A stretch of DNA of 64,000 nt from Echinicola pacifica DSM 19836 (GTDB lineage: Bacteria; Bacteroidota; Bacteroidia; Cytophagales; Cyclobacteriaceae): NCBI RefSeq assembly GCF_000373245.1, contig NZ_KB890758.1, positions 9,588-73,587 of the forward strand. Direction: 5' to 3'. Shown here piece by piece: positions 1 to 64,000 of the stretch; positions within the stretch are counted from its first letter, which is position 1; each line of letters starts with the position of its first letter. The position numbers and the translations under genes are program-made. Under the pieces are notes generated by a model. It was not told the origin of the DNA and ran no database searches. It worked only from the letters and a program-made list of their open reading frames with translations.

Positions 1-596
1 ATAGTAATCAGCTTATAGGTTTTCTTTTATGGAGATAAAAATAAGGGTACAGCTGAAAGTGCCTTGCTTTCTCCGCCTCAGTGCAGGGGAAATAGTAAGA
101 CGGTATAACAATGAATAAGCGAATAAGCCAAGGCGGTCTTCAGTAAAAAAAGTGAGAAGCGTTTTTATTATGTAGCCCATAGTACATTCAGCAGGCTTTA
201 GCCACCTAATCCTTCTCTAATAGTAATCAGCTTATAGGTTATCTTTTATGGAGATAAAAATAAGGGTACAGCTGAAAGTGCCTTGCTTTCTCCGCCTCAG
301 TGCAGGGGAAATAGTAAGACGGTATAACAAAGAATAAGCGAATAAGCCAAGGCGGGCTTCAGTAAAAAAAGTGAGAAGCGTTTTTATTATGTAGCCCATA
401 GTACATTCAGCAGGCTTTAGCCACCTGATCCTTCTCTAATAGTAATCAGCTTATAGGTTTTCTTTTATGGAGATAAAAATAAGGGTACAGCTGAAAGTGC
501 CTTGCTTTCTCCGCCTCAGTGCAGGGGAAATAGTAAGACGGTGTAACAAAGAATAAGCGAATAAGCCAAGGCGGTCTTCAGTAAAAAAAGTGAGAA
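1..596. repeat. 219-bp tandem repeat, about 2.7 copies
   Basis: Units begin at 1, 220 and 439 with a constant period of 219 bases. The third unit is cut short near 596, where the sequence becomes unrelated. Copies differ at only a handful of positions, for example near 113, 248 and 543, so the duplication is recent. The first unit starts at base 1, so the array probably continues outside the window. Each unit holds a 29-codon ATG-to-TAA frame (29-118, 248-337, 467-556). The substitutions seen inside it change residues (Asn28 to Lys, Tyr26 to Cys), so nothing shows coding constraint. Function unknown. Confidence 0.95.
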
Positions 597-734
597 ATAT
601 AGCCTGGCAGCCAGGAGAATGAGTAGTAGGAAGCCAGGAGGAAACCTTCCACGGTCCTCCGATTTTCTAAATCCCCCATGCCTCAATTATGAGCTTGCGG
701 CTCTTTGGCCTCTGTAGAAGGAGGATGCCTCGAT
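597..734. other. Gene-free stretch downstream of the sulfatase operon
   Basis: This holds the unique sequence between the end of the tandem repeat and the stop codon of the last sulfatase. There is a short local duplication of a GCCAGGAG-type word near 609-645. I see no convincing terminator for the minus-strand operon and no gene. Confidence 0.6.
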
Positions 735-2186
735 TTATAAACCTACGCCAGTTCCCTGGACCGCGGTATCATGATCCCACATGATCACCCAGGGGTCTTT
801 GGTTTGTACCTGATAGTTTCTGAGTTTATCCTTTAGGCGATGGAGGGTGGAGCCATAGCCTTCCTGTCCTGCCAGGTTCCTGAGTTCCTGAGGATCAGTG
901 CTCAGGTCATACAGCTCAAATTCCGCACGCTGGATATAGGCCTCTCTGAGTCTGGGACCAAAATTCAATTGCTGCTCTCTTTCACTTTCCTGCCAGCTGG
1001 AAGACCACCATAGGTCTGAGGCAAAGGGATAAGGCAACTGGTAAGCGAGGTTCCAAATCAACTTCATATCCCCTTCGATCACCGCTCTCATGGGGTAGTA
1101 CATGGTGATCTCATGAAAAGTATGAGAGGCATAGATGTCTTTTTCATACACAGAGGAAGGCTGCTCTATCGCATTGCGAAAGGATCGGCCATGAAATTGC
1201 TCTGGGGAGAAAGGAATTTCTGCCAGGTCCAAAATGGTGGGCATCAGGTCCACCCAGGAGATCGGCGAATGGCTTAGGCTAGAAGGAGCGATTTGGGCGG
1301 GATATTTGATGATGCAGGGCAATTTTATTCCTGCTTGGTAAAGGGTGGTTTTTGCTCCGGGAAAGGCTATTCCATTGTCCGAGATATAAATGATGATGGT
1401 GTTTTCCGTCTTGCCAGCTTCATCCAGGTACTGCATCAGGCGTCCCAGACCTTGATCCAGTCGGGAGACACTTTGGTAATATTGCGCCAGCTCCTCCCTG
1501 ACGACCTGGGTATTAGGCAGAAAATCCGGTACCAAAACCTCCTCGGCCTTATACTTCACCTCTTGCACCCCGGGATAGGGATTGGGTTTATTACCAAAAT
1601 TATTGGGGTCAGACCATTTCTCAGGCTTGAAGGGGCTACCACGATGGGGATCGCCAGGGCAGAAATACAAGAAAAATGGCTCCTCTCCCTCTATCACCGC
1701 TTTGCTTTGATCGGCCATCTCCACGGTACTCCTCTCATCAGCATCCAATACCGTATCAAAAGCATACACCTGCTCAGGGGCAAGATGATATTTGCCCACC
1801 CGGGCAGTCTTATACCCATGCTGGCTTAAGGCCACAGGAAGGGAAAGTACCCCCTCATAAGTGCTGAAATGATGGTAATCATGCGTATGACCGTAAGATC
1901 CTGTAGCATGGCCATAGTGTCCTGTCAAGATCACCGACCTGCTGGCAGCACAGCTGGCGCTGGTACAGTAAGCATCCGTAAACCTCGTACCCTCCTTAGC
2001 CAATTGGTCAAGGTGAGGAGTGCGAATCACCGGATTGCCATAGGCTCCTAAGGCATCGGTGCCGTGGTCATCCGATACGATCAGGATAATATTGGGCTTG
2101 GAGGACAACTGCTGTGCCCTCCCCTGCGAACTCATAAATCCTGCCCACAAGGCCAGGAAAAGTGTTATTTGAGATAAATTATGCAT
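735..2186 (-). CDS. Secreted sulfatase, heparan N-sulfatase-like (S1_8 type)
   Basis: This 483-residue formylglycine-dependent sulfatase would hydrolyse a sulfate ester or sulfamate on a glycan. It has a signal peptide (about residues 1-25) ending in an AQ-type cleavage site. The metal-binding Asp pair is D39-D40. The maturation motif C79-A-A-S-R83 fits the C-x-P/A-x-R consensus, with Cys79 as the residue converted to formylglycine, and an SDNG metal-site motif follows later. Length and the SDNG-plus-KTTLY-type segment recall the N-sulfoglucosamine sulfohydrolase group; the exact subfamily is inferred. It is the last gene of the SusCD operon, 152 bases after the other sulfatase. No sulfatase-maturing enzyme is in the window, so activation depends on one elsewhere. 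Confidence 0.9.
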   Translation of the reverse strand: MHNLSQITLFLALWAGFMSSQGRAQQLSSKPNIILIVSDDHGTDALGAYGNPVIRTPHLDQLAKEGTRFTDAYCTSASCAASRSVILTGHYGHATGSYGHTHDYHHFSTYEGVLSLPVALSQHGYKTARVGKYHLAPEQVYAFDTVLDADERSTVEMADQSKAVIEGEEPFFLYFCPGDPHRGSPFKPEKWSDPNNFGNKPNPYPGVQEVKYKAEEVLVPDFLPNTQVVREELAQYYQSVSRLDQGLGRLMQYLDEAGKTENTIIIYISDNGIAFPGAKTTLYQAGIKLPCIIKYPAQIAPSSLSHSPISWVDLMPTILDLAEIPFSPEQFHGRSFRNAIEQPSSVYEKDIYASHTFHEITMYYPMRAVIEGDMKLIWNLAYQLPYPFASDLWWSSSWQESEREQQLNFGPRLREAYIQRAEFELYDLSTDPQELRNLAGQEGYGSTLHRLKDKLRNYQVQTKDPWVIMWDHDTAVQGTGVGL

Positions 2187-2338
2187 GACACGAATAGGTT
2201 TTTTGGGTAATGAACTTGGCTGATTTTCCTTCGATTATTTACAAATCCCTCAGATTTTAGAGGCCTAGACTGGCAATATAAAATCATTTGGGGATAGTAA
2301 CACCACCAGTCTTCGGGTAAGTCGGGCGGCCCCGGATT

Positions 2339-3850
2339 TTAAAATTCTAAGATGGAATTTGGTGGTAAGGGCACTTGATTTTCCTGCCGCCATTGCAGGA
2401 GGCTTTGCAGAAGTTCCTCCCGGATTTCGGTTTTTGTCTCTGCAATATTTTTTGTTTCCAGAGGATCCTGCTCCAAATCATATAATTCTATTTGGCCATC
2501 CTTGAGAAATTGTATCAATTTATACTTCCCGACCAATACGGCGGAGCAGGTCCCGTGCTTATTGATGCTTGCGAGATGCCAGAAGATTGGGCGTTCTTTC
2601 AGTTGCTCCACCTCTTCCTTAAAGATCGGCTTCAGGGAAATACCATCCTCGGAGGTTTTTGGGCCCAGGCCAGCCACATCCAGGAAAGTTGGGTAATAAT
2701 CTACCACCTGAATGGGGATTTCAGACCTTCGCGCCTGGATTTTGCCCGGCCAGTTGAAGAATGTTGGCACGCGCACTCCGCCTTCGTATATCTCTCCTTT
2801 GGCGCCTCGAAGGGCGTGGTTGCTGCTTTGACCACCGTTATAGCCATTGTCTGAGCTGAATACTATGAGGGTATTTTCTCTCAAACCCTCCTCGTCGAGG
2901 TACTGGAGGATACGACCGATATTCTCATCCAAGGAAGCGATCATCGTGGCATAGGCGGCCATAGTTTCCTTTCCCTTGCCCATTCCCTGCCCCGAAGCGG
3001 GGTCTCCCGATTTGTCCATAAAGTGCTTATATAGCGTCTCATTGCGGGATTTGATAGGTCTATGAACAGTGTAATAGTGTAAATTCACAAAAAACGGCCC
3101 CTCTTTATTCCGCTTCATATGGCTAATGGCCTCATTGGTAAGGCGGTCGGTTAGCCATTCATCATTGGGTTTTGGATCGATGAAGGGATTGCTGAATGGT
3201 GCTCGGTAGCCGCCATTTTCGCTGGAATACCCACCCTTCTCGAAAGCAGGATCCCCACGGAAGGTCCCCCCGACATTCTTCTCAAAACCTCTTCCCTCCG
3301 GATAATAGGCTCTGACCTCGGCAGACTTATGGTTTGCGACCCAGGAGAAATCCCCCGGATCGGGCTGGCTAAGCTTATGATCGATAGGCCATTCCATCGC
3401 CAATTCGGCCTGAGGATATGGCCCCACAATATGCCATTTCCCCAAATGAATGCTCTGATAACCCAATCCCTGCAATGCTTCAGAATAGATGGGATGCTCC
3501 CTGGAAAGGGTCCATCTGGAAAACACATTCTCCTCCGCATCGCCTTTTTCCAGCACTGGGACGGTATATACCCCCGTCCGGAAACTCTGTTTGCCCGTAA
3601 ACAGGGCCGTTCTGGAGGGAGAACAGGTCGGATACATATAGGATTTATCAAAAATTAGACTTTCACTGGCCAGCTGGTCTATATTTGGGGTTTCATAGTA
3701 TTGGGATCCGTTGAAACCCACATCGCCGTAGCCCAGATCATCTACCAGAATAAAAATGATATTCGGCTTCTGGGTCGGTTGACTATTAGCACATCCAAAC
3801 TGGAGGAGCACTATACCAAGCAATGAAAAAAGAGAGGATAATTTTATCAT
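2339..3850 (-). CDS. Sulfatase lipoprotein (arylsulfatase family, S1)
   Basis: A 503-residue type I sulfatase. The N-terminal signal ends in a lipobox with Cys20 (L-Q-F-G-C), predicting a membrane-anchored protein. Metal ligands D37-D38 are followed by the canonical C76-S-P-S-R80 maturation site, with Cys76 as formylglycine precursor; an SDNG motif lies in the second half. The C-terminal part has the usual sulfatase small-domain features (ELYDLEQDP). It resembles arylsulfatase A-like enzymes of marine Bacteroidota that remove O-sulfates; substrate position cannot be read from sequence. It follows the FMN_bind-like gene by 27 bases and differs enough from its neighbour sulfatase to suggest a different sulfate position. 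Confidence 0.92.
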   Translation of the reverse strand: MIKLSSLFSLLGIVLLQFGCANSQPTQKPNIIFILVDDLGYGDVGFNGSQYYETPNIDQLASESLIFDKSYMYPTCSPSRTALFTGKQSFRTGVYTVPVLEKGDAEENVFSRWTLSREHPIYSEALQGLGYQSIHLGKWHIVGPYPQAELAMEWPIDHKLSQPDPGDFSWVANHKSAEVRAYYPEGRGFEKNVGGTFRGDPAFEKGGYSSENGGYRAPFSNPFIDPKPNDEWLTDRLTNEAISHMKRNKEGPFFVNLHYYTVHRPIKSRNETLYKHFMDKSGDPASGQGMGKGKETMAAYATMIASLDENIGRILQYLDEEGLRENTLIVFSSDNGYNGGQSSNHALRGAKGEIYEGGVRVPTFFNWPGKIQARRSEIPIQVVDYYPTFLDVAGLGPKTSEDGISLKPIFKEEVEQLKERPIFWHLASINKHGTCSAVLVGKYKLIQFLKDGQIELYDLEQDPLETKNIAETKTEIREELLQSLLQWRQENQVPLPPNSILEF

Positions 3851-3877
3851 TATATTTCGTTTTGCTACGTTGGTTTA

Positions 3878-4996
3878 CTATAAATAATGGGAATTTTGAC
3901 GATAGAAATCATCCATCACTGATTGTTGGCTGGCTGATAATTTTTGGTTTTGCAAAAAGTAAAACAGCCGACGGGTGATCAGCAAATCTTTCTCTTTTAG
4001 GATTTCTTGCATCGCATCCACCTCAGTGGACATTAGTGGGCCATATCTCCCCAAGATATTAAGGACCTTGTCTGCCTCAGGTAAAGAGCTGATAGTCTCG
4101 AGATGATCAAATAATAGAGGTTTAAATTCCTCCTCCTGTTCATTCTTATCTATGGTTTCCAAACTTATCAGCCTCACCGCTTCTGCGGGATTGGTGAGCA
4201 GCGATTGGGATAGCTGCACCCGAAAATCTAGGGGCCACTTCGCTTGTGCAGTGCAGATGATTCTAGCCTCCTCCAAGGTCAATCGGGGCGCCTGAGCAAG
4301 CAGGGCCCACTCTGTATCCTCCTCCAGATCTTCCCGATACGCAAGTGATTCATAAGCAAACAATTTCATTTCCTCCTCCTTAGAGTCTAACATTTCTCTG
4401 AGCTGGCGCTGCTCCAGCGTAAGTGCATAAGCCTCTCTGATCTTGTTTTTCATCTCCCCATGCACCCAGTGCCAAAGCGTAAAGCAGGTCCAGGTGGCAC
4501 CTTCTATTGATTCCTGATCAGAAAGGATGAGAGCGGTGGCTCCAGACATGGCGTCCACCTCTCCATGCACTTTGGTCTGAGTGATGTCGGCGTAGGATAG
4601 CTCCCGCAAGGCCGATTCCTCATTGGCCAGGATCCGGTCCAGCTGCTCATAATCCTCCTTCTCAAAAGGTAATCCCTCGCCCTTCTCCAGCTCCACCCCT
4701 GGCTCCAATTCATAGCGCTTATACCGACCATAATTATCCCAAAACAATCGCACGGGGACCACCTTGCATATATGATCGGCACAAAGGACGGACTCCACCT
4801 CCAGGAAGAAATAGGAGGATGCGCCCCCTTCAAACACCTGCCTCAGGCTCATCTCCTCAGGGCCATCCTCCAGGGCAGGATGATCCACTGTCACGGCGAT
4901 CGTCTTGATATCAGGCCCAGCAGCATCGGTCCATTGCCCTGGTGCTGAGCCCCAGAATGAAATTATAACTAAAATGACGGATCTTATGAATAGCAT
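3878..4996 (-). CDS. Secreted FMN_bind-like protein with C-terminal helical region
   Basis: A 372-residue exported protein with an N-terminal hydrophobic signal (about 1-20). Residues about 45-165 look like a divergent FMN_bind domain. They contain a D148-A-M-S-G-A-T154 motif, which matches the D-x-x-S-G-A-T signature at which ApbE-type transferases attach FMN to the last threonine. The segment before it (PVRLFWDNYGRYKRYEL, then a long EDYEQLD helix) also fits. Residues about 190-372 are acidic and helical, HEAT-like. The gene overlaps the upstream FAD oxidoreductase by 13 bases, implying coupled translation and a functional pair, perhaps electron transfer. The domain call rests on the motif and context, not on a profile search; C72 and C77 could form a disulfide. 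Confidence 0.6.
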   Translation of the reverse strand: MLFIRSVILVIISFWGSAPGQWTDAAGPDIKTIAVTVDHPALEDGPEEMSLRQVFEGGASSYFFLEVESVLCADHICKVVPVRLFWDNYGRYKRYELEPGVELEKGEGLPFEKEDYEQLDRILANEESALRELSYADITQTKVHGEVDAMSGATALILSDQESIEGATWTCFTLWHWVHGEMKNKIREAYALTLEQRQLREMLDSKEEEMKLFAYESLAYREDLEEDTEWALLAQAPRLTLEEARIICTAQAKWPLDFRVQLSQSLLTNPAEAVRLISLETIDKNEQEEEFKPLLFDHLETISSLPEADKVLNILGRYGPLMSTEVDAMQEILKEKDLLITRRLFYFLQNQKLSASQQSVMDDFYRQNSHYL

Positions 4997-6909
4997 CTTA
5001 CCTCGTATATCTTGACTTGGTCAGCACCCCAGGTGTCCTTAAATTTTATGCGCAGGGCGCTGGTCTGCACGGGTGCAAAGGACAGCTTTATCATCCTCCT
5101 GCGGTTATCGCTAAGCTGTGCGATTTCCTTCCAGGCCCCAGCGACCCTAGCTTCCAGCACTAGTTCCCTTACCAATTCTGGTGGGACGGCAAGGATCTGT
5201 TCCTCATTTTTATCTGGGTTTTTATGCATCATTATTTTCCGCTGCAGGTTGGTATCCGCCTTGATCAGCACCTCACTTATTGGTTGAGCTTCGAGCCATT
5301 CCAATTGCAGCTGAGCCGGCTTGGACGAGGAGCTCCAGTGGTGTATCTGGTCGATCTCATCCCGAGATATTCCGTCCAGCAGTAGTTTGGCATCTCCGGT
5401 GGCGGTGCTATCGCCAAAGATCACCTGACATTGGCGAGCCAGGTCCTTAGGGTCACGCGAAGGGCGGTTGGGAATATAGACATCGTCTCGTAGCAGCTGC
5501 TCTTGTAGGAGGTCGATATTATTTTGCGCCAGCATCCTAGGGCTAAGCTGATGACTCAGACATAAGGCTGCTGCGGTGCCCACCGCCTGGCCCATCAGTG
5601 CGCAGGTGCCCTGGATCCGTGTGGAGCTCAGCGCAATATGCGTCACACTCACATTCCGCCCTGCAAACATTAGATTTTTGATGTTTTTGCTGTATAAACT
5701 CCTGAAAGGCACCTCATAGGGCTTATTAAAGCGATCATGAAAATAACTAGGTGGCTCGCTGAGGTTTTCTATTCCTCCGGGATTGTGCTCATCCAGAGAC
5801 CATCCACCATATCCGATGGCATCTTCGAAATGCTTATAAGTCTCCATGTCTTTTTGGGTAAGAATATAGTCACCCATAAATCGGCGCGACTCCCTTCTAC
5901 CGGGCAGGGATCCTACCCAGTCCAGCACCAGGTTATCGGCTTCAGGAAATTCCCCTGAATTCTTGATATAATTCCATACTCCATGCATATAGCCCATGAG
6001 CTTATGGCGATTGGTTTCCTGATCTGCGATGATGTCATCATCACTGCCCAGCTCCACCCACCAGTATCCTTCTTTGAACTGGTTGATTTTACGATCATGG
6101 GCTTTTTCTGCCTGATAAGGGATCATAAATGAGGGAGGATAATAAGGCATGGGTTTTTCCATATCCTTGGTGATCATCATCAGGGTGGCTCCCATCTGCC
6201 AGCCATCGGCCACTTCCGGAGCAAAGGACTCATCAAACTCTGATCTAGCCTCTCTGCCGGTGCGGTATTCGGCACCCGCAGTGGCGGCGAGCAAGCCATC
6301 CCCTGAGCAGTCGATGAAGTATTTGGCATTTATGGTAAAGGCCGTCTCGGTGGTCAGCTGCCAGCAGATGGCACTTTTGATCGTTCCCGAATCATGCATC
6401 ACCGCATCTATCGCCTGAGTATTGAGCATAATATCCAAATTGGACTGCTGGCTGACATAATCATAGACCACATGGTCCCATACAGGATAGCTTTCCTGGG
6501 GGTTGAAGTACCAATTGTCAATGAGCATCTCCTCGATGATCCCTGTTTCTCTTTCCACACGATGCTTGTTTTGCAGGGATTGCACACCATTTACGGTCAC
6601 CCGGATTTCGCTACTTGCATTTCCCCCCAGCACGGGCCGATCATTGATGAGGACCGTTTTGGCACCATTCCTTGCGGAGGCCACAGCAGCACTGATTCCT
6701 GCCATGCCAGCCCCGATTACGGCCACATCATATTGGACGGTCTTTTGTCTTTTGGGAATGCCTATTTTGCCCTTGCCCATCTGCTCCCAGTGGTCATTGC
6801 TTCGCTTTCCCAGGTTTACAGGATCATCATTTACACGGATGCTGAGTGGCAAAAGACCGGATAGCAATCCTGCCCCGGCAGTTTGCTTAAAAAACTTTCT
6901 TCTTTTCAT
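4984..6909 (-). CDS. Tat-exported FAD-dependent oxidoreductase (FAD_oxidored) with discoidin-like C-terminus
   Basis: A 641-residue flavoprotein. The N-terminus K-R-R-K-F-F-K plus a hydrophobic stretch is a twin-arginine signal, so it is exported folded with its cofactor. The dinucleotide-binding motif G66-A-G-M-A-G71 follows a V-A-V-I strand, with a LGGNASSEIR segment at about 94-103, typical of the FAD_oxidored family (PF12831). Members are frequent in polysaccharide loci and are sometimes annotated as xanthan lyase without biochemical support. Residues about 525-641 look like a beta-sandwich of the F5/8 type C kind and may bind carbohydrate. It lies 96 bases after the lipoprotein gene, past a hairpin, and overlaps the FMN_bind-like gene. 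Substrate is unknown; glycan or uronate oxidation is inferred. Confidence 0.82.
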   Translation of the reverse strand: MKRRKFFKQTAGAGLLSGLLPLSIRVNDDPVNLGKRSNDHWEQMGKGKIGIPKRQKTVQYDVAVIGAGMAGISAAVASARNGAKTVLINDRPVLGGNASSEIRVTVNGVQSLQNKHRVERETGIIEEMLIDNWYFNPQESYPVWDHVVYDYVSQQSNLDIMLNTQAIDAVMHDSGTIKSAICWQLTTETAFTINAKYFIDCSGDGLLAATAGAEYRTGREARSEFDESFAPEVADGWQMGATLMMITKDMEKPMPYYPPSFMIPYQAEKAHDRKINQFKEGYWWVELGSDDDIIADQETNRHKLMGYMHGVWNYIKNSGEFPEADNLVLDWVGSLPGRRESRRFMGDYILTQKDMETYKHFEDAIGYGGWSLDEHNPGGIENLSEPPSYFHDRFNKPYEVPFRSLYSKNIKNLMFAGRNVSVTHIALSSTRIQGTCALMGQAVGTAAALCLSHQLSPRMLAQNNIDLLQEQLLRDDVYIPNRPSRDPKDLARQCQVIFGDSTATGDAKLLLDGISRDEIDQIHHWSSSSKPAQLQLEWLEAQPISEVLIKADTNLQRKIMMHKNPDKNEEQILAVPPELVRELVLEARVAGAWKEIAQLSDNRRRMIKLSFAPVQTSALRIKFKDTWGADQVKIYEVRCYS

Positions 6910-6957
6910 GGTACAATTGTGCTAAGGTCTATTTTGGATTTGGAGAGGGTGAGAATA

Positions 6958-6990
6958 AAGGCCGCCTTCCCGGAAGGGAGCGGCGGCCTT
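6958..6990 (-). terminator. GC-rich hairpin inside the sulfatase operon (partial terminator or mRNA processing site)
   Basis: A 9-base stem (6958-6966 pairs with 6982-6990) encloses a second CCC/GGG stem. Read on minus it is followed by TTTATTCTC, a poor U-tract. It sits between the stop of the lipoprotein gene and the FAD oxidoreductase start, where it could lower expression of the enzyme genes relative to the transporter genes or protect the susCD message. Confidence 0.6.
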
Positions 6991-7005
6991 ACAGCACCAA
7001 AAGAA

Positions 7006-7473
7006 TTACTTGGTGAAACTGGTAATTTCCAGCGTCCAGATTTTTTTGCTTCCATTGGCGGCGGTGATTTCATACTGGTAAGGACCGGCAGAAAAATCAG
7101 CGATTTCTCCCAATTTGGGACTTCCCTCGATCGGCCTGATCGTGGCTGCAGTTGATATATCTGCAAAACCCGCCAGACTGGTCAGGCTAACCTGATTTCT
7201 GATCGCTTCGGGAAAATCCTGATTTGCCGCAGGCACCGTCAATACGCAGGCCATGGTCCCGGCCTCCACATCAATGGATAGCTTCGTATCTATTCCTTCT
7301 ACATTCAGCTGAGGATAATTTCCCTCCGCATTGATCCATCGGTATTCAAACCTAAAATTATTGATATCCGCCTCCTCAAAAGAAGGGAGTTCCTCCAGGC
7401 CTGCTTCCAGACAAGAGGAGAAGGCCATAGATATGGCACAAAATAGGCTAATGTATATTATAAGATTTCTCAT
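7006..7473 (-). CDS. Small surface lipoprotein following SusD
   Basis: A 155-residue lipoprotein: signal peptide ending in F-S-S-C with Cys21 as the lipidated residue. The rest is a single beta-rich module with an IDTKLSIDVEAGT-like strand and a closing WTLEITSF strand. This is the style of the DUF5018/Ig-like modules that follow SusD in Bacteroidota operons. It sits 12 bases after susD and occupies the slot usually filled by a surface glycan-binding protein, though it is much smaller than typical ones. A binding role is inferred from position only. Confidence 0.75.
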   Translation of the reverse strand: MRNLIIYISLFCAISMAFSSCLEAGLEELPSFEEADINNFRFEYRWINAEGNYPQLNVEGIDTKLSIDVEAGTMACVLTVPAANQDFPEAIRNQVSLTSLAGFADISTAATIRPIEGSPKLGEIADFSAGPYQYEITAANGSKKIWTLEITSFTK

Positions 7474-7485
7474 GTCTATAGTGGT

Positions 7486-9282
7486 TTACCATCCAGGGTT
7501 TTGATCCAAATTTTGATTTAGCACTCTCTCATTTTCTGGCACAGGAAATAAATACCTTCTAGGAGAAAAGCGTTTTTTGTGATTGGCGGCGTTGAGGAAT
7601 ACATTTTTGATTTCGAAGGCTTTGCCATCTTCAGAGATTTCAAAGAACTTATATTGCTTATCATTCAATTCAGGGATCACATTTCCTCCTTCTTCCAGTC
7701 CCCAACGGAGCAGGGACCAGTAGCGGTCATTCTCGAAGAAGAGCTCCACCCTTCTTTCGATTTTATAATACTCCCAGGCTTCTTCCAGAGAGATCCCGGC
7801 AGATAAGGCTGGCAGGCCACCATGCTCCACACGTGTTTTATTTATATATTCCACCGCGGTGGCAATGTCATTTAGTCTGAGCATCACCTCTGCATAATTC
7901 AGGTAAGACCTCCCCAGCCTGGCAAGGGCCTGAGCGTAAGAAGAATGCAGGTCAGCCTTAAAGCCGGGAATATCATAGATGAATTTCTTCATAAAATACC
8001 CTGAAGGGGTGGACCTGTTGGTTCCTTTGGTACTTTCGGTATAGTAGAGATTCCCCCCTACCCTGGTGGTGACTAGATTGGAAAACAGGTACGTGGAATC
8101 ATAGAGGATGGATGCCTCAAAGCGATCGTCTCGTGCTTCATTATAGATTGCCTCAGAAAGGTACCCTCCATTGGACTGAAAGTCCTGGAAATAGGAAGTT
8201 TCATCCCATCGCTTGGCTGTACCGTCCACATCTGCCACGAGGTAATCGGCAATGAGGTCATGGGTGGGCCATATTTCTGTCCATCCCAAAAAGGACTCCT
8301 TCAGGCCGGGATTCCCGGTGGTGGCAGACACCTCCATATTAGGCACCAAACCCTGCATCAGGGTCTGCTGACACCAGGTAGCATTGATATTCTTAAACTG
8401 GCCAAGGATAATTTCCTCCGAGGCAAAAGCATGGTCAAAATCATTGAATAAGGCATCATAATCAGCGTCCAGGGCATAGCCAAGACCGAAGAGATCTTCA
8501 CTGGCCTGCTTAGCGATCTGGTAATATTCCTGCTGGCCTGTCTCTATATAGGCGGCTCCATGTAAGGCCACCTCAGCGAGCATCGCATAGGCAGCACCTT
8601 GCGTCAGCTGTCCTTTCTCGGCCGCTCCTGCTGATGGCAGGTCCACCGCCGCTTCCTGCAGGTCATTGACGATAAAATCATAAGTATCCTTGATCGTCGC
8701 AGACCTGGGTAGCTCCAGATCATCCTCTGGTGTCAGCACCTTATCCACAATGATATATTTACCAAATATCCTCGCTTTGGAGAAATACATCAATGCGCGC
8801 AGCATCTTACCCTGGGCTATTAGGCCCGGCTTGAGGTTTGCAGGGATCCCTTCGGAAGCCTGCACCTGCTCGATGATCAGATTACAATCTCTGATGACCT
8901 CAAAGGAATTTTGCTTCACGGGCGCCTTGTTTCCCAGTGGGGCCTTGCCGAAGAAATAATAAGAATTATTGGTGGACCATCCCGCATCAAAATACTTATC
9001 GATGAGGTCCTTGGCGATATTATTGGACTGACGAGTCAGTACATTATCGGTAAAGTCATCATTGCCAATTCCTCCAAACCGAGACTGGGGGTCGCCAGGG
9101 TTGACCATCAATTCAGGTATCACCGAGGCATAGGTATTATAAATGAAACCTTGAGCAAGGTTGACATCATTCCACACATCGAGCTCCGTGTATTTGTCCA
9201 GAGGCTTGGTATCCAACAAATCGTCATTGCAGCTGCTAAAGCAGATGGCCGACAAAAACAGTACTATTATATATCTAGTCAT
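7486..9282 (-). CDS. susD: SusD/RagB-family nutrient-binding lipoprotein
   Basis: A 598-residue outer-membrane lipoprotein. The N-terminus carries a lipobox F-S-S-C with Cys18, followed by the NDDLLDTKPLDKYTE region typical of SusD proteins. Helical TPR-like segments lie in the N-terminal half, and the C-terminus has the family ending (RYLFPVPENE ... NQNLDQNPGW), which is nearly diagnostic. SusD caps the SusC barrel and delivers glycan to it. It lies 17 bases downstream of susC, in the same operon as two sulfatases, so the ligand is probably a sulfated oligosaccharide. Confidence 0.96.
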   Translation of the reverse strand: MTRYIIVLFLSAICFSSCNDDLLDTKPLDKYTELDVWNDVNLAQGFIYNTYASVIPELMVNPGDPQSRFGGIGNDDFTDNVLTRQSNNIAKDLIDKYFDAGWSTNNSYYFFGKAPLGNKAPVKQNSFEVIRDCNLIIEQVQASEGIPANLKPGLIAQGKMLRALMYFSKARIFGKYIIVDKVLTPEDDLELPRSATIKDTYDFIVNDLQEAAVDLPSAGAAEKGQLTQGAAYAMLAEVALHGAAYIETGQQEYYQIAKQASEDLFGLGYALDADYDALFNDFDHAFASEEIILGQFKNINATWCQQTLMQGLVPNMEVSATTGNPGLKESFLGWTEIWPTHDLIADYLVADVDGTAKRWDETSYFQDFQSNGGYLSEAIYNEARDDRFEASILYDSTYLFSNLVTTRVGGNLYYTESTKGTNRSTPSGYFMKKFIYDIPGFKADLHSSYAQALARLGRSYLNYAEVMLRLNDIATAVEYINKTRVEHGGLPALSAGISLEEAWEYYKIERRVELFFENDRYWSLLRWGLEEGGNVIPELNDKQYKFFEISEDGKAFEIKNVFLNAANHKKRFSPRRYLFPVPENERVLNQNLDQNPGW

Positions 9283-9299
9283 TTTGATCTATTTATTTA

Positions 9300-12200
9300 T
9301 TAAAACCCTACATTAAGACCTACCGCGAAGGTTCTCTGCACCGGATAGCCATAAGTCTGCACGCCACTTCCCGTCTCTGCCTGCTCTGGATCGAAGTAAT
9401 CCATTACTGGAGAAATGGTGAATAAATTGGTGCCATTGACGAATATCCGGCAGTTGGAAACCCAGTCCACCCCGTCTAGCAAAGAATGCTTAAGGTCATA
9501 GCCAACCTGAAGATTTCTCAATCGGAAATACTTGGCATTCTTCAGGTAGTAGTCTGAGGGATAGGTAGCATTACTATTATTTCCCCCGTTGATCTGCTCG
9601 ATATGGGAGACTCTGGGAAATAAGGAATTGGGATTATCCTCTGTCCAATAGTCCTGTTGGAACTGGTAAGTCCGGCGTTTGGCTTCCACAATCATAAAAT
9701 TATCAAAGGCCAGGTAGCGGTCGCCAGTGCCTTGGAAGAGGCCGTTCATAGACCATCCCTTATACTTCAAGGAGAAGTTTAGCCCATAGGTGCCATGAGG
9801 TAAGGAAGGCAGGCCTACGGTGCGCTTGTCCTGCTCATCGATTTTCCCATCACCATTGGCGTCAGTATATTTGATATCTCCCTGCTGGGTGGCGGTGGAA
9901 CTGAGCAGGCGTGGATTATTTAGGATTTCCTCCTCGGTCTGATAGAGCCCTTCCGTCACTAATACCGCTCCTCCACCCCAGTAATCTGTACGGTGTGTTT
10001 CTCTGATATAGGGATTCATGAGGGTCGCTTCATTCTCGGTATCCAACTGCTCCCAGAGCTGATTGAAATAGGAGTAATTACCACCAATCTCATATTTCAG
10101 CGCTCCCAGCTGTCCACGGTAATTCATCGACAGCTCAAACCCTGCTCTTCGTTGTGCGGAGTTTGACTTGATCTGCGGCAGATCTTTTCCCAATGGCAGG
10201 GCATAGATATCTTTTGGGCTTACCAGAAATCCTGTGGTGCGGTAATAAAAATATTCAAAGGTACCGGTCAATTTTCCTCCCAGGGAGGAGAAGTCCACAC
10301 CATAATTCAGGGACCTTCTGGTGTACCAGGTGAGTTCCAGCGGATTTACCAAATCTCCTTCAGAATAGCCATTTACCAGGTTTCCTCCGATGTTATAGGC
10401 ATTGGGTTCAAGGTTATAGACCGGGATATAGCCAAATCTATTGACGCCCTGGGTGATTCCTGTTTCCCCATAAGACACTCGCAGTTTGAGGTCATTCACA
10501 ATATTTCTATTGCTAAGGTTTTTCATAAAGGGCTCATCGGTCACATTCCAAGCGGCGGATAAGGCGGGGAAAAAGCCCCATCTTTGTTCAGGCGCAAAAT
10601 TATCATTGCCATCATACCGGCCACTAAACTCCAGGATATACTTATAGTTGAAGTCATATTTTACACGCATCACATAGCCGGCATTGGCCCCTTCGGCTTC
10701 TGTACCGTTATTATCCTTGCCATCGGCAGGACCGGCAAAGAGCTGATCCACCGCGCCAGAAAGGTAGCCCCTTCTGAAAGCAGACATATCCTCCATGCGA
10801 TTGGTATTGAGGTTATAGACGAAAGTGGCATCCACCCCATGCAGCCCAAAGGTACGCTGATAATTGGCGCTGGTCTCGAAATACACCCGTTGGTTATAGT
10901 AAGAAGCCACGGTGAGCTGCGGAGGAGGCTGATTCATGACCGAGCCATCCTGCATATATAGTGGCACATTCTTTTCCCAAAGTTTACCCCATCCATCGCC
11001 ATTACGATAATTGGCCATGGCACCAAACTTCAGGCCTTCCACCTGGGGCACGGCCCAATTCAGCGAAAGCTGGGTATTGATAAACTTATCTCTGTTTTTA
11101 TTATACCCCGCATCAGGGCTGGTGAGCGCCAGAGGATGATCTCCATTCCCTCCACCGGCAAGGGTGCCGTCTTCATTATAGGCACGGTACATTGGGTTGG
11201 TATTTTGATTTACCGCTCGCCAGATGCTGTACATTCCTGCGGAAGGTTCCTGGTAATTCTCAAAACTAGCATTGATATTCATCCCTACTTCAAGACCTAT
11301 CTCCTCAAACTTAGAGACCACATTCGACCTGATATTGAGACGGTTATAGTTGACCACATCTTCTTTCAGGATCCCCCCCTGGTCGGCATATCCCAGCGAT
11401 ACGAAGTAGTTGGTACGCTTGCTGCCGCCATTAAGCGATAGATTATGTCGCTGCTCAGGAGCAAAATTCTTAAGCGTCAGATCGGGCCAGTTATTATCCG
11501 GATAAGTATCGAGGTCGCCATGGTTGCGGATGATTTCCAGCTGCTCACTGGTGTACGTCGCGGGCGTTCCATCATAGGCGTTGGCTTGATTTTGTATTAA
11601 GGCATACTCGTAAGAATTCAACATTCCCGGTAATACGGTAGGCTGACTCATCTGATAATTATAGGAATAATTGACATTTATTTTACCTTCCTGACCCCTT
11701 CTAGTGGTGACCAGGACGATGCCATTACCCGCCTTGGATCCATATACCGCGGTGGCGGCTGCATCCTTCAGGAAGCTGATGGTTTCTATATCATTGGAGT
11801 TTAGGGTATTGAAATCCTGCTCGGTGGTGATGACCCCATCGATCACATATAAGGGACTTCCTGCCCCCCTAATGGATATATTGGGGCTGCTTCCCGGGCC
11901 TCCACCGTTATTCTGCACCACCAACCCCGGCACCTGGCCCTGGAGGGAGGAACCTACATTATAGAAGGGCGTTTCTTCCAATTTTTCTTTTCCCAGACTG
12001 GACACCGCACCCACCATTTTGGCCTTGGTGGTGGTGCCATAGCCGATCACGACCACCTCATCCAGCCCGATATCCTCGGCTTGCATGATCACATCGATCA
12101 CCGATGCATTGGCCACACGGCTGATTGGCTGCATGCCGAGATAGCTAAACATCAGGGTGTCTCCCTGCTCCGCAGCAATGGTATATTTACCATCAATATC

Positions 12201-12395
12201 AGACACCGTCCCCGTGGAAGTCCCCTTCCTCAATACGCTCACTCCAGGAATCAACTCCTCCGTGGTCCCATCTTTGATGGTCCCGGAAATCTGCATCTGC
12301 TGCGCCATGGCCGGAAGGATATAGCTATATCCCAGAACGAAGCACAGTAGCAATCCCCGCAATGGGGTCCTTACTTTAGTAATTATTTGTTTCAT
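9300..12395 (-). CDS. susC: SusC/RagA-family TonB-dependent transporter
   Basis: A 1031-residue outer-membrane transporter. A signal peptide (about 1-32) precedes a carboxypeptidase-D-regulatory-like domain (about 35-105). A TonB-box-like L-D-E-V-V-V-I-G-Y-G follows at 111-120, then a plug domain with a GAGSPLYVIDG segment, then the 22-strand barrel ending in FAVGLNVGF. Length and architecture are typical of SusC. There is no N-terminal STN extension, so it is not expected to signal to an anti-sigma factor. It is the first gene of the seven-gene minus-strand operon, and no dedicated regulator lies next to it. Confidence 0.96.
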   Translation of the reverse strand: MKQIITKVRTPLRGLLLCFVLGYSYILPAMAQQMQISGTIKDGTTEELIPGVSVLRKGTSTGTVSDIDGKYTIAAEQGDTLMFSYLGMQPISRVANASVIDVIMQAEDIGLDEVVVIGYGTTTKAKMVGAVSSLGKEKLEETPFYNVGSSLQGQVPGLVVQNNGGGPGSSPNISIRGAGSPLYVIDGVITTEQDFNTLNSNDIETISFLKDAAATAVYGSKAGNGIVLVTTRRGQEGKINVNYSYNYQMSQPTVLPGMLNSYEYALIQNQANAYDGTPATYTSEQLEIIRNHGDLDTYPDNNWPDLTLKNFAPEQRHNLSLNGGSKRTNYFVSLGYADQGGILKEDVVNYNRLNIRSNVVSKFEEIGLEVGMNINASFENYQEPSAGMYSIWRAVNQNTNPMYRAYNEDGTLAGGGNGDHPLALTSPDAGYNKNRDKFINTQLSLNWAVPQVEGLKFGAMANYRNGDGWGKLWEKNVPLYMQDGSVMNQPPPQLTVASYYNQRVYFETSANYQRTFGLHGVDATFVYNLNTNRMEDMSAFRRGYLSGAVDQLFAGPADGKDNNGTEAEGANAGYVMRVKYDFNYKYILEFSGRYDGNDNFAPEQRWGFFPALSAAWNVTDEPFMKNLSNRNIVNDLKLRVSYGETGITQGVNRFGYIPVYNLEPNAYNIGGNLVNGYSEGDLVNPLELTWYTRRSLNYGVDFSSLGGKLTGTFEYFYYRTTGFLVSPKDIYALPLGKDLPQIKSNSAQRRAGFELSMNYRGQLGALKYEIGGNYSYFNQLWEQLDTENEATLMNPYIRETHRTDYWGGGAVLVTEGLYQTEEEILNNPRLLSSTATQQGDIKYTDANGDGKIDEQDKRTVGLPSLPHGTYGLNFSLKYKGWSMNGLFQGTGDRYLAFDNFMIVEAKRRTYQFQQDYWTEDNPNSLFPRVSHIEQINGGNNSNATYPSDYYLKNAKYFRLRNLQVGYDLKHSLLDGVDWVSNCRIFVNGTNLFTISPVMDYFDPEQAETGSGVQTYGYPVQRTFAVGLNVGF

Positions 12396-13080
12396 GAAAA
12401 TAGGTTTATGTTAACTATTAGGTAATTCGCTTAGTATGATTTGATGAATGAAGAAAATGAACTCCTCCACTAGCTAGACTTGTACAGTATATAGGATAAG
12501 CGCCCAGGCTTAGGCCAAAAAAATCCATCCCTACGACACCAAAAAAATTCATATTCTCTGCTAATATTCGCAGCGATGCTAGCCAGTAATAGGGTGAAAG
12601 TTATGCTTGATAATTTGCTTTGAATCCTGTTTTTCATGGTCATCCTGGGTTAGATTTCAGGAGGCTAATTTATCCGCATGGGTGCTGAGGGGTGTGTTTA
12701 GGGGTAAAAAGGATGTATCTCAGGATAATTTTCAGCAAAATCCGCCTCTTCCTTGCTGGTATTCGGTGTATATGGAGAGGGACAATCAAAATCACCTGGG
12801 CAAATCGCTCATGGAAATGGCGATAGTGAATTTCAGGAAGGAATACTATTCACCCAAAATCGAATTTTCCCAATACCGCATTTAAATAAAAATCTTCCTC
12901 CAGAGAGAAAATCTGGAAGGCTGGGAGACCCATCCGCCTTGGGAAACGAGTGGAGGTCTGAATTGAACACAGAAAAAAGTCACTTTCAATTCTCGCCCCC
13001 TCTATAAGCAGAGATTAGTTCCTGAGAAATAAATTTCATTCGATATAGTATACTACTAGCGACAACTTTACGGCAGCCTC
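12396..13080. other. Intergenic region between the two SusCD operons
   Basis: It contains the minus-strand promoter region of the first susC and about 450 bases with no convincing gene. The plus-strand frames at 12607-12885 and 12753-13007 lack recognisable protein character. A minus-strand frame at 12470-12643 is listed separately. Two copies of an ATTTTTTTGG word stand about 27 bases apart near 12520-12550 in the minus-strand leader. Confidence 0.6.
12470..12643 (-). CDS. Possible 57-codon small ORF in the susC leader
   Basis: An ATG-to-TAG minus-strand frame encodes a basic N-terminus followed by a hydrophobic stretch (SITFTLLLASIAANI), like a signal peptide or small membrane protein, then an aromatic-rich tail. 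It ends 74 bases before the susC start. An alternative start lies two codons further in, at 12637. I do not recognise it; it may be a chance frame or the relic of a larger gene. Confidence 0.2.
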   Translation of the reverse strand: MTMKNRIQSKLSSITFTLLLASIAANISREYEFFWCRRDGFFWPKPGRLSYILYKSS

Positions 13081-13085
13081 AAAAA

Positions 13086-13110
13086 AAAAAGGAGCTTATC
13101 GCTCCTTTTT
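13086..13110 (-). terminator. Bidirectional Rho-independent terminator after the second SusCD operon
   Basis: A perfect 10-base stem (13086-13095 with 13101-13110) around a TTATC loop is flanked by A and T runs on both sides. It lies 40 bases past the susD stop and would end minus-strand transcription of 17772-13150; it could also work on plus. Confidence 0.9.
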
Positions 13111-13149
13111 ACTCTACTCTATTTATACTTTGACTGCCTCCGCCAATCA

Positions 13150-14616
13150 TCAGTATCCTGGATTTTGATCGGTATCGTCCATGGCTTGGTTATAGTTCAA
13201 TTCATCCTGAGGGATGGGCCACAGGTAATGCTTTTCGGCAATGGTGATTCCTTTATTTTTTCCTATAAATTCCTGAGCTCTTCCCGTCCTCTTGAGGTCT
13301 AGCCACCTTTTTCCCTCAAACTGTAGCTCATAGGCTTTCTGCTGAAGGATCAAATCGTAAAACTCGTCAAGCCCCAACAGGCTTCCAACGATATCTCTGT
13401 CAGAAGCGATGGTAGGGTCAAGGCCATAAGCTCTGCGCAGCACCTGATTATACGCTTCTGCGGCCTCGGGAGAAATGGCCATAGTGGCTCTCGCTTCCGC
13501 CTCTGCAAAGATCAGCAGCACTTCAGCATATCGATAAATGGGCAGATCATTTCCGGCTCCGGTATTATCCACGGCGTTGGGTTCCACATATTTGCCATTC
13601 ACCAGCGTGGTACTTCCGAGACCAAAATCCACCTGTTGCCATAGCTGCTTCCGCAGATCTCCCTCTTCCCACTCACCGTAGAATGGGTTGGCTGCGTCTC
13701 CATAATGAGCATAAGCTCCGCCAAAATTATATAATCCCGTGCTTGGATGATTCATGATCCATGGCAGTCCATTTCCTTGTCCAGTCTGTCGGGTAAACTT
13801 AAAGGAGAAGACCTCCTCCGGGCTACTTACCAAATCTGGCCCAAACAGCTTCCACTGCAGGTCCTCCACGCTGGTGATTTTCACTAGTGAAAACTGAGTG
13901 GAATTCATTATTTCCTGTGCCTTTGTGGCTGCCAAAGCGTAATTTTCCAGTTCTAGATAGACATCTGCCAATAGGGCCTTGGCGGCCCAGACGCTGGGTT
14001 TTCCAGCAATCGCCGCAGTTTCAGGCAGCTGCTGCTCGGCAAGCTCAAGGTCTGCAAGGATCTGCTCATAGACCTGCTCCTCTGTGGCTCGGCTGACATT
14101 TACCTCTTCCATATTTTCAGTGATTCTCAGGGGCACTCCTCCCCAGTTTCTCACCAAGTCAAAATAGGTCAAGGCTCTCAGGAAATATGCCTCCCCCATT
14201 AGTTCTTGTACCTTTACCTCAGAATCCAGCCCATTGGCGACGCTATAGAAGAGCACCAAATTGGCATTTCTGATCCCCTCATAAAACTGTCTCCATCGCT
14301 GTGCGGCGGCATTGGCATTGGTGGCATTGAGCCCATTGAAGTCATTGTACTGGGCACGGCTGCCACGTCCATATCCCCAGTCCGTGTGCGCACTTAGCAC
14401 TGCCACCTGCTCCGACCTTACCGATCGTAGCGGACTATAGATAGCATTGGTGGCGGTCTCTATCTCATCCACCGTCTGGTAATAGTTTTCTGCGACCACC
14501 GTCTTTGGCTGCTCCTCCAGCCTATCGTCACAGCTGGTAAATAATACTCCGGAAGTGAGGGCAGCGAGCGCTAAGAGCCCGGCGCTCTTTATATAGTGTT
14601 GATTGAATTTTTTCAT
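13150..14616 (-). CDS. susD: SusD/RagB-family lipoprotein (second pair)
   Basis: A 488-residue SusD homologue, shorter than the first. The signal peptide ends in F-T-S-C with Cys29 lipidated, followed by DDRLEEQPKT. The family hallmarks are present: an ALTYFDLVRNWGGVPL helix in the first third and a C-terminus with KHYLWPIPQDE and DQNPGY. It lies 24 bases after its susC partner and is the last gene before the terminator, so the operon encodes only the transporter complex. The ligand cannot be inferred; enzymes feeding this pair must lie elsewhere, or the pair handles products of the neighbouring exopolysaccharide genes. Confidence 0.96.
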   Translation of the reverse strand: MKKFNQHYIKSAGLLALAALTSGVLFTSCDDRLEEQPKTVVAENYYQTVDEIETATNAIYSPLRSVRSEQVAVLSAHTDWGYGRGSRAQYNDFNGLNATNANAAAQRWRQFYEGIRNANLVLFYSVANGLDSEVKVQELMGEAYFLRALTYFDLVRNWGGVPLRITENMEEVNVSRATEEQVYEQILADLELAEQQLPETAAIAGKPSVWAAKALLADVYLELENYALAATKAQEIMNSTQFSLVKITSVEDLQWKLFGPDLVSSPEEVFSFKFTRQTGQGNGLPWIMNHPSTGLYNFGGAYAHYGDAANPFYGEWEEGDLRKQLWQQVDFGLGSTTLVNGKYVEPNAVDNTGAGNDLPIYRYAEVLLIFAEAEARATMAISPEAAEAYNQVLRRAYGLDPTIASDRDIVGSLLGLDEFYDLILQQKAYELQFEGKRWLDLKRTGRAQEFIGKNKGITIAEKHYLWPIPQDELNYNQAMDDTDQNPGY

Positions 14617-14640
14617 GATTATCAGTTCTTTAGGTGAGTA

Positions 14641-17600
14641 TCAAAAAGTGGCTCTAATGCCCACAGTATAGGATTTTGGGATGGGGTAAGTATAGTGGTC
14701 TATCCCCATGCTGGTATCGCCTCCTTTACTATTGACCTCTGGATCCCACCAGCTATAGTTGGTGAAGGTCAGTAGGTTTTGACCACTTATATACAGCTTG
14801 AGATTGCTGATCCAAGTGGACTGTGGAAACATAAAGTCATAGGCCAGCTGGATATTTTTCAACCTAACATATGATCCATCCTCCACAAACCTGTCCGAAA
14901 CTCTCACATCTGTATTTCTACTGATCTGCGGGTATTTTGCATTGGTATTCTGCGGAGTCCAGTGATTGTCCAGCACCTCCACGGGCATATTGAGCCCCTG
15001 ACCGTAATCCATGGTACTGGTGATCGAACTCACATTGAAAATATCATTCCCCTTAGAACCTTGAAAAAACACGTCCAAAGTGAAGTTTTTATAGCTCATA
15101 TTTGAGTTGATGCCGAAGTAATAGTCAGGATTGGGATCTCCAATGGCCATCTTATCCGCTTCGGAGATTTGCCCATCATTATTTACATCCACATACTGGA
15201 TATTGCCCTCATCTGTATATCCATCTTCCTTATATCCCCAAAACTGCCCAATAGGCCGACCCTCCTCGAGGATGGAGAAATTATCCGCCACGGTGACCAC
15301 ATTGATATAATTGGTCAAAATGGACTCATCTCCATACAGAGAAACCACCTCATTGCGGTTGAAGGATATATTCCCCTTCATGGTCCAATAAAAGTCCTTA
15401 TTGAGAATAATCGCATCCAAGCTATATTCCATCCCTTTGTTCTGAACTTCTCCCACATTGGCGATGGTGCTGGTATATCCATAGGAACTCGGCAGCCTCA
15501 CGGTGCTCAGAAGATCCTTGGTGTTCTTGATATAAAAGTCAGCCCCAAGCATGATCCTCCCCTGCAAGAGACCGATGTCCAGTCCTACATCATACTGCTC
15601 TGTGGTTTCCCATTTTAGGTCGCCAGGTAATAGGGAGCTGGGGGCAAAAGTGCTGAAAAGCTCATCCCCAAATACGGTATAGCCGGGGAATAGTCGGTTT
15701 AAGGTACTATAAGGATCGATGGCTTGGCTTCCTGTTAGGCCCCAACTGGTACGAATCTTTAGCTCGGAGATCGCGGATTGGTTCTGCATAAACCCTTCCT
15801 GCGAAACCCTCCAGGCTAGGGCAGCAGAGGGGAAATGTCCCCATTTATTGCCTTCACTGTAGCGGGAAGAGCCATCAGCCCTATAGGTAGCGGTAAAAAA
15901 GTACTTATCAGCAAAATTATAATTTGCCCTGCCCAGATAAGATATCAAGGCCGACTTCGCATAGCCTGAGCTGGGTATGCCGGGGGTATTGGCGGCACCT
16001 AAATTATCCGTTTCAAATAAATCAGAGGAAAAACCCGTCCCGCCACCAGCCAGGAAGCGAGTCGTAAAATCCTGATAGGTCATCCCCGCCAGGACTTCAA
16101 ATTTATGCTTCTCATTTACCGTGTCACTATAGGTAATCGTATTTTCATTGAGTAATGAGGTATATTGACGGGTGTTGACCGTGGCCTGCCCATTACTATT
16201 CAGAAAACGGGTGGTATAGTAATTATCTGTTCGGTCATCTCTATTCTCCACCCCACCAGATATTTTAATGCTTAATTTCGAAATTGGCTTATACTCCACT
16301 GCGGCATTGGCTAGGACGATATTAGCATTGACCTCATTATATTGCTCCTGGATATAGTTTAGCGGATTTATAATATCAGGAGATACGAAGGGGAAATCCT
16401 GAGAAAGAATACTGAGAGAACCGTCACTTTGGTAAGGGCTAGAAAGCGGTGAAGCTACCAATGCCGCGCCTATCATCGAATTTCCTCTGGCACCCCCATC
16501 ACTATCCCGCCGATTGGTGGTTAATTTCGTCATATTGGTGTTAAAGTCCACACTTATCTTATCGCTGAGGGCATGGTGAATGGAAGACTGGAAGGCATAT
16601 CGCTTATAATCACTTCCCTCGATGATCCCCTGCTGATCAAACATGCTACCACCTAATGAAAACCGGGTCGTTTCGTTACCTCCTGATACCCGAACTGAGT
16701 TGGAGAGTATGGGAGCCTTTCTGAATACCTGATCCTGCCAGTCTGTTCCCGCGCCAAATCCTGCAATATCGGCATCGCTGAAGTAAGGCGCCAGGCCATC
16801 ATTTTCGGCTTGGAGGTTCATCATTTGGGCATATTGCCGGCCATTCATTAGTGGAAGTTTTTTCCGTAATTCCTGGCTGCTATAATAGCTCTCGATCTCC
16901 ACGGTGGTGGGAGACGGTACGCCGCCCTTGGTGGTAATCAGCACCACTCCATTGGCTCCCCGCGAACCGTATATAGCCGTGGCAGAGGCGTCTTTTAGCA
17001 CCTCGATGCTGGCAATATCCGCATTATTGAGGTTGGTAGGACTTCCAGAATAGGGGAATCCATCTATCACATAGAGTGGATCATTATTCCCCTGAATGGA
17101 ATTACTCCCCCTAATCCTCACCGAAATACCTCCGCCAGGAGCGCCATCACCCTGGACCACCTGCACCCCCGAAGCCCTTCCAGAAAGCGCCTGAGCGATA
17201 TTTGTGGTGGGATAGGCATTTAGCTCCTCGGTGCTTACCTGGGCTATGGAGCCAGTCAGGTCCGCCTTCCGAGCAGAGCCATAACCAATCACCACTATCT
17301 CCTCCAGCTCCTCTTCTGAGCTGGCCATGGTGATCTCGACAGAACTCTTGTTTCCCAGAGGAACCTCTTTTTCATCAAAACCAATAAAAGATACGGTCAA
17401 TATTGGCTTGGCCATTCCCTCAGGAATACTCAGGGTGAACTTGCCATTTTCATCGGTAATGGTTCCCTGGTCTTGTCCCTTCAGCTTAATGGTGGCCCCG
17501 GGAAGGCTAGCTCCTTCCTGATCTAGCACCGTCCCTGTCACCGTCTTATCGGCTTTTTCGGCCTGCTCCATCACTGGAGCAGCGAGCTTGGGCTTGGGAA

Positions 17601-17772
17601 GACTGTCCGCAGGGATGGTATCCTGTCTGGTGCGAGCGCTTTCTTCTAAAAGCTGCTGATGGCTGATCTTGCCCGTTCCAAAAATCGGGGCTAATGGACT
17701 TGCTTCTGCTTCCACGGTATGAACCAAAAAGAGTAAGCTGCCAAATAATAGTGGTTTGGTTAATGTTTTCAT
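14641..17772 (-). CDS. susC: SusC/RagA-family TonB-dependent transporter (second pair)
   Basis: A 1043-residue SusC homologue. Signal peptide about 1-24; then an unusual linker of about 50 residues rich in Ala, Pro and charged residues. A carboxypeptidase-D-regulatory-like domain (about 77-150) and a TonB-box-like E-E-I-V-V-I-G-Y-G (157-165) follow. The plug contains RIRGSNSIQGNNDPLYVIDG-type sequence, and the barrel ends in YTVGIRATF. It has the classical SusC layout and, with the downstream susD, forms a two-gene operon. The leader upstream (17773-17940) is AT-rich and holds no gene. Confidence 0.96.
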   Translation of the reverse strand: MKTLTKPLLFGSLLFLVHTVEAEASPLAPIFGTGKISHQQLLEESARTRQDTIPADSLPKPKLAAPVMEQAEKADKTVTGTVLDQEGASLPGATIKLKGQDQGTITDENGKFTLSIPEGMAKPILTVSFIGFDEKEVPLGNKSSVEITMASSEEELEEIVVIGYGSARKADLTGSIAQVSTEELNAYPTTNIAQALSGRASGVQVVQGDGAPGGGISVRIRGSNSIQGNNDPLYVIDGFPYSGSPTNLNNADIASIEVLKDASATAIYGSRGANGVVLITTKGGVPSPTTVEIESYYSSQELRKKLPLMNGRQYAQMMNLQAENDGLAPYFSDADIAGFGAGTDWQDQVFRKAPILSNSVRVSGGNETTRFSLGGSMFDQQGIIEGSDYKRYAFQSSIHHALSDKISVDFNTNMTKLTTNRRDSDGGARGNSMIGAALVASPLSSPYQSDGSLSILSQDFPFVSPDIINPLNYIQEQYNEVNANIVLANAAVEYKPISKLSIKISGGVENRDDRTDNYYTTRFLNSNGQATVNTRQYTSLLNENTITYSDTVNEKHKFEVLAGMTYQDFTTRFLAGGGTGFSSDLFETDNLGAANTPGIPSSGYAKSALISYLGRANYNFADKYFFTATYRADGSSRYSEGNKWGHFPSAALAWRVSQEGFMQNQSAISELKIRTSWGLTGSQAIDPYSTLNRLFPGYTVFGDELFSTFAPSSLLPGDLKWETTEQYDVGLDIGLLQGRIMLGADFYIKNTKDLLSTVRLPSSYGYTSTIANVGEVQNKGMEYSLDAIILNKDFYWTMKGNISFNRNEVVSLYGDESILTNYINVVTVADNFSILEEGRPIGQFWGYKEDGYTDEGNIQYVDVNNDGQISEADKMAIGDPNPDYYFGINSNMSYKNFTLDVFFQGSKGNDIFNVSSITSTMDYGQGLNMPVEVLDNHWTPQNTNAKYPQISRNTDVRVSDRFVEDGSYVRLKNIQLAYDFMFPQSTWISNLKLYISGQNLLTFTNYSWWDPEVNSKGGDTSMGIDHYTYPIPKSYTVGIRATF

Positions 17773-17942
17773 AGGCTGTGGGTTAAAATATGTTGACCCT
17801 TATATACAAGTGCTCAAGCCTATTCAAAACTTATACCATTATTAACTGGTATTATTGCAATTTTTACCAAACAGGTATTTTAATACTAAAAATTTAATGG
17901 AATAATTATAAAATATAAGAAAAGAAGTAAAAAGGCTGAGGC

Positions 17943-17987
17943 AGAAAAAAAAGAGGGCAAAGAAACCATACTAGGTTCTTTACCCTC
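17943..17987 (-). terminator. Rho-independent terminator after the pyruvyltransferase gene
   Basis: On minus, GAGGGTAAAGAA pairs with TTCTTTGCCCTC across a short loop with one mismatch, followed by a run of eight T. It lies 70 bases past the stop codon of the gene at 18058-19242. Confidence 0.85.
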
Positions 17988-18057
17988 CATCTGTAGAATA
18001 TTTTACCATACTGGGGAAAGCAGCTCTCTTACAGATCCAGTACTTTCTCCCTTAGGA

Positions 18058-19242
18058 TTATTTATAAATAATAGTCTCGATAGCCTCAAATGCTTGATTG
18101 ATTTTGGCAATTTGATATAATCTTGCCTGCTCATAAACCACCGGATCAATGGCTGTTGCCTGTTGAAATTGATGGGAAAGTCGGTCAAAATCCACCCCAA
18201 AATTATTTCCATCCACCCCCCAGGTACCCAGGTAGGCATTCAGTTTTTCGACTTTCAGCCCTACATGAGGCACGGCATAGCTCATGGCGGTGATGGCGCC
18301 ATGCAGACTGGTTCCGGCGTAGCATCGGGCATTGGCGATGAGGTACATGATATCCCAGATGGAATCGGCATCGAAATACTGACTCTCGCTTTTCAATAGG
18401 CCACGAACTTCCGCTAGGGCGATATGATCATCATGATCCAGTGCCTTACCGATCGGACAGAGGCATAATTCCGTCTCCTGGGCTATTTGGTCCAGCTCAC
18501 GGGCGATCAACGCCTCCTTGCCCAGCGTATTTTTTCGGTTGATCTGGAAGTAAAGATAATTACCACGGTGCTTTGCCACGTACTCTCTCACCTCCGGGCT
18601 TACCCTTTGCTCCAAAACCTTGTTTGGATAAAACTCCGACATCAGTATGGCGCAGTCCGGAAAAAGACTGGCTTCCAGACCATTATCTTTTAGGTTATCC
18701 ACGGTCACCTGGTCCCTTACCGCCAAATAATCCACCTCTTGGAGCTTTTGCTTCGCAAAGGTATAGGTATCGAAAAACTCAGCTTTGATTCCTGAGCCTC
18801 CGAGAGAATTAAGAATGACCGAATCAACAGCGGGAAAATCCTGCTTGGAAAATAAAAATGGAAGCGTGGTTTTACCTTTTAGCATCATTTTGCCAAAGGC
18901 ATTTAAATCAAATATCCTTGATAAGCGGAAACGGTACCGATGTATTTTTTGGTAAGACTTATTGAGAGCAGCTAGCAAAGAATGCCAGGTCACCCCTAGG
19001 GCTTCCCCTCCAGCCACGATCACATGATTCCGTCCCGATTTATTTTCGCAGGCCTCATAGAAAGCCTTAATATCCTCTGTAGGCAGTCCCCCCACCTCGG
19101 AAAGGTCACTAGACACTAGTCCAAAAAAGCGAAAATTCAGCTGGGGGTTCTTTTGGGCAAGTTTTTCCTTCAAAATAATTGGAAAAAGTAGGTCACCATA
19201 ATTGTACCTGTCGAATGCCCCTATAATTAGTATATTTTCCAT
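18058..19242 (-). CDS. Polysaccharide pyruvyl transferase family protein
   Basis: A 394-residue cytoplasmic protein of the PS_pyruv_trans family (PF04230, CsaB/WcaK-like), which puts ketal pyruvate on sugars from phosphoenolpyruvate. The N-terminal ILIIGAFDRYNYGDLLFP segment and the late ARCYAGTSLHGAITAMSY motif, with its conserved S-L-H-G, are the family signatures. It is a single-gene unit with its own terminator, divergent from the exopolysaccharide operon starting at 19653. The likely role is to add negative charge to the polymer made by that operon. Codon use resembles the plus-strand cluster. The family assignment is firm; the acceptor sugar is unknown. Confidence 0.85.
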   Translation of the reverse strand: MENILIIGAFDRYNYGDLLFPIILKEKLAQKNPQLNFRFFGLVSSDLSEVGGLPTEDIKAFYEACENKSGRNHVIVAGGEALGVTWHSLLAALNKSYQKIHRYRFRLSRIFDLNAFGKMMLKGKTTLPFLFSKQDFPAVDSVILNSLGGSGIKAEFFDTYTFAKQKLQEVDYLAVRDQVTVDNLKDNGLEASLFPDCAILMSEFYPNKVLEQRVSPEVREYVAKHRGNYLYFQINRKNTLGKEALIARELDQIAQETELCLCPIGKALDHDDHIALAEVRGLLKSESQYFDADSIWDIMYLIANARCYAGTSLHGAITAMSYAVPHVGLKVEKLNAYLGTWGVDGNNFGVDFDRLSHQFQQATAIDPVVYEQARLYQIAKINQAFEAIETIIYK

Positions 19243-19652
19243 GTTTGGGTTCTTATCAAAAAACTTACCTATTTTTATTAATAGATCAAATAAACGTATT
19301 TTTTCTTGAAAAAACGATCAGGTATTTAGGGACTATTACCAAAAATATGAATTTTTAGCACTATGATTGCTAAGCCTAAAACAAGCTTTGTCAAAGTGTA
19401 TTTTTAGAGCTTAGCGAGACCGCCTATTGCCATATTGGGGAAGGAAATTTGACCCGAATGATGTTTTAGGGAGGGAGTGATAGCAGAGAAATGAGATTTT
19501 AAGTCGTTATAAGACTTTGATCGAATAGGACAAGGTACAATTGCCCGGAATATTAAACCTGAATTTACAGTCTCCACCTTCTCCTGCTGGATTCCAGCAT
19601 GGGAGGTGCATAGGAAAAATTTGAACGTTAAAACAGACTTTATTCAAAAGTA
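19243..19652. other. Divergent promoter region between pyruvyltransferase and flippase genes
   Basis: About 410 AT-rich bases separate two divergent starts, so both promoters must lie here. A small GCTGG/CCAGC hairpin sits near 19581-19596. I see no gene and no confident promoter motif; the minus frame at 19507-19734 overlaps the flippase start and is not credible. Confidence 0.6.
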
Positions 19653-21182
19653 ATGGCAGAACAGTCATCGGTAAAAAAGATATTTTCAGGTTCCGTTTGG
19701 GGCATATTGGCCAAGGTGATCGATGCGGTGGCAAAATTTGTGACCATCCCTATGCTGGTGGGCTATTACGGCAAGGCCGACTATGGACTTATCGCCCTGG
19801 CCTTCTCCCTGAATGCCTACTTAAGATTAATGGATCTGGGCATGAATGTGGGCTCCGTTAGGTTCTTTGCCCAATGGGAATCCAAAGGAAAGCATGAGAA
19901 AATTGCTTCTGCCTCCCGCTCCAGCATGGTATTTTATGGACTGATAGGGCTGGTCAATACGCTAGTCTTTGTCCTCATGGCAGATTACGGCCCCCAGTTT
20001 TTCAATATCCGCGCAGATCAGGTGGACACCTATAGGATCATGATGTATGTGCTCGCTGCGAGCACCATATTCAACTGGCTGTCCAATGTGGTGGTCCAGC
20101 TCCTAAGCGCTAAGGATGAGCTGGGCTATGTAAATCGCGTCACGGTCATCAGCAGCATTCTGAACTTTGTATTTGCATTTGCCGCCATTCAGCTGAAGTG
20201 GTCATTGGAGATTTACTTCTTATTTTATACCCTTTCTTTGATGGCTGTCATTCCCTTTTATGTATGGAAGCTGAAAGTCTATCCGCTACCAAGAAAGGAA
20301 TTACTTTGGCCTAGGTGGGATGGCAAAGCCTTTAGGCAGATTTTACATTATAGTATCGCGATATTTGCCATGGGTTTATTTCAGTTTTCTGCTAAGGAGC
20401 TGCGTCCCATCCTTCTGGCCAAATATGCCTCAGGCATAGATGTGCTCACCGACTACCGGGTCATCCAGACGATTGCTAATCTCATCATGTCCTTTGGAAG
20501 TATCTTCCTACAGGTATTATTACCTTCCGCCTCCAAGGCGCATGCCGACAATGACCTCGAGAAAATGGATAAACTGGTATTTGAAGCCACCCGATATATC
20601 TCCATTTTCCTGTCCTTAGTCGTATTCCTACTGATCATCAATGCGGATGGATTGCTCACCTTATATATGGGACCTGAATATTCCGCATTGACCCTATGGC
20701 TAATTATATGGCTGCTGACCGTCCTATTGTCCATGCATAATACCCCGGTGGCCAGTATGGTTTTGTCCTCCGGCAAGACCAAGGTGCTTGTGATCTCCGC
20801 GGCTTTGGGCTGTTTGATCTCTCTCCCCTACACCGCCATATATGCAGAGGAATTGGGTGTGGGTGCGGCCGTCATCGGCTACCTTATCTATATGCTTATC
20901 CAGATGGCTTTCTTCTATTTCTATTATATCCCTAAGGTGCTAAAACTAAATAGCGTCCGCATCTTCTTCAGGGGCTTTGTTCCCTCTTTGATGGGAGCCC
21001 TGGTCGGCAGTGCTGGCGTCTGGGGACTTCAGATGGTTTATTCTCCTGAAAGTATCCTGATAGGAATTATTATAAATTCCGCAGTATTTATACTACTATA
21101 TTTAGTCTTTTTGAGAATTGTAGTAATAAATGGTAAGGATATTGCTTTTTTAAAAACCAAACTACTGAAGAAAACCAACTAA
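19653..21182 (+). CDS. wzx: Polysaccharide flippase (Wzx-type, MOP superfamily)
   Basis: A 509-residue integral membrane protein with about 12-14 hydrophobic segments. The N-terminus (SGSVWGILAKVIDAVAKFVTIP, then YYGKADYGLIALAFS) is characteristic of the polysaccharide-biosynthesis/MOP exporter family that flips lipid-linked repeat units across the inner membrane. It opens the plus-strand exopolysaccharide operon, two bases before the next glycosyltransferase. A second flippase at 47925 belongs to the minus-strand cluster, so each cluster has its own. Confidence 0.92.
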   Translation: MAEQSSVKKIFSGSVWGILAKVIDAVAKFVTIPMLVGYYGKADYGLIALAFSLNAYLRLMDLGMNVGSVRFFAQWESKGKHEKIASASRSSMVFYGLIGLVNTLVFVLMADYGPQFFNIRADQVDTYRIMMYVLAASTIFNWLSNVVVQLLSAKDELGYVNRVTVISSILNFVFAFAAIQLKWSLEIYFLFYTLSLMAVIPFYVWKLKVYPLPRKELLWPRWDGKAFRQILHYSIAIFAMGLFQFSAKELRPILLAKYASGIDVLTDYRVIQTIANLIMSFGSIFLQVLLPSASKAHADNDLEKMDKLVFEATRYISIFLSLVVFLLIINADGLLTLYMGPEYSALTLWLIIWLLTVLLSMHNTPVASMVLSSGKTKVLVISAALGCLISLPYTAIYAEELGVGAAVIGYLIYMLIQMAFFYFYYIPKVLKLNSVRIFFRGFVPSLMGALVGSAGVWGLQMVYSPESILIGIIINSAVFILLYLVFLRIVVINGKDIAFLKTKLLKKTN

Positions 21183-21184
21183 CC

Positions 21185-22147
21185 ATGGCCAGCCAACAAG
21201 CAATTCGATTTTCCATTTGCATACCCGCATATAAGAGTCAGCATCTGCAGGCTTGCATTCAGAGCATTCTGGATCAGACCGTGGAGGACTTCGAATTAAT
21301 CCTCCTCAATGATCGCTCTCCACAGCCTGTGGAGGAGGTGGTGAAGGGATTTTCGGATCCACGAATAAGGTACTTTTGCAATGAAAAAAATGTGGGCGCT
21401 TATCACTTGGTGCAAAACTGGAATAAGTGCATGGATCTTTCCCAAGGGGAGTATTTGGTCATCATGGGCGATGATGATTTATTAGAGCCCAATTATTTAG
21501 AGGAATTTTTGAGGCTTATCGAGCGGTATCCTGACCTCAACGTGTACCATTGCCGAAGCCAGATCATCGATGAGGAGGGCAATACCCATCTGCTCACGCC
21601 TTCATGTCCGAGTTTCGAAACGGTCTATGATAGCATTTGGCATCGATTAAATCAATTGCGCTCCAACTATATCTCTGACTATGTCTATAGACGCGAGGCC
21701 TTAATCAAACAAGGAGGGTTTTATGATCTGCCACTGGCATGGGGCTCGGATGATATTACAGCCTTTATCGCCTCTGCAGAGCGAGGCATAGCTCATAGTA
21801 ACGAACCAGTATTCAAATACAGGAGCCATGGAATGTCCATCAGCTCCACCACCAGCAATGGTCTGGTGAAATTGGAGGCTGATTTGGGCTATGAAAACTG
21901 GCTGGAAAACTTCCTTCAGACGCCCCCCGAGTCGAGCAGGAATTCGGTAATTTATAGTCACTTGCATCGTCAGCAGAAGCAGTATATGAAACAGAGAAAA
22001 CTCTATAGCATCACCAAGATTTTGGCTTCGCAAGCCATTCCCAACCCACTTCCCTGGCTGAAGGAAAGAGAAAAATTCCATTTGACAGCGAGGGATATTT
22101 TTGTTGCCAGCATCAAAAGCAGGGCATTACGTAATAAGAACCACTAA
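21185..22147 (+). CDS. Family 2 glycosyltransferase
   Basis: A 320-residue GT-A enzyme. The N-terminal nucleotide-binding fold runs from FSICIPAYKSQHLQACIQSI to an acidic metal site D96-D97-D98 (IMGDDDLL). A later WGSDDITAF segment plays the catalytic-base role seen in GT2 enzymes. It transfers an activated sugar to the growing lipid-linked repeat unit at the cytoplasmic face; donor and acceptor cannot be told from sequence. It starts two bases after the flippase stop, and a 10-base gap separates it from the next gene, indicating one transcript. Confidence 0.9.
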   Translation: MASQQAIRFSICIPAYKSQHLQACIQSILDQTVEDFELILLNDRSPQPVEEVVKGFSDPRIRYFCNEKNVGAYHLVQNWNKCMDLSQGEYLVIMGDDDLLEPNYLEEFLRLIERYPDLNVYHCRSQIIDEEGNTHLLTPSCPSFETVYDSIWHRLNQLRSNYISDYVYRREALIKQGGFYDLPLAWGSDDITAFIASAERGIAHSNEPVFKYRSHGMSISSTTSNGLVKLEADLGYENWLENFLQTPPESSRNSVIYSHLHRQQKQYMKQRKLYSITKILASQAIPNPLPWLKEREKFHLTARDIFVASIKSRALRNKNH

Positions 22148-22157
22148 GGATTTTGAT

Positions 22158-23222
22158 ATGAAGCATATAATTTTTAATCCCTCTAACAATCCCGAAAATC
22201 AGTACATCAGCCTATTAGTAAATGGCATTAGACGTCATCGCTTCTATGTGCATGACCTGAATTCGATATTCGCCAGTTGGGACCATTTCAAAAAGATAGA
22301 ACTCGTTCACCTTAATTGGTTTGAAAATATAGATGATAGCTCCTCAAAAAAGGGACTCATCAGTTATTTCCGCAAAATGCTGGTGCTCCGCATCATCCGA
22401 CTGAGCGGAAAAAAACTCGTGTGGACCATGCATAACCGCGAGTCGCATGAGAAAAAAACAGGAAAAATGGCCAATAAAATCACGAAGCTATTGGTAAAAT
22501 GGTCGGATGCTATTGTGATTCATAGTAAAATGAGCCGGGATCTGCTTCTGGAAAACCACGCTATTTCTCCTGATAAAATACACCATATCCCCCATCCCAA
22601 CTTCATTGGTGTGTATGGATCACCCCTTCCTAAGACCAGTCCTATAAGTCCGAGCCTAAAGCTACTATTCGTAGGAGCGGTAAAGCCCTATAAAAATATT
22701 GAGTTACTCATAAAAACGGTGGGGGAAATTCAGGGAAATGTAGAACTATTGATTGCTGGCAAGGCCAGAGACAAGGCTTATGCGGAGCATCTAATAGAAT
22801 TGGCGAAGCCCTATCCCTGGATCACCCTAAGGTTACAGTTTATCCCCGACGGATTATTACCCGAACTTATCGGGAAGAGCGATGCCTTGGTTCTTCCTTA
22901 TGACCTAGGAAGCAGCCTTAATTCTGGCACGGTGATATTAGCTTTTTCCTATAAAAAAACGGTGATATGCCCTAATATTGGCACATTATGTGATATGGAG
23001 GAGGTCGAAGAACAGTTTTTTGGTTATTCTTACCAGTCGCCGGAAGAGCATGAAGCGGTGCTTAAGGAGTCTATATTAAAGGCTGCAGCCCTGAAGAATG
23101 CCCAACCAGAGGCCATCTATGCGATGGGCTTGAGGATGCAAGAGTATATCGATCATACCCATGGACAGCATGAAGCTGCCAATAAATTAGTAAACCTGTA
23201 TCAGGGTTTATTACAGAATTAA
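22158..23222 (+). CDS. GT-B glycosyltransferase (GT4-like)
   Basis: This is 354 residues from the ATG at 22158, preceded by an AAGGA ribosome-binding site at 22146-22150. That start is preferred over the upstream ATG at 22101, which would overlap the previous gene by 47 bases and add residues unlike the family. The N-terminal domain has IELVHLNWFEN and KLVWTMHNRESH. The C-terminal GT-B domain has LLFVGAVKPYKNIELLI, then SDALVLPYDLGSSLNSGTV, where the usual EGF-type Glu loop is altered. It resembles inverting or retaining GT4-like exopolysaccharide transferases such as GumH-type enzymes. Specificity is unknown. Confidence 0.83.
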   Translation: MKHIIFNPSNNPENQYISLLVNGIRRHRFYVHDLNSIFASWDHFKKIELVHLNWFENIDDSSSKKGLISYFRKMLVLRIIRLSGKKLVWTMHNRESHEKKTGKMANKITKLLVKWSDAIVIHSKMSRDLLLENHAISPDKIHHIPHPNFIGVYGSPLPKTSPISPSLKLLFVGAVKPYKNIELLIKTVGEIQGNVELLIAGKARDKAYAEHLIELAKPYPWITLRLQFIPDGLLPELIGKSDALVLPYDLGSSLNSGTVILAFSYKKTVICPNIGTLCDMEEVEEQFFGYSYQSPEEHEAVLKESILKAAALKNAQPEAIYAMGLRMQEYIDHTHGQHEAANKLVNLYQGLLQN

Positions 23223-23251
23223 AGGCCCCTTCGCCACCATCAAAAGCTATT

Positions 23252-24460
23252 ATGAAAATACTCTATATCAACAGTTTATACGCACCGGACATTCGAGGAG
23301 GGGCGGAATTATCCTTAAAGATCCTCGTGGAAGGAATGCAATCTCGAGGCCATGAGGTGCTCGTGCTCTGTCTCCAAAAAGAAGCGGGCTTAAAAGAAGA
23401 AACTGTTGATGGGGTAAAAGTATATCGAGCGGGCTTAGAAAATCATTATTGGCCCTATGATAGTGATAGGCCGGGAGCTGCTACACGGATACTGTGGCAC
23501 CTGAAGGACCGTGATAATGGGCAAATGGGAGGCTATATAAGTGAAATTCTCCAAGCCGAAAAGCCAGATATTGTTTCCTGTCACAACCTTGCGGGATGGT
23601 CAATTGCTGCCTGGGAAAGCATCCAAAAGGCCTCCATTCCCATCGTCCAGGTATTGCATGATCTCTATCTACTTTGCCCAAACAGCAATATGTTTAAAGG
23701 AGAGCAGCCCTGCGGCAATCAATGCTTCAGTTGCAAGCTCCTGCGCAGCAGGCATCTTTCCCAATCTCAAAATATCAATGCGGTGGTGGGGATCAGTAAT
23801 AGCATTTTAAGCAAATTTACCCAGCATGACTATTTTCAAAATGCTCTTCAGGCGAGAATTTTCAATACTCGAAATATTCCTGACAAGGGAAACAGGCCTC
23901 ATTGGATTAAGGGAAAACCCTTAAAATTTGGTTATTTAGGCACTTTATCCCAGATCAAAGGACTAGAATGGCTAATGGAATCCTTTAAGGAAATGAGTTT
24001 CCCCGCAGAGCTCCTGATTGCAGGCAGTGGTAAGGAGGAATATGTCAATCAGCTGAAATCCTTGGCCACGGATCAGATACAATTTGTGGGGTATGTAAAT
24101 CCCGCAGAATTTCTTCAGGAGATTGATGTACTGGTAGTTCCTTCCCTATGGGAGGAGCCCTTAGGAATGGTGGCTATTGAGGCCCTAGCCTATCATCGGC
24201 CGGTGATCGCGCATAAGTCGGGGGGCCTGCAAGAGACGGTGAAAGATAAGGAGAATGGACTTTATTGCTACGCCAATCATCCGGAATCCCTTACTGAAGC
24301 GATGAATCTCCTCGCAAAAGACCAATCGTTATTTGAGACTTTGAGTAGCTCAGCAAGGGCTTCGGTATCCCATATTTTGAATCAGGACCGTATGCTGGAT
24401 GAGTATGAGGAAGTCATGAATAAAACAGTATCAAGTCATCACCCTAAAAAAGCCCTTTAA
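23252..24460 (+). CDS. Family 4 glycosyltransferase
   Basis: A 402-residue GT-B enzyme. The N-terminus has the acceptor-domain signature INSLYAPDIRGGAELSLKIL. The donor domain has KFGYLGTLSQIKGLEWLME and the E-x7-E style region VPSLWEEPLGMVAIEALAY, with conserved glutamates for a retaining GT4. A Cys-rich segment (residues about 145-165: LLCPNSNMFKGEQPCGNQCF) is typical of a GT4 subset that may bind metal. The stop codon overlaps the start of the polymerase gene by one base, so translation is coupled. Confidence 0.9.
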   Translation: MKILYINSLYAPDIRGGAELSLKILVEGMQSRGHEVLVLCLQKEAGLKEETVDGVKVYRAGLENHYWPYDSDRPGAATRILWHLKDRDNGQMGGYISEILQAEKPDIVSCHNLAGWSIAAWESIQKASIPIVQVLHDLYLLCPNSNMFKGEQPCGNQCFSCKLLRSRHLSQSQNINAVVGISNSILSKFTQHDYFQNALQARIFNTRNIPDKGNRPHWIKGKPLKFGYLGTLSQIKGLEWLMESFKEMSFPAELLIAGSGKEEYVNQLKSLATDQIQFVGYVNPAEFLQEIDVLVVPSLWEEPLGMVAIEALAYHRPVIAHKSGGLQETVKDKENGLYCYANHPESLTEAMNLLAKDQSLFETLSSSARASVSHILNQDRMLDEYEEVMNKTVSSHHPKKAL

Positions 24461-25668
24461 TGCTCAGCATCAGTCAGCAGCGCCCCATCAGCCTCCGACC
24501 GCCCTTTGGTGGGCAAATAGCCTGGACGGAAATCCTTTTTTGCCTCGCCCTACTCAGCACCAATTTTCCCATAAAAGTCTATCCCGTATTATTCATACTG
24601 TCCGGAGTCCTCAGTTTATTGGAATGCCGCCGTATTAGCTTTCCGCTATGGGCCTGGGGATTAGTGGGATTTGCCGGCTATGCTGTAGGAAGTTATTTGC
24701 TCGTGGAGCATCCCAGCGGCTCGCATCTGAGCAGTATGCTGAAGTTATGTGTCAACTTCTTTTTCCTATTTGCCAGCACGCAGTGGCTCCTTCAGCGCGA
24801 AAATAGTATCCTGCTAAAATGGTTGGATTATACCCTTCATTTGAGTTTTATCCTGTTTTTTGCCCAGTTGCTTCTCTATCATGAGGCGCTAGGTTTCCGC
24901 TTATTATTGGGCAGCTCCTCCTCAGGACAGGCGAGTATGCTTTATAGTGAGCGATTGTACTTTTGGGGTCTGGCAGACAAGAATATGTTTGGCGCTCGAA
25001 TCGCATTGTTGGGACTTATTTATATGCTTATTCCCACTGTAAGATGGAGCAGGTTTTCGATCTGGCGAATGCTTCTAGTCTTCTTCCTAGCCTATATATC
25101 CTTATCCCGTACTCCAGTGGTCGCCTTATTGATCGGCGTGCTGATCATTCTATGGACCTTATCCACCAAATGGATAAGGGTGGGGATCATCGTCCTCATA
25201 CTGGGGATTAGTCCCTTCTTAATGGAGAAAGTCCTCAGAGTGGATCAGCTCACCGCCAGCAATGATGGCATGGGCGTACGTTTGACATATTATAAAGCTT
25301 TTTTTGAAAATATTGGCGATATACCCCTTTGGGGAATGGGTTTTATGAATGCCCCGGAATTTCTGAAAGAGCAGGCTGAATATTATCATGGAGAGCCACA
25401 TATCCATAATACCTTCCTAAGTAGCTATTTAGAGCTAGGAATTGTTGGGCTAGTGACCTTTATGGTTTTTCTAGTATTTTACCTTAGGCAGGCATTTTAT
25501 ACTTTTCGTGACCCCGTGTTTTGGCTTAGCTGCTTTCTACCCTTGATCGCCATCATGAGCATCTTATACTCCGGATATGACAATGACCCCATTCTTTACC
25601 TGATACTGGTATTTTTATTGATAAAAGAAAAGGGAACAATGCTGAAAGAATGCAAACTAAGCTTATGA
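24460..25668 (+). CDS. wzy: O-antigen polymerase/ligase-like membrane protein (Wzy)
   Basis: A 402-residue polytopic membrane protein with about 10-12 predicted helices and a large periplasmic loop late in the protein. That loop contains GMGFMNAP and HIHNTFLSSYLELGIVG, the H-x-x-N/S-x-x-L-x-x-L-x-E-x-G pattern of the Wzy_C/O-antigen ligase family. It would polymerise flipped repeat units in the periplasm. It overlaps the preceding gene at TAATG and the following one at ATGA. A second polymerase lies at 44280-45407. Confidence 0.85.
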   Translation: MLSISQQRPISLRPPFGGQIAWTEILFCLALLSTNFPIKVYPVLFILSGVLSLLECRRISFPLWAWGLVGFAGYAVGSYLLVEHPSGSHLSSMLKLCVNFFFLFASTQWLLQRENSILLKWLDYTLHLSFILFFAQLLLYHEALGFRLLLGSSSSGQASMLYSERLYFWGLADKNMFGARIALLGLIYMLIPTVRWSRFSIWRMLLVFFLAYISLSRTPVVALLIGVLIILWTLSTKWIRVGIIVLILGISPFLMEKVLRVDQLTASNDGMGVRLTYYKAFFENIGDIPLWGMGFMNAPEFLKEQAEYYHGEPHIHNTFLSSYLELGIVGLVTFMVFLVFYLRQAFYTFRDPVFWLSCFLPLIAIMSILYSGYDNDPILYLILVFLLIKEKGTMLKECKLSL

Positions 25669-26654
25669 CAAATAAAAAGGTGCTGATCGATAGTCGATGG
25701 GCCGGGGATACCGGGATCGGGCGATTATATAAGGAAGTAATGAATAGAAAGCCTATGGGGCTGGACTGCGAATATATCCCTGAGGGTATGGGGCTGGGAA
25801 GCCCACTATCTCCGCTAGGCTTGGGCTCTGCTGCCCGCAAATCCTCAGCGGAGGTATTTTATAGCCCCTCCTTTATGCCGCCATTTGCTCCCAAAATGCC
25901 CTTTATATTTACGGTTCATGATTTAATGCATTTGTTTTATTATAGTAAAATGCACCAGCTGTATTATAAAACGGTCATTAGCTGGCTTTCCAGACGGGCT
26001 AAGAAAATTATCACCGTTTCCCACTATAGTAAGGGACAGTTGGTGGAACTGATGGGTATCCCCGAGCAGCTTATCGAGGTCATATATAATGGTGTGGAAG
26101 ATAGCTTCTTGGAAAACAAAGAGGCCAAAAATCTTGGAAGACCTTATTTCTTATATGTGGGTAACCGCAGGGTAAATAAAAATCTACCCAATATGCTCAG
26201 GGCCTTTGCCACGGCGTCCTTGCCTGAGGATTTTATCTTTGCCTTGAGTGGCAAAAGCGATCCTGAATTAGATGCGCTTATTCGGGATTTGGGGATCGGG
26301 GATCGGGTAAAATTTTTAGGGTTTATCCCCGAGGCAGAGTTGCCAGCCTATTACCGAGGAGCTTTTGCCACGATGTTTGTATCCTTGATGGAGGGATTTG
26401 GTCTTCCAGTATTGGAGTCTATGGCCTCCGAGACCCCTGTGATCACCTCCACGGTCAGCTCCCTGCCCGAAATCGCAGGAGGTGCGGCTGCCTGCGTGGC
26501 GCCGGATTCCCCGGAGGCCATCGCCAAGGCGATGAGCAAGCTGGTGGATGACTCTCGGTATTATGCAGACCTTCAGCAAAAAGGCCTAGTACAGGCCCGT
26601 AAATTTCCTTGGGAGAAAACTGCCCAATCTACCTGGAACGAAATTTTATCTTAA
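25665..26654 (+). CDS. Family 4 glycosyltransferase (mannosyltransferase-like)
   Basis: This is 329 residues from the ATG at 25665, which overlaps the polymerase stop as ATGA; an ATG five codons earlier is possible. Features are an N-terminal VLIDSRWAGDTGIGRLYKE, a FTVHDLMHLFY segment, and YFLYVGNRRVNKNLPNML at the domain boundary. The retaining GT4 motif FVSLMEGFGLPVLESMASETPV carries both conserved glutamates. The organisation is like mannosyl- and rhamnosyltransferases of exopolysaccharide loci. It is followed by the beta-helix gene after 12 bases. Confidence 0.9.
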   Translation: MTNKKVLIDSRWAGDTGIGRLYKEVMNRKPMGLDCEYIPEGMGLGSPLSPLGLGSAARKSSAEVFYSPSFMPPFAPKMPFIFTVHDLMHLFYYSKMHQLYYKTVISWLSRRAKKIITVSHYSKGQLVELMGIPEQLIEVIYNGVEDSFLENKEAKNLGRPYFLYVGNRRVNKNLPNMLRAFATASLPEDFIFALSGKSDPELDALIRDLGIGDRVKFLGFIPEAELPAYYRGAFATMFVSLMEGFGLPVLESMASETPVITSTVSSLPEIAGGAAACVAPDSPEAIAKAMSKLVDDSRYYADLQQKGLVQARKFPWEKTAQSTWNEILS

Positions 26655-26666
26655 ATCTCATTCTTT

Positions 26667-28394
26667 ATGCTTCTTAATCGACAAATATCATTTGTATCCT
26701 TATGCTGTTTGCTTTTCCTTCTTTCCCCTGCCCTACCCTCCTGGGCGCAGCAGGCCAAGGTATGGAATGTCGCCGAATACCAGGCGCAAGGCGATGGCAG
26801 CACCGATGATACTGAAGCTATTCAGTCCGTCATCCGCAAGGCTCAGCCTGGAGACACCGTATATATCCCCGAAGGCAAATACCGCATAAGCACCCTTGGG
26901 CTCCGATCGGGAGTTCACCTTAAAGCTGATGGACTGCTACTCCAAAACCTCCCCGATAAGGAGGAGTTTACCACCAAAAAGCAAAATTCATCCTTCCCCC
27001 TTATCCGTGGCAAGGATGTGTCTGACATTCACCTCCAGCTGAATGGCCTTTCCCAGAATGAGGCTATTTATTTGACCGGGTCAAAGAATATCCATATTGA
27101 TGACAGTAAATTTTCAGGAGACAGCACCAAGCTTCGGTCCTTTGCAGGGATACTGCTATACCAATGCGAAGAAGTGAAAATCACCAATTCGACTATTAAG
27201 AACTTTGGGACCTCAAGAGAATCGGCGGAATACTACCAGCCGGGAACAGGCATACGAATATTGGAAAGTAAAGGGGTGACGATTGAGAAATGTCTAATTT
27301 CCAAAAATGGGCAAAATGGGGTCTTTGTTCATAGCAGTCCTGACATCAGCGTTCATCACTGTACCATCATTGACAATGGCATGAGTGCCATTCAGGTGGC
27401 TTTTGGTAGTACACGCACTGAGATCGGGTATTATTTCAGTCATAATTATATGGCGAATAATGCCGGGGATGCGATCGACATCAATAATCGGGGAACAGGC
27501 AGCCCTCTCGATATAGAGGCGCTGATTGAGCATAATGAAAGTTTGGCCAATGGCTTTGTAGGTAAAGAAAGTACACCAGATGGATCAGGAATCGCCACCC
27601 TCATCAATGTATCAGGAGTACAACTAATAAAAAACACTGCGGCAAAGAACAATAGGCCCGCAGTATATTTGGAGGATTGTGGAAATATAATTATTGATGG
27701 AAATGAAGCTGATAATCAGGTGGAAATCGTAAAAAACTTGCAGCAAGTCTCCATGATTAATAATGTATTTGACCATATCACCTTCATTCATAATGTAAAA
27801 GCCGGCTATCTCTGCATCGAAAATAATGAGTTTAGAACAATCTATTTCCCCAATGGGATCACCTTAAATAAGGCCGACTTTCTCAATAATAGTTTCAGCA
27901 ATGGCAGTTTTAACCTAAACCTCAGTGGAAAGGTAAACTTCCAGGGCAACCAAATCACCAATCTCGGCAAAACCCCAACCTTCCTGATCGCCTCGGCTGC
28001 TAAAGTCACTTTGGTAAACAATGAAATAAGCAGTGAAAAGGCTCCGGGAATACTCCTAAAATCAAAAGCAAAAGGGGTGCTCCTTCAGGGAAATGTGGTC
28101 AATGCTTTGAACTATTGTATCCAGGATGAGGGAGCCACCGGTACTCGACTGATTCATAATCGGCTAGAGGTACTGCCGAGCAGCAACCGCTATTTCACCA
28201 TTCATAGTAAAAACCCCAAGCAAATGTATATGGAAGAAAATATCCATCTGGGCAAAGATGGGGTGACGGCTGTATGGATGGAGGGAAGCGGACTGGTGGA
28301 AATCTACGAGGAAAAAATCCTAGCAGGTAACGTAAGCACCAATGAGGTGAAAATCATAACCTTGAACCAAGCTAAGCCAAACGATGAAAATTAA
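26667..28394 (+). CDS. Secreted right-handed beta-helix protein (pectate-lyase-3/epimerase-like)
   Basis: A 575-residue exported protein; signal peptide 1-27 ending in SWAQ. Residues about 32-105 form the Pectate_lyase_3-type start: VAEYQAQGDGSTDDTEAIQ, then GDTVYIPEGKYRIS. The remainder is a ladder of beta-helix coils rich in Asn and Ile/Val (IHIDDSKF, VTIEKCLISKNGQNG, ISVHHCTIIDNG). This fold occurs in polysaccharide lyases, hydrolases and C5-epimerases such as AlgG. Placed inside a synthesis operon, it probably epimerises, trims or degrades the nascent polymer in the periplasm. It overlaps the next glycosyltransferase by 11 bases. The reaction type is not determined. Confidence 0.82.
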   Translation: MLLNRQISFVSLCCLLFLLSPALPSWAQQAKVWNVAEYQAQGDGSTDDTEAIQSVIRKAQPGDTVYIPEGKYRISTLGLRSGVHLKADGLLLQNLPDKEEFTTKKQNSSFPLIRGKDVSDIHLQLNGLSQNEAIYLTGSKNIHIDDSKFSGDSTKLRSFAGILLYQCEEVKITNSTIKNFGTSRESAEYYQPGTGIRILESKGVTIEKCLISKNGQNGVFVHSSPDISVHHCTIIDNGMSAIQVAFGSTRTEIGYYFSHNYMANNAGDAIDINNRGTGSPLDIEALIEHNESLANGFVGKESTPDGSGIATLINVSGVQLIKNTAAKNNRPAVYLEDCGNIIIDGNEADNQVEIVKNLQQVSMINNVFDHITFIHNVKAGYLCIENNEFRTIYFPNGITLNKADFLNNSFSNGSFNLNLSGKVNFQGNQITNLGKTPTFLIASAAKVTLVNNEISSEKAPGILLKSKAKGVLLQGNVVNALNYCIQDEGATGTRLIHNRLEVLPSSNRYFTIHSKNPKQMYMEENIHLGKDGVTAVWMEGSGLVEIYEEKILAGNVSTNEVKIITLNQAKPNDEN

Positions 28395-29304
28395 TCTCTT
28401 TATACCTACTCTCAATGCAGGCAAAACCTGGCATCAAACCTTGGAGCGCTTAGCAGAACAAACCATCCAATTTCACCGAAAAATCATCGTGGACTCTGGC
28501 TCTACCGATGGCACCTTAAAGGATCCATTAGTGGGGGATTTTGAGGTGATCTCTATTGATAAGAGGGATTTTGACCATGGGGGCACGCGTCAGATGGCGG
28601 TAGAGGCCTATCCTGATGCAGATATTTATCTTTTCATGACTCAGGACGCTATTCCTGCGAATGAGCATACGGTAAGTCGCCTCATTCAGGCATTTGTCGC
28701 TGATCCGGAGCTAGGGATGGCATATGGTCGCCAGCTGCCTCATCTCAATGCCAAAACACTGGAATCGCATGCACGCTTATTTAATTATCCCGAGGCCACC
28801 GAAATCCGAGGCCTAGCGGATGCCCCAAAGTACGGAATCAAAACCATCTCCTGCTCCAACTCCTTTGCGGCCTACCGAAAAGAGGCTTTTGAGCAAGCAG
28901 GGGGATTTCCACGGGGATTGATCTTGGGGGAGGATGTATATATCGCTGGCAAGATGCTGCTGAAAGGTTGGAAGATGGCTTATGTCGGAGAGGCAGAGGT
29001 TCATCATTCTCATGATTATACCGTAAAGGAGGAGTTTAAGCGGTACTTTGATATTGGGGTATTTCACGCCGAAAGCAGCTGGATTTTCGATCATTTCGGT
29101 CGGGCAGAAAGCCGCGGTGCTCAATATGCCAAATCCGAAATCTCCTATGCTATGCGCAAAAACCCACTTACAGTCCCCAAATCGGTAGCCTCACTTTTTG
29201 CAAAATGGCTAGGATACAAACTGGGATTGAAGCATAAAGGTCTATCTGTGGATCAAAAGCGGAAATTATCTATGCATGCCAGATTCTGGCATTCCACAGA
29301 GTGA
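28384..29304 (+). CDS. Family 2 glycosyltransferase (rhamnosyltransferase-like)
   Basis: A 306-residue GT-A enzyme. The N-terminal INLFIPTLNAGKTWHQTLERL and KIIVDSGSTDGT form the nucleotide fold, FMTQDAIP carries the metal-binding Asp, and GEDVYIAGKMLLKGW supplies the later catalytic region. The layout, including an HDYTVKEEFKRYFDIG tail, is typical of proteins annotated as rhamnosyltransferase (RfbF/WbbL-like). dTDP-rhamnose genes do occur in the neighbouring cluster (38146-40470), although that set is damaged. It overlaps the beta-helix gene by 11 bases and is the last gene of the tight operon. Confidence 0.88.
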   Translation: MKINLFIPTLNAGKTWHQTLERLAEQTIQFHRKIIVDSGSTDGTLKDPLVGDFEVISIDKRDFDHGGTRQMAVEAYPDADIYLFMTQDAIPANEHTVSRLIQAFVADPELGMAYGRQLPHLNAKTLESHARLFNYPEATEIRGLADAPKYGIKTISCSNSFAAYRKEAFEQAGGFPRGLILGEDVYIAGKMLLKGWKMAYVGEAEVHHSHDYTVKEEFKRYFDIGVFHAESSWIFDHFGRAESRGAQYAKSEISYAMRKNPLTVPKSVASLFAKWLGYKLGLKHKGLSVDQKRKLSMHARFWHSTE

Positions 29305-29441
29305 GTAAGCGTTCCTCACTTTTTGGCCAAAATAAAGTAAAAAAAGCCCTTTAAACATTATTTTGAGCCATAAACAGGGACTGGCACAAGGTTAGCTATT
29401 TACTATATGGGTTTATTAACTGAATTAAAACTGATAAAAAA

Positions 29442-30161
29442 ATGGCTAATCATAATCAAGAAATTATCTACAACAGGACTTTTCAAAATCAAACAGCAGT
29501 TCCTGATTTATTTTCTCTGTCAGACTTTATTAATAGAGACAGCCTTCAGTCTGGTATCTTTAACTGGCAGATCGACAGCAGTACAAAAGCGATGAAAAGA
29601 GCATTTGATGTTGCTTTTTCAAGTATGGTTTTACTTTTAGGAGCTCCAATTTATTTGATGCTAATCCTCATCACCAAAATGAGTTCTGCAGGACCAGTAT
29701 TTTACAAGCAAGAGCGAATTGGCGAGAATGGTAAACCATTCAATATCTATAAGTTCAGAAGTATGTTTGTGGATGCCGAGAAGAATGGTCCACAGCTAGC
29801 CTCCGGACATGATCCAAGGGTAACCAAATGGGGTGGATTTATGCGTAAAACTCACCTTGATGAGCTTCCTCAGTTTTGGAATGTGCTTAAAGGCGATATG
29901 GCCATTGTTGGTCCTAGACCTGAGAGACAGCACTTTATTGACCAGATCCTGAGTGTTTCTCCATCTTATAAAAAACTACAGGGAATCAAGCCAGGAATTA
30001 CCTCAATCGGTCAGGTATATTACGGATATGCAGAGTCTGTGCAGGAAATGGTAGAAAGAACTAAATATGACTTACTGTATCTTACTGGAGTAAGTCTTAA
30101 AACAGATGTTTATATCATCTACCAAACCGTGAAAACAATGGTTCACGGTAAAGGACAATAA
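29442..30161 (+). CDS. Initiating sugar-phosphate transferase (monotopic phosphoglycosyltransferase)
   Basis: A 239-residue enzyme of the bacterial sugar transferase family (PF02397). An N-terminal tail of about 48 residues precedes the membrane re-entrant helix (about 54-78) and the K-F-R-S-M motif. The catalytic D140-E141 (THLDELPQFW) and G-P-R-P-E at 157-161 are intact. It transfers a sugar phosphate from a nucleotide sugar to undecaprenyl phosphate and so begins the repeat unit. It lies 137 bases after the previous gene and before a strong terminator, so it may also have its own promoter. It is the only such gene I find in the window, so both clusters may depend on it. The short form lacks the large N-terminal membrane domain of WbaP. 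Confidence 0.95.
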   Translation: MANHNQEIIYNRTFQNQTAVPDLFSLSDFINRDSLQSGIFNWQIDSSTKAMKRAFDVAFSSMVLLLGAPIYLMLILITKMSSAGPVFYKQERIGENGKPFNIYKFRSMFVDAEKNGPQLASGHDPRVTKWGGFMRKTHLDELPQFWNVLKGDMAIVGPRPERQHFIDQILSVSPSYKKLQGIKPGITSIGQVYYGYAESVQEMVERTKYDLLYLTGVSLKTDVYIIYQTVKTMVHGKGQ

Positions 30162-30192
30162 TTACTACTAAACCAACCACTATACCACAGTG

Positions 30193-30222
30193 AAAGCCGG
30201 CATTCCTCAGAGTGCCGGCTTT
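30193..30222 (+). terminator. Rho-independent terminator ending the plus-strand exopolysaccharide operon
   Basis: A 10-base perfect stem (30193-30202 with 30213-30222, AAAGCCGGCA and its complement) is followed by a GCTGCTTTTT tract on plus, 32 bases after the phosphoglycosyltransferase stop. Confidence 0.92.
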
Positions 30223-30326
30223 GCTGCTTTTTAGAAGAAATTCAGAAGTATTCTTCCGCAACTAATTCCCAAAAATCACTTTCAGGGAAAGGCTATTTTA
30301 TCAAATATAGTCAGTTTAACACTAGC

Positions 30327-31898
30327 TCAATTGGCAGGTTCTGAGCTTGGAGTATAGCTCAGGGAAAAATCATAAAATTCGGCCACTCCCGATCCTTGAA
30401 CGAATAGGCCAGGTTTTACTCCCCACTGCCAAAACTCCAGAAAGTCCCCTTTTATCCTTATTACATCACCGGAGGGATGTTTTAAGGAGGTCCACCCATG
30501 GTTTGTTTTGAGGTAAAACTCCGCAATATGCCCCATCTCCACTTGTATACGAAGCTCAGTGGAAGCCCCCTCCAGTACATAATTATCCGATAAAGGGATA
30601 TTCTGATAGTCGCCTTGCAAGACTTGATATACAACGAGATTACCGGATTTCACGCCCAGTCCGAGGTTATTCGAGGCGGTTCCATACAGGCAAAGTCCCT
30701 TGAAGCTTTCCCCCTGGGTTGGTAGAGTGACGCTGATATGATAAGACGGATTCTCAGGAATAATTGCCAATACCACCGGCGAGGTGGGAGCAGCATCCAA
30801 AGCGCTAAGTTGTAGCCTTCCTTTGGAAATTTCCATCTGTGGACTGTATTCAGTTCCATTCCAGCGCCATTCTTTCTTCAGGTGATCCCCCTCAAAGGAA
30901 TCATGAAAGTCTAAAGGGGAATATGGGCTGGCGCTGGAATCTCCCTCCTTGGCTTTGAAATAAGGCCATGAGCTTTGGTCATCCCAATAAAATGGATCTA
31001 TTAATGCTGCGCGTCCCATAAATGGGAAGCCCTCTGAGGGGTAAGCATGGTAAATATAATACCATTGCTCTTCATGGGCAATAGGTGTACCGTGGCCAGG
31101 GCACTTCCAGGAGCCGTAGTCAGACATAATAGGGTTTTCTGGGAATTTTTCCCAAGGCCCCAGCATGGTCCGGGACCTTGCCACCCCAAGCTTATAATCA
31201 CATTCTCCTCCACAGCAAGCTGCCCCAGAATAGTACAAGTATAAGAAGTCATTCTTTTGAATAATCGATTGTCCTTCGATCCCACCGCGCTCCCAATTAT
31301 TGGCATCAGCAGTCAAGATGGGAAATACCTCTCCTTCCAGAGCCAGACCATTTGCACTCAGCCTGGAGCCCAAAATCTGTATAGGCTTATCAGCATCCAG
31401 TCCATATGCCTTCCAGGAAATATACAATTGGTCGTCCACCACATTGACAAAAGCATCTATACTCTCCTTGCCCCAACTGATTATCGGGCCATTATCCTCA
31501 AATCCTGCTGCTATCGAAGTGCTGGTGGCTACACCAATACGGGAAACTCCAGACTTATCCTTTGCGGTATAATAGCAAAAGAAAGTGCCGTTTCTATAAA
31601 ACAGTTCTGGAGCCCAAAAACCTGCGGAGGTCCATGAGGGAGCTTCAGGGAAAACGTAGGAAACAAGCTCCCAATGCATCAAATCCACCGATGAATATAT
31701 GGGATAAAGAGGCGCCCAGTCATTAGAGGTGCCACAGGCATAAAAAACCCCGTCCACCTCAATGACCGAAGGGTCAGGAAACTCCCCACTAATAATGGGA
31801 TTGGAAGGCAATATAGCGGCTATATTCTCTTCAGCATTTCGATTTGCGGAACAGCCCAGCAGCCACAGGACCAGTAAAAACAGTAGAGGCTTATTCAC
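30327..31898 (-). CDS. GH43-family glycoside hydrolase lipoprotein
   Basis: A 523-residue five-bladed beta-propeller glycosidase, probably arabinofuranosidase, xylosidase or galactosidase. The start is GTG at 31898, leading straight into a signal with lipobox L-L-G-C (Cys16). Candidate catalytic residues of the family are present: base D42 in EFPDPSVI, modulator D148 in IDAFVN, acid E208 in GGIEGQSI. After the propeller (to about 330) comes a C-terminal beta-sandwich of about 190 residues, as in GH43 proteins with a DUF1349-like or GH43_C2 module. It is a lone gene between the two exopolysaccharide clusters and could act on the cell's own polymer or on imported glycan. Its start lies inside one copy of a direct repeat. 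Confidence 0.9.
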   Translation of the reverse strand: MNKPLLFLLVLWLLGCSANRNAEENIAAILPSNPIISGEFPDPSVIEVDGVFYACGTSNDWAPLYPIYSSVDLMHWELVSYVFPEAPSWTSAGFWAPELFYRNGTFFCYYTAKDKSGVSRIGVATSTSIAAGFEDNGPIISWGKESIDAFVNVVDDQLYISWKAYGLDADKPIQILGSRLSANGLALEGEVFPILTADANNWERGGIEGQSIIQKNDFLYLYYSGAACCGGECDYKLGVARSRTMLGPWEKFPENPIMSDYGSWKCPGHGTPIAHEEQWYYIYHAYPSEGFPFMGRAALIDPFYWDDQSSWPYFKAKEGDSSASPYSPLDFHDSFEGDHLKKEWRWNGTEYSPQMEISKGRLQLSALDAAPTSPVVLAIIPENPSYHISVTLPTQGESFKGLCLYGTASNNLGLGVKSGNLVVYQVLQGDYQNIPLSDNYVLEGASTELRIQVEMGHIAEFYLKTNHGWTSLKHPSGDVIRIKGDFLEFWQWGVKPGLFVQGSGVAEFYDFSLSYTPSSEPAN

Positions 31899-32016
31899 AA
31901 GTTTATCGATTTGATGAGTAATATAATTAATCTTCAGCTCAATGTTTCAATGGAAACAAAAAAGCCATCCGAAGGGAATGGCTTTTATAGATGTATCAAT
32001 GGGGACGGGCTTTAGT
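31891..32016. repeat. Direct repeat copy A (flanks the acylation module)
   Basis: About 126 bases matching 35080-35204 in the same orientation. The last 39 bases are identical, the 23-base block around 31916-31938 has one difference, and the middle is diverged. It spans the GTG start of the GH43 gene, a minus-strand terminator hairpin and a TAA in the same context as the stop codon of the nucleotidyltransferase at 35200. Confidence 0.88.
31957..31986 (-). terminator. Rho-independent terminator in repeat copy A
   Basis: AAAAGCCAT (31960-31968) pairs with ATGGCTTTT (31978-31986); on minus a run of six T follows. It would end transcription from the acylation module at 34807-32426 just before the GH43 gene. 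Confidence 0.8.
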
Positions 32017-32425
32017 ATTTAATAAATAAACCTAATCTTGTGCTGTAAGGGATAAATAACTAATGTGATTTATCCTTCGTAGCCATGCGACGAACCCAGT
32101 TACCTTTATATTGGATTTTATCAGGGGAAGGATTGTAAGTGGTTTGAGAAAGTATTCAAGATCTGAAAGAAGTAGGCGATAAAAATCATTTTGCTTGTGA
32201 CTCAGAATTCTATCAAGGGAGTCCTTCAGTATTGCATATAAAAAATAGACATGTCAAGAAGCTATAATTTTTCGGATAATTCAAGTCCAAACCATCAAAC
32301 TTACTAATTGTTTTTTTTGAGAACTAGGCAGATTTAAAATTTTGGCGATTTCCAAAAATGCCAAAGCATTTGTATTAGCACCTACCTTCGTCATTTTTTT
32401 ATATGGAACGTGGTGTGTAAGTGAA
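32017..32425. other. AT-rich gene-poor stretch after the SGNH gene
   Basis: About 400 bases between repeat copy A and the SGNH gene. It contains only the short frame at 32281-32394, listed separately. It may be debris from the insertion of the acylation module. Confidence 0.5.
32281..32394 (-). CDS. Possible 37-codon ORF or gene fragment
   Basis: A minus-strand ATG-to-TGA frame encodes a protein-like sequence starting MTKVGANTNALAFLEIAKIL and ending in SLMVWT. It looks like an amphipathic helical fragment. It starts 31 bases past the SGNH stop. I do not recognise it; it could be a remnant of a gene lost when the module was inserted, or chance. Confidence 0.25.
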   Translation of the reverse strand: MTKVGANTNALAFLEIAKILNLPSSQKKQLVSLMVWT

Positions 32426-33346
32426 TTATTTTTGATTCAATATCTCAATCAGCTTTTCATTAAATAAATTAACTCCATTTTGATTCAAGTGATGTGAATC
32501 CTGAAAATGCAATGAATCATCTAAAGATATAATTTCGTTAAAATTATAATACTCTGAATACCTGCTCATTAAACTATCAAAATAGCCAGTATTTATATAA
32601 CTATCATAGTTGACTTTTGGAATTGGTGCATACACTAGGATTAATTCAATATTCTTATTTTCAACTAATTGTACTATTTCAGAGAAATTTTCAAGTTGAT
32701 AATCTAAAATAGAGATTTCCTTTTTTTCTAATTCTGATGGTTGATAAAAGCCTATTTCCTTCTCTACGTAACCGCCAGGAACATATTTATCACTCCCTTT
32801 AACTGCAGATTCAGAAAAAGATTTATTAAATCCGAATAAATCATTCATAAAAGCATAAACTAGAGTATTATATGTCTTTATATTATTGATTTTCAATGCC
32901 ATTTTCAATGATTCTGAATCATTTTTATCATTAGCAATTATATCAAGAGATGATTCAACACCGTCTAAAGTAAATATCGTTGGATAAACTTCATAAATAA
33001 CTAACTTCGGATTTAACCTTTCGAAATACCTATTAAGTAATACTTTTGTTTGAGCAGGTGTTTGAGAACTAGATCCTAAATTAAATGATTTGTATCCATT
33101 TTTTTGAAAAACCCTAGTATCAAAACCCCTATATGCATGAGAAGATCCTAAAAATAAAATATCTACATCTCCATAATTTTTAACCTCAGAGAGTCTTGAG
33201 TACAAATGTCCCTGTGAGCCTAAATGATAACTTATAGTTGGTTTAAATATTGTAGGCGCGTAACGCCCCCACAAAAATAGCAATGTCAAATAAAATAGGG
33301 ATGTAAATAAAATAAATAAAATAGTATTGGAAATGTATTTTTTCAT
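32426..33346 (-). CDS. SGNH/AlgX-like acetylesterase-transferase, membrane anchored
   Basis: A 306-residue protein with one N-terminal membrane helix (about 8-27) and an extracytoplasmic domain. The nucleophile motif is L-F-L-G-S-S-H (Ser69 or Ser68, His70), and the C-terminal D-x-x-H pair is in QDSHHLNQNG, the arrangement of SGNH hydrolases such as AlgX/AlgJ and PatB. The partner MBOAT gene lies nine bases upstream. The two probably transfer an acyl group, usually acetyl, across the membrane and onto a polysaccharide. The gene is strikingly AT-rich compared with the cluster at 19-30 kb. The exact nucleophile assignment is inferred. Confidence 0.78.
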   Translation of the reverse strand: MKKYISNTILFILFTSLFYLTLLFLWGRYAPTIFKPTISYHLGSQGHLYSRLSEVKNYGDVDILFLGSSHAYRGFDTRVFQKNGYKSFNLGSSSQTPAQTKVLLNRYFERLNPKLVIYEVYPTIFTLDGVESSLDIIANDKNDSESLKMALKINNIKTYNTLVYAFMNDLFGFNKSFSESAVKGSDKYVPGGYVEKEIGFYQPSELEKKEISILDYQLENFSEIVQLVENKNIELILVYAPIPKVNYDSYINTGYFDSLMSRYSEYYNFNEIISLDDSLHFQDSHHLNQNGVNLFNEKLIEILNQK

Positions 33347-33355
33347 TGCTAATCC

Positions 33356-34807
33356 TTAAAATTGAAAATAGATAAAAGGGGATTCAACAGAGGGCATAAA
33401 CATTCCTATTGCAAAAATAATTAATGAATAAAATGTCCATCTTAATGATCTATGCCATCTTTGCCCGATGTGCGAAATGGCAAAATGTCCTTCTCTTCCT
33501 TTCCACTCAACTAAGACAAAAATTGCAATAAGAATTATCGTCATTAAGGCTCTTGACATATCAGTAAATTTAGGTATTGAAAAAATAGAAGGTGATAATA
33601 TTTCAGAAATGTAACTTATTGCATGTCCCATATTTTCGGCTCTAAAAAATATCCAGGCAAAAACAGTTAAGCCAAAGGTTATCAACATAAAAGAGAATTC
33701 TTTTATACTCGGAAAGAACTTGCCTTGAGCAATTGTTTCTAAGTTATTTCTATTATTATTGGTCAATAAAAGTGGTAAGAAATAAATTGCGTTTAATATT
33801 CCCCAAACAATATATGTCCAATTGGCGCCATGCCAAAACCCACTTACTATAAAAATGATGAAAGTATTCCTAACTTTCATCCATGTACCACCTCGACTTC
33901 CACCTAACGGAATATATAAATAATCTCGAAACCATGTAGATAATGAAATATGCCAGCGTCTCCAAAATTCAGCTATGTCTCTTGAAAAATATGGGAAGTT
34001 GAAGTTTTGCATTAAGTCAAATCCAAAAAGCCGTGATGTCCCAATTGCTATATCAGAATAGCCTGAAAAATCACCATAGATTTGAAAAGTGAAAAATATG
34101 GCGCCAAGAACCAATGTACTTCCGTTTAGCTCAGCTGAATTATTGAATATTTGGTTTGCAAATTCTGCACAATTGTCTGCTATAACAATTTTCTTAAATA
34201 GGCCCCAAAGTATTTGTCGCATTCCATCTACTGCTTTGGAATATTCAAAAGTGCGCTTTTTATAAAATTGTGGAAGTAAATGGGTTGCTCTTTCAATAGG
34301 CCCGGCAACTAATTGAGGAAAGAAACTAACAAATGCAGAAAAAGCTATGAAGTCTTTGGTTGGTTCTAGTTTCCTTTTATATACATCAATTGAATAACTT
34401 AAAGTTTGAAAAGTATAGAAGCTAATACCCACTGGTAAAATAATATTCAAGGAACTGGCCTTTATTTCAGTTCCAAAAAACGAAAAGGCAGTAACAAAAT
34501 TATCAAGAAAGAAGTTATAATATTTGAAAAATCCCAAAAATCCAAGATTAACCAAGATACTTGCCCAAAGTAAAATTTTTCTTCTATTTTGATTTTCTTC
34601 TACACTAAGTTTTCGACCGATAGTGTAATCAACAAGAGTACTAAATAAAATCAGTGATAAAAATCTCCAATCCCACCATCCGTAAAACAAATAACTCGCT
34701 GCGACAATAAGCAAGTTTTGCAGTCTTAGGCTTTTATTTGTTACAAACCAATAAAGTATAAAAACTATCGGCAAGAAAATTGCAAAGTCAATTGAGTTAA
34801 ACAGCAT
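33356..34807 (-). CDS. MBOAT-family O-acyltransferase (AlgI/DltB-like)
   Basis: A 483-residue polytopic membrane protein. The start MLFNSIDFAIFLPIVFILYW and the FYGWWDWRF segment are hallmarks of AlgI-type proteins. The conserved region FWRRWHISLSTWFRDYLYIPLG contains H286, and the active-site His is H326 in GFWHGANW. It takes acyl groups from the cytoplasm to the periplasmic side for polysaccharide O-acylation. Paired with the SGNH protein downstream, it forms a two-gene minus-strand module ending at terminator copy A. The module is AT-rich and lies between direct repeats, consistent with separate acquisition. Confidence 0.95.
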   Translation of the reverse strand: MLFNSIDFAIFLPIVFILYWFVTNKSLRLQNLLIVAASYLFYGWWDWRFLSLILFSTLVDYTIGRKLSVEENQNRRKILLWASILVNLGFLGFFKYYNFFLDNFVTAFSFFGTEIKASSLNIILPVGISFYTFQTLSYSIDVYKRKLEPTKDFIAFSAFVSFFPQLVAGPIERATHLLPQFYKKRTFEYSKAVDGMRQILWGLFKKIVIADNCAEFANQIFNNSAELNGSTLVLGAIFFTFQIYGDFSGYSDIAIGTSRLFGFDLMQNFNFPYFSRDIAEFWRRWHISLSTWFRDYLYIPLGGSRGGTWMKVRNTFIIFIVSGFWHGANWTYIVWGILNAIYFLPLLLTNNNRNNLETIAQGKFFPSIKEFSFMLITFGLTVFAWIFFRAENMGHAISYISEILSPSIFSIPKFTDMSRALMTIILIAIFVLVEWKGREGHFAISHIGQRWHRSLRWTFYSLIIFAIGMFMPSVESPFIYFQF

Positions 34808-35079
34808 TCTTTATTTTTAAACTTAATTGTTGATTTTGATTACAATTGTTTTCATAGCAAAGAGCATATTGATCAAACAATGCTTTCTATGTTTGATTTT
34901 AGTTACAATGAAACCTCATATACCTGTATAGCAAAATTAAAGATTTTGTAGCCATGATTGGGGAATACAAATCTAAGGTACCATGAAGTATTAAATCTAA
35001 GCGAGTATTGTAATTAGTGTCTTTATTTTAATTAATTAATAATTTCAATAATTCGAAAATTGGAGAGTGAAAATCAGTA
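34808..35079. other. Leader region of the acylation module
   Basis: An AT-rich region upstream of the MBOAT start. It must contain its promoter if the upstream terminator in repeat copy B is effective. I see no gene and no clear promoter motif. Confidence 0.5.
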
Positions 35080-35204
35080 TTATTCACAGGCATATCCTAT
35101 AAGTGAGTAATACAATTAATCTTCAGTTTATTCTAAATACGCATCCAAAAAGCCATCCGAAGGAGATGGCTTTTATAGATGTATCAATGGGGACGGGCTT
35201 TAGT
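35080..35204. repeat. Direct repeat copy B
   Basis: About 125 bases matching 31891-32016. It covers a GTGAATAA remnant equivalent to the GH43 start, the terminator hairpin and the stop codon of the nucleotidyltransferase at 35200. This arrangement suggests the ancestral order was nucleotidyltransferase, terminator, GH43. Confidence 0.88.
35148..35174 (-). terminator. Rho-independent terminator in repeat copy B
   Basis: A 10-base stem AAAAGCCATC/GATGGCTTTT (35148-35157 with 35165-35174) with a short loop and trailing T on minus. It lies 26 bases past the stop of the nucleotidyltransferase and ends the large minus-strand cluster. Confidence 0.8.
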
Positions 35205-36129
35205 TACTCACCTTCACTTCTTCCCATAAATGTTGAGGGTATATATTATTTTGATGCAGGCTTTTCAAGGCCTCGATCACAAATTCCTTATCTTCAGGAT
35301 AAGTCACACCAAACCATGTTTTACCACCTTCCAGGATTTTCACTGCTGCTTTGCCTTGGGCGATGAGATCATTTACGACGGTAGGGATATAAAATTCCGA
35401 TTTGATATTTCCTGTATTTTCTTCCAAAAATTTAAGCCAACGCTTTTCGGTTTCTTCGAAAAAATCAGGTTGAAATCCCCAGCAATTCATAGAAACGGGC
35501 GTATTCTCATCAATTTCAAGGACATCCGCACCCATTCTACTGATAACTTTATCGCCTTCTCTGGAGATTTTCTCACGTTCTTTCATGCCAGTAAGTTCGC
35601 CATCTTCATTATACGAGCAGACGCCACGATTTACGGTACCATGATCCGAAAGGACATTCTTCAGGGCATAGCCTACCATACAGTGCTGGTTACTTCGTTG
35701 AGATTGGCTGAGGAAGGTCCCCAGTTGTGCTATGGCTTCTTTCCCATAAAAATCGTCCGCGTTGATCACGGCAAAAGGTTCATGGATAACATCTTTGGCG
35801 CATAAAACCGCATGGGCTGTGCCGTAAGGTTTGGTTCTATCCGGATTTTGAAAGGCTGTGGGCACCTGGTTTTGAAGGGATTGAATCACAAATTCCACTT
35901 GAATCTGTTGGTCAATTTTATCCAAAAATCGGTCTTTTACCAAGTCTAAGATTTCCTCTCTGACGATAAAAACCACCTTGCCAAAGCCCGCCTGAATGGC
36001 GTCATAAATAGCATACTCCAATATGGTCTCATTGTTAGGGCCAAAGCCATCAATCTGCTTATTGCCTCCATACCTAGATCCCATACCTGCTGCTAAGATA
36101 AGTAATGTTGGTTTTGTAGTTGCTTGCAT
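35200..36129 (-). CDS. Sugar-1-phosphate nucleotidyltransferase-like protein
   Basis: A 309-residue Rossmann-type NTP transferase. The N-terminal LLILAAGMGSRYGGNKQIDGF corresponds to the G-x-G-x-R-x2 nucleotide-binding loop, though with YGGNK replacing the usual LxPLT spacing. FAVINADDFYG is the metal-binding Asp region and GTVNRG follows. It is a distinct group from RfbA and ManC, often seen as an unnamed nucleotidyltransferase in Bacteroidota glycan loci. It probably makes an NDP-sugar for the polymer; the sugar is unknown. It is the last gene of the minus cluster before terminator copy B. Confidence 0.82.
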   Translation of the reverse strand: MQATTKPTLLILAAGMGSRYGGNKQIDGFGPNNETILEYAIYDAIQAGFGKVVFIVREEILDLVKDRFLDKIDQQIQVEFVIQSLQNQVPTAFQNPDRTKPYGTAHAVLCAKDVIHEPFAVINADDFYGKEAIAQLGTFLSQSQRSNQHCMVGYALKNVLSDHGTVNRGVCSYNEDGELTGMKEREKISREGDKVISRMGADVLEIDENTPVSMNCWGFQPDFFEETEKRWLKFLEENTGNIKSEFYIPTVVNDLIAQGKAAVKILEGGKTWFGVTYPEDKEFVIEALKSLHQNNIYPQHLWEEVKVSN

Positions 36130-36210
36130 TATATATGTGTGTTTATTAGGGTCTCGTTAATATGGCCCAGTACAATGACCAGGCGGCCCAAAAAAGCTAA
36201 TTAATAGTAC

Positions 36211-37935
36211 TTATTTTTTCTTACCTATGAGATAGATCAAATTAGCCTGAGCAAAAACGCTAAACTTATCCTTTCCCACAGGATACTCCTCAGTACTCTC
36301 AGGAGCCAGCTGCCACTGATAGTTCATCCCATCAATAAATTGAAGTTTCGAACTCAACATAAACCGGTCCCACTGATAATCAAACAAAAGCCCCAAGGAC
36401 AAATCAACCCAGGGCTGGTTTTCTGGCAAATCCCTTTCAAATGCTCGATTATAGAAATCCTGATGATTAGCAAGGCGCTCAAAGACAATACCGAATTTAT
36501 TCAATTTCTCAATTAAGGAAATCTCAATGGTTTGTATATTGGATCCTGCATTTCCAATACCTACTCCCATAGACTCGCCATAATTAGTAAATCCTCGAAC
36601 CTGATAATGGGCATGCCAGCTAGTATTATTGTCAGCCAAATAGAAATATCGGAGATTTTTATTAACTGATTCCTGCTGGTGCGTCATTTCACCTCTCACT
36701 TGAATATATTTTTCTTGGGTACTTAATTGAAAGATCTTATTAAAGCCTAAAAGAAAAGCTCTAGCATGCTCTGGATTTAATACAAACTCTCTAATGGTAT
36801 AAGCATGGTCTCGTCTTCCATACTCAAAGTAAATCTCTGCATTAGCTTTCTGAAAAATATACCTGCCAAAAAGAGAGACCTGTTGATCCTGAGCTTTAGA
36901 ATCATACTGGACAGAATTCCCATTTGTAAATAAATCCTTTTTAGTAAATGCCTCAAAGATGGGAAACAGATCACCGAATGAATTTGTCCTATTTTCTCTA
37001 TACTGTTGGAATGTTCTATTGATTCCTAAAAACAAACCAGGGACCCATTTTGGTTGATAAGAAATAGTCATACCATTGAGGTAACGCCAATCGGTAGATA
37101 AATTTCTAAAATAATTATTATTAAGGAAATCAAACTGACTAGGTTCTAAATTTGAAGATTCCAACCTTCCCATTATAATCTGACCTTCGAATGAACCGAT
37201 AATGGTATTTGCGGGCTTGGTCGTATTGAAGGTTAAATGAGGAAATCCTGCCGCATTATTTGAAATTATAAGCGCATTAAATTGACCAGGTCCCCACCAG
37301 ATATTTTCTGTGGAGGCTCCTATTTCAAATGCACCATAGTTCAATGAAATTTTTGATTGTCCAGGAAGGAGCTTGCTATAAGGTCCATCACCAAATCTTT
37401 CAGGATTATCGCCATGATTCCAGTAATGAAATTTCGCTTTAATTACAGACTCTTGAAAAGTATCAGAAAAACCAGAATAACTCTTATTTTGGGCCCACAC
37501 ATATTCTGGAGCAAACTGAATATTAAGAAAATGAAACTTTGCAGCAAATCCCGCACTAATCTTGTTTTGGAAACCGACATTAGGAATCATTGCACCATTC
37601 CCAAAGCCGTAAGGGCGACCAGTATTAAAAGTACTAGAATTTTGTAAAGGTAAGAGGGTGAAACTTTTAGACTTCTTTACTCCTCTATTGATGCTTTTTG
37701 AATTATTTACCTCAAAAAAACTAAAATCATTATATATCTGGGCAGAATAAATAGTATTTGCCTGAATAGGCCTGAGATTAAAACTGAGGGTAGAATCTAA
37801 CTGCCCTAATAGTTGTTTCCGTCTCACAGCTTCTTCAAATACAGGCATTCCAGCACTGATAGTCTGTGACCAAACAGAAGTAAGTGGAATGATAAATCCA
37901 ATTATTGTGAATATGATTTTATATAAATTATTCAT
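36211..37935 (-). CDS. Capsule assembly Wzi-family outer-membrane protein
   Basis: A 574-residue protein with a signal peptide (about 1-24, ending VWSQ). The GMPVFEEAVRRKQLLGQ segment and a run of aromatic-edged amphipathic strands indicate an outer-membrane beta barrel. This is the Bacteroidota version of Wzi (capsule assembly protein family PF14052), longer than the enterobacterial 18-strand Wzi. The family binds capsular polysaccharide at the cell surface. Its presence argues that the minus cluster makes a surface-retained capsule rather than only secreted slime. Confidence 0.83.
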   Translation of the reverse strand: MNNLYKIIFTIIGFIIPLTSVWSQTISAGMPVFEEAVRRKQLLGQLDSTLSFNLRPIQANTIYSAQIYNDFSFFEVNNSKSINRGVKKSKSFTLLPLQNSSTFNTGRPYGFGNGAMIPNVGFQNKISAGFAAKFHFLNIQFAPEYVWAQNKSYSGFSDTFQESVIKAKFHYWNHGDNPERFGDGPYSKLLPGQSKISLNYGAFEIGASTENIWWGPGQFNALIISNNAAGFPHLTFNTTKPANTIIGSFEGQIIMGRLESSNLEPSQFDFLNNNYFRNLSTDWRYLNGMTISYQPKWVPGLFLGINRTFQQYRENRTNSFGDLFPIFEAFTKKDLFTNGNSVQYDSKAQDQQVSLFGRYIFQKANAEIYFEYGRRDHAYTIREFVLNPEHARAFLLGFNKIFQLSTQEKYIQVRGEMTHQQESVNKNLRYFYLADNNTSWHAHYQVRGFTNYGESMGVGIGNAGSNIQTIEISLIEKLNKFGIVFERLANHQDFYNRAFERDLPENQPWVDLSLGLLFDYQWDRFMLSSKLQFIDGMNYQWQLAPESTEEYPVGKDKFSVFAQANLIYLIGKKK

Positions 37936-38145
37936 TTATCTACTATTTTAATTCAGATAACCTTTTCTTAGATCATTTGATTCAAATACACTCTAAATAT
38001 TTGTGAGTTCATAATCTTACATGCATGCAGCCTCAATACTCACCTTGCTTTAAAGGTTTTTCAGGTTACGATATATAAAATATTAAGAATAATTATAATG
38101 GATTTATTTTTGTTGGAGAGAAATCCAGATTATTTATTATAGAGA
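37936..38145. other. AT-rich gap between rfbD and the Wzi gene
   Basis: About 210 bases with no gene. The length compared with the rest of the cluster suggests a possible separate promoter for the Wzi gene, but no motif is clear. Confidence 0.4.
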
Positions 38146-39018
38146 TCAAGCGGAGTCTTCATTTTTCAATAACAGAATGCATTCTTTTAATGCATCCCGC
38201 CAATAGGGAATTTCAATATTGAATTTTTCCTTTATTTTATATTTACTCATTACGGAAAAGTGAGGTCTTTTGGCTGGAGTAGGATAATTTTCAGTTAATT
38301 GAGGTAACACATTACAATCAATATCCCCAAACTCCATTATAGATTTTGCAAAATCATACCAAGTACATACACCTTCGTTGGTATAATGATATATTTCTAC
38401 CCCAGTATGATTAAGATTTGGTAAAATATCTAAAATAGCTTTTGCTAAGTCTCTAGCATAAGTTGGACTACCTATCTGATCATCAATGACCTTGAGCTGA
38501 TCATTCTTCCTGCCTAATTTCAACATAGTTTTGACAAAATTACTACCGAAAGAAGAATAAACCCAGCTAGTTCGTATGATTAAAGAGTTATCAGGATTAA
38601 TATTACACATGGCTCTCTCTCCTGCTGCTTTGGATTTTCCATAGATATTTTTAGGATTGGTTAAAGCGTCCTCTAAATATGGCTGATATGCAATTCCTTC
38701 AAAAACGTAATCAGTAGAAACATGAATTAATTTAATGTCAAACGATTGAGCAGCTTTAGCAATGGACTGGACAGCTAGATGGTTTACCAAGTTAGCTTGT
38801 TCTTCTTCGGTTTCTGCCCTATCAACAGCAGTATAAGCGGCACAATTGATAATAACATCAACTTTTTTAGCATTAAGATATTGATTAATGTTTTCTAAAC
38901 TCGAAATATCAAGCTCTTTTCGAGTTGTAAAAAGAAATTGAAAAGGATAACCGTGGGATAGCGATCGAATTTCTGCTCCGAGTTGCCCATTGGAACCAAT
39001 TACTAAAATATTAAGCAT
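38146..39018 (-). CDS. rfbD: dTDP-4-dehydrorhamnose reductase
   Basis: A 290-residue short-chain reductase that converts dTDP-4-keto-L-rhamnose to dTDP-L-rhamnose. It has the N-terminal G-S-N-G-Q-L-G nucleotide motif, the V-S-T-D-Y-V-F-E-G segment, and catalytic Y-x-x-x-K in IYGKSKAAGE, all typical of RfbD/RmlD. The start codon overlaps the remnant stop of the rfbC pseudogene, showing that the two were translationally coupled. The gene itself looks intact, though its substrate-producing step upstream is broken here. Confidence 0.94.
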   Translation of the reverse strand: MLNILVIGSNGQLGAEIRSLSHGYPFQFLFTTRKELDISSLENINQYLNAKKVDVIINCAAYTAVDRAETEEEQANLVNHLAVQSIAKAAQSFDIKLIHVSTDYVFEGIAYQPYLEDALTNPKNIYGKSKAAGERAMCNINPDNSLIIRTSWVYSSFGSNFVKTMLKLGRKNDQLKVIDDQIGSPTYARDLAKAILDILPNLNHTGVEIYHYTNEGVCTWYDFAKSIMEFGDIDCNVLPQLTENYPTPAKRPHFSVMSKYKIKEKFNIEIPYWRDALKECILLLKNEDSA

Positions 39019-39581
39019 ACAAATTTATATTATAGTCAAATAACTCCGCATCACTTAAGAGTGGTTGTTTAAGGTCTTTAGGAGAAAGAATTAATTCATC
39101 TACGTTCATTTTCCAATTAATGTTTTGAGAGGGATCATTCTATACGATACCTCGATCATATTCTGTGCTATTTAAATCATCAACTTAAGAGGCAATACCG
39201 CTTGATCGCTTTGAACAATAAATCCATTTGAAAACCTCTAGGAATAAAAAGTTGTTTTTTATTTTCACTGGAAAGTAGCATCGAAATATGTTTTCCAAAA
39301 GTAGGTAACCCATTTCTAATATCTACTGTAACATCTAATCTCTCCCCATGCAATGCTATCACTAATTTAGTTTGAGCACAAGGATTCCTTTGGTAATGAA
39401 AGCCTCTCAGGGCACCTTTACTTAATTTTGATTCATTATCTTGGCAGAAATTCAATGGAAACCCTAAAAATTTTTCCCATAAATCTTATCGGAATGTCTC
39501 TGAAAAATATCCCCGTGAATCTCCATTAATATCCGGGACCCTAATAATTCCGTCTGGGATACTCGTTCTAAAAAACTCCAT
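39011..39581 (-). pseudogene. rfbC: Broken dTDP-4-dehydrorhamnose 3,5-epimerase
   Basis: The gene can be followed from an ATG at 39581, one base past the rfbA stop, to a TAA overlapping the rfbD start, about 190 codons as expected for RfbC. The N-terminal part (MEFFRTSIPDGIIRVPDING ... GYFSETFR) is interrupted by TAA at about 39488, where a Lys is expected before DLWEKF. The middle (GALRGFHYQRNPCAQTKLV, then KKQLFIPRGF) is readable. After this the frame shifts, another TAA occurs, then a second shift. The C-terminal part (TEYDRGIV, stop, NDPSQNINW ... DELILSPKDLKQPLLSDAEL) has TAG in place of a conserved Trp. Two nonsense changes and at least two frameshifts exclude a single sequencing error. 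Confidence 0.9.
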
Positions 39582-39582
39582 C

Positions 39583-40470
39583 CTATTTGGTCTTTCTTTT
39601 ATTAGCTTTCCTTATGAGGTACTGGCCGTACTCATTCTTTTTTAAAGGCTCAGCTAATGCCATTAATTGGTCGCTATTGATATAACCCATTTCATAGGCA
39701 ATTTCTTCAAGGCAAGCTACTTTTAGACCTTGTCTTTTTTCGATTGTATGAATGAAGTTTGAAGCTTCTAACATTGACTCATGAGTACCAGTATCTAACC
39801 AGGCATAGCCTCTTCCCATTAATTCAACTTTTAAATCTCCCTGCTCTAAAAAAGTTTGGTTAACCGATGTGATTTCAAGTTCTCCCCTATGCGAGGGTTT
39901 GGTTTGTTTGGCAACCTCGATGACTGAATTTGGATAAAAATATAGCCCAACTACAGCATAATTGGATTGAGGAAACTCTGGTTTTTCCTCTAAACTAAGA
40001 ACATTTCCTTCCTCATCAAATTCAGCCACACCATATCGTTCCGGGTCTTGCACATAATATCCAAAAACTGTAGCTTTTTTTTCTTCCTGAACATTATAAA
40101 CAGATTGTTTTAATAAACCAGTAAAGCCATGACCATAAAAGATATTATCTCCTAGCACTAAACACACATCATCTTTGCCAATAAAAGATTCTCCAATTAA
40201 AAAGGCCTGGGCTAAACCATCGGGGCTTGGCTGTTCTGCATAAGACAGTGATATGCCTAATTCATGACCGTCTCCTAATAATTTTTGAAAATTAGGCAAG
40301 TCCTCTGGGGTAGAGATTACCAAAATTTCCTTAATCCCTGCAAGCATTAAAACTGAAAGTGGATAATAAACCATAGGTTTATCATAAATAGCCAGTAGCT
40401 GTTTTGATGTCCCTTTAGTAATAGGATATAAACGAGTCCCTGACCCACCTGCTAATATTATACCTTTCAT
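39583..40470 (-). CDS. rfbA: Glucose-1-phosphate thymidylyltransferase
   Basis: A 295-residue enzyme making dTDP-glucose from dTTP and glucose-1-phosphate. The N-terminal [20 protein letters not shown] contains the classical G-G-S-G-T-R-L loop. Further matches to RfbA/RmlA are [27 protein letters not shown], and [17 protein letters not shown]. Length is normal. It overlaps the DUF1972 glycosyltransferase by four bases and precedes the rfbC remnant by one. No rfbB (dehydratase) is visible in the window. Confidence 0.96.
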
Positions 40471-41549
40471 ATGAATAATTTATTATATTTGGCACAAATC
40501 AATTCCCAAGTATAATTTTCCTCCGCCAATAATCTCATTTTAGCCTTAAGTTTTATTCTCTCAATCGCATATATATTTTTAAAGATCTTTACTAATTCAG
40601 CTTGCGAATCGAAATAAACTGCAGAATCAAAGGTACTCGCACGATTATATGAAACCCCATATGCTATTACTGGTAATTCTAAATACATAGCCTCTACCAA
40701 GGAAGGGTTTGTTCCTCCTGCACTATGTCCATGTAAATAAAAGAAACAATTAGATCTAAATTGGTCAAGGATATTTTGATCATAAATAGGGTCTTGCAAA
40801 ATTAGGCCTTTTACATCCTTGAATTTTTCTCTAAACTCAATTCCATATTTACTGGAGTTAAAATTACCAATTATCAAATAGGGATAATCAACTTTTGATT
40901 CATTATAGGCCAAAACCATCAGGTCAAGATTATTCTCAGGCTCAATTCGACAAACGGTAAAAAAATATTTTTCCTTTTCAAGTCCATATTGTAACCCTAC
41001 ACTAAATTCTGTAACCGTATGTACATGATTACCCCCATACCCAATTAAGACTGATTGCTTATTATATTCATGCAAAACATATTTCTGAATATGACGATTA
41101 TCGGCCACTATTACATCTGAAAACTGAGTGGCAAGGCTCTCTGAAAACTTTAAAAATTTCTTGGCAAAAAAATTCCATTTATCCCTCTTCCATTCCAGTC
41201 CATCGATATTAATAATTATCTTTCCCTTAAAGAAGGGTTTAATAAGTGGAAGAACAATTGATCCAGACACACCAAGTATAAGGAGTACATCAAATTTCCT
41301 AAAGGACTTGAGAATAGAAATTACATCATATAAAATACTTGAAACCCCATTTGCTCCAATATTTATGTAATTCAGGTTTGCATCTTTATAGGTGGCTATT
41401 TTATTAGAATAGGCTGAACTTTGGCAAAACACAGTAACCTCCAAATCTTCAGGAAAATGGTCTAATAAATTCTCTACAAGGGTCTCAAAGCCACCATAAC
41501 TTGAGGGAACTCCAACTGTACCAATTACGGCAAGCTTTTTATTATTCAT
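40467..41549 (-). CDS. DUF1972 family glycosyltransferase (rhamnosyltransferase-like)
   Basis: A 360-residue GT-B protein. The N-terminal [25 protein letters not shown] is the DUF1972 signature. The C-terminal donor domain has [19 protein letters not shown] and the [16 protein letters not shown] segment, where the conserved Glu of GT4-like enzymes is kept. Such proteins are commonly annotated rhamnosyltransferases, which fits its place directly upstream of rfbA in the transcript. It overlaps the DUF4091 gene on one side and rfbA on the other, so all are co-transcribed. Confidence 0.88.
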
Positions 41550-43140
41550 TTAATTTCCTTTTAATCTTTTCAATATTTTGGATTCTCAAACTCTCAGATT
41601 GAAGAAGAGATGGATCAAGAACTTTATCAAAACCAGTTACCTGTGACCGCTTTTGCTCCAATTGTTCAATCTTTAATATTTCCTCTAACCCATCTTTGAT
41701 TAAAAAATATCTTAATGAAGGTTGATTATATGGATAGACAAAATGAGCATCCCCTGAGGGTACATCTGAATATATTGCGTTATTCATAATTTTAGAACCC
41801 CATAAATTAAATGCCCACCTTAACATACCATTATACCCCTTTGCTTTTGCTAACATCATCAGATAGCTGGTATCTATAGTACCAGAAGTCATAAGCATAT
41901 TGGCTCCCTTATCAAAACAAGCAGTATATAGGGTTGTTTGAAATCCTTTCTTTTGCCTTTGCTTAAGGGTTTTAGAGTTAATGGTAATATTGGAAGGAAC
42001 TGAATAATCATAAACATACGGAGATAATTTCTCATGAAATGCCCCTGCGTAGCCTACTTTATAATCTGAATTTATACCTTTTATAAACTTAGCTAATTCA
42101 ATAGTAATATCAGGATTTCGTTCATCTACATAGAACATAAGCTTATCAAACCATCCCTTACCTACCAAATAGCGTTCAAAGTCCTTTAAAAAAGGTGTCC
42201 AAAATTCATGATGTTCTGCTGAATTGGGCATTGCCTTTTTAGTAACAATTTTTCCACTCGCTTCATCATAGTAAAAATAAAAATTATTCCAAGGATATAA
42301 ATTATGCAGGGCTATTTGATCGGTGATACCCTTGGACATAGCAATTTCAACATACCTTTCGAAATTACTATAATCATAACTATAGTTTCCATCTTTGCTT
42401 TTTGAAACCTGAATCATCATTTGTGATTGATGTCTGATTTTGGAATTATAGGGATCCCAAAAGACGGTAGCGGTAATAACCTTTTGATTGATCCCAGCCA
42501 ACTGCTCAAACATTTTCTCTAAATAATTAAAATGCTCCGTAGACCATGGCTTTATTTTATAATAATCAGCAACAGACATTGGAAACTGCCAAAAATCAAT
42601 CTTATAATCTGATGATGAAATAGGTGGCAAGGATTTGTTTAAAACCTCAATATTAACATTTATATTAGAAACATTGCCTTTTTGCTTAAGCTCCACTTGA
42701 ATAGGCACTATTCCTGAATTCTCGGTTTTTCCAATACTTACATCCAAAAAAACAAAACTAATCGTACTATCAGGTTTAAATTTATTCGCTTCGATTAGCT
42801 GTGCTCTATCAGGGATCTTTGAAATTTCAAATTCCCCCTTGGTTTTTTGGGATCCACAATATCCAGCTGAATGATCAGCCAATACATATGCCATATAATA
42901 CGGCTTTATCGTAGTATTCTTAGACTCAGAAGTAATGTTAAATTCCACATTCTCCATGGAATTAGATTTAACCTTAACTATCAACGGTAACATTTCCCCT
43001 TTCCAACCCTTAATAGTAAAATTGGGAGCGAACTTTTTATCAAAATCATTGATATCAACAAACTCTGCTTCTAAACCCTGCTGGGCTTGAACAAAACTAT
43101 TTATAAAAACAAGAAGAAATAAAAAACCAATTTTATTCAT
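41542..43140 (-). CDS. Secreted DUF4091 glycoside-hydrolase-like protein
   Basis: This is 532 residues from the ATG at 43140, which opens a clear signal peptide (IGFLFLLVFINSFVQAQ). A frame extension to 43233 exists but would overlap the upstream gene and bury the signal. Residues about 30-200 are beta-rich. The following barrel-like part has DFWQFPMSVADYY, then FYVDERNP, with a candidate catalytic Asp/Glu pair. The C-terminus has the DUF4091 ending (MLRWAFNLWG, SGDAHFVYP, SLRYFLIKDGLEE). The family is grouped with glycosidases. Position in a synthesis cluster suggests trimming or turnover of the capsule. Confidence 0.8.
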   Translation of the reverse strand: MNKIGFLFLLVFINSFVQAQQGLEAEFVDINDFDKKFAPNFTIKGWKGEMLPLIVKVKSNSMENVEFNITSESKNTTIKPYYMAYVLADHSAGYCGSQKTKGEFEISKIPDRAQLIEANKFKPDSTISFVFLDVSIGKTENSGIVPIQVELKQKGNVSNINVNIEVLNKSLPPISSSDYKIDFWQFPMSVADYYKIKPWSTEHFNYLEKMFEQLAGINQKVITATVFWDPYNSKIRHQSQMMIQVSKSKDGNYSYDYSNFERYVEIAMSKGITDQIALHNLYPWNNFYFYYDEASGKIVTKKAMPNSAEHHEFWTPFLKDFERYLVGKGWFDKLMFYVDERNPDITIELAKFIKGINSDYKVGYAGAFHEKLSPYVYDYSVPSNITINSKTLKQRQKKGFQTTLYTACFDKGANMLMTSGTIDTSYLMMLAKAKGYNGMLRWAFNLWGSKIMNNAIYSDVPSGDAHFVYPYNQPSLRYFLIKDGLEEILKIEQLEQKRSQVTGFDKVLDPSLLQSESLRIQNIEKIKRKLNE

Positions 43141-43186
43141 AACTAATTCAAAATTTAAATTAAAAACATAATGCCAAATAAAAAAT

Positions 43187-44311
43187 TCATAAACTAAGTC
43201 TATTCGAAATATAGACCTGCAAATTATCAACATAAGAATTAATTGAAAAATTGTTTAAATACCTTTGTCTAGCATTTATTCCAAGTTTATCCCTTAATTC
43301 TGAATCAATAATAAGTTTATCTAAAAGGGTAGAAAATATCTGAGGCTCATCCTTTGGAATGAGATAACCGGTTTCTCCATCTATAATTGCTTCCACTGCT
43401 CCACCTGTATTAGTAGCTATTACTAACTTACCACAACTCATACCCTCAAGAACAGTTGTAGGAAAAGGGTCTTTCATAATGGAGGGAACTACCAAAATAT
43501 CAGTTTCATTCAAATAGCGTGATACATTAGGCGTAAAATCAATAAACTCAATCTTTACTTTACTTTTGGCTATATCTTCCTTTAATTTATCAATATATTT
43601 CTCACCAAAAGGTGCAGCCCCTCCGATTATTCGGATTATTATATTATCCTGATTCTCTAAAAGATTGATAGCCTCTAAGAAATACCAAATTCCTTTCTCA
43701 GGCTTAATTCGAGCTATTAATGTAATTATACAGGTATCATTTTTTCTTTCCAGGGGTTGGAATAAATCAGGTATTCCATTGTGTATTACTTCCACTTTAT
43801 TATCATAAGCAGGACCACTTACCAATAAATTTTTCTTAACTGCATTAGAAACTGCTAAAACTGAAGTACTCCATTGAAGGGAGTATTTATTTATGACTCT
43901 ACTTATAAATTTAGGAGACTCTAGTATTTCATGGACATGAACTATAGTATTGATGTTAAGAATATGGGCAATAGGCAAGACTAAAAAATTACTTAAAGTA
44001 TTTATGTAAATTAGATCAATGCCTTGCTTACTATTTTCAGAACGAAGAAATTTTTTGAACTTCAGTAATAACTTTACTGCTTGTATAAACCCTACCGGAG
44101 AAAACATCTTCCGTTGAATAATCGGTAACGAATCACATTCTATTATCGATACATTAGGGTTTTCATCCTCAATATGTTTTATTAATGGACCCTTGATTTC
44201 AGGAAGCAACAAATCGATTTTAGCTTGCTTAGGAAAAGCCCTGAGAGCAAGCGATAGAATCCTGTTCGCACCATATAAATCAGTTGTTGCATTGACAACT
44301 ACTATTCTCAT
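43187..44311 (-). CDS. Family 4 glycosyltransferase
   Basis: A 374-residue GT-B enzyme. It begins MRIVVVNATTDLYGANRILS, a GT4 acceptor-domain start. It has INTIVHVHEIL and, at the domain boundary, CIITLIARIKPEKGIWYFLEA. The retaining motif VPSIMKDPFPTTVLEGMSCGKLVIA carries the conserved Glu. It overlaps the polymerase gene by 32 bases, indicating coupled expression. Donor and acceptor are unknown. Confidence 0.9.
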   Translation of the reverse strand: MRIVVVNATTDLYGANRILSLALRAFPKQAKIDLLLPEIKGPLIKHIEDENPNVSIIECDSLPIIQRKMFSPVGFIQAVKLLLKFKKFLRSENSKQGIDLIYINTLSNFLVLPIAHILNINTIVHVHEILESPKFISRVINKYSLQWSTSVLAVSNAVKKNLLVSGPAYDNKVEVIHNGIPDLFQPLERKNDTCIITLIARIKPEKGIWYFLEAINLLENQDNIIIRIIGGAAPFGEKYIDKLKEDIAKSKVKIEFIDFTPNVSRYLNETDILVVPSIMKDPFPTTVLEGMSCGKLVIATNTGGAVEAIIDGETGYLIPKDEPQIFSTLLDKLIIDSELRDKLGINARQRYLNNFSINSYVDNLQVYISNRLSL

Positions 44312-45407
44312 TTTTAAAATAAATTAGTGAAAATATTGAAGCTATAAAGAGATAATAAATATTAGTAACAAACTCTTGAGTAAAAAACTGAGTAATAAAT
44401 AAATAGTAAAATAAAGCAATAGTTAATTTATATGCTTTTTTATAAAAGAAGGAATTTATAAGAAACAAAATGGAACAAGTAAAATAACCAAATAATCCTA
44501 TAAAACCATAAGTATGAAGTAGCATTGCATAACCATTCTCAATATCTGGTCGGTGATCCCATTTCACCATGGCTACAATTTCAGGAGAATAAAAATTATT
44601 ACCATTGCCAAATAAATATCCTAAAAGGCTATTATCATTCCAATAGGATAAGTAGAACCCTTGAAGCAACTCAGATCTCGATTGTAGTGTGCCCATATTT
44701 AGTAAAAAATCAGATATTTGCTCAAAAAAAGCAATGAAACCTAATACCATAAAAACAGATACAGCCCACAGGAATTTCCGATTATAGATAGCTAGTATTA
44801 TAAAAGAAAATAAGTACGACGAGCGATTAAATGTTAGAAAAATAGTTAAAATAACGATTACAAAATTCCATCCATATTTGTTGTCTGCTAACTCAAAATT
44901 CAAAATCAACCATAAGACGCATAAGCTACCAAATGACTGAACAGTAGAATTGAGACCTTTAAAAGGCAAAATAAAAGGTAATCCTTTATCGGCAAGAGAA
45001 GTGACTCCAATATTGGGCTCTATTAGGTATGCCAAAACACCCAATAAGAAACATAGATAAATATAAACTAATAACGTTTTTGCAAAAGTTCGGATCCAGT
45101 CTATGCGATTAATACTAAATATAAAAATCAATCCAAAAACCGGATAAAAGATCATGGGTTTAAGCGTAACATTATACATGCTACTTGCAAATGCAGCAAA
45201 TAGCCAAAAATATATAATAGCTAAACTAATTAAACTAAACTGAATCTGGAAAAATGTAAAAAAAAATAGATACCCCAGAAGGGTCACCATAAACAGTTTA
45301 TCAATAGGAAATCCAACACCATTGATTAATAAGAAGAACAATAAGACAGTTATAACACACTCTGATAAGTAGTCCTTAAACTTATATGTGAGGCTAATAT
45401 TTGACAA
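44280..45407 (-). CDS. wzy: O-antigen polymerase-like membrane protein (Wzy)
   Basis: A 375-residue, very hydrophobic protein with about 10-12 helices and no soluble domain. A periplasmic-loop region has GYLFGNGNNFYSPE and NGYAMLLHTYGFIGLFGY, similar in style to Wzy polymerases, which have little sequence conservation. It lies between glycosyltransferase genes in the minus cluster, where a polymerase is expected. The call rests on topology and context. It is the second such protein in the window. Confidence 0.72.
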   Translation of the reverse strand: MSNISLTYKFKDYLSECVITVLLFFLLINGVGFPIDKLFMVTLLGYLFFFTFFQIQFSLISLAIIYFWLFAAFASSMYNVTLKPMIFYPVFGLIFIFSINRIDWIRTFAKTLLVYIYLCFLLGVLAYLIEPNIGVTSLADKGLPFILPFKGLNSTVQSFGSLCVLWLILNFELADNKYGWNFVIVILTIFLTFNRSSYLFSFIILAIYNRKFLWAVSVFMVLGFIAFFEQISDFLLNMGTLQSRSELLQGFYLSYWNDNSLLGYLFGNGNNFYSPEIVAMVKWDHRPDIENGYAMLLHTYGFIGLFGYFTCSILFLINSFFYKKAYKLTIALFYYLFITQFFTQEFVTNIYYLFIASIFSLIYFKNENSSCQCNN

Positions 45408-45425
45408 AGTCTCTAATGTTAAGCT

Positions 45426-46709
45426 TTATTTATCTAAAAGATCCCCTATTCTAGACATTTGATTGAATCTTGAATATTTTCTGATTTTAGGAAGACAGTC
45501 TATTTCTAATTGAGAAATTTCCCCTGAGGAATATAGGCTTCTGATTTTATCTATTTCAATTAGGCAAGAATCTATATCATTTGCAAAAAATCCTAAACCT
45601 ACTTCATTCAAAATCTGCTCCATAATATCTTGATCACTGGGGCATAAAAGAACTGGCTTTTTTAAGCCAATATATTCATATAATTTGCTTGAAGGAATTC
45701 CTTTAAGGTCTTGATAGGCAACTCCTAATACAACGTGGGCCTTTTGAAGGTAGATTAATGCCTCACTTCTAGGAATTCTATCAGTGATTTTTACAAAACG
45801 TTCAAGTTCAGAATCAACTTTTTCATTAATTCGATTCGTTACCTTAATATCGAAACCTGCACCTAAAAAAACCAAATTGAAAGGGCGGCCAATTTTAATA
45901 GACTTTTTTAATGCCCCCAAAATAATAGAAACGTCTTGAGATGGATATAAAGTACCGCTATATACTACAGTAAAAACATCAAACTTGGATTGATATGGAA
46001 TTTCAAGCAGGCTTTCTTCAAAACCATTTTCAATGGTAACACCTTTAATTCCCAGAAAATTTGACAATCTATCAGTATATAGGTCAGAAACAGAAATTAT
46101 CGCATCTGAAGTGGAAACCCATTTTTTTTCGTACATGCTTTCAATTCTAAAAAGTATTTCTCTAATTATTCCATTAGATTTAATCCTTTGAAGTTCATTA
46201 GTCGTCCAATCATCACGATAATCTGCTATCCACCTTAACCCCATCTTCTTTTTAATAATATACCCAATCTTAAATAAATAAAATGGCTCACCTGAGATCA
46301 GTAAAAACTGAAATTTATTAGCCTTTACCAGCTTCGATATAAATGGAAGAAATCCTTTAAAGGAAGTGAATTTAAGAGTAAAATTTACTAAGATAACGTC
46401 TAAAAATTTAATTAGATAGAATAAAATCCTCAATGAAGATTCACCCCATTTTAAATACGATTTATCTAAAATACCAGGGTGAAATGGAAGGTAATATACC
46501 TCAAATTCTTCATGTTTTTCATACCGTACTTGCTTTCCCAAAGGTCTTTTGGTATCAAAATGAGATTTAACATCCTCATTCCATTCACGTGTAATAATGG
46601 TAGGGAAATATCCTAACCGCGATAAATTTTTACCCCAATAGGTTATTCGTTGAGAAGGAGTTAAGGTACATGGTGTGAAATAATAAGAAAGAATTAATAC
46701 TTTTTTCAT
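45426..46709 (-). CDS. GT-B glycosyltransferase
   Basis: A 427-residue protein. The N-terminus VLILSYYFTPCTLTPSQRITYW has the look of GT4 acceptor domains. The middle has the ADYRDDWTTNELQR segment and the donor half has FTVVYSGTLYPSQDVSIIL. KAHVVLGVAYQDLKGIPSSKLYEYIGLKKPVLL contains the KLYEY motif with conserved Glu used by GT4 enzymes for the nucleotide ribose. It follows the next glycosyltransferase by eight bases. The family is clear, the specificity unknown. Confidence 0.87.
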   Translation of the reverse strand: MKKVLILSYYFTPCTLTPSQRITYWGKNLSRLGYFPTIITREWNEDVKSHFDTKRPLGKQVRYEKHEEFEVYYLPFHPGILDKSYLKWGESSLRILFYLIKFLDVILVNFTLKFTSFKGFLPFISKLVKANKFQFLLISGEPFYLFKIGYIIKKKMGLRWIADYRDDWTTNELQRIKSNGIIREILFRIESMYEKKWVSTSDAIISVSDLYTDRLSNFLGIKGVTIENGFEESLLEIPYQSKFDVFTVVYSGTLYPSQDVSIILGALKKSIKIGRPFNLVFLGAGFDIKVTNRINEKVDSELERFVKITDRIPRSEALIYLQKAHVVLGVAYQDLKGIPSSKLYEYIGLKKPVLLCPSDQDIMEQILNEVGLGFFANDIDSCLIEIDKIRSLYSSGEISQLEIDCLPKIRKYSRFNQMSRIGDLLDK

Positions 46710-46717
46710 TAGGAGAA

Positions 46718-47848
46718 TTATTGAAACAATGTCTTAAAAACTTCCTGATTTTGTAAACTGGAATATCTTTGAGCAGAATGATCTGAATTTATTTTAAATT
46801 GCATTACTTCGTTCGTGGTTAATGAGTTTAAACTTCGCGCTAGCGAAATTTCTTCAAAATCCTCTGAAACTACCCCCATATTATTTTGTTCAACAATTGT
46901 TTTCATCTCTTTAGAAGGACCAATTGCTATACCAAGCCTTCCTTGAATAAATTCAAAAAACTTATTAGGCAAAGCGTTTTCGTAATTGAAATTGATTGGC
47001 TCTAATAAGAATAATCCTAAATCAAACCTATTTATATAAGTAGAAATATCTGTAGTTGGAACAGGGTCTAAAAAATAAATTTTCTTACCCTGTGACAGCT
47101 CTTTAAGATGTTTTAGATACTTAAGGTCTGTGGGTACTAGCATCAAATATAACTCAAACCTTGAATCTAAGTGATCCATCAAACGGATCATTTTCTCAAG
47201 TTTTCTACTTCGATTTGCAATACCATGGTGAATTAATTTTATTTTATTTTCCTCTAATGCCACAGGTTTAATACTGTCTTCAAAATCGGGACTATTAAAA
47301 ACTACATGGCAATTTTTATGAAAACGAGCTTTATACTCCCTTGCTAATCCATCTGCCACAGTAATAATCTCATCAGTCATTGGAATATATTGATCACATA
47401 CAAAATTATAATAGGATGCATGCATAATTCTCCAAATCAAATTATCTTCAAAATGTCGTGGATAATACTCATGAGCATCTAATATTATTTTAGCATTTGA
47501 ACAAACTTTCTTTAACTGAAAGGCAACGGGCCATGTTTCCAAATCATTTGCTAGTATATAATCTATCTTATTATCACTGCAAAGTTTTTGTAATTTGGAT
47601 ACATTGACTAGTTTAAGAAACCGTTTTTCCTTAAGCTTATTAAATCTGAATATATTTGTAAATAGTAAGCCAATTTTTTCTAATAACGTTCTCTGCCTAT
47701 TTAAAAGAGGTATAAAAGGTTCTTTCCCCAAATAGTCCAGGCCACTTAAATATAAATTATTAGTACCATTTGATCTCACAAAATCAATTTGCCTAAGGAC
47801 CCTAGGATCTCTACTAATATTGGAAAATGAAAGTATTAGGATATTCAT
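46718..47848 (-). CDS. GT-B glycosyltransferase
   Basis: A 376-residue protein with NILILSFSNISRDPRVLRQI at the start, a form frequent among GT4 enzymes of Bacteroidota capsule loci. KIILDAHEYYPRHFED lies in the acceptor domain, IKLIHHGIANRSRKLEKMI at the donor domain start, and ENALPNKFFEFIQGRLGIAI carries the K-F-F-E-F motif with the nucleotide-contacting Glu. It lies between the flippase and another glycosyltransferase, in one transcript. Confidence 0.87.
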   Translation of the reverse strand: MNILILSFSNISRDPRVLRQIDFVRSNGTNNLYLSGLDYLGKEPFIPLLNRQRTLLEKIGLLFTNIFRFNKLKEKRFLKLVNVSKLQKLCSDNKIDYILANDLETWPVAFQLKKVCSNAKIILDAHEYYPRHFEDNLIWRIMHASYYNFVCDQYIPMTDEIITVADGLAREYKARFHKNCHVVFNSPDFEDSIKPVALEENKIKLIHHGIANRSRKLEKMIRLMDHLDSRFELYLMLVPTDLKYLKHLKELSQGKKIYFLDPVPTTDISTYINRFDLGLFLLEPINFNYENALPNKFFEFIQGRLGIAIGPSKEMKTIVEQNNMGVVSEDFEEISLARSLNSLTTNEVMQFKINSDHSAQRYSSLQNQEVFKTLFQ

Positions 47849-47924
47849 ACTCCTTAAATATTCTGGTTAATTATCATAATTATAAAAAACATTCCTACTA
47901 TTATTTGGAAATTGACAATTCTTG

Positions 47925-49229
47925 TCAAATATCTTTCCTAAAACATCCTGCCAAAAAAGCACCAAAAAGAAGATGTATCATATAATACACTATATATACA
48001 ATGGAAATATTTTCCACAACCTCTATATGGCTTTCCGCAAACGAAAAACTTAAAACCATGCCTAAGGCAAGAAAAATCATAATTATGAGATTCCATGATT
48101 GCTTTTCTGCGACATAAATCATAAAGCTCAACGGGTTGGCTATAAATTTTATAGCCAAAGCGGGCAGCAAAATTTTAGCATAGGCCCCGGCTATGGCCCA
48201 ATCTTTACCAAATACTAAAATAAATACATCTTCTATATAGAAAAACATCACAACAGAAGGTATAATGGACGCAAAGAACAGCCACTTTAGTGTTTTTAAA
48301 TACACATCCCTAGCATGTCCTGTTTTACGATAAGATCTAGAGGCTTCCTCTTTAAAAACATCCAACACTGATGTTGAAATCAAAGTAATTGGTGCTTGCA
48401 AAACTCTCTGCGTCAAATAATAGTGACCAGAATAGGTCGCTAAAAAGAACGATGAAAACAAAATATTAGGCGCATGAGTTGACCCTACACTTAGAAGATT
48501 TGTAGGAATATCAAACTTTGGAAATTTTGAATAACGGATAGCAACCCTTTTTAATGACTTTAATTTCACCTTAGAAAAATAGTCCCCCTTTGTATTAAAT
48601 AATTTCTTAAATAAGATATATACCGTAATTATTTGACCTATGAGGGAGCCATACAATAACCCCATTCCTCCCATATTACTCAGCCCAAATAATAGTTGGC
48701 TACCTCCAGAACTAGAGCTTTGGACAACCCTATTTAATGCCAATCTTTTGAATTCTTTATTCCTATTATACCAATAGTTTAAGGCCTGATAGGTACCGGT
48801 AATAAAAATAGATAGTGGCAGAAAATATAACCACTCTTTTATTTCTGAATTTCCTAACAGCTCAGAAATTTGAACTCCAAAAAATAGTACAACAAAGAAA
48901 GTAATTGCGCTAATTAATAAAGAAATGCAAATGGATAATTTCACTATGTCAGAAGCTTCTTCATTTTTGGCAGGCAACATTATTGCTAATTCATATCTAC
49001 CAGTGGCCAATACTAATAAAATAGCTGATATCCCTGTATATAGAGCAAATAAGCCAAACTGGTCTGGTGAATAAATTCTGGATAATATTGGACTTAAGGC
49101 AATAGGTATTGCTTGTGCAATACCAGTCCCTGTCATTAATGTGACTACATTCTTGACAAATTCATTCTTGAAATGAAATTTACTTAACATATATAAAGAT
49201 GGGTAAGTCTTAAGACCTACCCATATCAA
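47925..49229 (-). CDS. wzx: Polysaccharide flippase (Wzx-type) of the minus cluster
   Basis: A polytopic protein of up to 434 residues with about 12 hydrophobic helices. The segment LSPILSRIYSPDQFGLFALYTGIS is the typical second helix and loop of polysaccharide flippases, and RYELAIMLPAKNEEA follows as in many O-antigen transporters. The start may instead be the ATG at 49190 (residue 14), which gives a more usual N-terminus. It moves lipid-linked repeat units across the inner membrane. It is distinct in sequence from the flippase at 19653, so it probably serves a different repeat unit. Confidence 0.9.
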   Translation of the reverse strand: MIWVGLKTYPSLYMLSKFHFKNEFVKNVVTLMTGTGIAQAIPIALSPILSRIYSPDQFGLFALYTGISAILLVLATGRYELAIMLPAKNEEASDIVKLSICISLLISAITFFVVLFFGVQISELLGNSEIKEWLYFLPLSIFITGTYQALNYWYNRNKEFKRLALNRVVQSSSSGGSQLLFGLSNMGGMGLLYGSLIGQIITVYILFKKLFNTKGDYFSKVKLKSLKRVAIRYSKFPKFDIPTNLLSVGSTHAPNILFSSFFLATYSGHYYLTQRVLQAPITLISTSVLDVFKEEASRSYRKTGHARDVYLKTLKWLFFASIIPSVVMFFYIEDVFILVFGKDWAIAGAYAKILLPALAIKFIANPLSFMIYVAEKQSWNLIIMIFLALGMVLSFSFAESHIEVVENISIVYIVYYMIHLLFGAFLAGCFRKDI

Positions 49230-49241
49230 CTAACTTTAATT

Positions 49242-50207
49242 TTAAACGCTAAAAGGATGCTTGACAATCTCTCCTTTAGCCAAAGGATGATAATCACCTG
49301 TAAGCCCTACCGCATCCATATGTCGTATATCATGTACAATCTGAATAGAGTTTCTAGCTTCCTCTAGACCAAATCCCTGACCATCCAATATATGCTGATA
49401 ACTATGGGTATGCAATTCTGTGAAACCATCACTGAACTCAATTTCTTCCCCTTCCATCGTTAATGAGCGATAAGTTCTCCCTCCTCTTTCTTTAACTGCC
49501 TGAGGCAAGGTATCCGAATTGATACTTAAAAACCATCGAACTCTAGCCTTCTCCAATTCAAAATATCCCGCTGCTCTGTCATGGGTATGAACATTTACCA
49601 CGCTTTTCTTCACATCCCCAAATATCCAGGTTAACATATCATAAAAATGGACTCCAATATTAGTCGCAATACCACCGGATTTGGAAACATCCCCTTTCCA
49701 TGAAGTATAATACCAATGTCCCCTAGAGGTAATATAAGCCAGATCTATATCATATATTTTATCCTTTGGCCCATTTTGAATCTTCTCCTTTAGTGCAATA
49801 ATGGATGGATGGAGACGTAACTGAAGAATATTATACACTTTGGTACCATGTTCCTTTTCTACCTCCTTTAAAGCATCGATATTCCAAGGATTTAGAACCA
49901 ATGGTTTCTCGCATATTACGTTTGCACCCACTCTTAAACCAAATCGAATATGTGAATCATGGAGGTAATTCGGTGAACAGATACTTACATAATCTATCTT
50001 TTCCTCCCCTCGCTTAAGCTTCTCCACATGGCGATCAAATCTTTCAAATTCGGTGAAAAAATCAGCATTTGGAAAATGACTATCAATTACCCCAACACTG
50101 TCGAATTTATCATAAGCCGCCAATAACTGATTATTGGTGTCTTTAATGGCCTTCATATGCCTAGGAGCTATATAACCAGCGGCTCCAATTAATGCAAAGT
50201 TCTTCAT
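49242..50207 (-). CDS. wbpB: Gfo/Idh/MocA oxidoreductase, WbpB/WlbA-like
   Basis: A 321-residue NAD-dependent enzyme expected to oxidise C3 of UDP-GlcNAc uronic acid to the 3-keto sugar. The Rossmann motif is in FALIGAAGYIAPRHMKAI, E-K-P in VICEKPLVLNP, and the later SGGIATNIGVHFYDML helix carries the conserved His. Length and these sequences match WbpB/WlbA. It is clustered with the matching aminotransferase (50794), acetyltransferase (50219) and dehydrogenase (51924), which makes the pathway assignment strong. Confidence 0.92.
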   Translation of the reverse strand: MKNFALIGAAGYIAPRHMKAIKDTNNQLLAAYDKFDSVGVIDSHFPNADFFTEFERFDRHVEKLKRGEEKIDYVSICSPNYLHDSHIRFGLRVGANVICEKPLVLNPWNIDALKEVEKEHGTKVYNILQLRLHPSIIALKEKIQNGPKDKIYDIDLAYITSRGHWYYTSWKGDVSKSGGIATNIGVHFYDMLTWIFGDVKKSVVNVHTHDRAAGYFELEKARVRWFLSINSDTLPQAVKERGGRTYRSLTMEGEEIEFSDGFTELHTHSYQHILDGQGFGLEEARNSIQIVHDIRHMDAVGLTGDYHPLAKGEIVKHPFSV

Positions 50208-50218
50208 TAGGATTTATT

Positions 50219-50794
50219 TTATAATTTTATAACTTTATTATTATCAATTTTATATTCCTCGCCACTTTCAACACACAAGGCTATCCCTGAATCATCAAAG
50301 TTTAATTTTTGGCCAAACTCACTCATCCATCCAATTTGCTTTGAGGGATTCCCTACGACCAAAGCATATGGAGGAACGTCTTTAGTGACCACTGCCCCAG
50401 CACCAATAAAAGCAAATTCTCCAATATCATGTCCACATACAATGGTTGCATTTGCCCCAATTGTTGCGCCTCTACCTACATGGGTTTTTGCATACTCATT
50501 TTTTCTATTAACAGCAGATCGTGGGTTGATCACATTTGTAAAAACCATCGAGGGCCCAAGAAAAACATCATCACCACAGGTAACCCCTGTGTATATCGAA
50601 ACATTATTTTGAACCTTGACATTTTTCCCTAACACTACCTGAGGACTAATCACTACATTTTGACCAATATTGCAATTTTGTCCCAACTCACAATTAGACA
50701 TAATATGGGAAAAATGCCAAATTTTGGTACCATTCCCTATTATGCAGCCCTCATCAATAAATGCGGACTCATGTACAAAAAACTCATTATCCAT
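50219..50794 (-). CDS. wbpD: N-acetyltransferase of the left-handed beta-helix type, WbpD/WlbB-like
   Basis: A 191-residue trimeric hexapeptide-repeat acetyltransferase. Repeats run from about residue 10 (FIDEGCIIGNGTKIWHF) to about 150, with GRGATIGANATIVCGHDIGE and FIGAGAVVTKDVP typical of WbpD/WlbB. It would acetylate the 3-amino group of UDP-GlcNAc3NA with acetyl-CoA. Its stop and the oxidoreductase start are 12 bases apart, and its start overlaps the aminotransferase stop by one base. Confidence 0.92.
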   Translation of the reverse strand: MDNEFFVHESAFIDEGCIIGNGTKIWHFSHIMSNCELGQNCNIGQNVVISPQVVLGKNVKVQNNVSIYTGVTCGDDVFLGPSMVFTNVINPRSAVNRKNEYAKTHVGRGATIGANATIVCGHDIGEFAFIGAGAVVTKDVPPYALVVGNPSKQIGWMSEFGQKLNFDDSGIALCVESGEEYKIDNNKVIKL

Positions 50795-51918
50795 CAGAAA
50801 AATCTTTTTATAGTTTCAATAATATAATCTTGATCTTCACTTTTCATCTCAGTATGAATCGGAAGGGATAGTACCTTCTTGCATAAAGATTCAGCGATTG
50901 GGAAATCCCCCTCTTTATATCCGTATCCGGTGTACGCATTCTGAAGATGAACGGGAACCGGATAATAAACCATTGAAGGCACGCCATTATCTGCCAAATA
51001 CGTTTTCAATTCATCCCGATCAGCATCTTCAATTTTTAAAGTGTACTGATGAAAAACATGGGTCGAATTTTTAACTCGGCTAGGCGCTATTATATTAGCA
51101 TGTCCCTCAAATGCTCTATCGTAATTTTCTGCAACCTTACTCCTTGCTGAGGAATAATCATCCAAATAATTTAACTTCACTAGCAAAACCGCTGCTTGAA
51201 CGGTATCCAGCCTCGAATTTACCCCAATGCTGTCATGGTAGTATTTTTGCTTTTGGCCATGATTTGCTATCATTTGAAGCCTCTGTCCCAAGACATCATC
51301 ATTAGTAAACATCGCTCCCCCATCTCCAAAACAACCTAGGTTCTTTGATGGGAAAAAAGAAGTAATTCCTATGTCTCCGATAGCACCAGCCATTGCCACT
51401 GATTGATTTTCGAAAGTATATCGCGCTCCAATAGCCTGCGCTGTATCCTCTATTACCTTCAGGCCATACTCATTTGCAATCTCCATGATTCGATCCATAT
51501 TAGAGCATTGTCCAAAAAGGTGAACCGGCACTATTGCAACTGTTTTAGGAGTGATCTTTCCTCTCAACTGATTTACATCCATCTGAAAGGTATCCGCCGT
51601 AACATCAATAAAAACAGGTTTTAATTTTAAAAGTGCAATCACCTCCACCGTTGCTACATAAGTAAACGCCGGAACAATTACCTCATCACCAGGCTGGAAA
51701 TCAAAAGCCATCATTGAAATTTGAAGAGCGTCTGTTCCATTGCCACAAGTAATGGCATACTTTGATTTATTATAAGAAGCCAGTTCTTTAGCAAAGGTTT
51801 TCACCTGAGGGCCATTGATGAAGGCAGCATTATCAATTACCTCTTGAATGCCAGCATTCACTTCCTCTTTGATCTTCTCGTACTGAGTCTGAAGATCAAC
51901 CATTTGTATTTTTCTCAT
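50794..51918 (-). CDS. wbpE: PLP-dependent sugar aminotransferase, WbpE/WlbC-like (DegT/DnrJ/EryC1)
   Basis: A 374-residue aminotransferase that would add an amino group at C3 of the 3-keto uronate using glutamate. The Schiff-base Lys is K192 in TSFFPSKNLGCFGDGG, and CGNGTDALQISM and IEDTAQAIGARY are the cofactor-binding segments. Strong resemblance to WbpE/WlbC of the 2,3-diacetamido-uronate pathway. It sits between the acetyltransferase (one-base overlap) and the dehydrogenase (five-base gap). Confidence 0.94.
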   Translation of the reverse strand: MRKIQMVDLQTQYEKIKEEVNAGIQEVIDNAAFINGPQVKTFAKELASYNKSKYAITCGNGTDALQISMMAFDFQPGDEVIVPAFTYVATVEVIALLKLKPVFIDVTADTFQMDVNQLRGKITPKTVAIVPVHLFGQCSNMDRIMEIANEYGLKVIEDTAQAIGARYTFENQSVAMAGAIGDIGITSFFPSKNLGCFGDGGAMFTNDDVLGQRLQMIANHGQKQKYYHDSIGVNSRLDTVQAAVLLVKLNYLDDYSSARSKVAENYDRAFEGHANIIAPSRVKNSTHVFHQYTLKIEDADRDELKTYLADNGVPSMVYYPVPVHLQNAYTGYGYKEGDFPIAESLCKKVLSLPIHTEMKSEDQDYIIETIKRFF

Positions 51919-51923
51919 ATTAA

Positions 51924-53246
51924 TTATAATCTACCATCGACTAATTCCTTCGCAAAAAATGCTTTGGTATCATAAAGCACTGTATTTTCATTTGACTTGA
52001 TAGTCGCTAAATCCATATCGGTAAACTCCTTATGACCTACCGCTAAAATTATAGCATCATATTTATTCAAATTATCTTTAGTTGTCAAAGCCATACCATA
52101 CTCTTCCAACACTTCTTCTCCTGAAGCCCAAGGATCGTATACATCTACATCAAGGCCAAACTGATTTAGCTCTTTATAAATATCAATTACCCGTGTATTA
52201 CGTATATCCGGACAATTTTCTTTAAAAGTAAAGCCTAAGATTAAAGCCTTGCTCCCTTTGATAGTTTTACCTTTCTGAATCATCAGTTTTATCACCTTAT
52301 TGGCGACAAACATCCCCATATTATCATTCACCCTTCTGCCAGAAAGAATTACCGCAGGATGATATCCCACTTGTTCCGCTTTATGAGCCAAATAATAAGG
52401 GTCAACACCAATACAGTGGCCTCCAACTAATCCTGGCTTATATTTAAGGAAATTCCATTTGGTACCCGCGGCTTCCAATACCTCATGGGTATCTATCCCT
52501 AGACGGTCAAAAATTAAAGCTAGCTCGTTAACAAAAGAAATATTCACATCTCTTTGGGCATTTTCAATGGCCTTAGAAGCTTCTGCCACCCGAATAGAAG
52601 ACGCCTTAAAAGTACCTGCTTCTATAATCGAGGAATAAAGATCGTTGACAAAATCAGCCACCTCAGGAGTAGAACCCGAGGTTACCTTTCTAATTTTGGT
52701 TAAGGTATTTATCTTATCTCCAGGGTTTATACGCTCTGGAGAATATCCGCAATAAAAGTCTTCATTAAACTTAAGTCCAGACTCTTTCTCTAATATGGGA
52801 ACACAATCCTCTTCCGTGCAACCAGGGTAAGTAGTCGATTCATAAATGACGACATCTCCCTTTTTAAGCACTTTACCCAGCATAGAACTTGCAGAAATCA
52901 AAGGTCTCAAATCTGGAGTTTTGTGCTCATTTATTGGGGTAGGAACCGTAACTATAAAAACATTGCAAGAGGAAATTGCTGAAATAGCATTTGTGGGTAA
53001 AAAACCTTTCCCACTTTTTTCCATATCAACAATTGATTTAACTAGGGCCGCTTGTAATCTTTCCCCCTCAACTTCAAGGGTAAAATCATGTCCACTTTCT
53101 AAGCCCTTAATTCTATTAGGAGAAATATCATACCCAATTGTTGGATAAAATTTAGCTAATTCAACAGCTAAGGGTAAACCAACATAGCCGAGTCCTATAA
53201 CTGCAATTTTTGATTGCTCGATAGGTAAAAACATGGATGTATTCAT
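51924..53246 (-). CDS. wbpA: UDP-N-acetyl-hexosamine 6-dehydrogenase (WbpA/TviB-like)
   Basis: A 440-residue nucleotide-sugar dehydrogenase that oxidises C6 to a carboxylate in two NAD-dependent steps. The Rossmann motif is [19 protein letters not shown]; the catalytic cysteine is C278 in [14 protein letters not shown]; the UDP-binding C-terminal domain has the [15 protein letters not shown] segment. Together with WbpB, WbpE and WbpD homologues directly downstream, it should produce UDP-GlcNAcA as the entry to the diacetamido sugar. A close paralogue lies at 58375-59685. Confidence 0.93.
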
Positions 53247-53311
53247 ATATTTATGTATTATCTAATAATTAAATGAAGGTAGAATAAGATATGACGAAAA
53301 AATCACATCTA

Positions 53312-54439
53312 TTAACTTGCCAACCATATATGCTTAATTTTCGAAATATAATCACTTAATAGAACCCATAGTATTGAAACTATAATCCCTAGAACTAGAA
53401 AAATCGCTATGATTACAGGCCTTTTTGGCGCTGATTTTTCCAAGGGGATAGTAATAGGATTAATTACAGAAAAAACGGGTGTGTCCTTACTAACCTGAAG
53501 CTTTGCTTGCTCCATTTGCTTAGCCAATTCTGAGTAGACTGAAAAAGCTAAATTATAATTTGCTTCAAGTTTATTTTGTTCATTGAGAGCATAGGCACTT
53601 GATATATTCTGGTTCCGGTCACGAAATCTACCTAGTTCACTCTGAATTTTCTCAAATTCCTCTCTCTTTTCATTATACCTTTCCTCGGTAAATGAGAGTT
53701 GCTCTTTCGCATTCTTAATTTTAAAGGCTATTACCTCCTTTTGGAGAATCTGCTCAGCAAATTTTGTCAATTGAGCTGCAGCAATTGCATCTGGCATGGC
53801 TGCTGAAACTTCTACAATACCATCCTTATTGTTATAGGATATTAATACTTGATTTGATAGACGTCTAAAATGACCTAAGTCTAAAGCTGAAATGGCTAAA
53901 ATAGGCGATTGACTTGGGGATTTTGCCTCTTCCACAGCCTCTTTTTTAAACAGCTTAATTATTACACTTGGCAAGCCCAAAGTATATTTCTTAATATTTA
54001 CCAAAATGCTTGGAGAATAGTAATTCTCATAATATTCTTTATAAGTAACCATTTTTCCAACCTCCTCAAAATACAATGGAGCTTCAAGCAAGGCCATTTT
54101 AAAAGGAATACTTTCAACTATTTTGGGATAAAGAGAAGGAGGGATTTCGGAATTCCCTACCCCACTTGCTAGATTAATTCCTGCAAGAGACGCTAAACCT
54201 GACAAATTACCAACACCATTCATTCCGTCAACTGTTGTAGGAAGGTAGGTTCCACGGGCGGTATATTCCTTAGGGCTGACTATCGCTACAAATATTCCTA
54301 AAATAAAAAAAATCCCTATGCTCTTAAAAATAAATCGTCTATCTCTCCATAAGGTTTTGATTAAAGAGAGTAAACTTATATCATTATTATCCTTATAGGA
54401 AGTCTGCGAAGAAATTTTTGAATTAGTGGAATCAGACAT
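53312..54439 (-). CDS. Wzz/Wzc-type chain-length protein without kinase domain
   Basis: A 375-residue inner-membrane protein. TM1 is at about 33-53 (RRFIFKSIGIFFILG) after the DISLLSLIKTLWRDR start typical of the Wzz domain. A periplasmic coiled-coil part runs about 230-330 (KNAKEQLSFTEERYNEKREE), and TM2 is near 342-362 after the proline-rich APKRPVI. Nothing follows TM2 that could be a tyrosine kinase, so this is a Wzz-like co-polymerase. It controls chain length and contacts Wza. It lies 27 bases after wza in the same transcript. Confidence 0.9.
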   Translation of the reverse strand: MSDSTNSKISSQTSYKDNNDISLLSLIKTLWRDRRFIFKSIGIFFILGIFVAIVSPKEYTARGTYLPTTVDGMNGVGNLSGLASLAGINLASGVGNSEIPPSLYPKIVESIPFKMALLEAPLYFEEVGKMVTYKEYYENYYSPSILVNIKKYTLGLPSVIIKLFKKEAVEEAKSPSQSPILAISALDLGHFRRLSNQVLISYNNKDGIVEVSAAMPDAIAAAQLTKFAEQILQKEVIAFKIKNAKEQLSFTEERYNEKREEFEKIQSELGRFRDRNQNISSAYALNEQNKLEANYNLAFSVYSELAKQMEQAKLQVSKDTPVFSVINPITIPLEKSAPKRPVIIAIFLVLGIIVSILWVLLSDYISKIKHIWLAS

Positions 54440-54466
54440 TAGATCTTAATAAAAATGGGTTGATAA

Positions 54467-57052
54467 TTATGGTATTAAACGATCAATCAATATCCCTAAC
54501 GTGGCCAAACTAGATGCCACCCCTATCCAGTTAGTAGCGGACATTGGTGTTCTGTCTGGCTTTTTAGGCACGATGATTTCTGCTCCAGGTTCGATTTTAG
54601 GATAGTTTTTGAAGAACAAAATATGCTTTGTGCGCTGCACATCTCCATTTGCATAGACTACATACGACTTCCCTTTTCGCGCATTATCAGTAAACCCTCC
54701 TGCCTTGGAGATGAACCTTTTGAAGGCATAACCATGCTCATATCTCGCAGAAGTAGGGAATAGTACTTCTCCTCTCATGCGGACGGTTTGAAGTTCTTTA
54801 GGAATGCTAAGAATATCACCTTCCTCCAAAATCAAATCCTGGGGAGAACCTGGATTCTCCATAATGTACTTAAGATCTATGCCTATCAGCTCCTGAGGTC
54901 TAAACTCTACCACTGCCACTCTACTGCTATCCGCGGCCGCTACTTCCATCACCCGATTGATCTTATACTCTCCTGATGCGAGACCTTTTTGGTTGGCTAA
55001 ATCGCCACCTTTCTCATCGATCTTTTCATCTATACGGCTTAGAATATTGATCTCAGCCTCTGTATTCTTCCCTTCTTCCTTTATCAGATTTTGCTTCACC
55101 GCTCTGAGATCTTTAGACTTAATCTCATTATCACTTTCCGGCGTATAGAATTCGGTTCTTCTGATTAACGTAGCTCCTTTTGGATAGGCAAACTGATTTA
55201 TCCCCCCTGCTCTTTTTAATAAATCGGAAATCCTCTCTGCTGAAGTAGCAATGGTATATTGCCCTGGATAGTTGACCTCCCCTTCCACTCTTACCATTTT
55301 CTCTCTTTGGAAACCAGGACTTCTTCGGATGATCACATGATCAAATGGCTGGAGGACAATCTTCTTTCCCTCCTCATCGATTTGTAAGTTATTATCAATA
55401 TCAATGGTGATAATTTCAGCAATCTGGCCATCAGTACGGTCTTTGACCCTTCTAGCTACCTCTATATAGGCATCAGAAGCTGATTCCTTAAAGCCTCTCG
55501 CTTCAAGCACCAGGTCCTGGACGGTCATATTAGCGGCAAAGGCAAATGCTCCCGGGCTATTTACCTCCCCGGATATCTTAACATAATACTCTTCCTTAAG
55601 GTCATATTTGCTAGGAATATGCAATACATCTTCTCGCTGCAAATAAATATTAGTGGCTGTCCCATTGATCACCTCCTGGACATTCACAGGGACGATCTCT
55701 AGGGTCATATCCGTCTGAGTGCGGTATAGCGTAGCTCGGTTCAGAAAAGCCTCTCCTCGAAGTCCCTGTGCCTTATCGATAAGGTCCTTAACGGTCATAC
55801 CCTCAAAAAGAGCAAATTCCCCAGGATGGTAAACAGCTCCTGAAATCTGAACTCGATTTTCGTATCGCTCTAGCTTGGTATCCACCAAGAACATATCGCC
55901 ATCCTGAACTTTGAAGCTCTCAAATTGCTCCTTAGAAACATCAGCCACCTTCCGTGCCTCATCCGAAACCCTTCTCACTGAAAGCCTTTGCTGAAAAGCC
56001 TCACTTTTAAACCCTCCTGCATAAGAGATCAAATCATTGATGTCCTCCTGAGGCAAAATCTCAAATAAGCCCTCCCGTCGTACGGGGCCCACAATTTCAA
56101 CTCGCGTCTGCACTGCAGGAACCATAATGACATCATTGTCTTGTAAGCGTATGTTTTCTCCCTGATTTCCATTAATGAGATAATCATAAATATCCACCTC
56201 AGCTACCTGGCGTGAATCCCTGAATACCTTAATACTTCTAAAAGACCCTGACTTATTGGGACCTCCAGCCGCATATAAGGCATTGAATACCGAAGCGAAA
56301 GAAGGTAAAGTATAAGTGCCAGGCTTATTTAGCTCTCCCACCATGGACACCTGAATAGAGCGGATATTTCCAAGCCTTATTTGCATAAAAGTCCTTGGAT
56401 TGCCACTGTTCAGGTCGGAATAGATACTACTCATCTCCTGCTTTAGCCGAGCCGTTGCCGCCTCAATGCTGGAGCCTCCTACGTTTATTGGACCCACGTT
56501 GGGGATATATACTCGACCCTCCGCATTGACCGATAAGTCATAGGACTGTTGCGAATCCCCGTAAATGTCTATTAACAATTGATCCCCAGCCCCAATTATA
56601 TAATTTTGGGGAGTGGGGATATTTAGGCTCGGAGAGAAATTCAGGTTTTTATGTCTGAATAAATTGTATCCAAAAATCTTTTTCTCCTCCTCATCAGAAG
56701 GGATATTGACCGTATCGGAATCGTATAAAGTGGAGGAGGTATCCACAGTTCTTTGGCCCTGCATCATAGTGGAAGATTCCATCTCCATATTACCGCCAGT
56801 TCCTAGTTGATTGATCCTTGTGGCCAATTTGTTGGCTTCCATGGCGGGCATGCCACGGTCTTTGGCGAGCTGCGGAATCTTAGCTCTAGAAATCCCCTGC
56901 TCTTCTGCCTTGCTGATTATTGCCTCAATCTGGGCATCGGATAGCTGGTCCACCTTTACCTTATGAATATCCGAAAGAGACTGGGCTTGCACACAAAATG
57001 CAAAGACTAGAAGGATAAAAGTGAAATAAAAAGCTTTGATATTAATGGACAT
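54467..57052 (-). CDS. wza: Polysaccharide export outer-membrane protein with about six SLBB domains (Wza-like)
   Basis: An 861-residue protein, more than twice the size of E. coli Wza (about 379). Signal peptide 1-23; a helical acidic region follows to about 145. The polysaccharide-export domain is at about 148-235 (NYIIGAGDQLLIDIYGDS). Six SLBB-like units can be recognised by V-x-G-x-V-x-x-P-G patterns (for example MVGELNKPGTY, ISGAVYHPGEF, ISGEVNSPGAF, VEGEVNYPGQY), and a C-terminal hydrophobic helix (SSLATLGILIDRL) probably spans the outer membrane. It forms the export channel with the Wzz-like protein downstream. It is the first gene of the minus cluster. Confidence 0.92.
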   Translation of the reverse strand: MSINIKAFYFTFILLVFAFCVQAQSLSDIHKVKVDQLSDAQIEAIISKAEEQGISRAKIPQLAKDRGMPAMEANKLATRINQLGTGGNMEMESSTMMQGQRTVDTSSTLYDSDTVNIPSDEEEKKIFGYNLFRHKNLNFSPSLNIPTPQNYIIGAGDQLLIDIYGDSQQSYDLSVNAEGRVYIPNVGPINVGGSSIEAATARLKQEMSSIYSDLNSGNPRTFMQIRLGNIRSIQVSMVGELNKPGTYTLPSFASVFNALYAAGGPNKSGSFRSIKVFRDSRQVAEVDIYDYLINGNQGENIRLQDNDVIMVPAVQTRVEIVGPVRREGLFEILPQEDINDLISYAGGFKSEAFQQRLSVRRVSDEARKVADVSKEQFESFKVQDGDMFLVDTKLERYENRVQISGAVYHPGEFALFEGMTVKDLIDKAQGLRGEAFLNRATLYRTQTDMTLEIVPVNVQEVINGTATNIYLQREDVLHIPSKYDLKEEYYVKISGEVNSPGAFAFAANMTVQDLVLEARGFKESASDAYIEVARRVKDRTDGQIAEIITIDIDNNLQIDEEGKKIVLQPFDHVIIRRSPGFQREKMVRVEGEVNYPGQYTIATSAERISDLLKRAGGINQFAYPKGATLIRRTEFYTPESDNEIKSKDLRAVKQNLIKEEGKNTEAEINILSRIDEKIDEKGGDLANQKGLASGEYKINRVMEVAAADSSRVAVVEFRPQELIGIDLKYIMENPGSPQDLILEEGDILSIPKELQTVRMRGEVLFPTSARYEHGYAFKRFISKAGGFTDNARKGKSYVVYANGDVQRTKHILFFKNYPKIEPGAEIIVPKKPDRTPMSATNWIGVASSLATLGILIDRLIP

Positions 57053-57364
57053 ACCTCTTTTATTATATCGAACTATTTGGTGCTTGACTCGTAAGTGAAT
57101 TGCACTATTATATTACTAAATGGAAATATTAATGCTTCTTGATTTCAATTAAAAAAACCGATAGACAGACACTTTAAACAGGTCCTCCAGGCAAGTGCCG
57201 CTATGGAACCCCTCCCATCTCCATACCTTATCTTCGAGCCATAGTATCTGACCCTCATAGCTCATAAATCTCAAGGGGCCAGATCATGCTGTACACAGCT
57301 TCGCCCGGTCAGTCACAGTCTGTGCCTAGCATATCATATGGAGACGCGGAAAAGATGAGTTATA
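57053..57364. other. Leader region upstream of wza
   Basis: About 310 bases between the regulator gene and wza. The half next to the regulator (57180-57364) is noticeably GC-richer than its surroundings and contains no open frame, which suggests a structured leader RNA or operator region. The half next to wza is AT-rich with a T-run near 57151-57157 on minus. It must hold the cluster promoter unless transcription reads through from the regulator. Confidence 0.45.
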
Positions 57365-57907
57365 TCAACTGCCCTTTTGGCTATACAGGACAATGGCCGA
57401 TTTCATATTGGCATTACCAATGGTGAAATTTACCTTACGATTAATCATTTCCTCAATCCGCTGGCTTAATACCGCCAAGTATTGCGTATTTAATTCTTCA
57501 CCTGTAATCCTGATTTCGATGATTCCGGTATCCTTTCCATCTGCATAATCGCCGGTCAATAATACGGTCTCGACATTCCCCATTCTATCCAATACCTCCT
57601 CTACAACGGTATCCAAACCGATATATTTCCGTATGATATCCTGAAGTGATCCGAAAAGCGGGTGAAGTGTATTTGCTCTATAACTAATCCTATTTTTCTC
57701 TGATTCCTTTTTAAGGTACCCCGCCTCCGAAAGATTGTTTAGTTCCTTTCGAATGGCATTGGTGGATTCCCCAAACTCCTCCGCCAAACCACGCAAATGG
57801 CTATGATTATCCGCATTGATGAAGAACTTCACCAATAAGCGTAATCTGGTCTTGGATGTTATGATAGAATCAAGCACGAAAATAGAGTAATCTTTAATGA
57901 GCACCAA
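57365..57907 (-). CDS. Winged-helix regulator with degenerate nucleotidyltransferase-like domain
   Basis: A 180-residue protein. Residues about 12-75 form an ArsR/MarR-like winged helix (LVKFFINADNHSHLRGLAEE, then STNAIRKELNNLSEAGYLKK). Residues about 100-170 resemble a minimal nucleotidyltransferase fold, but the G-S motif is G119-D120 and the usual D-x-D is replaced by Ile/Glu (GIIEIRI), so catalysis is unlikely. There is no ATG in frame: the start is TTG at 57907 or GTG at 57904, after an AAGGAG ribosome-binding site. It is the likely transcriptional regulator of the capsule cluster that starts 312 bases downstream. The ligand is unknown. Confidence 0.72.
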   Translation of the reverse strand: MVLIKDYSIFVLDSIITSKTRLRLLVKFFINADNHSHLRGLAEEFGESTNAIRKELNNLSEAGYLKKESEKNRISYRANTLHPLFGSLQDIIRKYIGLDTVVEEVLDRMGNVETVLLTGDYADGKDTGIIEIRITGEELNTQYLAVLSQRIEEMINRKVNFTIGNANMKSAIVLYSQKGS

Positions 57908-58299
57908 AAGTACTCACTCCTTTTTGTTTATGCAAAGAATTCATTTCATTTCTAAATAGAAGAGTTTGATAAAAAATTGTTAATAAACTCATATAATATT
58001 AAAAATATAATAAAATTATCAGCCATTTAGCCTAAATTCAATAATAGTGTATTTATAATACTTTTTTATATATTTCAAATACGGGCAGTAAAAAACCTCC
58101 TAATCTCCGCCTAGAAAAGCCAAATTATGCCACAGGATTTGACCAGCCCCTTAGTGCAAAACACCTAGACTAAAGCCACTATATTTCTCCAGCAAAACAG
58201 CTTATTGGGAACATAAACATGAAAATTAGCTACCCAAATAATATCTATATCCTAGAATCGTAGGAATTCTGGAGCCATACCCTGGAGCCATAAAAAAAA
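57908..58299. other. AT-rich gap upstream of the regulator
   Basis: About 390 bases without a gene. It should contain the promoter of the regulator; no clear motif is visible. Confidence 0.5.
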
Positions 58300-58329
58300 G
58301 GGAAGGAGAGTTTTAAAACTCTCCTTCCC
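58300..58329 (-). terminator. Rho-independent terminator after the second UDP-HexNAc dehydrogenase
   Basis: A perfect 30-base inverted repeat: GGGAAGGAGAGTTTT at 58300-58314 and its complement at 58315-58329. On minus it is followed by a run of eight T. It ends transcription of 58375-59685. Confidence 0.92.
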
Positions 58330-58374
58330 TAAAATTCTCTTCCTGCTAAGGTAAACTGATAGCGAGCCTATAAA

Positions 58375-59685
58375 TTATAATCGAGCGTCAATCATAGTTT
58401 TATCCAGGATTCCCTTTACATCATACACCACCAGACCAGGGGACTTCTTAATATCCCAGGCTTTAAATTCTTTATGAGAAACTGCCAAGATGACCGCTGA
58501 ATAATGATTCAGGTCTGGTTTCACTTCCTTATTGAGTATCTCTATATTATACTCATGGGACACCTCACTGGCGCTGGCCCATGGATCATATACATCCACA
58601 TCGATATCAAAATTCTTCAATTCATCATAGATATCGATCACCCGCGTATTGCGCACATCTGGGCAATCCTCCTTAAAAGTAAAGCCTAATATAAGCACTT
58701 TGGATTCCATGACCTTTAGGTCCTTACGCATCATATGCTTGATCACTTCGGTGGCCACATGCTTACCCATGGAGTCATTGAGCCGGCGACCGGCGAGGAT
58801 GATCTCGGGGTGGTACCCTACTTCCTGTGCCTTCTGAGCAAGATAAAAGGGATCTACCCCAATACAATGGCCTCCAACAAGACCTGGCCTGAAGGGCAGA
58901 AAGTTCCATTTGGTGCCCGCAGCCTCTAATACCTCCTGGGTATCGATCTTCAATAAATTGAATATTTTGGCAAGCTCATTTACAAAGGCAATATTAATAT
59001 CGCGTTGTGAATTTTCAATCACTTTTGCGGCCTCTGCCACCTTGATGGAGGAGGCTTTGAAGGTGCCAGCAGTAATCACTGATCGATATAAGGCATCTAT
59101 AAATTCCGCAGACTCTGGCGTACTCCCTGAGGTTACCTTCAGGATTTTGGCAACGGTATGCTCCTTATCTCCTGGATTGATCCGCTCGGGTGAATAGCCC
59201 ACAAAAAAGTCGGTATTAACTATCAAACCACTTTTCTCCTCGAGCACCGGCACACATTCATCTTCTGTCACACCGGGATATACGGTGGATTCATAGATGA
59301 CCACATCTCCTTTTTTGAGGTACTGGCCTATTGTTTCTGAGGCTTTGAGCATTGGGGTGAGGACGGGACGATTATGCTTATCAGTGGGGGTGGGTACTGT
59401 CACCACAAATACATTACAATCAGTCATGACCTGAGCGTCAGTTGTAGGAAAAAATCCATTCCCCTTCTCAGCTGCAGCACTTTGCAGTACGCTGGCCAAT
59501 AAGTCATTTTCTACTTCCAGGGTATTGTCTATCCCCTGCCCAAGTTGCTGGATTCTGACGGTGGAAATATCAAATCCAATCACAGGATATTTTTTAGCAA
59601 ATTCAACAGCAAGCGGCAAACCTACGTATCCAAGACCAACCACAGCAATCTTAGCTTGCTCCAAAGGGAAAAGTACAGAATCCAT
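58375..59685 (-). CDS. UDP-N-acetyl-hexosamine 6-dehydrogenase, second copy (WbpO/TviB-like)
   Basis: A 436-residue paralogue of the enzyme at 51924-53246. It has the same start pattern ([20 protein letters not shown]), catalytic C274 in [14 protein letters not shown] and the closing [15 protein letters not shown]. It is less AT-rich than the copy in the cluster, suggesting the resident genomic copy. With the WbpP-type epimerase at 60882 it could make UDP-GalNAcA, as TviB/TviC or WbpO/WbpP do; the actual substrate, GlcNAc or GalNAc, cannot be read from sequence. It is transcribed alone, with terminators on both sides. Confidence 0.92.
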
Positions 59686-59742
59686 TGAAATAGTTATTTT
59701 AAGTTTTTGGGGATAATAACCCCACTAGTTAGAGTAGTGAAA

Positions 59743-59772
59743 AAAGGAGCTTACGAGTAAATAAGCTCCTTT
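59743..59772 (-). terminator. Rho-independent terminator after manC
   Basis: An 11-base stem (59743-59753 with 59762-59772, AAAGGAGCTTA and its complement) followed on minus by a T run. It lies 69 bases past the manC stop and separates it from the dehydrogenase gene. Confidence 0.9.
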
Positions 59773-59840
59773 GGATATTTTTATTTTAAAGGAAAAATGA
59801 TCCTTTATATAATAATGAATGATCGATTTTTAATATACTC

Positions 59841-60839
59841 TTAATTGACGAGTTCGGGTTTATCTTTTTCTAATTTCTCATAAACCTTTTTCACATCCTG
59901 AGCATTATCTTTTTTGAGCACAAGGATAGCATCCTTAGTTTGGATCAAAATGGTATTTTTGAGACCTACAAATTCGGTATGCAGATCAGAGCCAATGACC
60001 ATATTGCCATTTTCGTCTGTAGGCACTCCCTGCAAGCTCATATAATCAAATACGGATTCGAATGATCCCATATCAGACCATTCAAACATGGAAGGAACGA
60101 CCTTGATACGATCTGTTTTCTCCATCACCGCGTAATCAACGGAAACGGAGGGAATTTCTAAAGAAAGGGCCTCATCCAGGAAGCCATCTTTTTTGTTTTC
60201 CATAACCGCTTTAGAGCATTCAAGGACCTTCGGAGCATATTTATCTAGTTCCTGAAGGAATACTTTAGCCTGAAAGCAAAACATCCCGGAATTCCAGAGG
60301 AAATTACCACTCCTTAAAAATTTCTCAGCGGTATCCAAATTAGGCTTTTCTCTAAATCCGATCACATTCTCACCATCTGACTCGATATAGCCAAATCCCG
60401 TCTCCGGGCGACTGGGCTTAAGGCCAAAGGTAACGATATTCCCTTCCTTAGCCAAGGCAATAGCTCGCTTAACGGCTTTGGAATAGGCTTCAGTTCCTGA
60501 AATCAAATGATCCGAAGGGCTTACAAATAGAATATCATCAGGCTGCACGCTAAGTGCTGCAAAGGCTATGGCCGCAGCAGTATTTCGTGGACAGGCTTCT
60601 ATTATTTCCCCGTATCCAGTCATGGACAAAGTGTTCAGATCATTTCTTGAAAGTTCAAAATTAGCTTGGTTGCCCACCACCACCAGGGAATCACAAAGTT
60701 CCTGATTACGTTCTACCGTTTTCTGGAATAAAGTTTTCCCTTCAAAAATAGGAAGGTATTGTTTTGGACAACTTTTGCGGGATAGTGGCCATAGTCTACT
60801 CCCTACTCCACCTGAAAGCACTACATTTACGGTATTCAT
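59841..60839 (-). CDS. manC: Mannose-1-phosphate guanylyltransferase
   Basis: A 332-residue enzyme producing GDP-mannose from GTP and mannose-1-phosphate. N-terminal LSGGVGSRLWPLSRKSCPKQYLP is the guanylyltransferase signature, FVSPSDHLI the metal-site region, and GFGYIESDG and EKPNLDTAEKFL are conserved. It lacks the C-terminal phosphomannose isomerase domain of bifunctional ManC/AlgA. It supplies GDP-mannose or precursors of GDP-fucose for the neighbouring clusters. Confidence 0.94.
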   Translation of the reverse strand: MNTVNVVLSGGVGSRLWPLSRKSCPKQYLPIFEGKTLFQKTVERNQELCDSLVVVGNQANFELSRNDLNTLSMTGYGEIIEACPRNTAAAIAFAALSVQPDDILFVSPSDHLISGTEAYSKAVKRAIALAKEGNIVTFGLKPSRPETGFGYIESDGENVIGFREKPNLDTAEKFLRSGNFLWNSGMFCFQAKVFLQELDKYAPKVLECSKAVMENKKDGFLDEALSLEIPSVSVDYAVMEKTDRIKVVPSMFEWSDMGSFESVFDYMSLQGVPTDENGNMVIGSDLHTEFVGLKNTILIQTKDAILVLKKDNAQDVKKVYEKLEKDKPELVN

Positions 60840-60881
60840 TAATTTATAAGATTTTAATGAGCAAATAATTTATATGCTGAA

Positions 60882-61937
60882 TCAACTCTCTTTTTTCAAC
60901 TTTTCCCAATACCAGTCACAAGCCTTCAAAATCCCCTCTTCCACCGTAATGGAAGGGTCATAGCCAACGGCCTTATTACTCTTTGCAATGGACGCTAAGG
61001 AATGGGGCACATCCCCCGGTCTTTCGGGCCCATAATCCACCTCTACCGCCGATATGGCAGCATCATACTTTGACAAGCCTTGCTTAAGTGCATCCACTAG
61101 CTGGTTCAAATTGGTACGATCACCACAAGCGACATTGAGCACCTCACATATGGTATCTCCAAAGGGTTTTGGCTCTTTTATCTCAGCATAATACTGATCT
61201 AATTGCTCGGTCAAGTCAGCGGTACTGATTTCAGCACACTTTATATTTGCTTGAATGACATTGTCAATATAAGTGAAATCCCTTGAGAAGGTCCCGTCCC
61301 CGTTGATTTTGGGAGAGGATTTCTCTATCAGCTGGCTGGCAAATTTGGGGATCACAGCGGCATAGGCGCCATTAGGATCCTGTCTGCTGCCAAACACATT
61401 GAAATACCGTAGTCCAATGGTCTCCAATCCATATACCATCGCGAAGTTTTGAGCAAATAACTCATCTACATATTTGGTAATTGCGTAAGGAGAGAGGGAT
61501 TTGCCGATTTTATGCTCCACTTTTGGAAGGTCAGGATGATCTCCATAGGTGGACGAGCTGGCAGCGTAGATTACTCTTTTTACTCCTGCCTGCTTCGCAG
61601 CAAAGAGGACTTTGACAAAACCGCCGATATTCACATCAGTGGAGGTCATCGGGTCTGCGATGGATCGTGGTACTGAGCCTAAGGCTGCCTGATGAAACAC
61701 ATAATCACATCCTTCCACCGCCTCAGCACAGTCTTCAAAGTTCCTGATATCCCCTTTGATCAAGGTGAAATGCTCAGAGCGCATAGCCTGATCCAGGTTC
61801 TCCAGTTTACCGGTCGAAAAATTATCCAGGCATACCACTTGGTTGCCTGATTCTAGTAGAGTATCAATCAGGTTGGAGCCGATAAAACCGGCTCCACCTG
61901 TGACCAAGACTTTTTGTCCTGTAAGTTTATATGGCAT
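60882..61937 (-). CDS. UDP-N-acetylglucosamine 4-epimerase, WbpP/TviC-like
   Basis: A 351-residue extended short-chain epimerase. G-G-A-G-F-I-G in VLVTGGAGFIGSNLIDTL binds NAD. SVPRSIADPMTSTDVNIGGF is a WbpP/TviC hallmark, AASSSTYGDHPDLPK gives the catalytic Ser, and Y-x-x-x-K lies in SPYAITKYVDE. It interconverts UDP-GlcNAc and UDP-GalNAc or their uronic acids. The neighbouring dehydrogenase of the WbpO/TviB type fits a two-step route to UDP-GalNAcA. The gap to the next gene upstream is 41 bases, so it is probably co-transcribed with ugd. Confidence 0.9.
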   Translation of the reverse strand: MPYKLTGQKVLVTGGAGFIGSNLIDTLLESGNQVVCLDNFSTGKLENLDQAMRSEHFTLIKGDIRNFEDCAEAVEGCDYVFHQAALGSVPRSIADPMTSTDVNIGGFVKVLFAAKQAGVKRVIYAASSSTYGDHPDLPKVEHKIGKSLSPYAITKYVDELFAQNFAMVYGLETIGLRYFNVFGSRQDPNGAYAAVIPKFASQLIEKSSPKINGDGTFSRDFTYIDNVIQANIKCAEISTADLTEQLDQYYAEIKEPKPFGDTICEVLNVACGDRTNLNQLVDALKQGLSKYDAAISAVEVDYGPERPGDVPHSLASIAKSNKAVGYDPSITVEEGILKACDWYWEKLKKES

Positions 61938-61978
61938 GACGAAGTCTATGCAGGTTATTTATAACTAATTTATTGGGA

Positions 61979-63295
61979 TCAGATTCCGATACCATAATGC
62001 TCAAATCCTAGTTCTTTAAGGTATTTGCCATCATAGATGTTTCTACCATCAAAAACCACTTTGTTTTTGAGCAATTTGGTTAATGCACTCCAGCTAGGGA
62101 TTCTGAATTCTGACCATTCAGTAACCAATAGTAGAGCATCTGCATCCACACAAGCGTCATAAGCATCGTTGCAATAAGTCACCTTATCGCCTACATATAC
62201 TTCTTTAGCCTCATGCATAGCGATAGGATCATATGCTTTCACCGTAGCGCCAGCAGCTCTAAGCTCATCGATCATTACGATGGCAGGAGCCTCACGCATA
62301 TCATCAGTGTTTGGCTTAAAGCTCAAGCCCCACATAGCAAAGGTCATTCCGCTAAGATCATCGCCAAAGTGCTTTTTGATTTTCTTAACCAAGGTATGTT
62401 TCTGGTCGTCATTCACCGCTTCCACAGCTTCCAAAACCCTAAGGTCATAGCCGTATGTTTTAGCAGTTTTGATGATAGCCTTCACATCCTTAGGGAAGCA
62501 GCTTCCTCCATAACCCACACCTGGGTAGATGAATTTATTTCCAATTCTTGGGTCAGATCCGATACCAGATCTTACCATATTTGCATCCGCACCCACAAGC
62601 TCACAAAGGTTCGCGATATCATTCATGAATGAAATCTTAGTGGCTAGCATGGCATTGGCAGTATATTTGGTCATCTCCGCAGAAGGGATGTCCATATAGA
62701 TAAGGCGCTCACCGCTCAACTGGAATGGCTTATACAACCTTCTCATGATTTCTTCTGCACGCTCATCTTCTACTCCGATGATGATTCTGTCTGGTTTTAG
62801 GAAATCCTCTACAGCAGCTCCTTCTTTCAAGAATTCAGGATTAGACGCTACTGCAAACTCAAGGTCGCTTTCTCTTTTGTCCAAAGCATCCTTAATAGCT
62901 GCTTTAACTTTTGATCCGGTCGTCACTGGCACAGTACTCTTAGTCGCTACCACAATAAAATCGCTCATGGTACGGCCAATTTCGTCTGCTACTGCCAAAA
63001 CGTACTTCAAATCAGCAGATCCATCCTCACCTGGAGGTGTTCCTACAGCGATAAAAGCAACTTCAGATCCCTGAATAGCTTCTCCAAGATTAGTAGAAAA
63101 CGATAGTCTTCCACTCTTGTAGTTTCTCATTACAATCTCTTCAAGCCCTGGCTCATAAATCGGCATGATGCCATTCTTAAGCTTGTCGATTTTTTTCTGG
63201 TCTATATCTACACAGACCACTTCGATACCTACATCGGCAAAACAGGCTCCTGAAACAAGGCCTACATATCCGGTTCCTACAACAGTAATTTTCAT
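61979..63295 (-). CDS. ugd: UDP-glucose 6-dehydrogenase
   Basis: A 438-residue enzyme converting UDP-glucose to UDP-glucuronic acid. It starts MKITVVGTGYVGLVSGACFA; FIAVGTPPGEDGSADLKYV is the NAD region; catalytic C266 is in GVGYGGSCFPKD; FKPNTDDMREAPA is typical of Ugd rather than of the UDP-HexNAc dehydrogenases in this window. It begins the minus-strand run 63295-59841 and provides glucuronate, or further pentoses, for the exopolysaccharides. Confidence 0.96.
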   Translation of the reverse strand: MKITVVGTGYVGLVSGACFADVGIEVVCVDIDQKKIDKLKNGIMPIYEPGLEEIVMRNYKSGRLSFSTNLGEAIQGSEVAFIAVGTPPGEDGSADLKYVLAVADEIGRTMSDFIVVATKSTVPVTTGSKVKAAIKDALDKRESDLEFAVASNPEFLKEGAAVEDFLKPDRIIIGVEDERAEEIMRRLYKPFQLSGERLIYMDIPSAEMTKYTANAMLATKISFMNDIANLCELVGADANMVRSGIGSDPRIGNKFIYPGVGYGGSCFPKDVKAIIKTAKTYGYDLRVLEAVEAVNDDQKHTLVKKIKKHFGDDLSGMTFAMWGLSFKPNTDDMREAPAIVMIDELRAAGATVKAYDPIAMHEAKEVYVGDKVTYCNDAYDACVDADALLLVTEWSEFRIPSWSALTKLLKNKVVFDGRNIYDGKYLKELGFEHYGIGI

Positions 63296-64000
63296 CTTTT
63301 ACAAAACTTTATTTAGGTGGTTAAAAATACTATTAATTTATCTTTTATTTACAATTTCACGCTTCTTAAACTCAAATCTTACTCACTTATACTTACCTCT
63401 CTCCAAACCCATGCCTTTATTGCCTCTTGGTAAATATATTAAGGTCATCCAGGAATTTAATTGGGTAGGTTTTTACTTTTTAGGCTTCTGGGTAGTATGA
63501 GATCCATACATTAAATACTCTTCGAGGAATATCACCTATAAAAATTCCAACATCCCTGCTGATATCCCTTTTCGAATGTCTAACTGCTGTCAATCTCATC
63601 AAACAATTTATAATAAAACTACTTTATTATTACACCATCTACTAGACCACTGGCTGTACCACCCTTCTCTCTTCCCACCTCCCCTGGCCAAGCATTTTCA
63701 GTAGCTGACTAGTCTTTGGTTTTATTTGATGATCTAAAAGTAGGTCAAAATATTTTAAATACAAAAATTTGTCTTTAAAAAATTGTTTTATGTATTTCAA
63801 CATCTTTTAAAGCTCCCTCCTTCTTTTTTCAAAATGATAGAAATAATTGAATTATTATGCTTTCTATTCCACAGAAGGCAAGATATTTACTCTATTTGGC
63901 AGTAAATAGCATCTTATATTATGAAATCATAAATTTTACTGCAGCTACCAGTACAATCTACAAAAACCCAGGTCATAAAACCCATTTTTTAGAGTATCGA
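63296..64000. other. AT-rich region upstream of ugd
   Basis: About 700 bases without a recognised gene. The part next to ugd must contain its promoter. The only frame of interest is the 53-codon one at 63642-63803; the plus frame at 63165-63500 mostly overlaps ugd and is not credible. Confidence 0.6.
63642..63803 (-). CDS. Possible small basic protein (53 residues)
   Basis: A minus-strand ATG at 63803 is preceded by a good AAGGAGG ribosome-binding site about 13 bases upstream. The protein starts MLKYIKQFFKDKFLYLKYFD, a basic amphipathic helix, continues with a Lys/Leu-rich part and ends in RRVVQPVV. I do not recognise a family. The ribosome-binding site and helix make it more credible than other short frames here, but chance is possible. 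Confidence 0.3.
   Translation of the reverse strand: MLKYIKQFFKDKFLYLKYFDLLLDHQIKPKTSQLLKMLGQGRWEERRVVQPVV

Follow-up and report, generated by a model that had tools for sequence, protein, structure and literature searches.

A putative periplasmic flavin couple encoded in a polysaccharide-utilisation operon of Echinicola pacifica

The window analysed here, a stretch of 64,000 nucleotides from Echinicola pacifica DSM 19836 (contig NZ_KB890758.1), carries two overlapping genes that may encode a pair of exported flavoproteins. The first (4984..6909, minus strand) encodes a 641-aa FAD-dependent oxidoreductase of the FAD_oxidored family (PF12831, residues 61-472), matched at 296.3 bits (cut-off 27) over model positions 1-416 of 416; PF00890 touches it at residues 61-98 only. 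The N-terminus (MKRRKFFKQ; 6832..6909, minus strand), where a twin arginine is seen by eye, and the TatC encoded in the genome (213.8 bits) make the enzyme a candidate Tat substrate, and a dinucleotide-binding motif, GAGMAG, lies at residues 66-71 (6697..6714, minus strand). The second gene (3878..4996, minus strand) encodes a partner of 372 aa, probably secreted to judge by a Sec-like N-terminus, also read by eye. Both genes share 13 bases (4984..4996, minus strand), an overlap of the same size as in the nearest relative (L005). In an AlphaFold2 model (pLDDT 88), the partner consists of a putative ApbE-substrate domain (approximately residues 29-180) and HEAT-like helices (residues 181-367). 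The former includes a predicted flavinylation motif, D148-A-M-S-G-A-T154 (4535..4555, minus strand; T154 codon 4535-4537), and a C72-x4-C77 pair (4766..4783, minus strand) on a predicted beta-hairpin of strands 59-73 and 76-86, a pair that could form a disulfide. A sequence-only reading of the locus had already picked out the twin-arginine signal, the GxGxxG motif, the motif of the partner and the gene overlap, and all four are indeed present.

The neighbouring genes on the minus strand include SusC, SusD and sulfatases, and the operon qualifies on these components as a polysaccharide utilisation locus (PUL). On one side of the pair are two sulfatases (PF00884), at 2339..3850 (best PDB matches 6ust, a GalNAc-6-sulfate sulfatase, and 9fo1, a kappa-carrageenan S1_16 enzyme) and at 735..2186 (best PDB match 4mhx, N-sulphoglucosamine sulphohydrolase). 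As a guide to the substrate these relatives, S1_16-like and N-sulphoglucosamine-sulphohydrolase-like, are mixed and not decisive. Beyond the left end of the window lie GH2 and sulfatase-like genes (L074; Pfam run on the GH2 only). On the other side are a DUF5018-related protein with a lipoprotein-like N-terminus by eye (7006..7473; PF22243, 124.4 bits), a SusD-like glycan-binding protein (7486..9282; PF07980) and a SusC-like TonB-dependent transporter (9300..12395; PF07715, PF13715). A second SusD/SusC pair lies further upstream (13150..17772, as 13150-14616 and 14641-17772; PF14322, PF07715) and may or may not belong to the same operon.

Homologues of the partner were kept in 52 of 390 genomes of an order sample and in 8 of 395 of a phylum sample, the window's genome being in both. 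Weak matches (E above 1e-7) to the repeats at the C-terminus were attributed to HEAT repeats and set aside; 15 and 4 genomes, respectively, had nothing else. In a first set, FAD_oxidored is the very next gene, in the same orientation, for 77 of 81 partner members; as for the other four, ApbE stands between the two genes in L096, FAD_oxidored lies three genes upstream in L115, and the fetched stretches of L105 and L140 contain no FAD_oxidored. In a second set, of named genomes and counted over all open frames, 83 members occur in 80 of 80 loci; a same-strand FAD_oxidored frame lies within 300 bases in 80 of the 83 and at 355-977 bases in the other three, so that no member is 1 kb or more away from one. 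By the first gene calls, this set comprises 79 members in 77 of the 80 loci, 78 of them adjacent to FAD_oxidored. Our estimate of chance adjacency, which covers the host genome alone, is well under 1% per gene, because PF12831 genes are few there (13 matches, four over the whole model). The pairing is near-obligate and not a matter of local chance, and the adjacency by which the sequence-only reading was to stand or fall holds up across genomes.

Seen from the enzyme, the partner is adjacent to 14 of 27 FAD genes that resemble the window's enzyme in 59 genomes. The 13 without it are all 760-814 aa long, one of the 14 with it has 802 aa, and the copies of the ~760-aa type that were inspected have no signal peptide by eye. 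An exported-looking FAD_oxidored with no partner beside it (L061, host genome) counts against the explanation that we favour below, and so does the exported look of some among the 33 FAD genes that lack an adjacent partner. By the first gene calls, SusD lies within five genes of 50 of 81 members in the first set and 72 of 79 in the second, in keeping with the PUL setting proposed earlier, whereas a sulfatase lies equally near in only 25 of 81 and 13 of 79. Sulfatases characterise this operon and not the partner family, for which SusCD is the commoner context, and the earlier suggestion that the operon couples desulfation to oxidation was overspecific.

The partner family is divergent, with identities to the window's partner of only 16-53% in a 50-row alignment. 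Across 160 aligned members (144 distinct, window's partner included), the motif Thr is present in 160 and the motif Asp in 158, and the SGAT-type motif seen in the window is conserved in its homologues. DAMSGAT fits the flavinylation consensus of ApbE substrates, D-x-x-[S/T]-G-A-[S/T] (PMC12052999); of the 144 distinct members, 92 are exact fits, another 39 carry Ala at position 4 and 13 deviate otherwise, departures that count against the explanation favoured below.

The partner had been described as FMN_bind-like (PF04205), an identity that the searches did not bear out. The window's partner matches no Pfam family at E<=10 and no NCBIfam model, and stays below the curated PF04205 cut-off of 22 bits. 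When 71 members were compared with Pfam, 13 touched PF04205 at E<=1 (best E 0.0079), and FMN_bind is the family that most of them touch below threshold, OrtA being next with 4; when 10 members were scanned singly, 4 matched it at 13.0-14.4 bits. Alignment of the partner profile to FMN_bind with hhalign gives E 3.5e-5 with only 15 motif columns aligned, and a profile match to a solved FMN domain, 8p2b, reaches E 0.066 over 43 residues. Such matches speak for a very diverged PF04205 domain with a HEAT tail, which would make the partner a further FMN_bind carrier in a new context; we give this somewhat less than an even chance. The similarity lies at or beside the motif, and was motif-only throughout Pfam, NCBIfam, the PDB profile, hhalign (local, low-threshold and global) and Foldseek. 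In 30 FMN_bind rows the signature ETPGLG shows E, T, G, L and G without exception and P almost always; the window's partner lacks it. HEAT/ARM repeats dominated the Foldseek matches of the whole protein, which is why a core-only model was used; no FMN-binding domain is found among the 50 listed of its 182 matches. The domain is either a new ApbE substrate or an FMN_bind domain too diverged to recognise; it cannot be recognised as FMN_bind and has the look of an ApbE-substrate class of its own.

The window's genome encodes one ApbE (289 bits), as the sequence-only reading would lead one to expect. This single copy lies on a different contig and has in NqrC a client of a known kind, which counts against the explanation that we favour below. 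ApbE is encoded in all 60 partner carriers searched, and its presence in a genome discriminates poorly because 54 of 59 relatives also have it. Near the partner, ApbE was detected with our own profile, and Pfam confirmed both copies checked (264 and 261 bits). By the first gene calls it lies within two genes of the partner in 19 of 81 members of the first set and 46 of 79 of the second, and 49 of the 83 second-set members have it no more than 4 kb away. In a sample tree built from 24 operon copies and 21 others, 23 of the former fall in one clade, and so in other genomes the pair seems to be accompanied by a transferase of its own; the operon copy of L096 is outside the clade, with its placement unsure. 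The conserved motif, the pairing and the linkage to ApbE argue strongly, if indirectly, that the partner is a flavinylated electron carrier. Alternatively, it might serve the FAD enzyme as a structural chaperone or docking subunit, with a Thr motif that is vestigial or binds FMN non-covalently. Docking is suggested by the HEAT-like helices at the C-terminus, and an ApbE outside the operon in the window's genome would also suit this reading. Given the invariant T154, the ApbE genes within 4 kb and the single clade of most sampled operon copies, we consider this very improbable.

We suspect that the products of both genes form a periplasmic redox couple belonging to the PUL, with a probability of roughly 0.72. 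In this scenario, the Tat-exported FAD enzyme would oxidise a glycan-derived alcohol and pass the electrons to the partner, which ApbE would have tagged with FMN on Thr154 and which would hand them on to the respiratory chain. Covalent FMN is suggested by the motif and the ApbE linkage and electron transfer between the proteins by their pairing; it is the PUL context alone that points to a sugar as substrate and to oxidation as the direction. Among the larger neighbour clusters, which are the ones named, no conserved membrane electron acceptor was seen beside the pair, which counts against this scenario. What stands of the sequence-only reading is the flavin pair with its motif, genomic ApbE, adjacency and PUL context, without the FMN_bind identity and the coupling to desulfation.

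The direction of flow could be the reverse, with the FMN protein feeding an FAD reductase whose acceptor comes from the glycan or is of another kind, along the lines of FMN-linked systems that resemble fumarate reductase. The PUL setting with SusCD, an enzyme whose family, PF12831, is not that of fumarate reductases (PF00890 being confined to a short N-terminal segment), and hosts that we take to be largely aerobic make outward flow unlikely. In its favour, flavocytochrome c fumarate reductases lead the distant PDB matches of the FAD enzyme, over ~40 residues only, and sections of PMC8238504 describe flavinylated systems that include fumarate-reductase-like enzymes with FMN-binding domains. 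The exit of electrons from the partner may also differ from the scheme above. Both Cys of the C-x4-C are present in 160 of 160 members at constant spacing, and C72-x4-C77 could be a redox-active disulfide that takes electrons from FMN to thiols of TlpA-like carriers and not to quinone. A thioredoxin-like protein directly adjoins the gene in L097-L099 (Pfam run on the L097 copy only); this neighbour cluster occurs in only 3 of 80 regions, a disulfide may be invariant for structural reasons alone, and we regard the thiol route as quite unlikely.

Respiratory oxidation by the proposed couple has several partial parallels. The partner is probably extracytoplasmic, like NqrC and RnfG (PF04205, ApbE-flavinylated), and shares with them a D-x-x-[S/T]-G-A-T motif and linkage to ApbE; unlike them, it has no Pfam-level similarity, no ETPGLG and, among the structural matches listed, no recognised fold match, and it has an invariant C-x4-C, a HEAT-like tail, a PF12831 companion and a PUL context. 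Glycoside 3-dehydrogenases, in which a periplasmic GMC flavoenzyme with FAD works with a cytochrome, oxidise sugars outside the cytoplasm, as we propose for the flavoenzyme here, which differs in belonging to PF12831. A 3-keto-disaccharide hydrolase was found in L086 only among 160 loci (one-sequence search), and we therefore do not commit to C3 oxidation. Substrates of the DUF2271, DUF3570, Flavodoxin_4 and FMN-reductase types are likewise not FMN_bind; they are ApbE-modified, were found via genomic context and models (Meheust 2021; Huang 2024), and differ from the partner in their domain. The words "polysaccharide" and "sulfatase" are absent from the main text of both papers. In the relevant sections of Meheust 2021, an exaA-type periplasmic alcohol oxidase is proposed to work with a flavinylated protein that replaces a cytochrome; extracytosolic alcohol oxidation feeding a flavinylated carrier is thus proposed in both cases, with another enzyme family and carrier there and, as presented in those sections, outside a glycan operon.

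Searches of the open-access literature listed no description of such a flavin pair in glycan operons. More tentatively, and with the odds against it, the partner may represent an undescribed class of ApbE-flavinylated proteins with its own fold and a second redox site at the C-x4-C, serving as general electron acceptor to the exported FAD_oxidored dehydrogenases that Bacteroidota glycan operons encode, in many cases with a private ApbE. If so, PULs would respire on sugar before its import. The pairing in many Bacteroidota glycan operons suggests that extracytoplasmic sugar breakdown is wired into electron transfer, and to the usual PUL picture of hydrolases, lyases, sulfatases and transporters the pair would add oxidation and energy conservation ahead of uptake. 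It would also give the Bacteroidota ApbE paralogues a client open to testing, and offer a functional handle on PF12831, a family on which an open-access search by name and accession listed a single paper. Within the partner family, motif and transferase are associated, in a way that shared ancestry confounds and from which we draw no proof: an operon ApbE accompanies 31 of the 39 members with Ala at motif position 4, compared with 19 of the 92 canonical members and 3 of the 13 others.

The gene pair lies in a minus-strand operon in which Pfam identifies SusC (9300-12395), SusD (7486-9282), a DUF5018-related protein (7006-7473) and two sulfatases (2339-3850 and 735-2186). Between them are the FAD enzyme (4984-6909), a full-length member of FAD_oxidored (PF12831) with a twin-arginine N-terminus, and the partner protein (3878-4996), which matched zero Pfam or NCBIfam models in profile searches. 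Same-strand genes extend past the left end of the window, with a GH2 enzyme (Pfam) and frames that cluster with sulfatases (locus L074), and TatC is encoded in the genome. The partner start codon falls within the final codons of the FAD gene; this 13-base overlap has the same size in the partner's nearest relative in another genome. At L005, the locus of the closest relative, the FAD gene is split into two overlapping frames (3-845 and 602-1510) and is broken or mis-assembled; the partner frame beside it is open. A second partner/FAD pair occurs outside the window on the same contig (L075), behind SusCD-like genes and apparent anti-sigma and sigma factor genes.

Pairing of the two genes is nearly universal in the loci sampled. 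Within 80 fetched regions, which are part of all members found, 77 of 81 partner members directly adjoin a same-strand FAD_oxidored gene. Among the four others, L096 has a gene for ApbE (FAD:protein FMN transferase) between partner and FAD gene, L115 has FAD_oxidored three genes upstream, and no FAD_oxidored lies in the fetched stretch of L105 (close to a contig end) or L140. In the set of 80 named-genome loci, called genes gave 79 members in 77 loci, 78 of them adjacent to FAD_oxidored; with all open frames considered, 83 members were found in 80/80 loci, all with a same-strand FAD_oxidored frame, at 300 bases or less for 80 and at 355-977 bases for three. A search of 1.5-kb flanks recovered a FAD_oxidored frame at 53 of 54 loci (three being duplicates), the exception being L054, the same gene as L096. 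FAD counts were made with a profile built from the window's enzyme and its matches, and Pfam agreed for the copies checked. The partner-adjacent enzymes are diverse, scoring from 125 to 625 bits.

Of 59 genomes, 12 encode partner relatives, counting the window's own; after removal of repeat-only matches, relatives were found in 52 of 390 genomes of the order sample and 8 of 395 of the phylum sample. They also occur at at least 80 loci of named genomes, a set that partly overlaps these samples, with hosts including Runella, Larkinella, Spirosoma, Rudanella, Dyadobacter, Chitinophaga, Parapedobacter, Cyclobacterium and Lunatimonas. In an alignment of 160 members (144 distinct, the window protein among them), the motif threonine (Thr154 of the window protein) is present in 160/160 and the aspartate in 158/160, the remainder having asparagine; a C-x4-C cysteine pair and one tryptophan are invariant. 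Selection on the motif is strong, since it is kept although identity to the window protein is as low as 16-53% across the family (50-row alignment). The ApbE consensus D-x-x-[S/T]-G-A-[S/T], as given in section 8 of a review (PMC12052999), is matched exactly by 92 of 144 distinct members; 39 have alanine at motif position 4 and 13 depart in other ways. An Asp-His at 107-108, typical of the family (D in 61 and H in 66 of 81), is absent from the window protein.

The sequence-only reading had called the partner FMN_bind-like (PF04205). AlphaFold2 gave a confident model (pLDDT 88 full-length, 87 for the core) in which a beta sheet is followed by helices, a loop of low confidence bearing the motif, further helices and a HEAT-like tail. 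FMN-binding structures were absent from the best 50 of 182 Foldseek matches to the core. In an hhalign comparison with 30 FMN_bind sequences, the alignment spanned 15 columns surrounding the motif (E 3.5e-5); forced longer alignments gave no credible result. In a profile search the second-ranked match, after a designed binder (E 0.05), was 8p2b, an FMN domain of known structure (E 0.066); FMN_bind itself surfaced in 13 of 71 members, at sub-threshold scores. Given that seven residues suffice for ApbE (PMC12052999, section 8), sharing the motif is no proof of homology to FMN_bind, and we therefore term the partner a candidate ApbE substrate of unassigned fold.

The window's genome encodes a single ApbE, on a different contig; its one PF04205 protein is NqrC. 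Elsewhere the order SusC-SusD-partner-FAD-ApbE is frequent. ApbE lies two genes or less from the partner in 19 of 81 members of the fetched regions and in 46 of 79 of the named set. With distance as the measure, 49 of 83 named-set members have a same-strand ApbE at 4 kb or less; all these counts used a purpose-built profile, and both of two copies tested were confirmed by Pfam. A tree was built with 24 of the 64 operon copies found and 21 others, hand-chosen. It groups 23 of the operon copies, which come from Spirosomaceae and Chitinophaga, in a single clade (100/99), and the L096 copy falls outside on a long branch, its placement unsure. A private transferase that seems to have been passed on together with the pair provides the strongest indirect argument that the partner is flavinylated.

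Most partner-adjacent FAD enzymes have Tat-like or Sec-like N-termini as judged by eye, with 26 of 156 matching a strict Tat pattern. By coordinate comparison, the partner adjoins 14 of the 27 genes for FAD enzymes resembling the window's in 59 genomes (28 rows, one gene being split). The 13 without it all encode 760-814 aa; those with it encode 593-672 aa where unsplit, save one of 802 aa (genome G035). In the ~760-aa type with N-termini read (L062; 19 of 33 distinct non-adjacent FAD genes), a signal peptide is absent by eye, and the remaining 14 include exported-looking ones. Going by these size classes and N-termini, the partner is found chiefly beside exported enzymes, in keeping with a requirement for an electron acceptor outside the cytoplasm. 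A second FAD_oxidored of ~760 aa is often present in the same operons (L078, L102, L104, L244, L247 and others), with no evident signal peptide, so the exported step may have a cytosolic counterpart.

In the scenario we propose, glycan fragments would enter via SusCD and be acted on by the operon's sulfatases, and the exported FAD enzyme would oxidize a hydroxyl and pass electrons to FMN on Thr154, from which they could reach the respiratory chain. No conserved membrane electron acceptor was seen near the pair among the larger neighbour clusters, those alone being named, so the partner may be a diffusible carrier, or the C-x4-C pair may pass electrons to thiol carriers. At L097-L099, a thioredoxin/TlpA-like protein is encoded immediately downstream of the partner.

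Among the matches listed, we found no open-access paper on flavinylation in polysaccharide-utilisation loci, and the word 'polysaccharide' is absent from the main text of Meheust 2021 (PMC8238504) and of Huang 2024, both on flavinylated proteins. This is not proof of absence, because subscription papers lie mostly outside the literature searched.

Several other genes lie near the pair. A 3-keto-disaccharide hydrolase (PF06439; L086:9646-10434) lies immediately downstream of one pair, and a one-sequence search found no further copy among 160 loci. A family of 460-885 aa occurs in eight regions (representative L082:4083-6737, no Pfam match at E 1e-5). Another, of ~850 aa, is shared by 18 of the 80 regions and frequently sits just 3' of ApbE; its representative (L152:12440-14959) matched neither Pfam nor NCBIfam at E 1e-5, and the family could be a carbohydrate-active enzyme not yet recognised as such.
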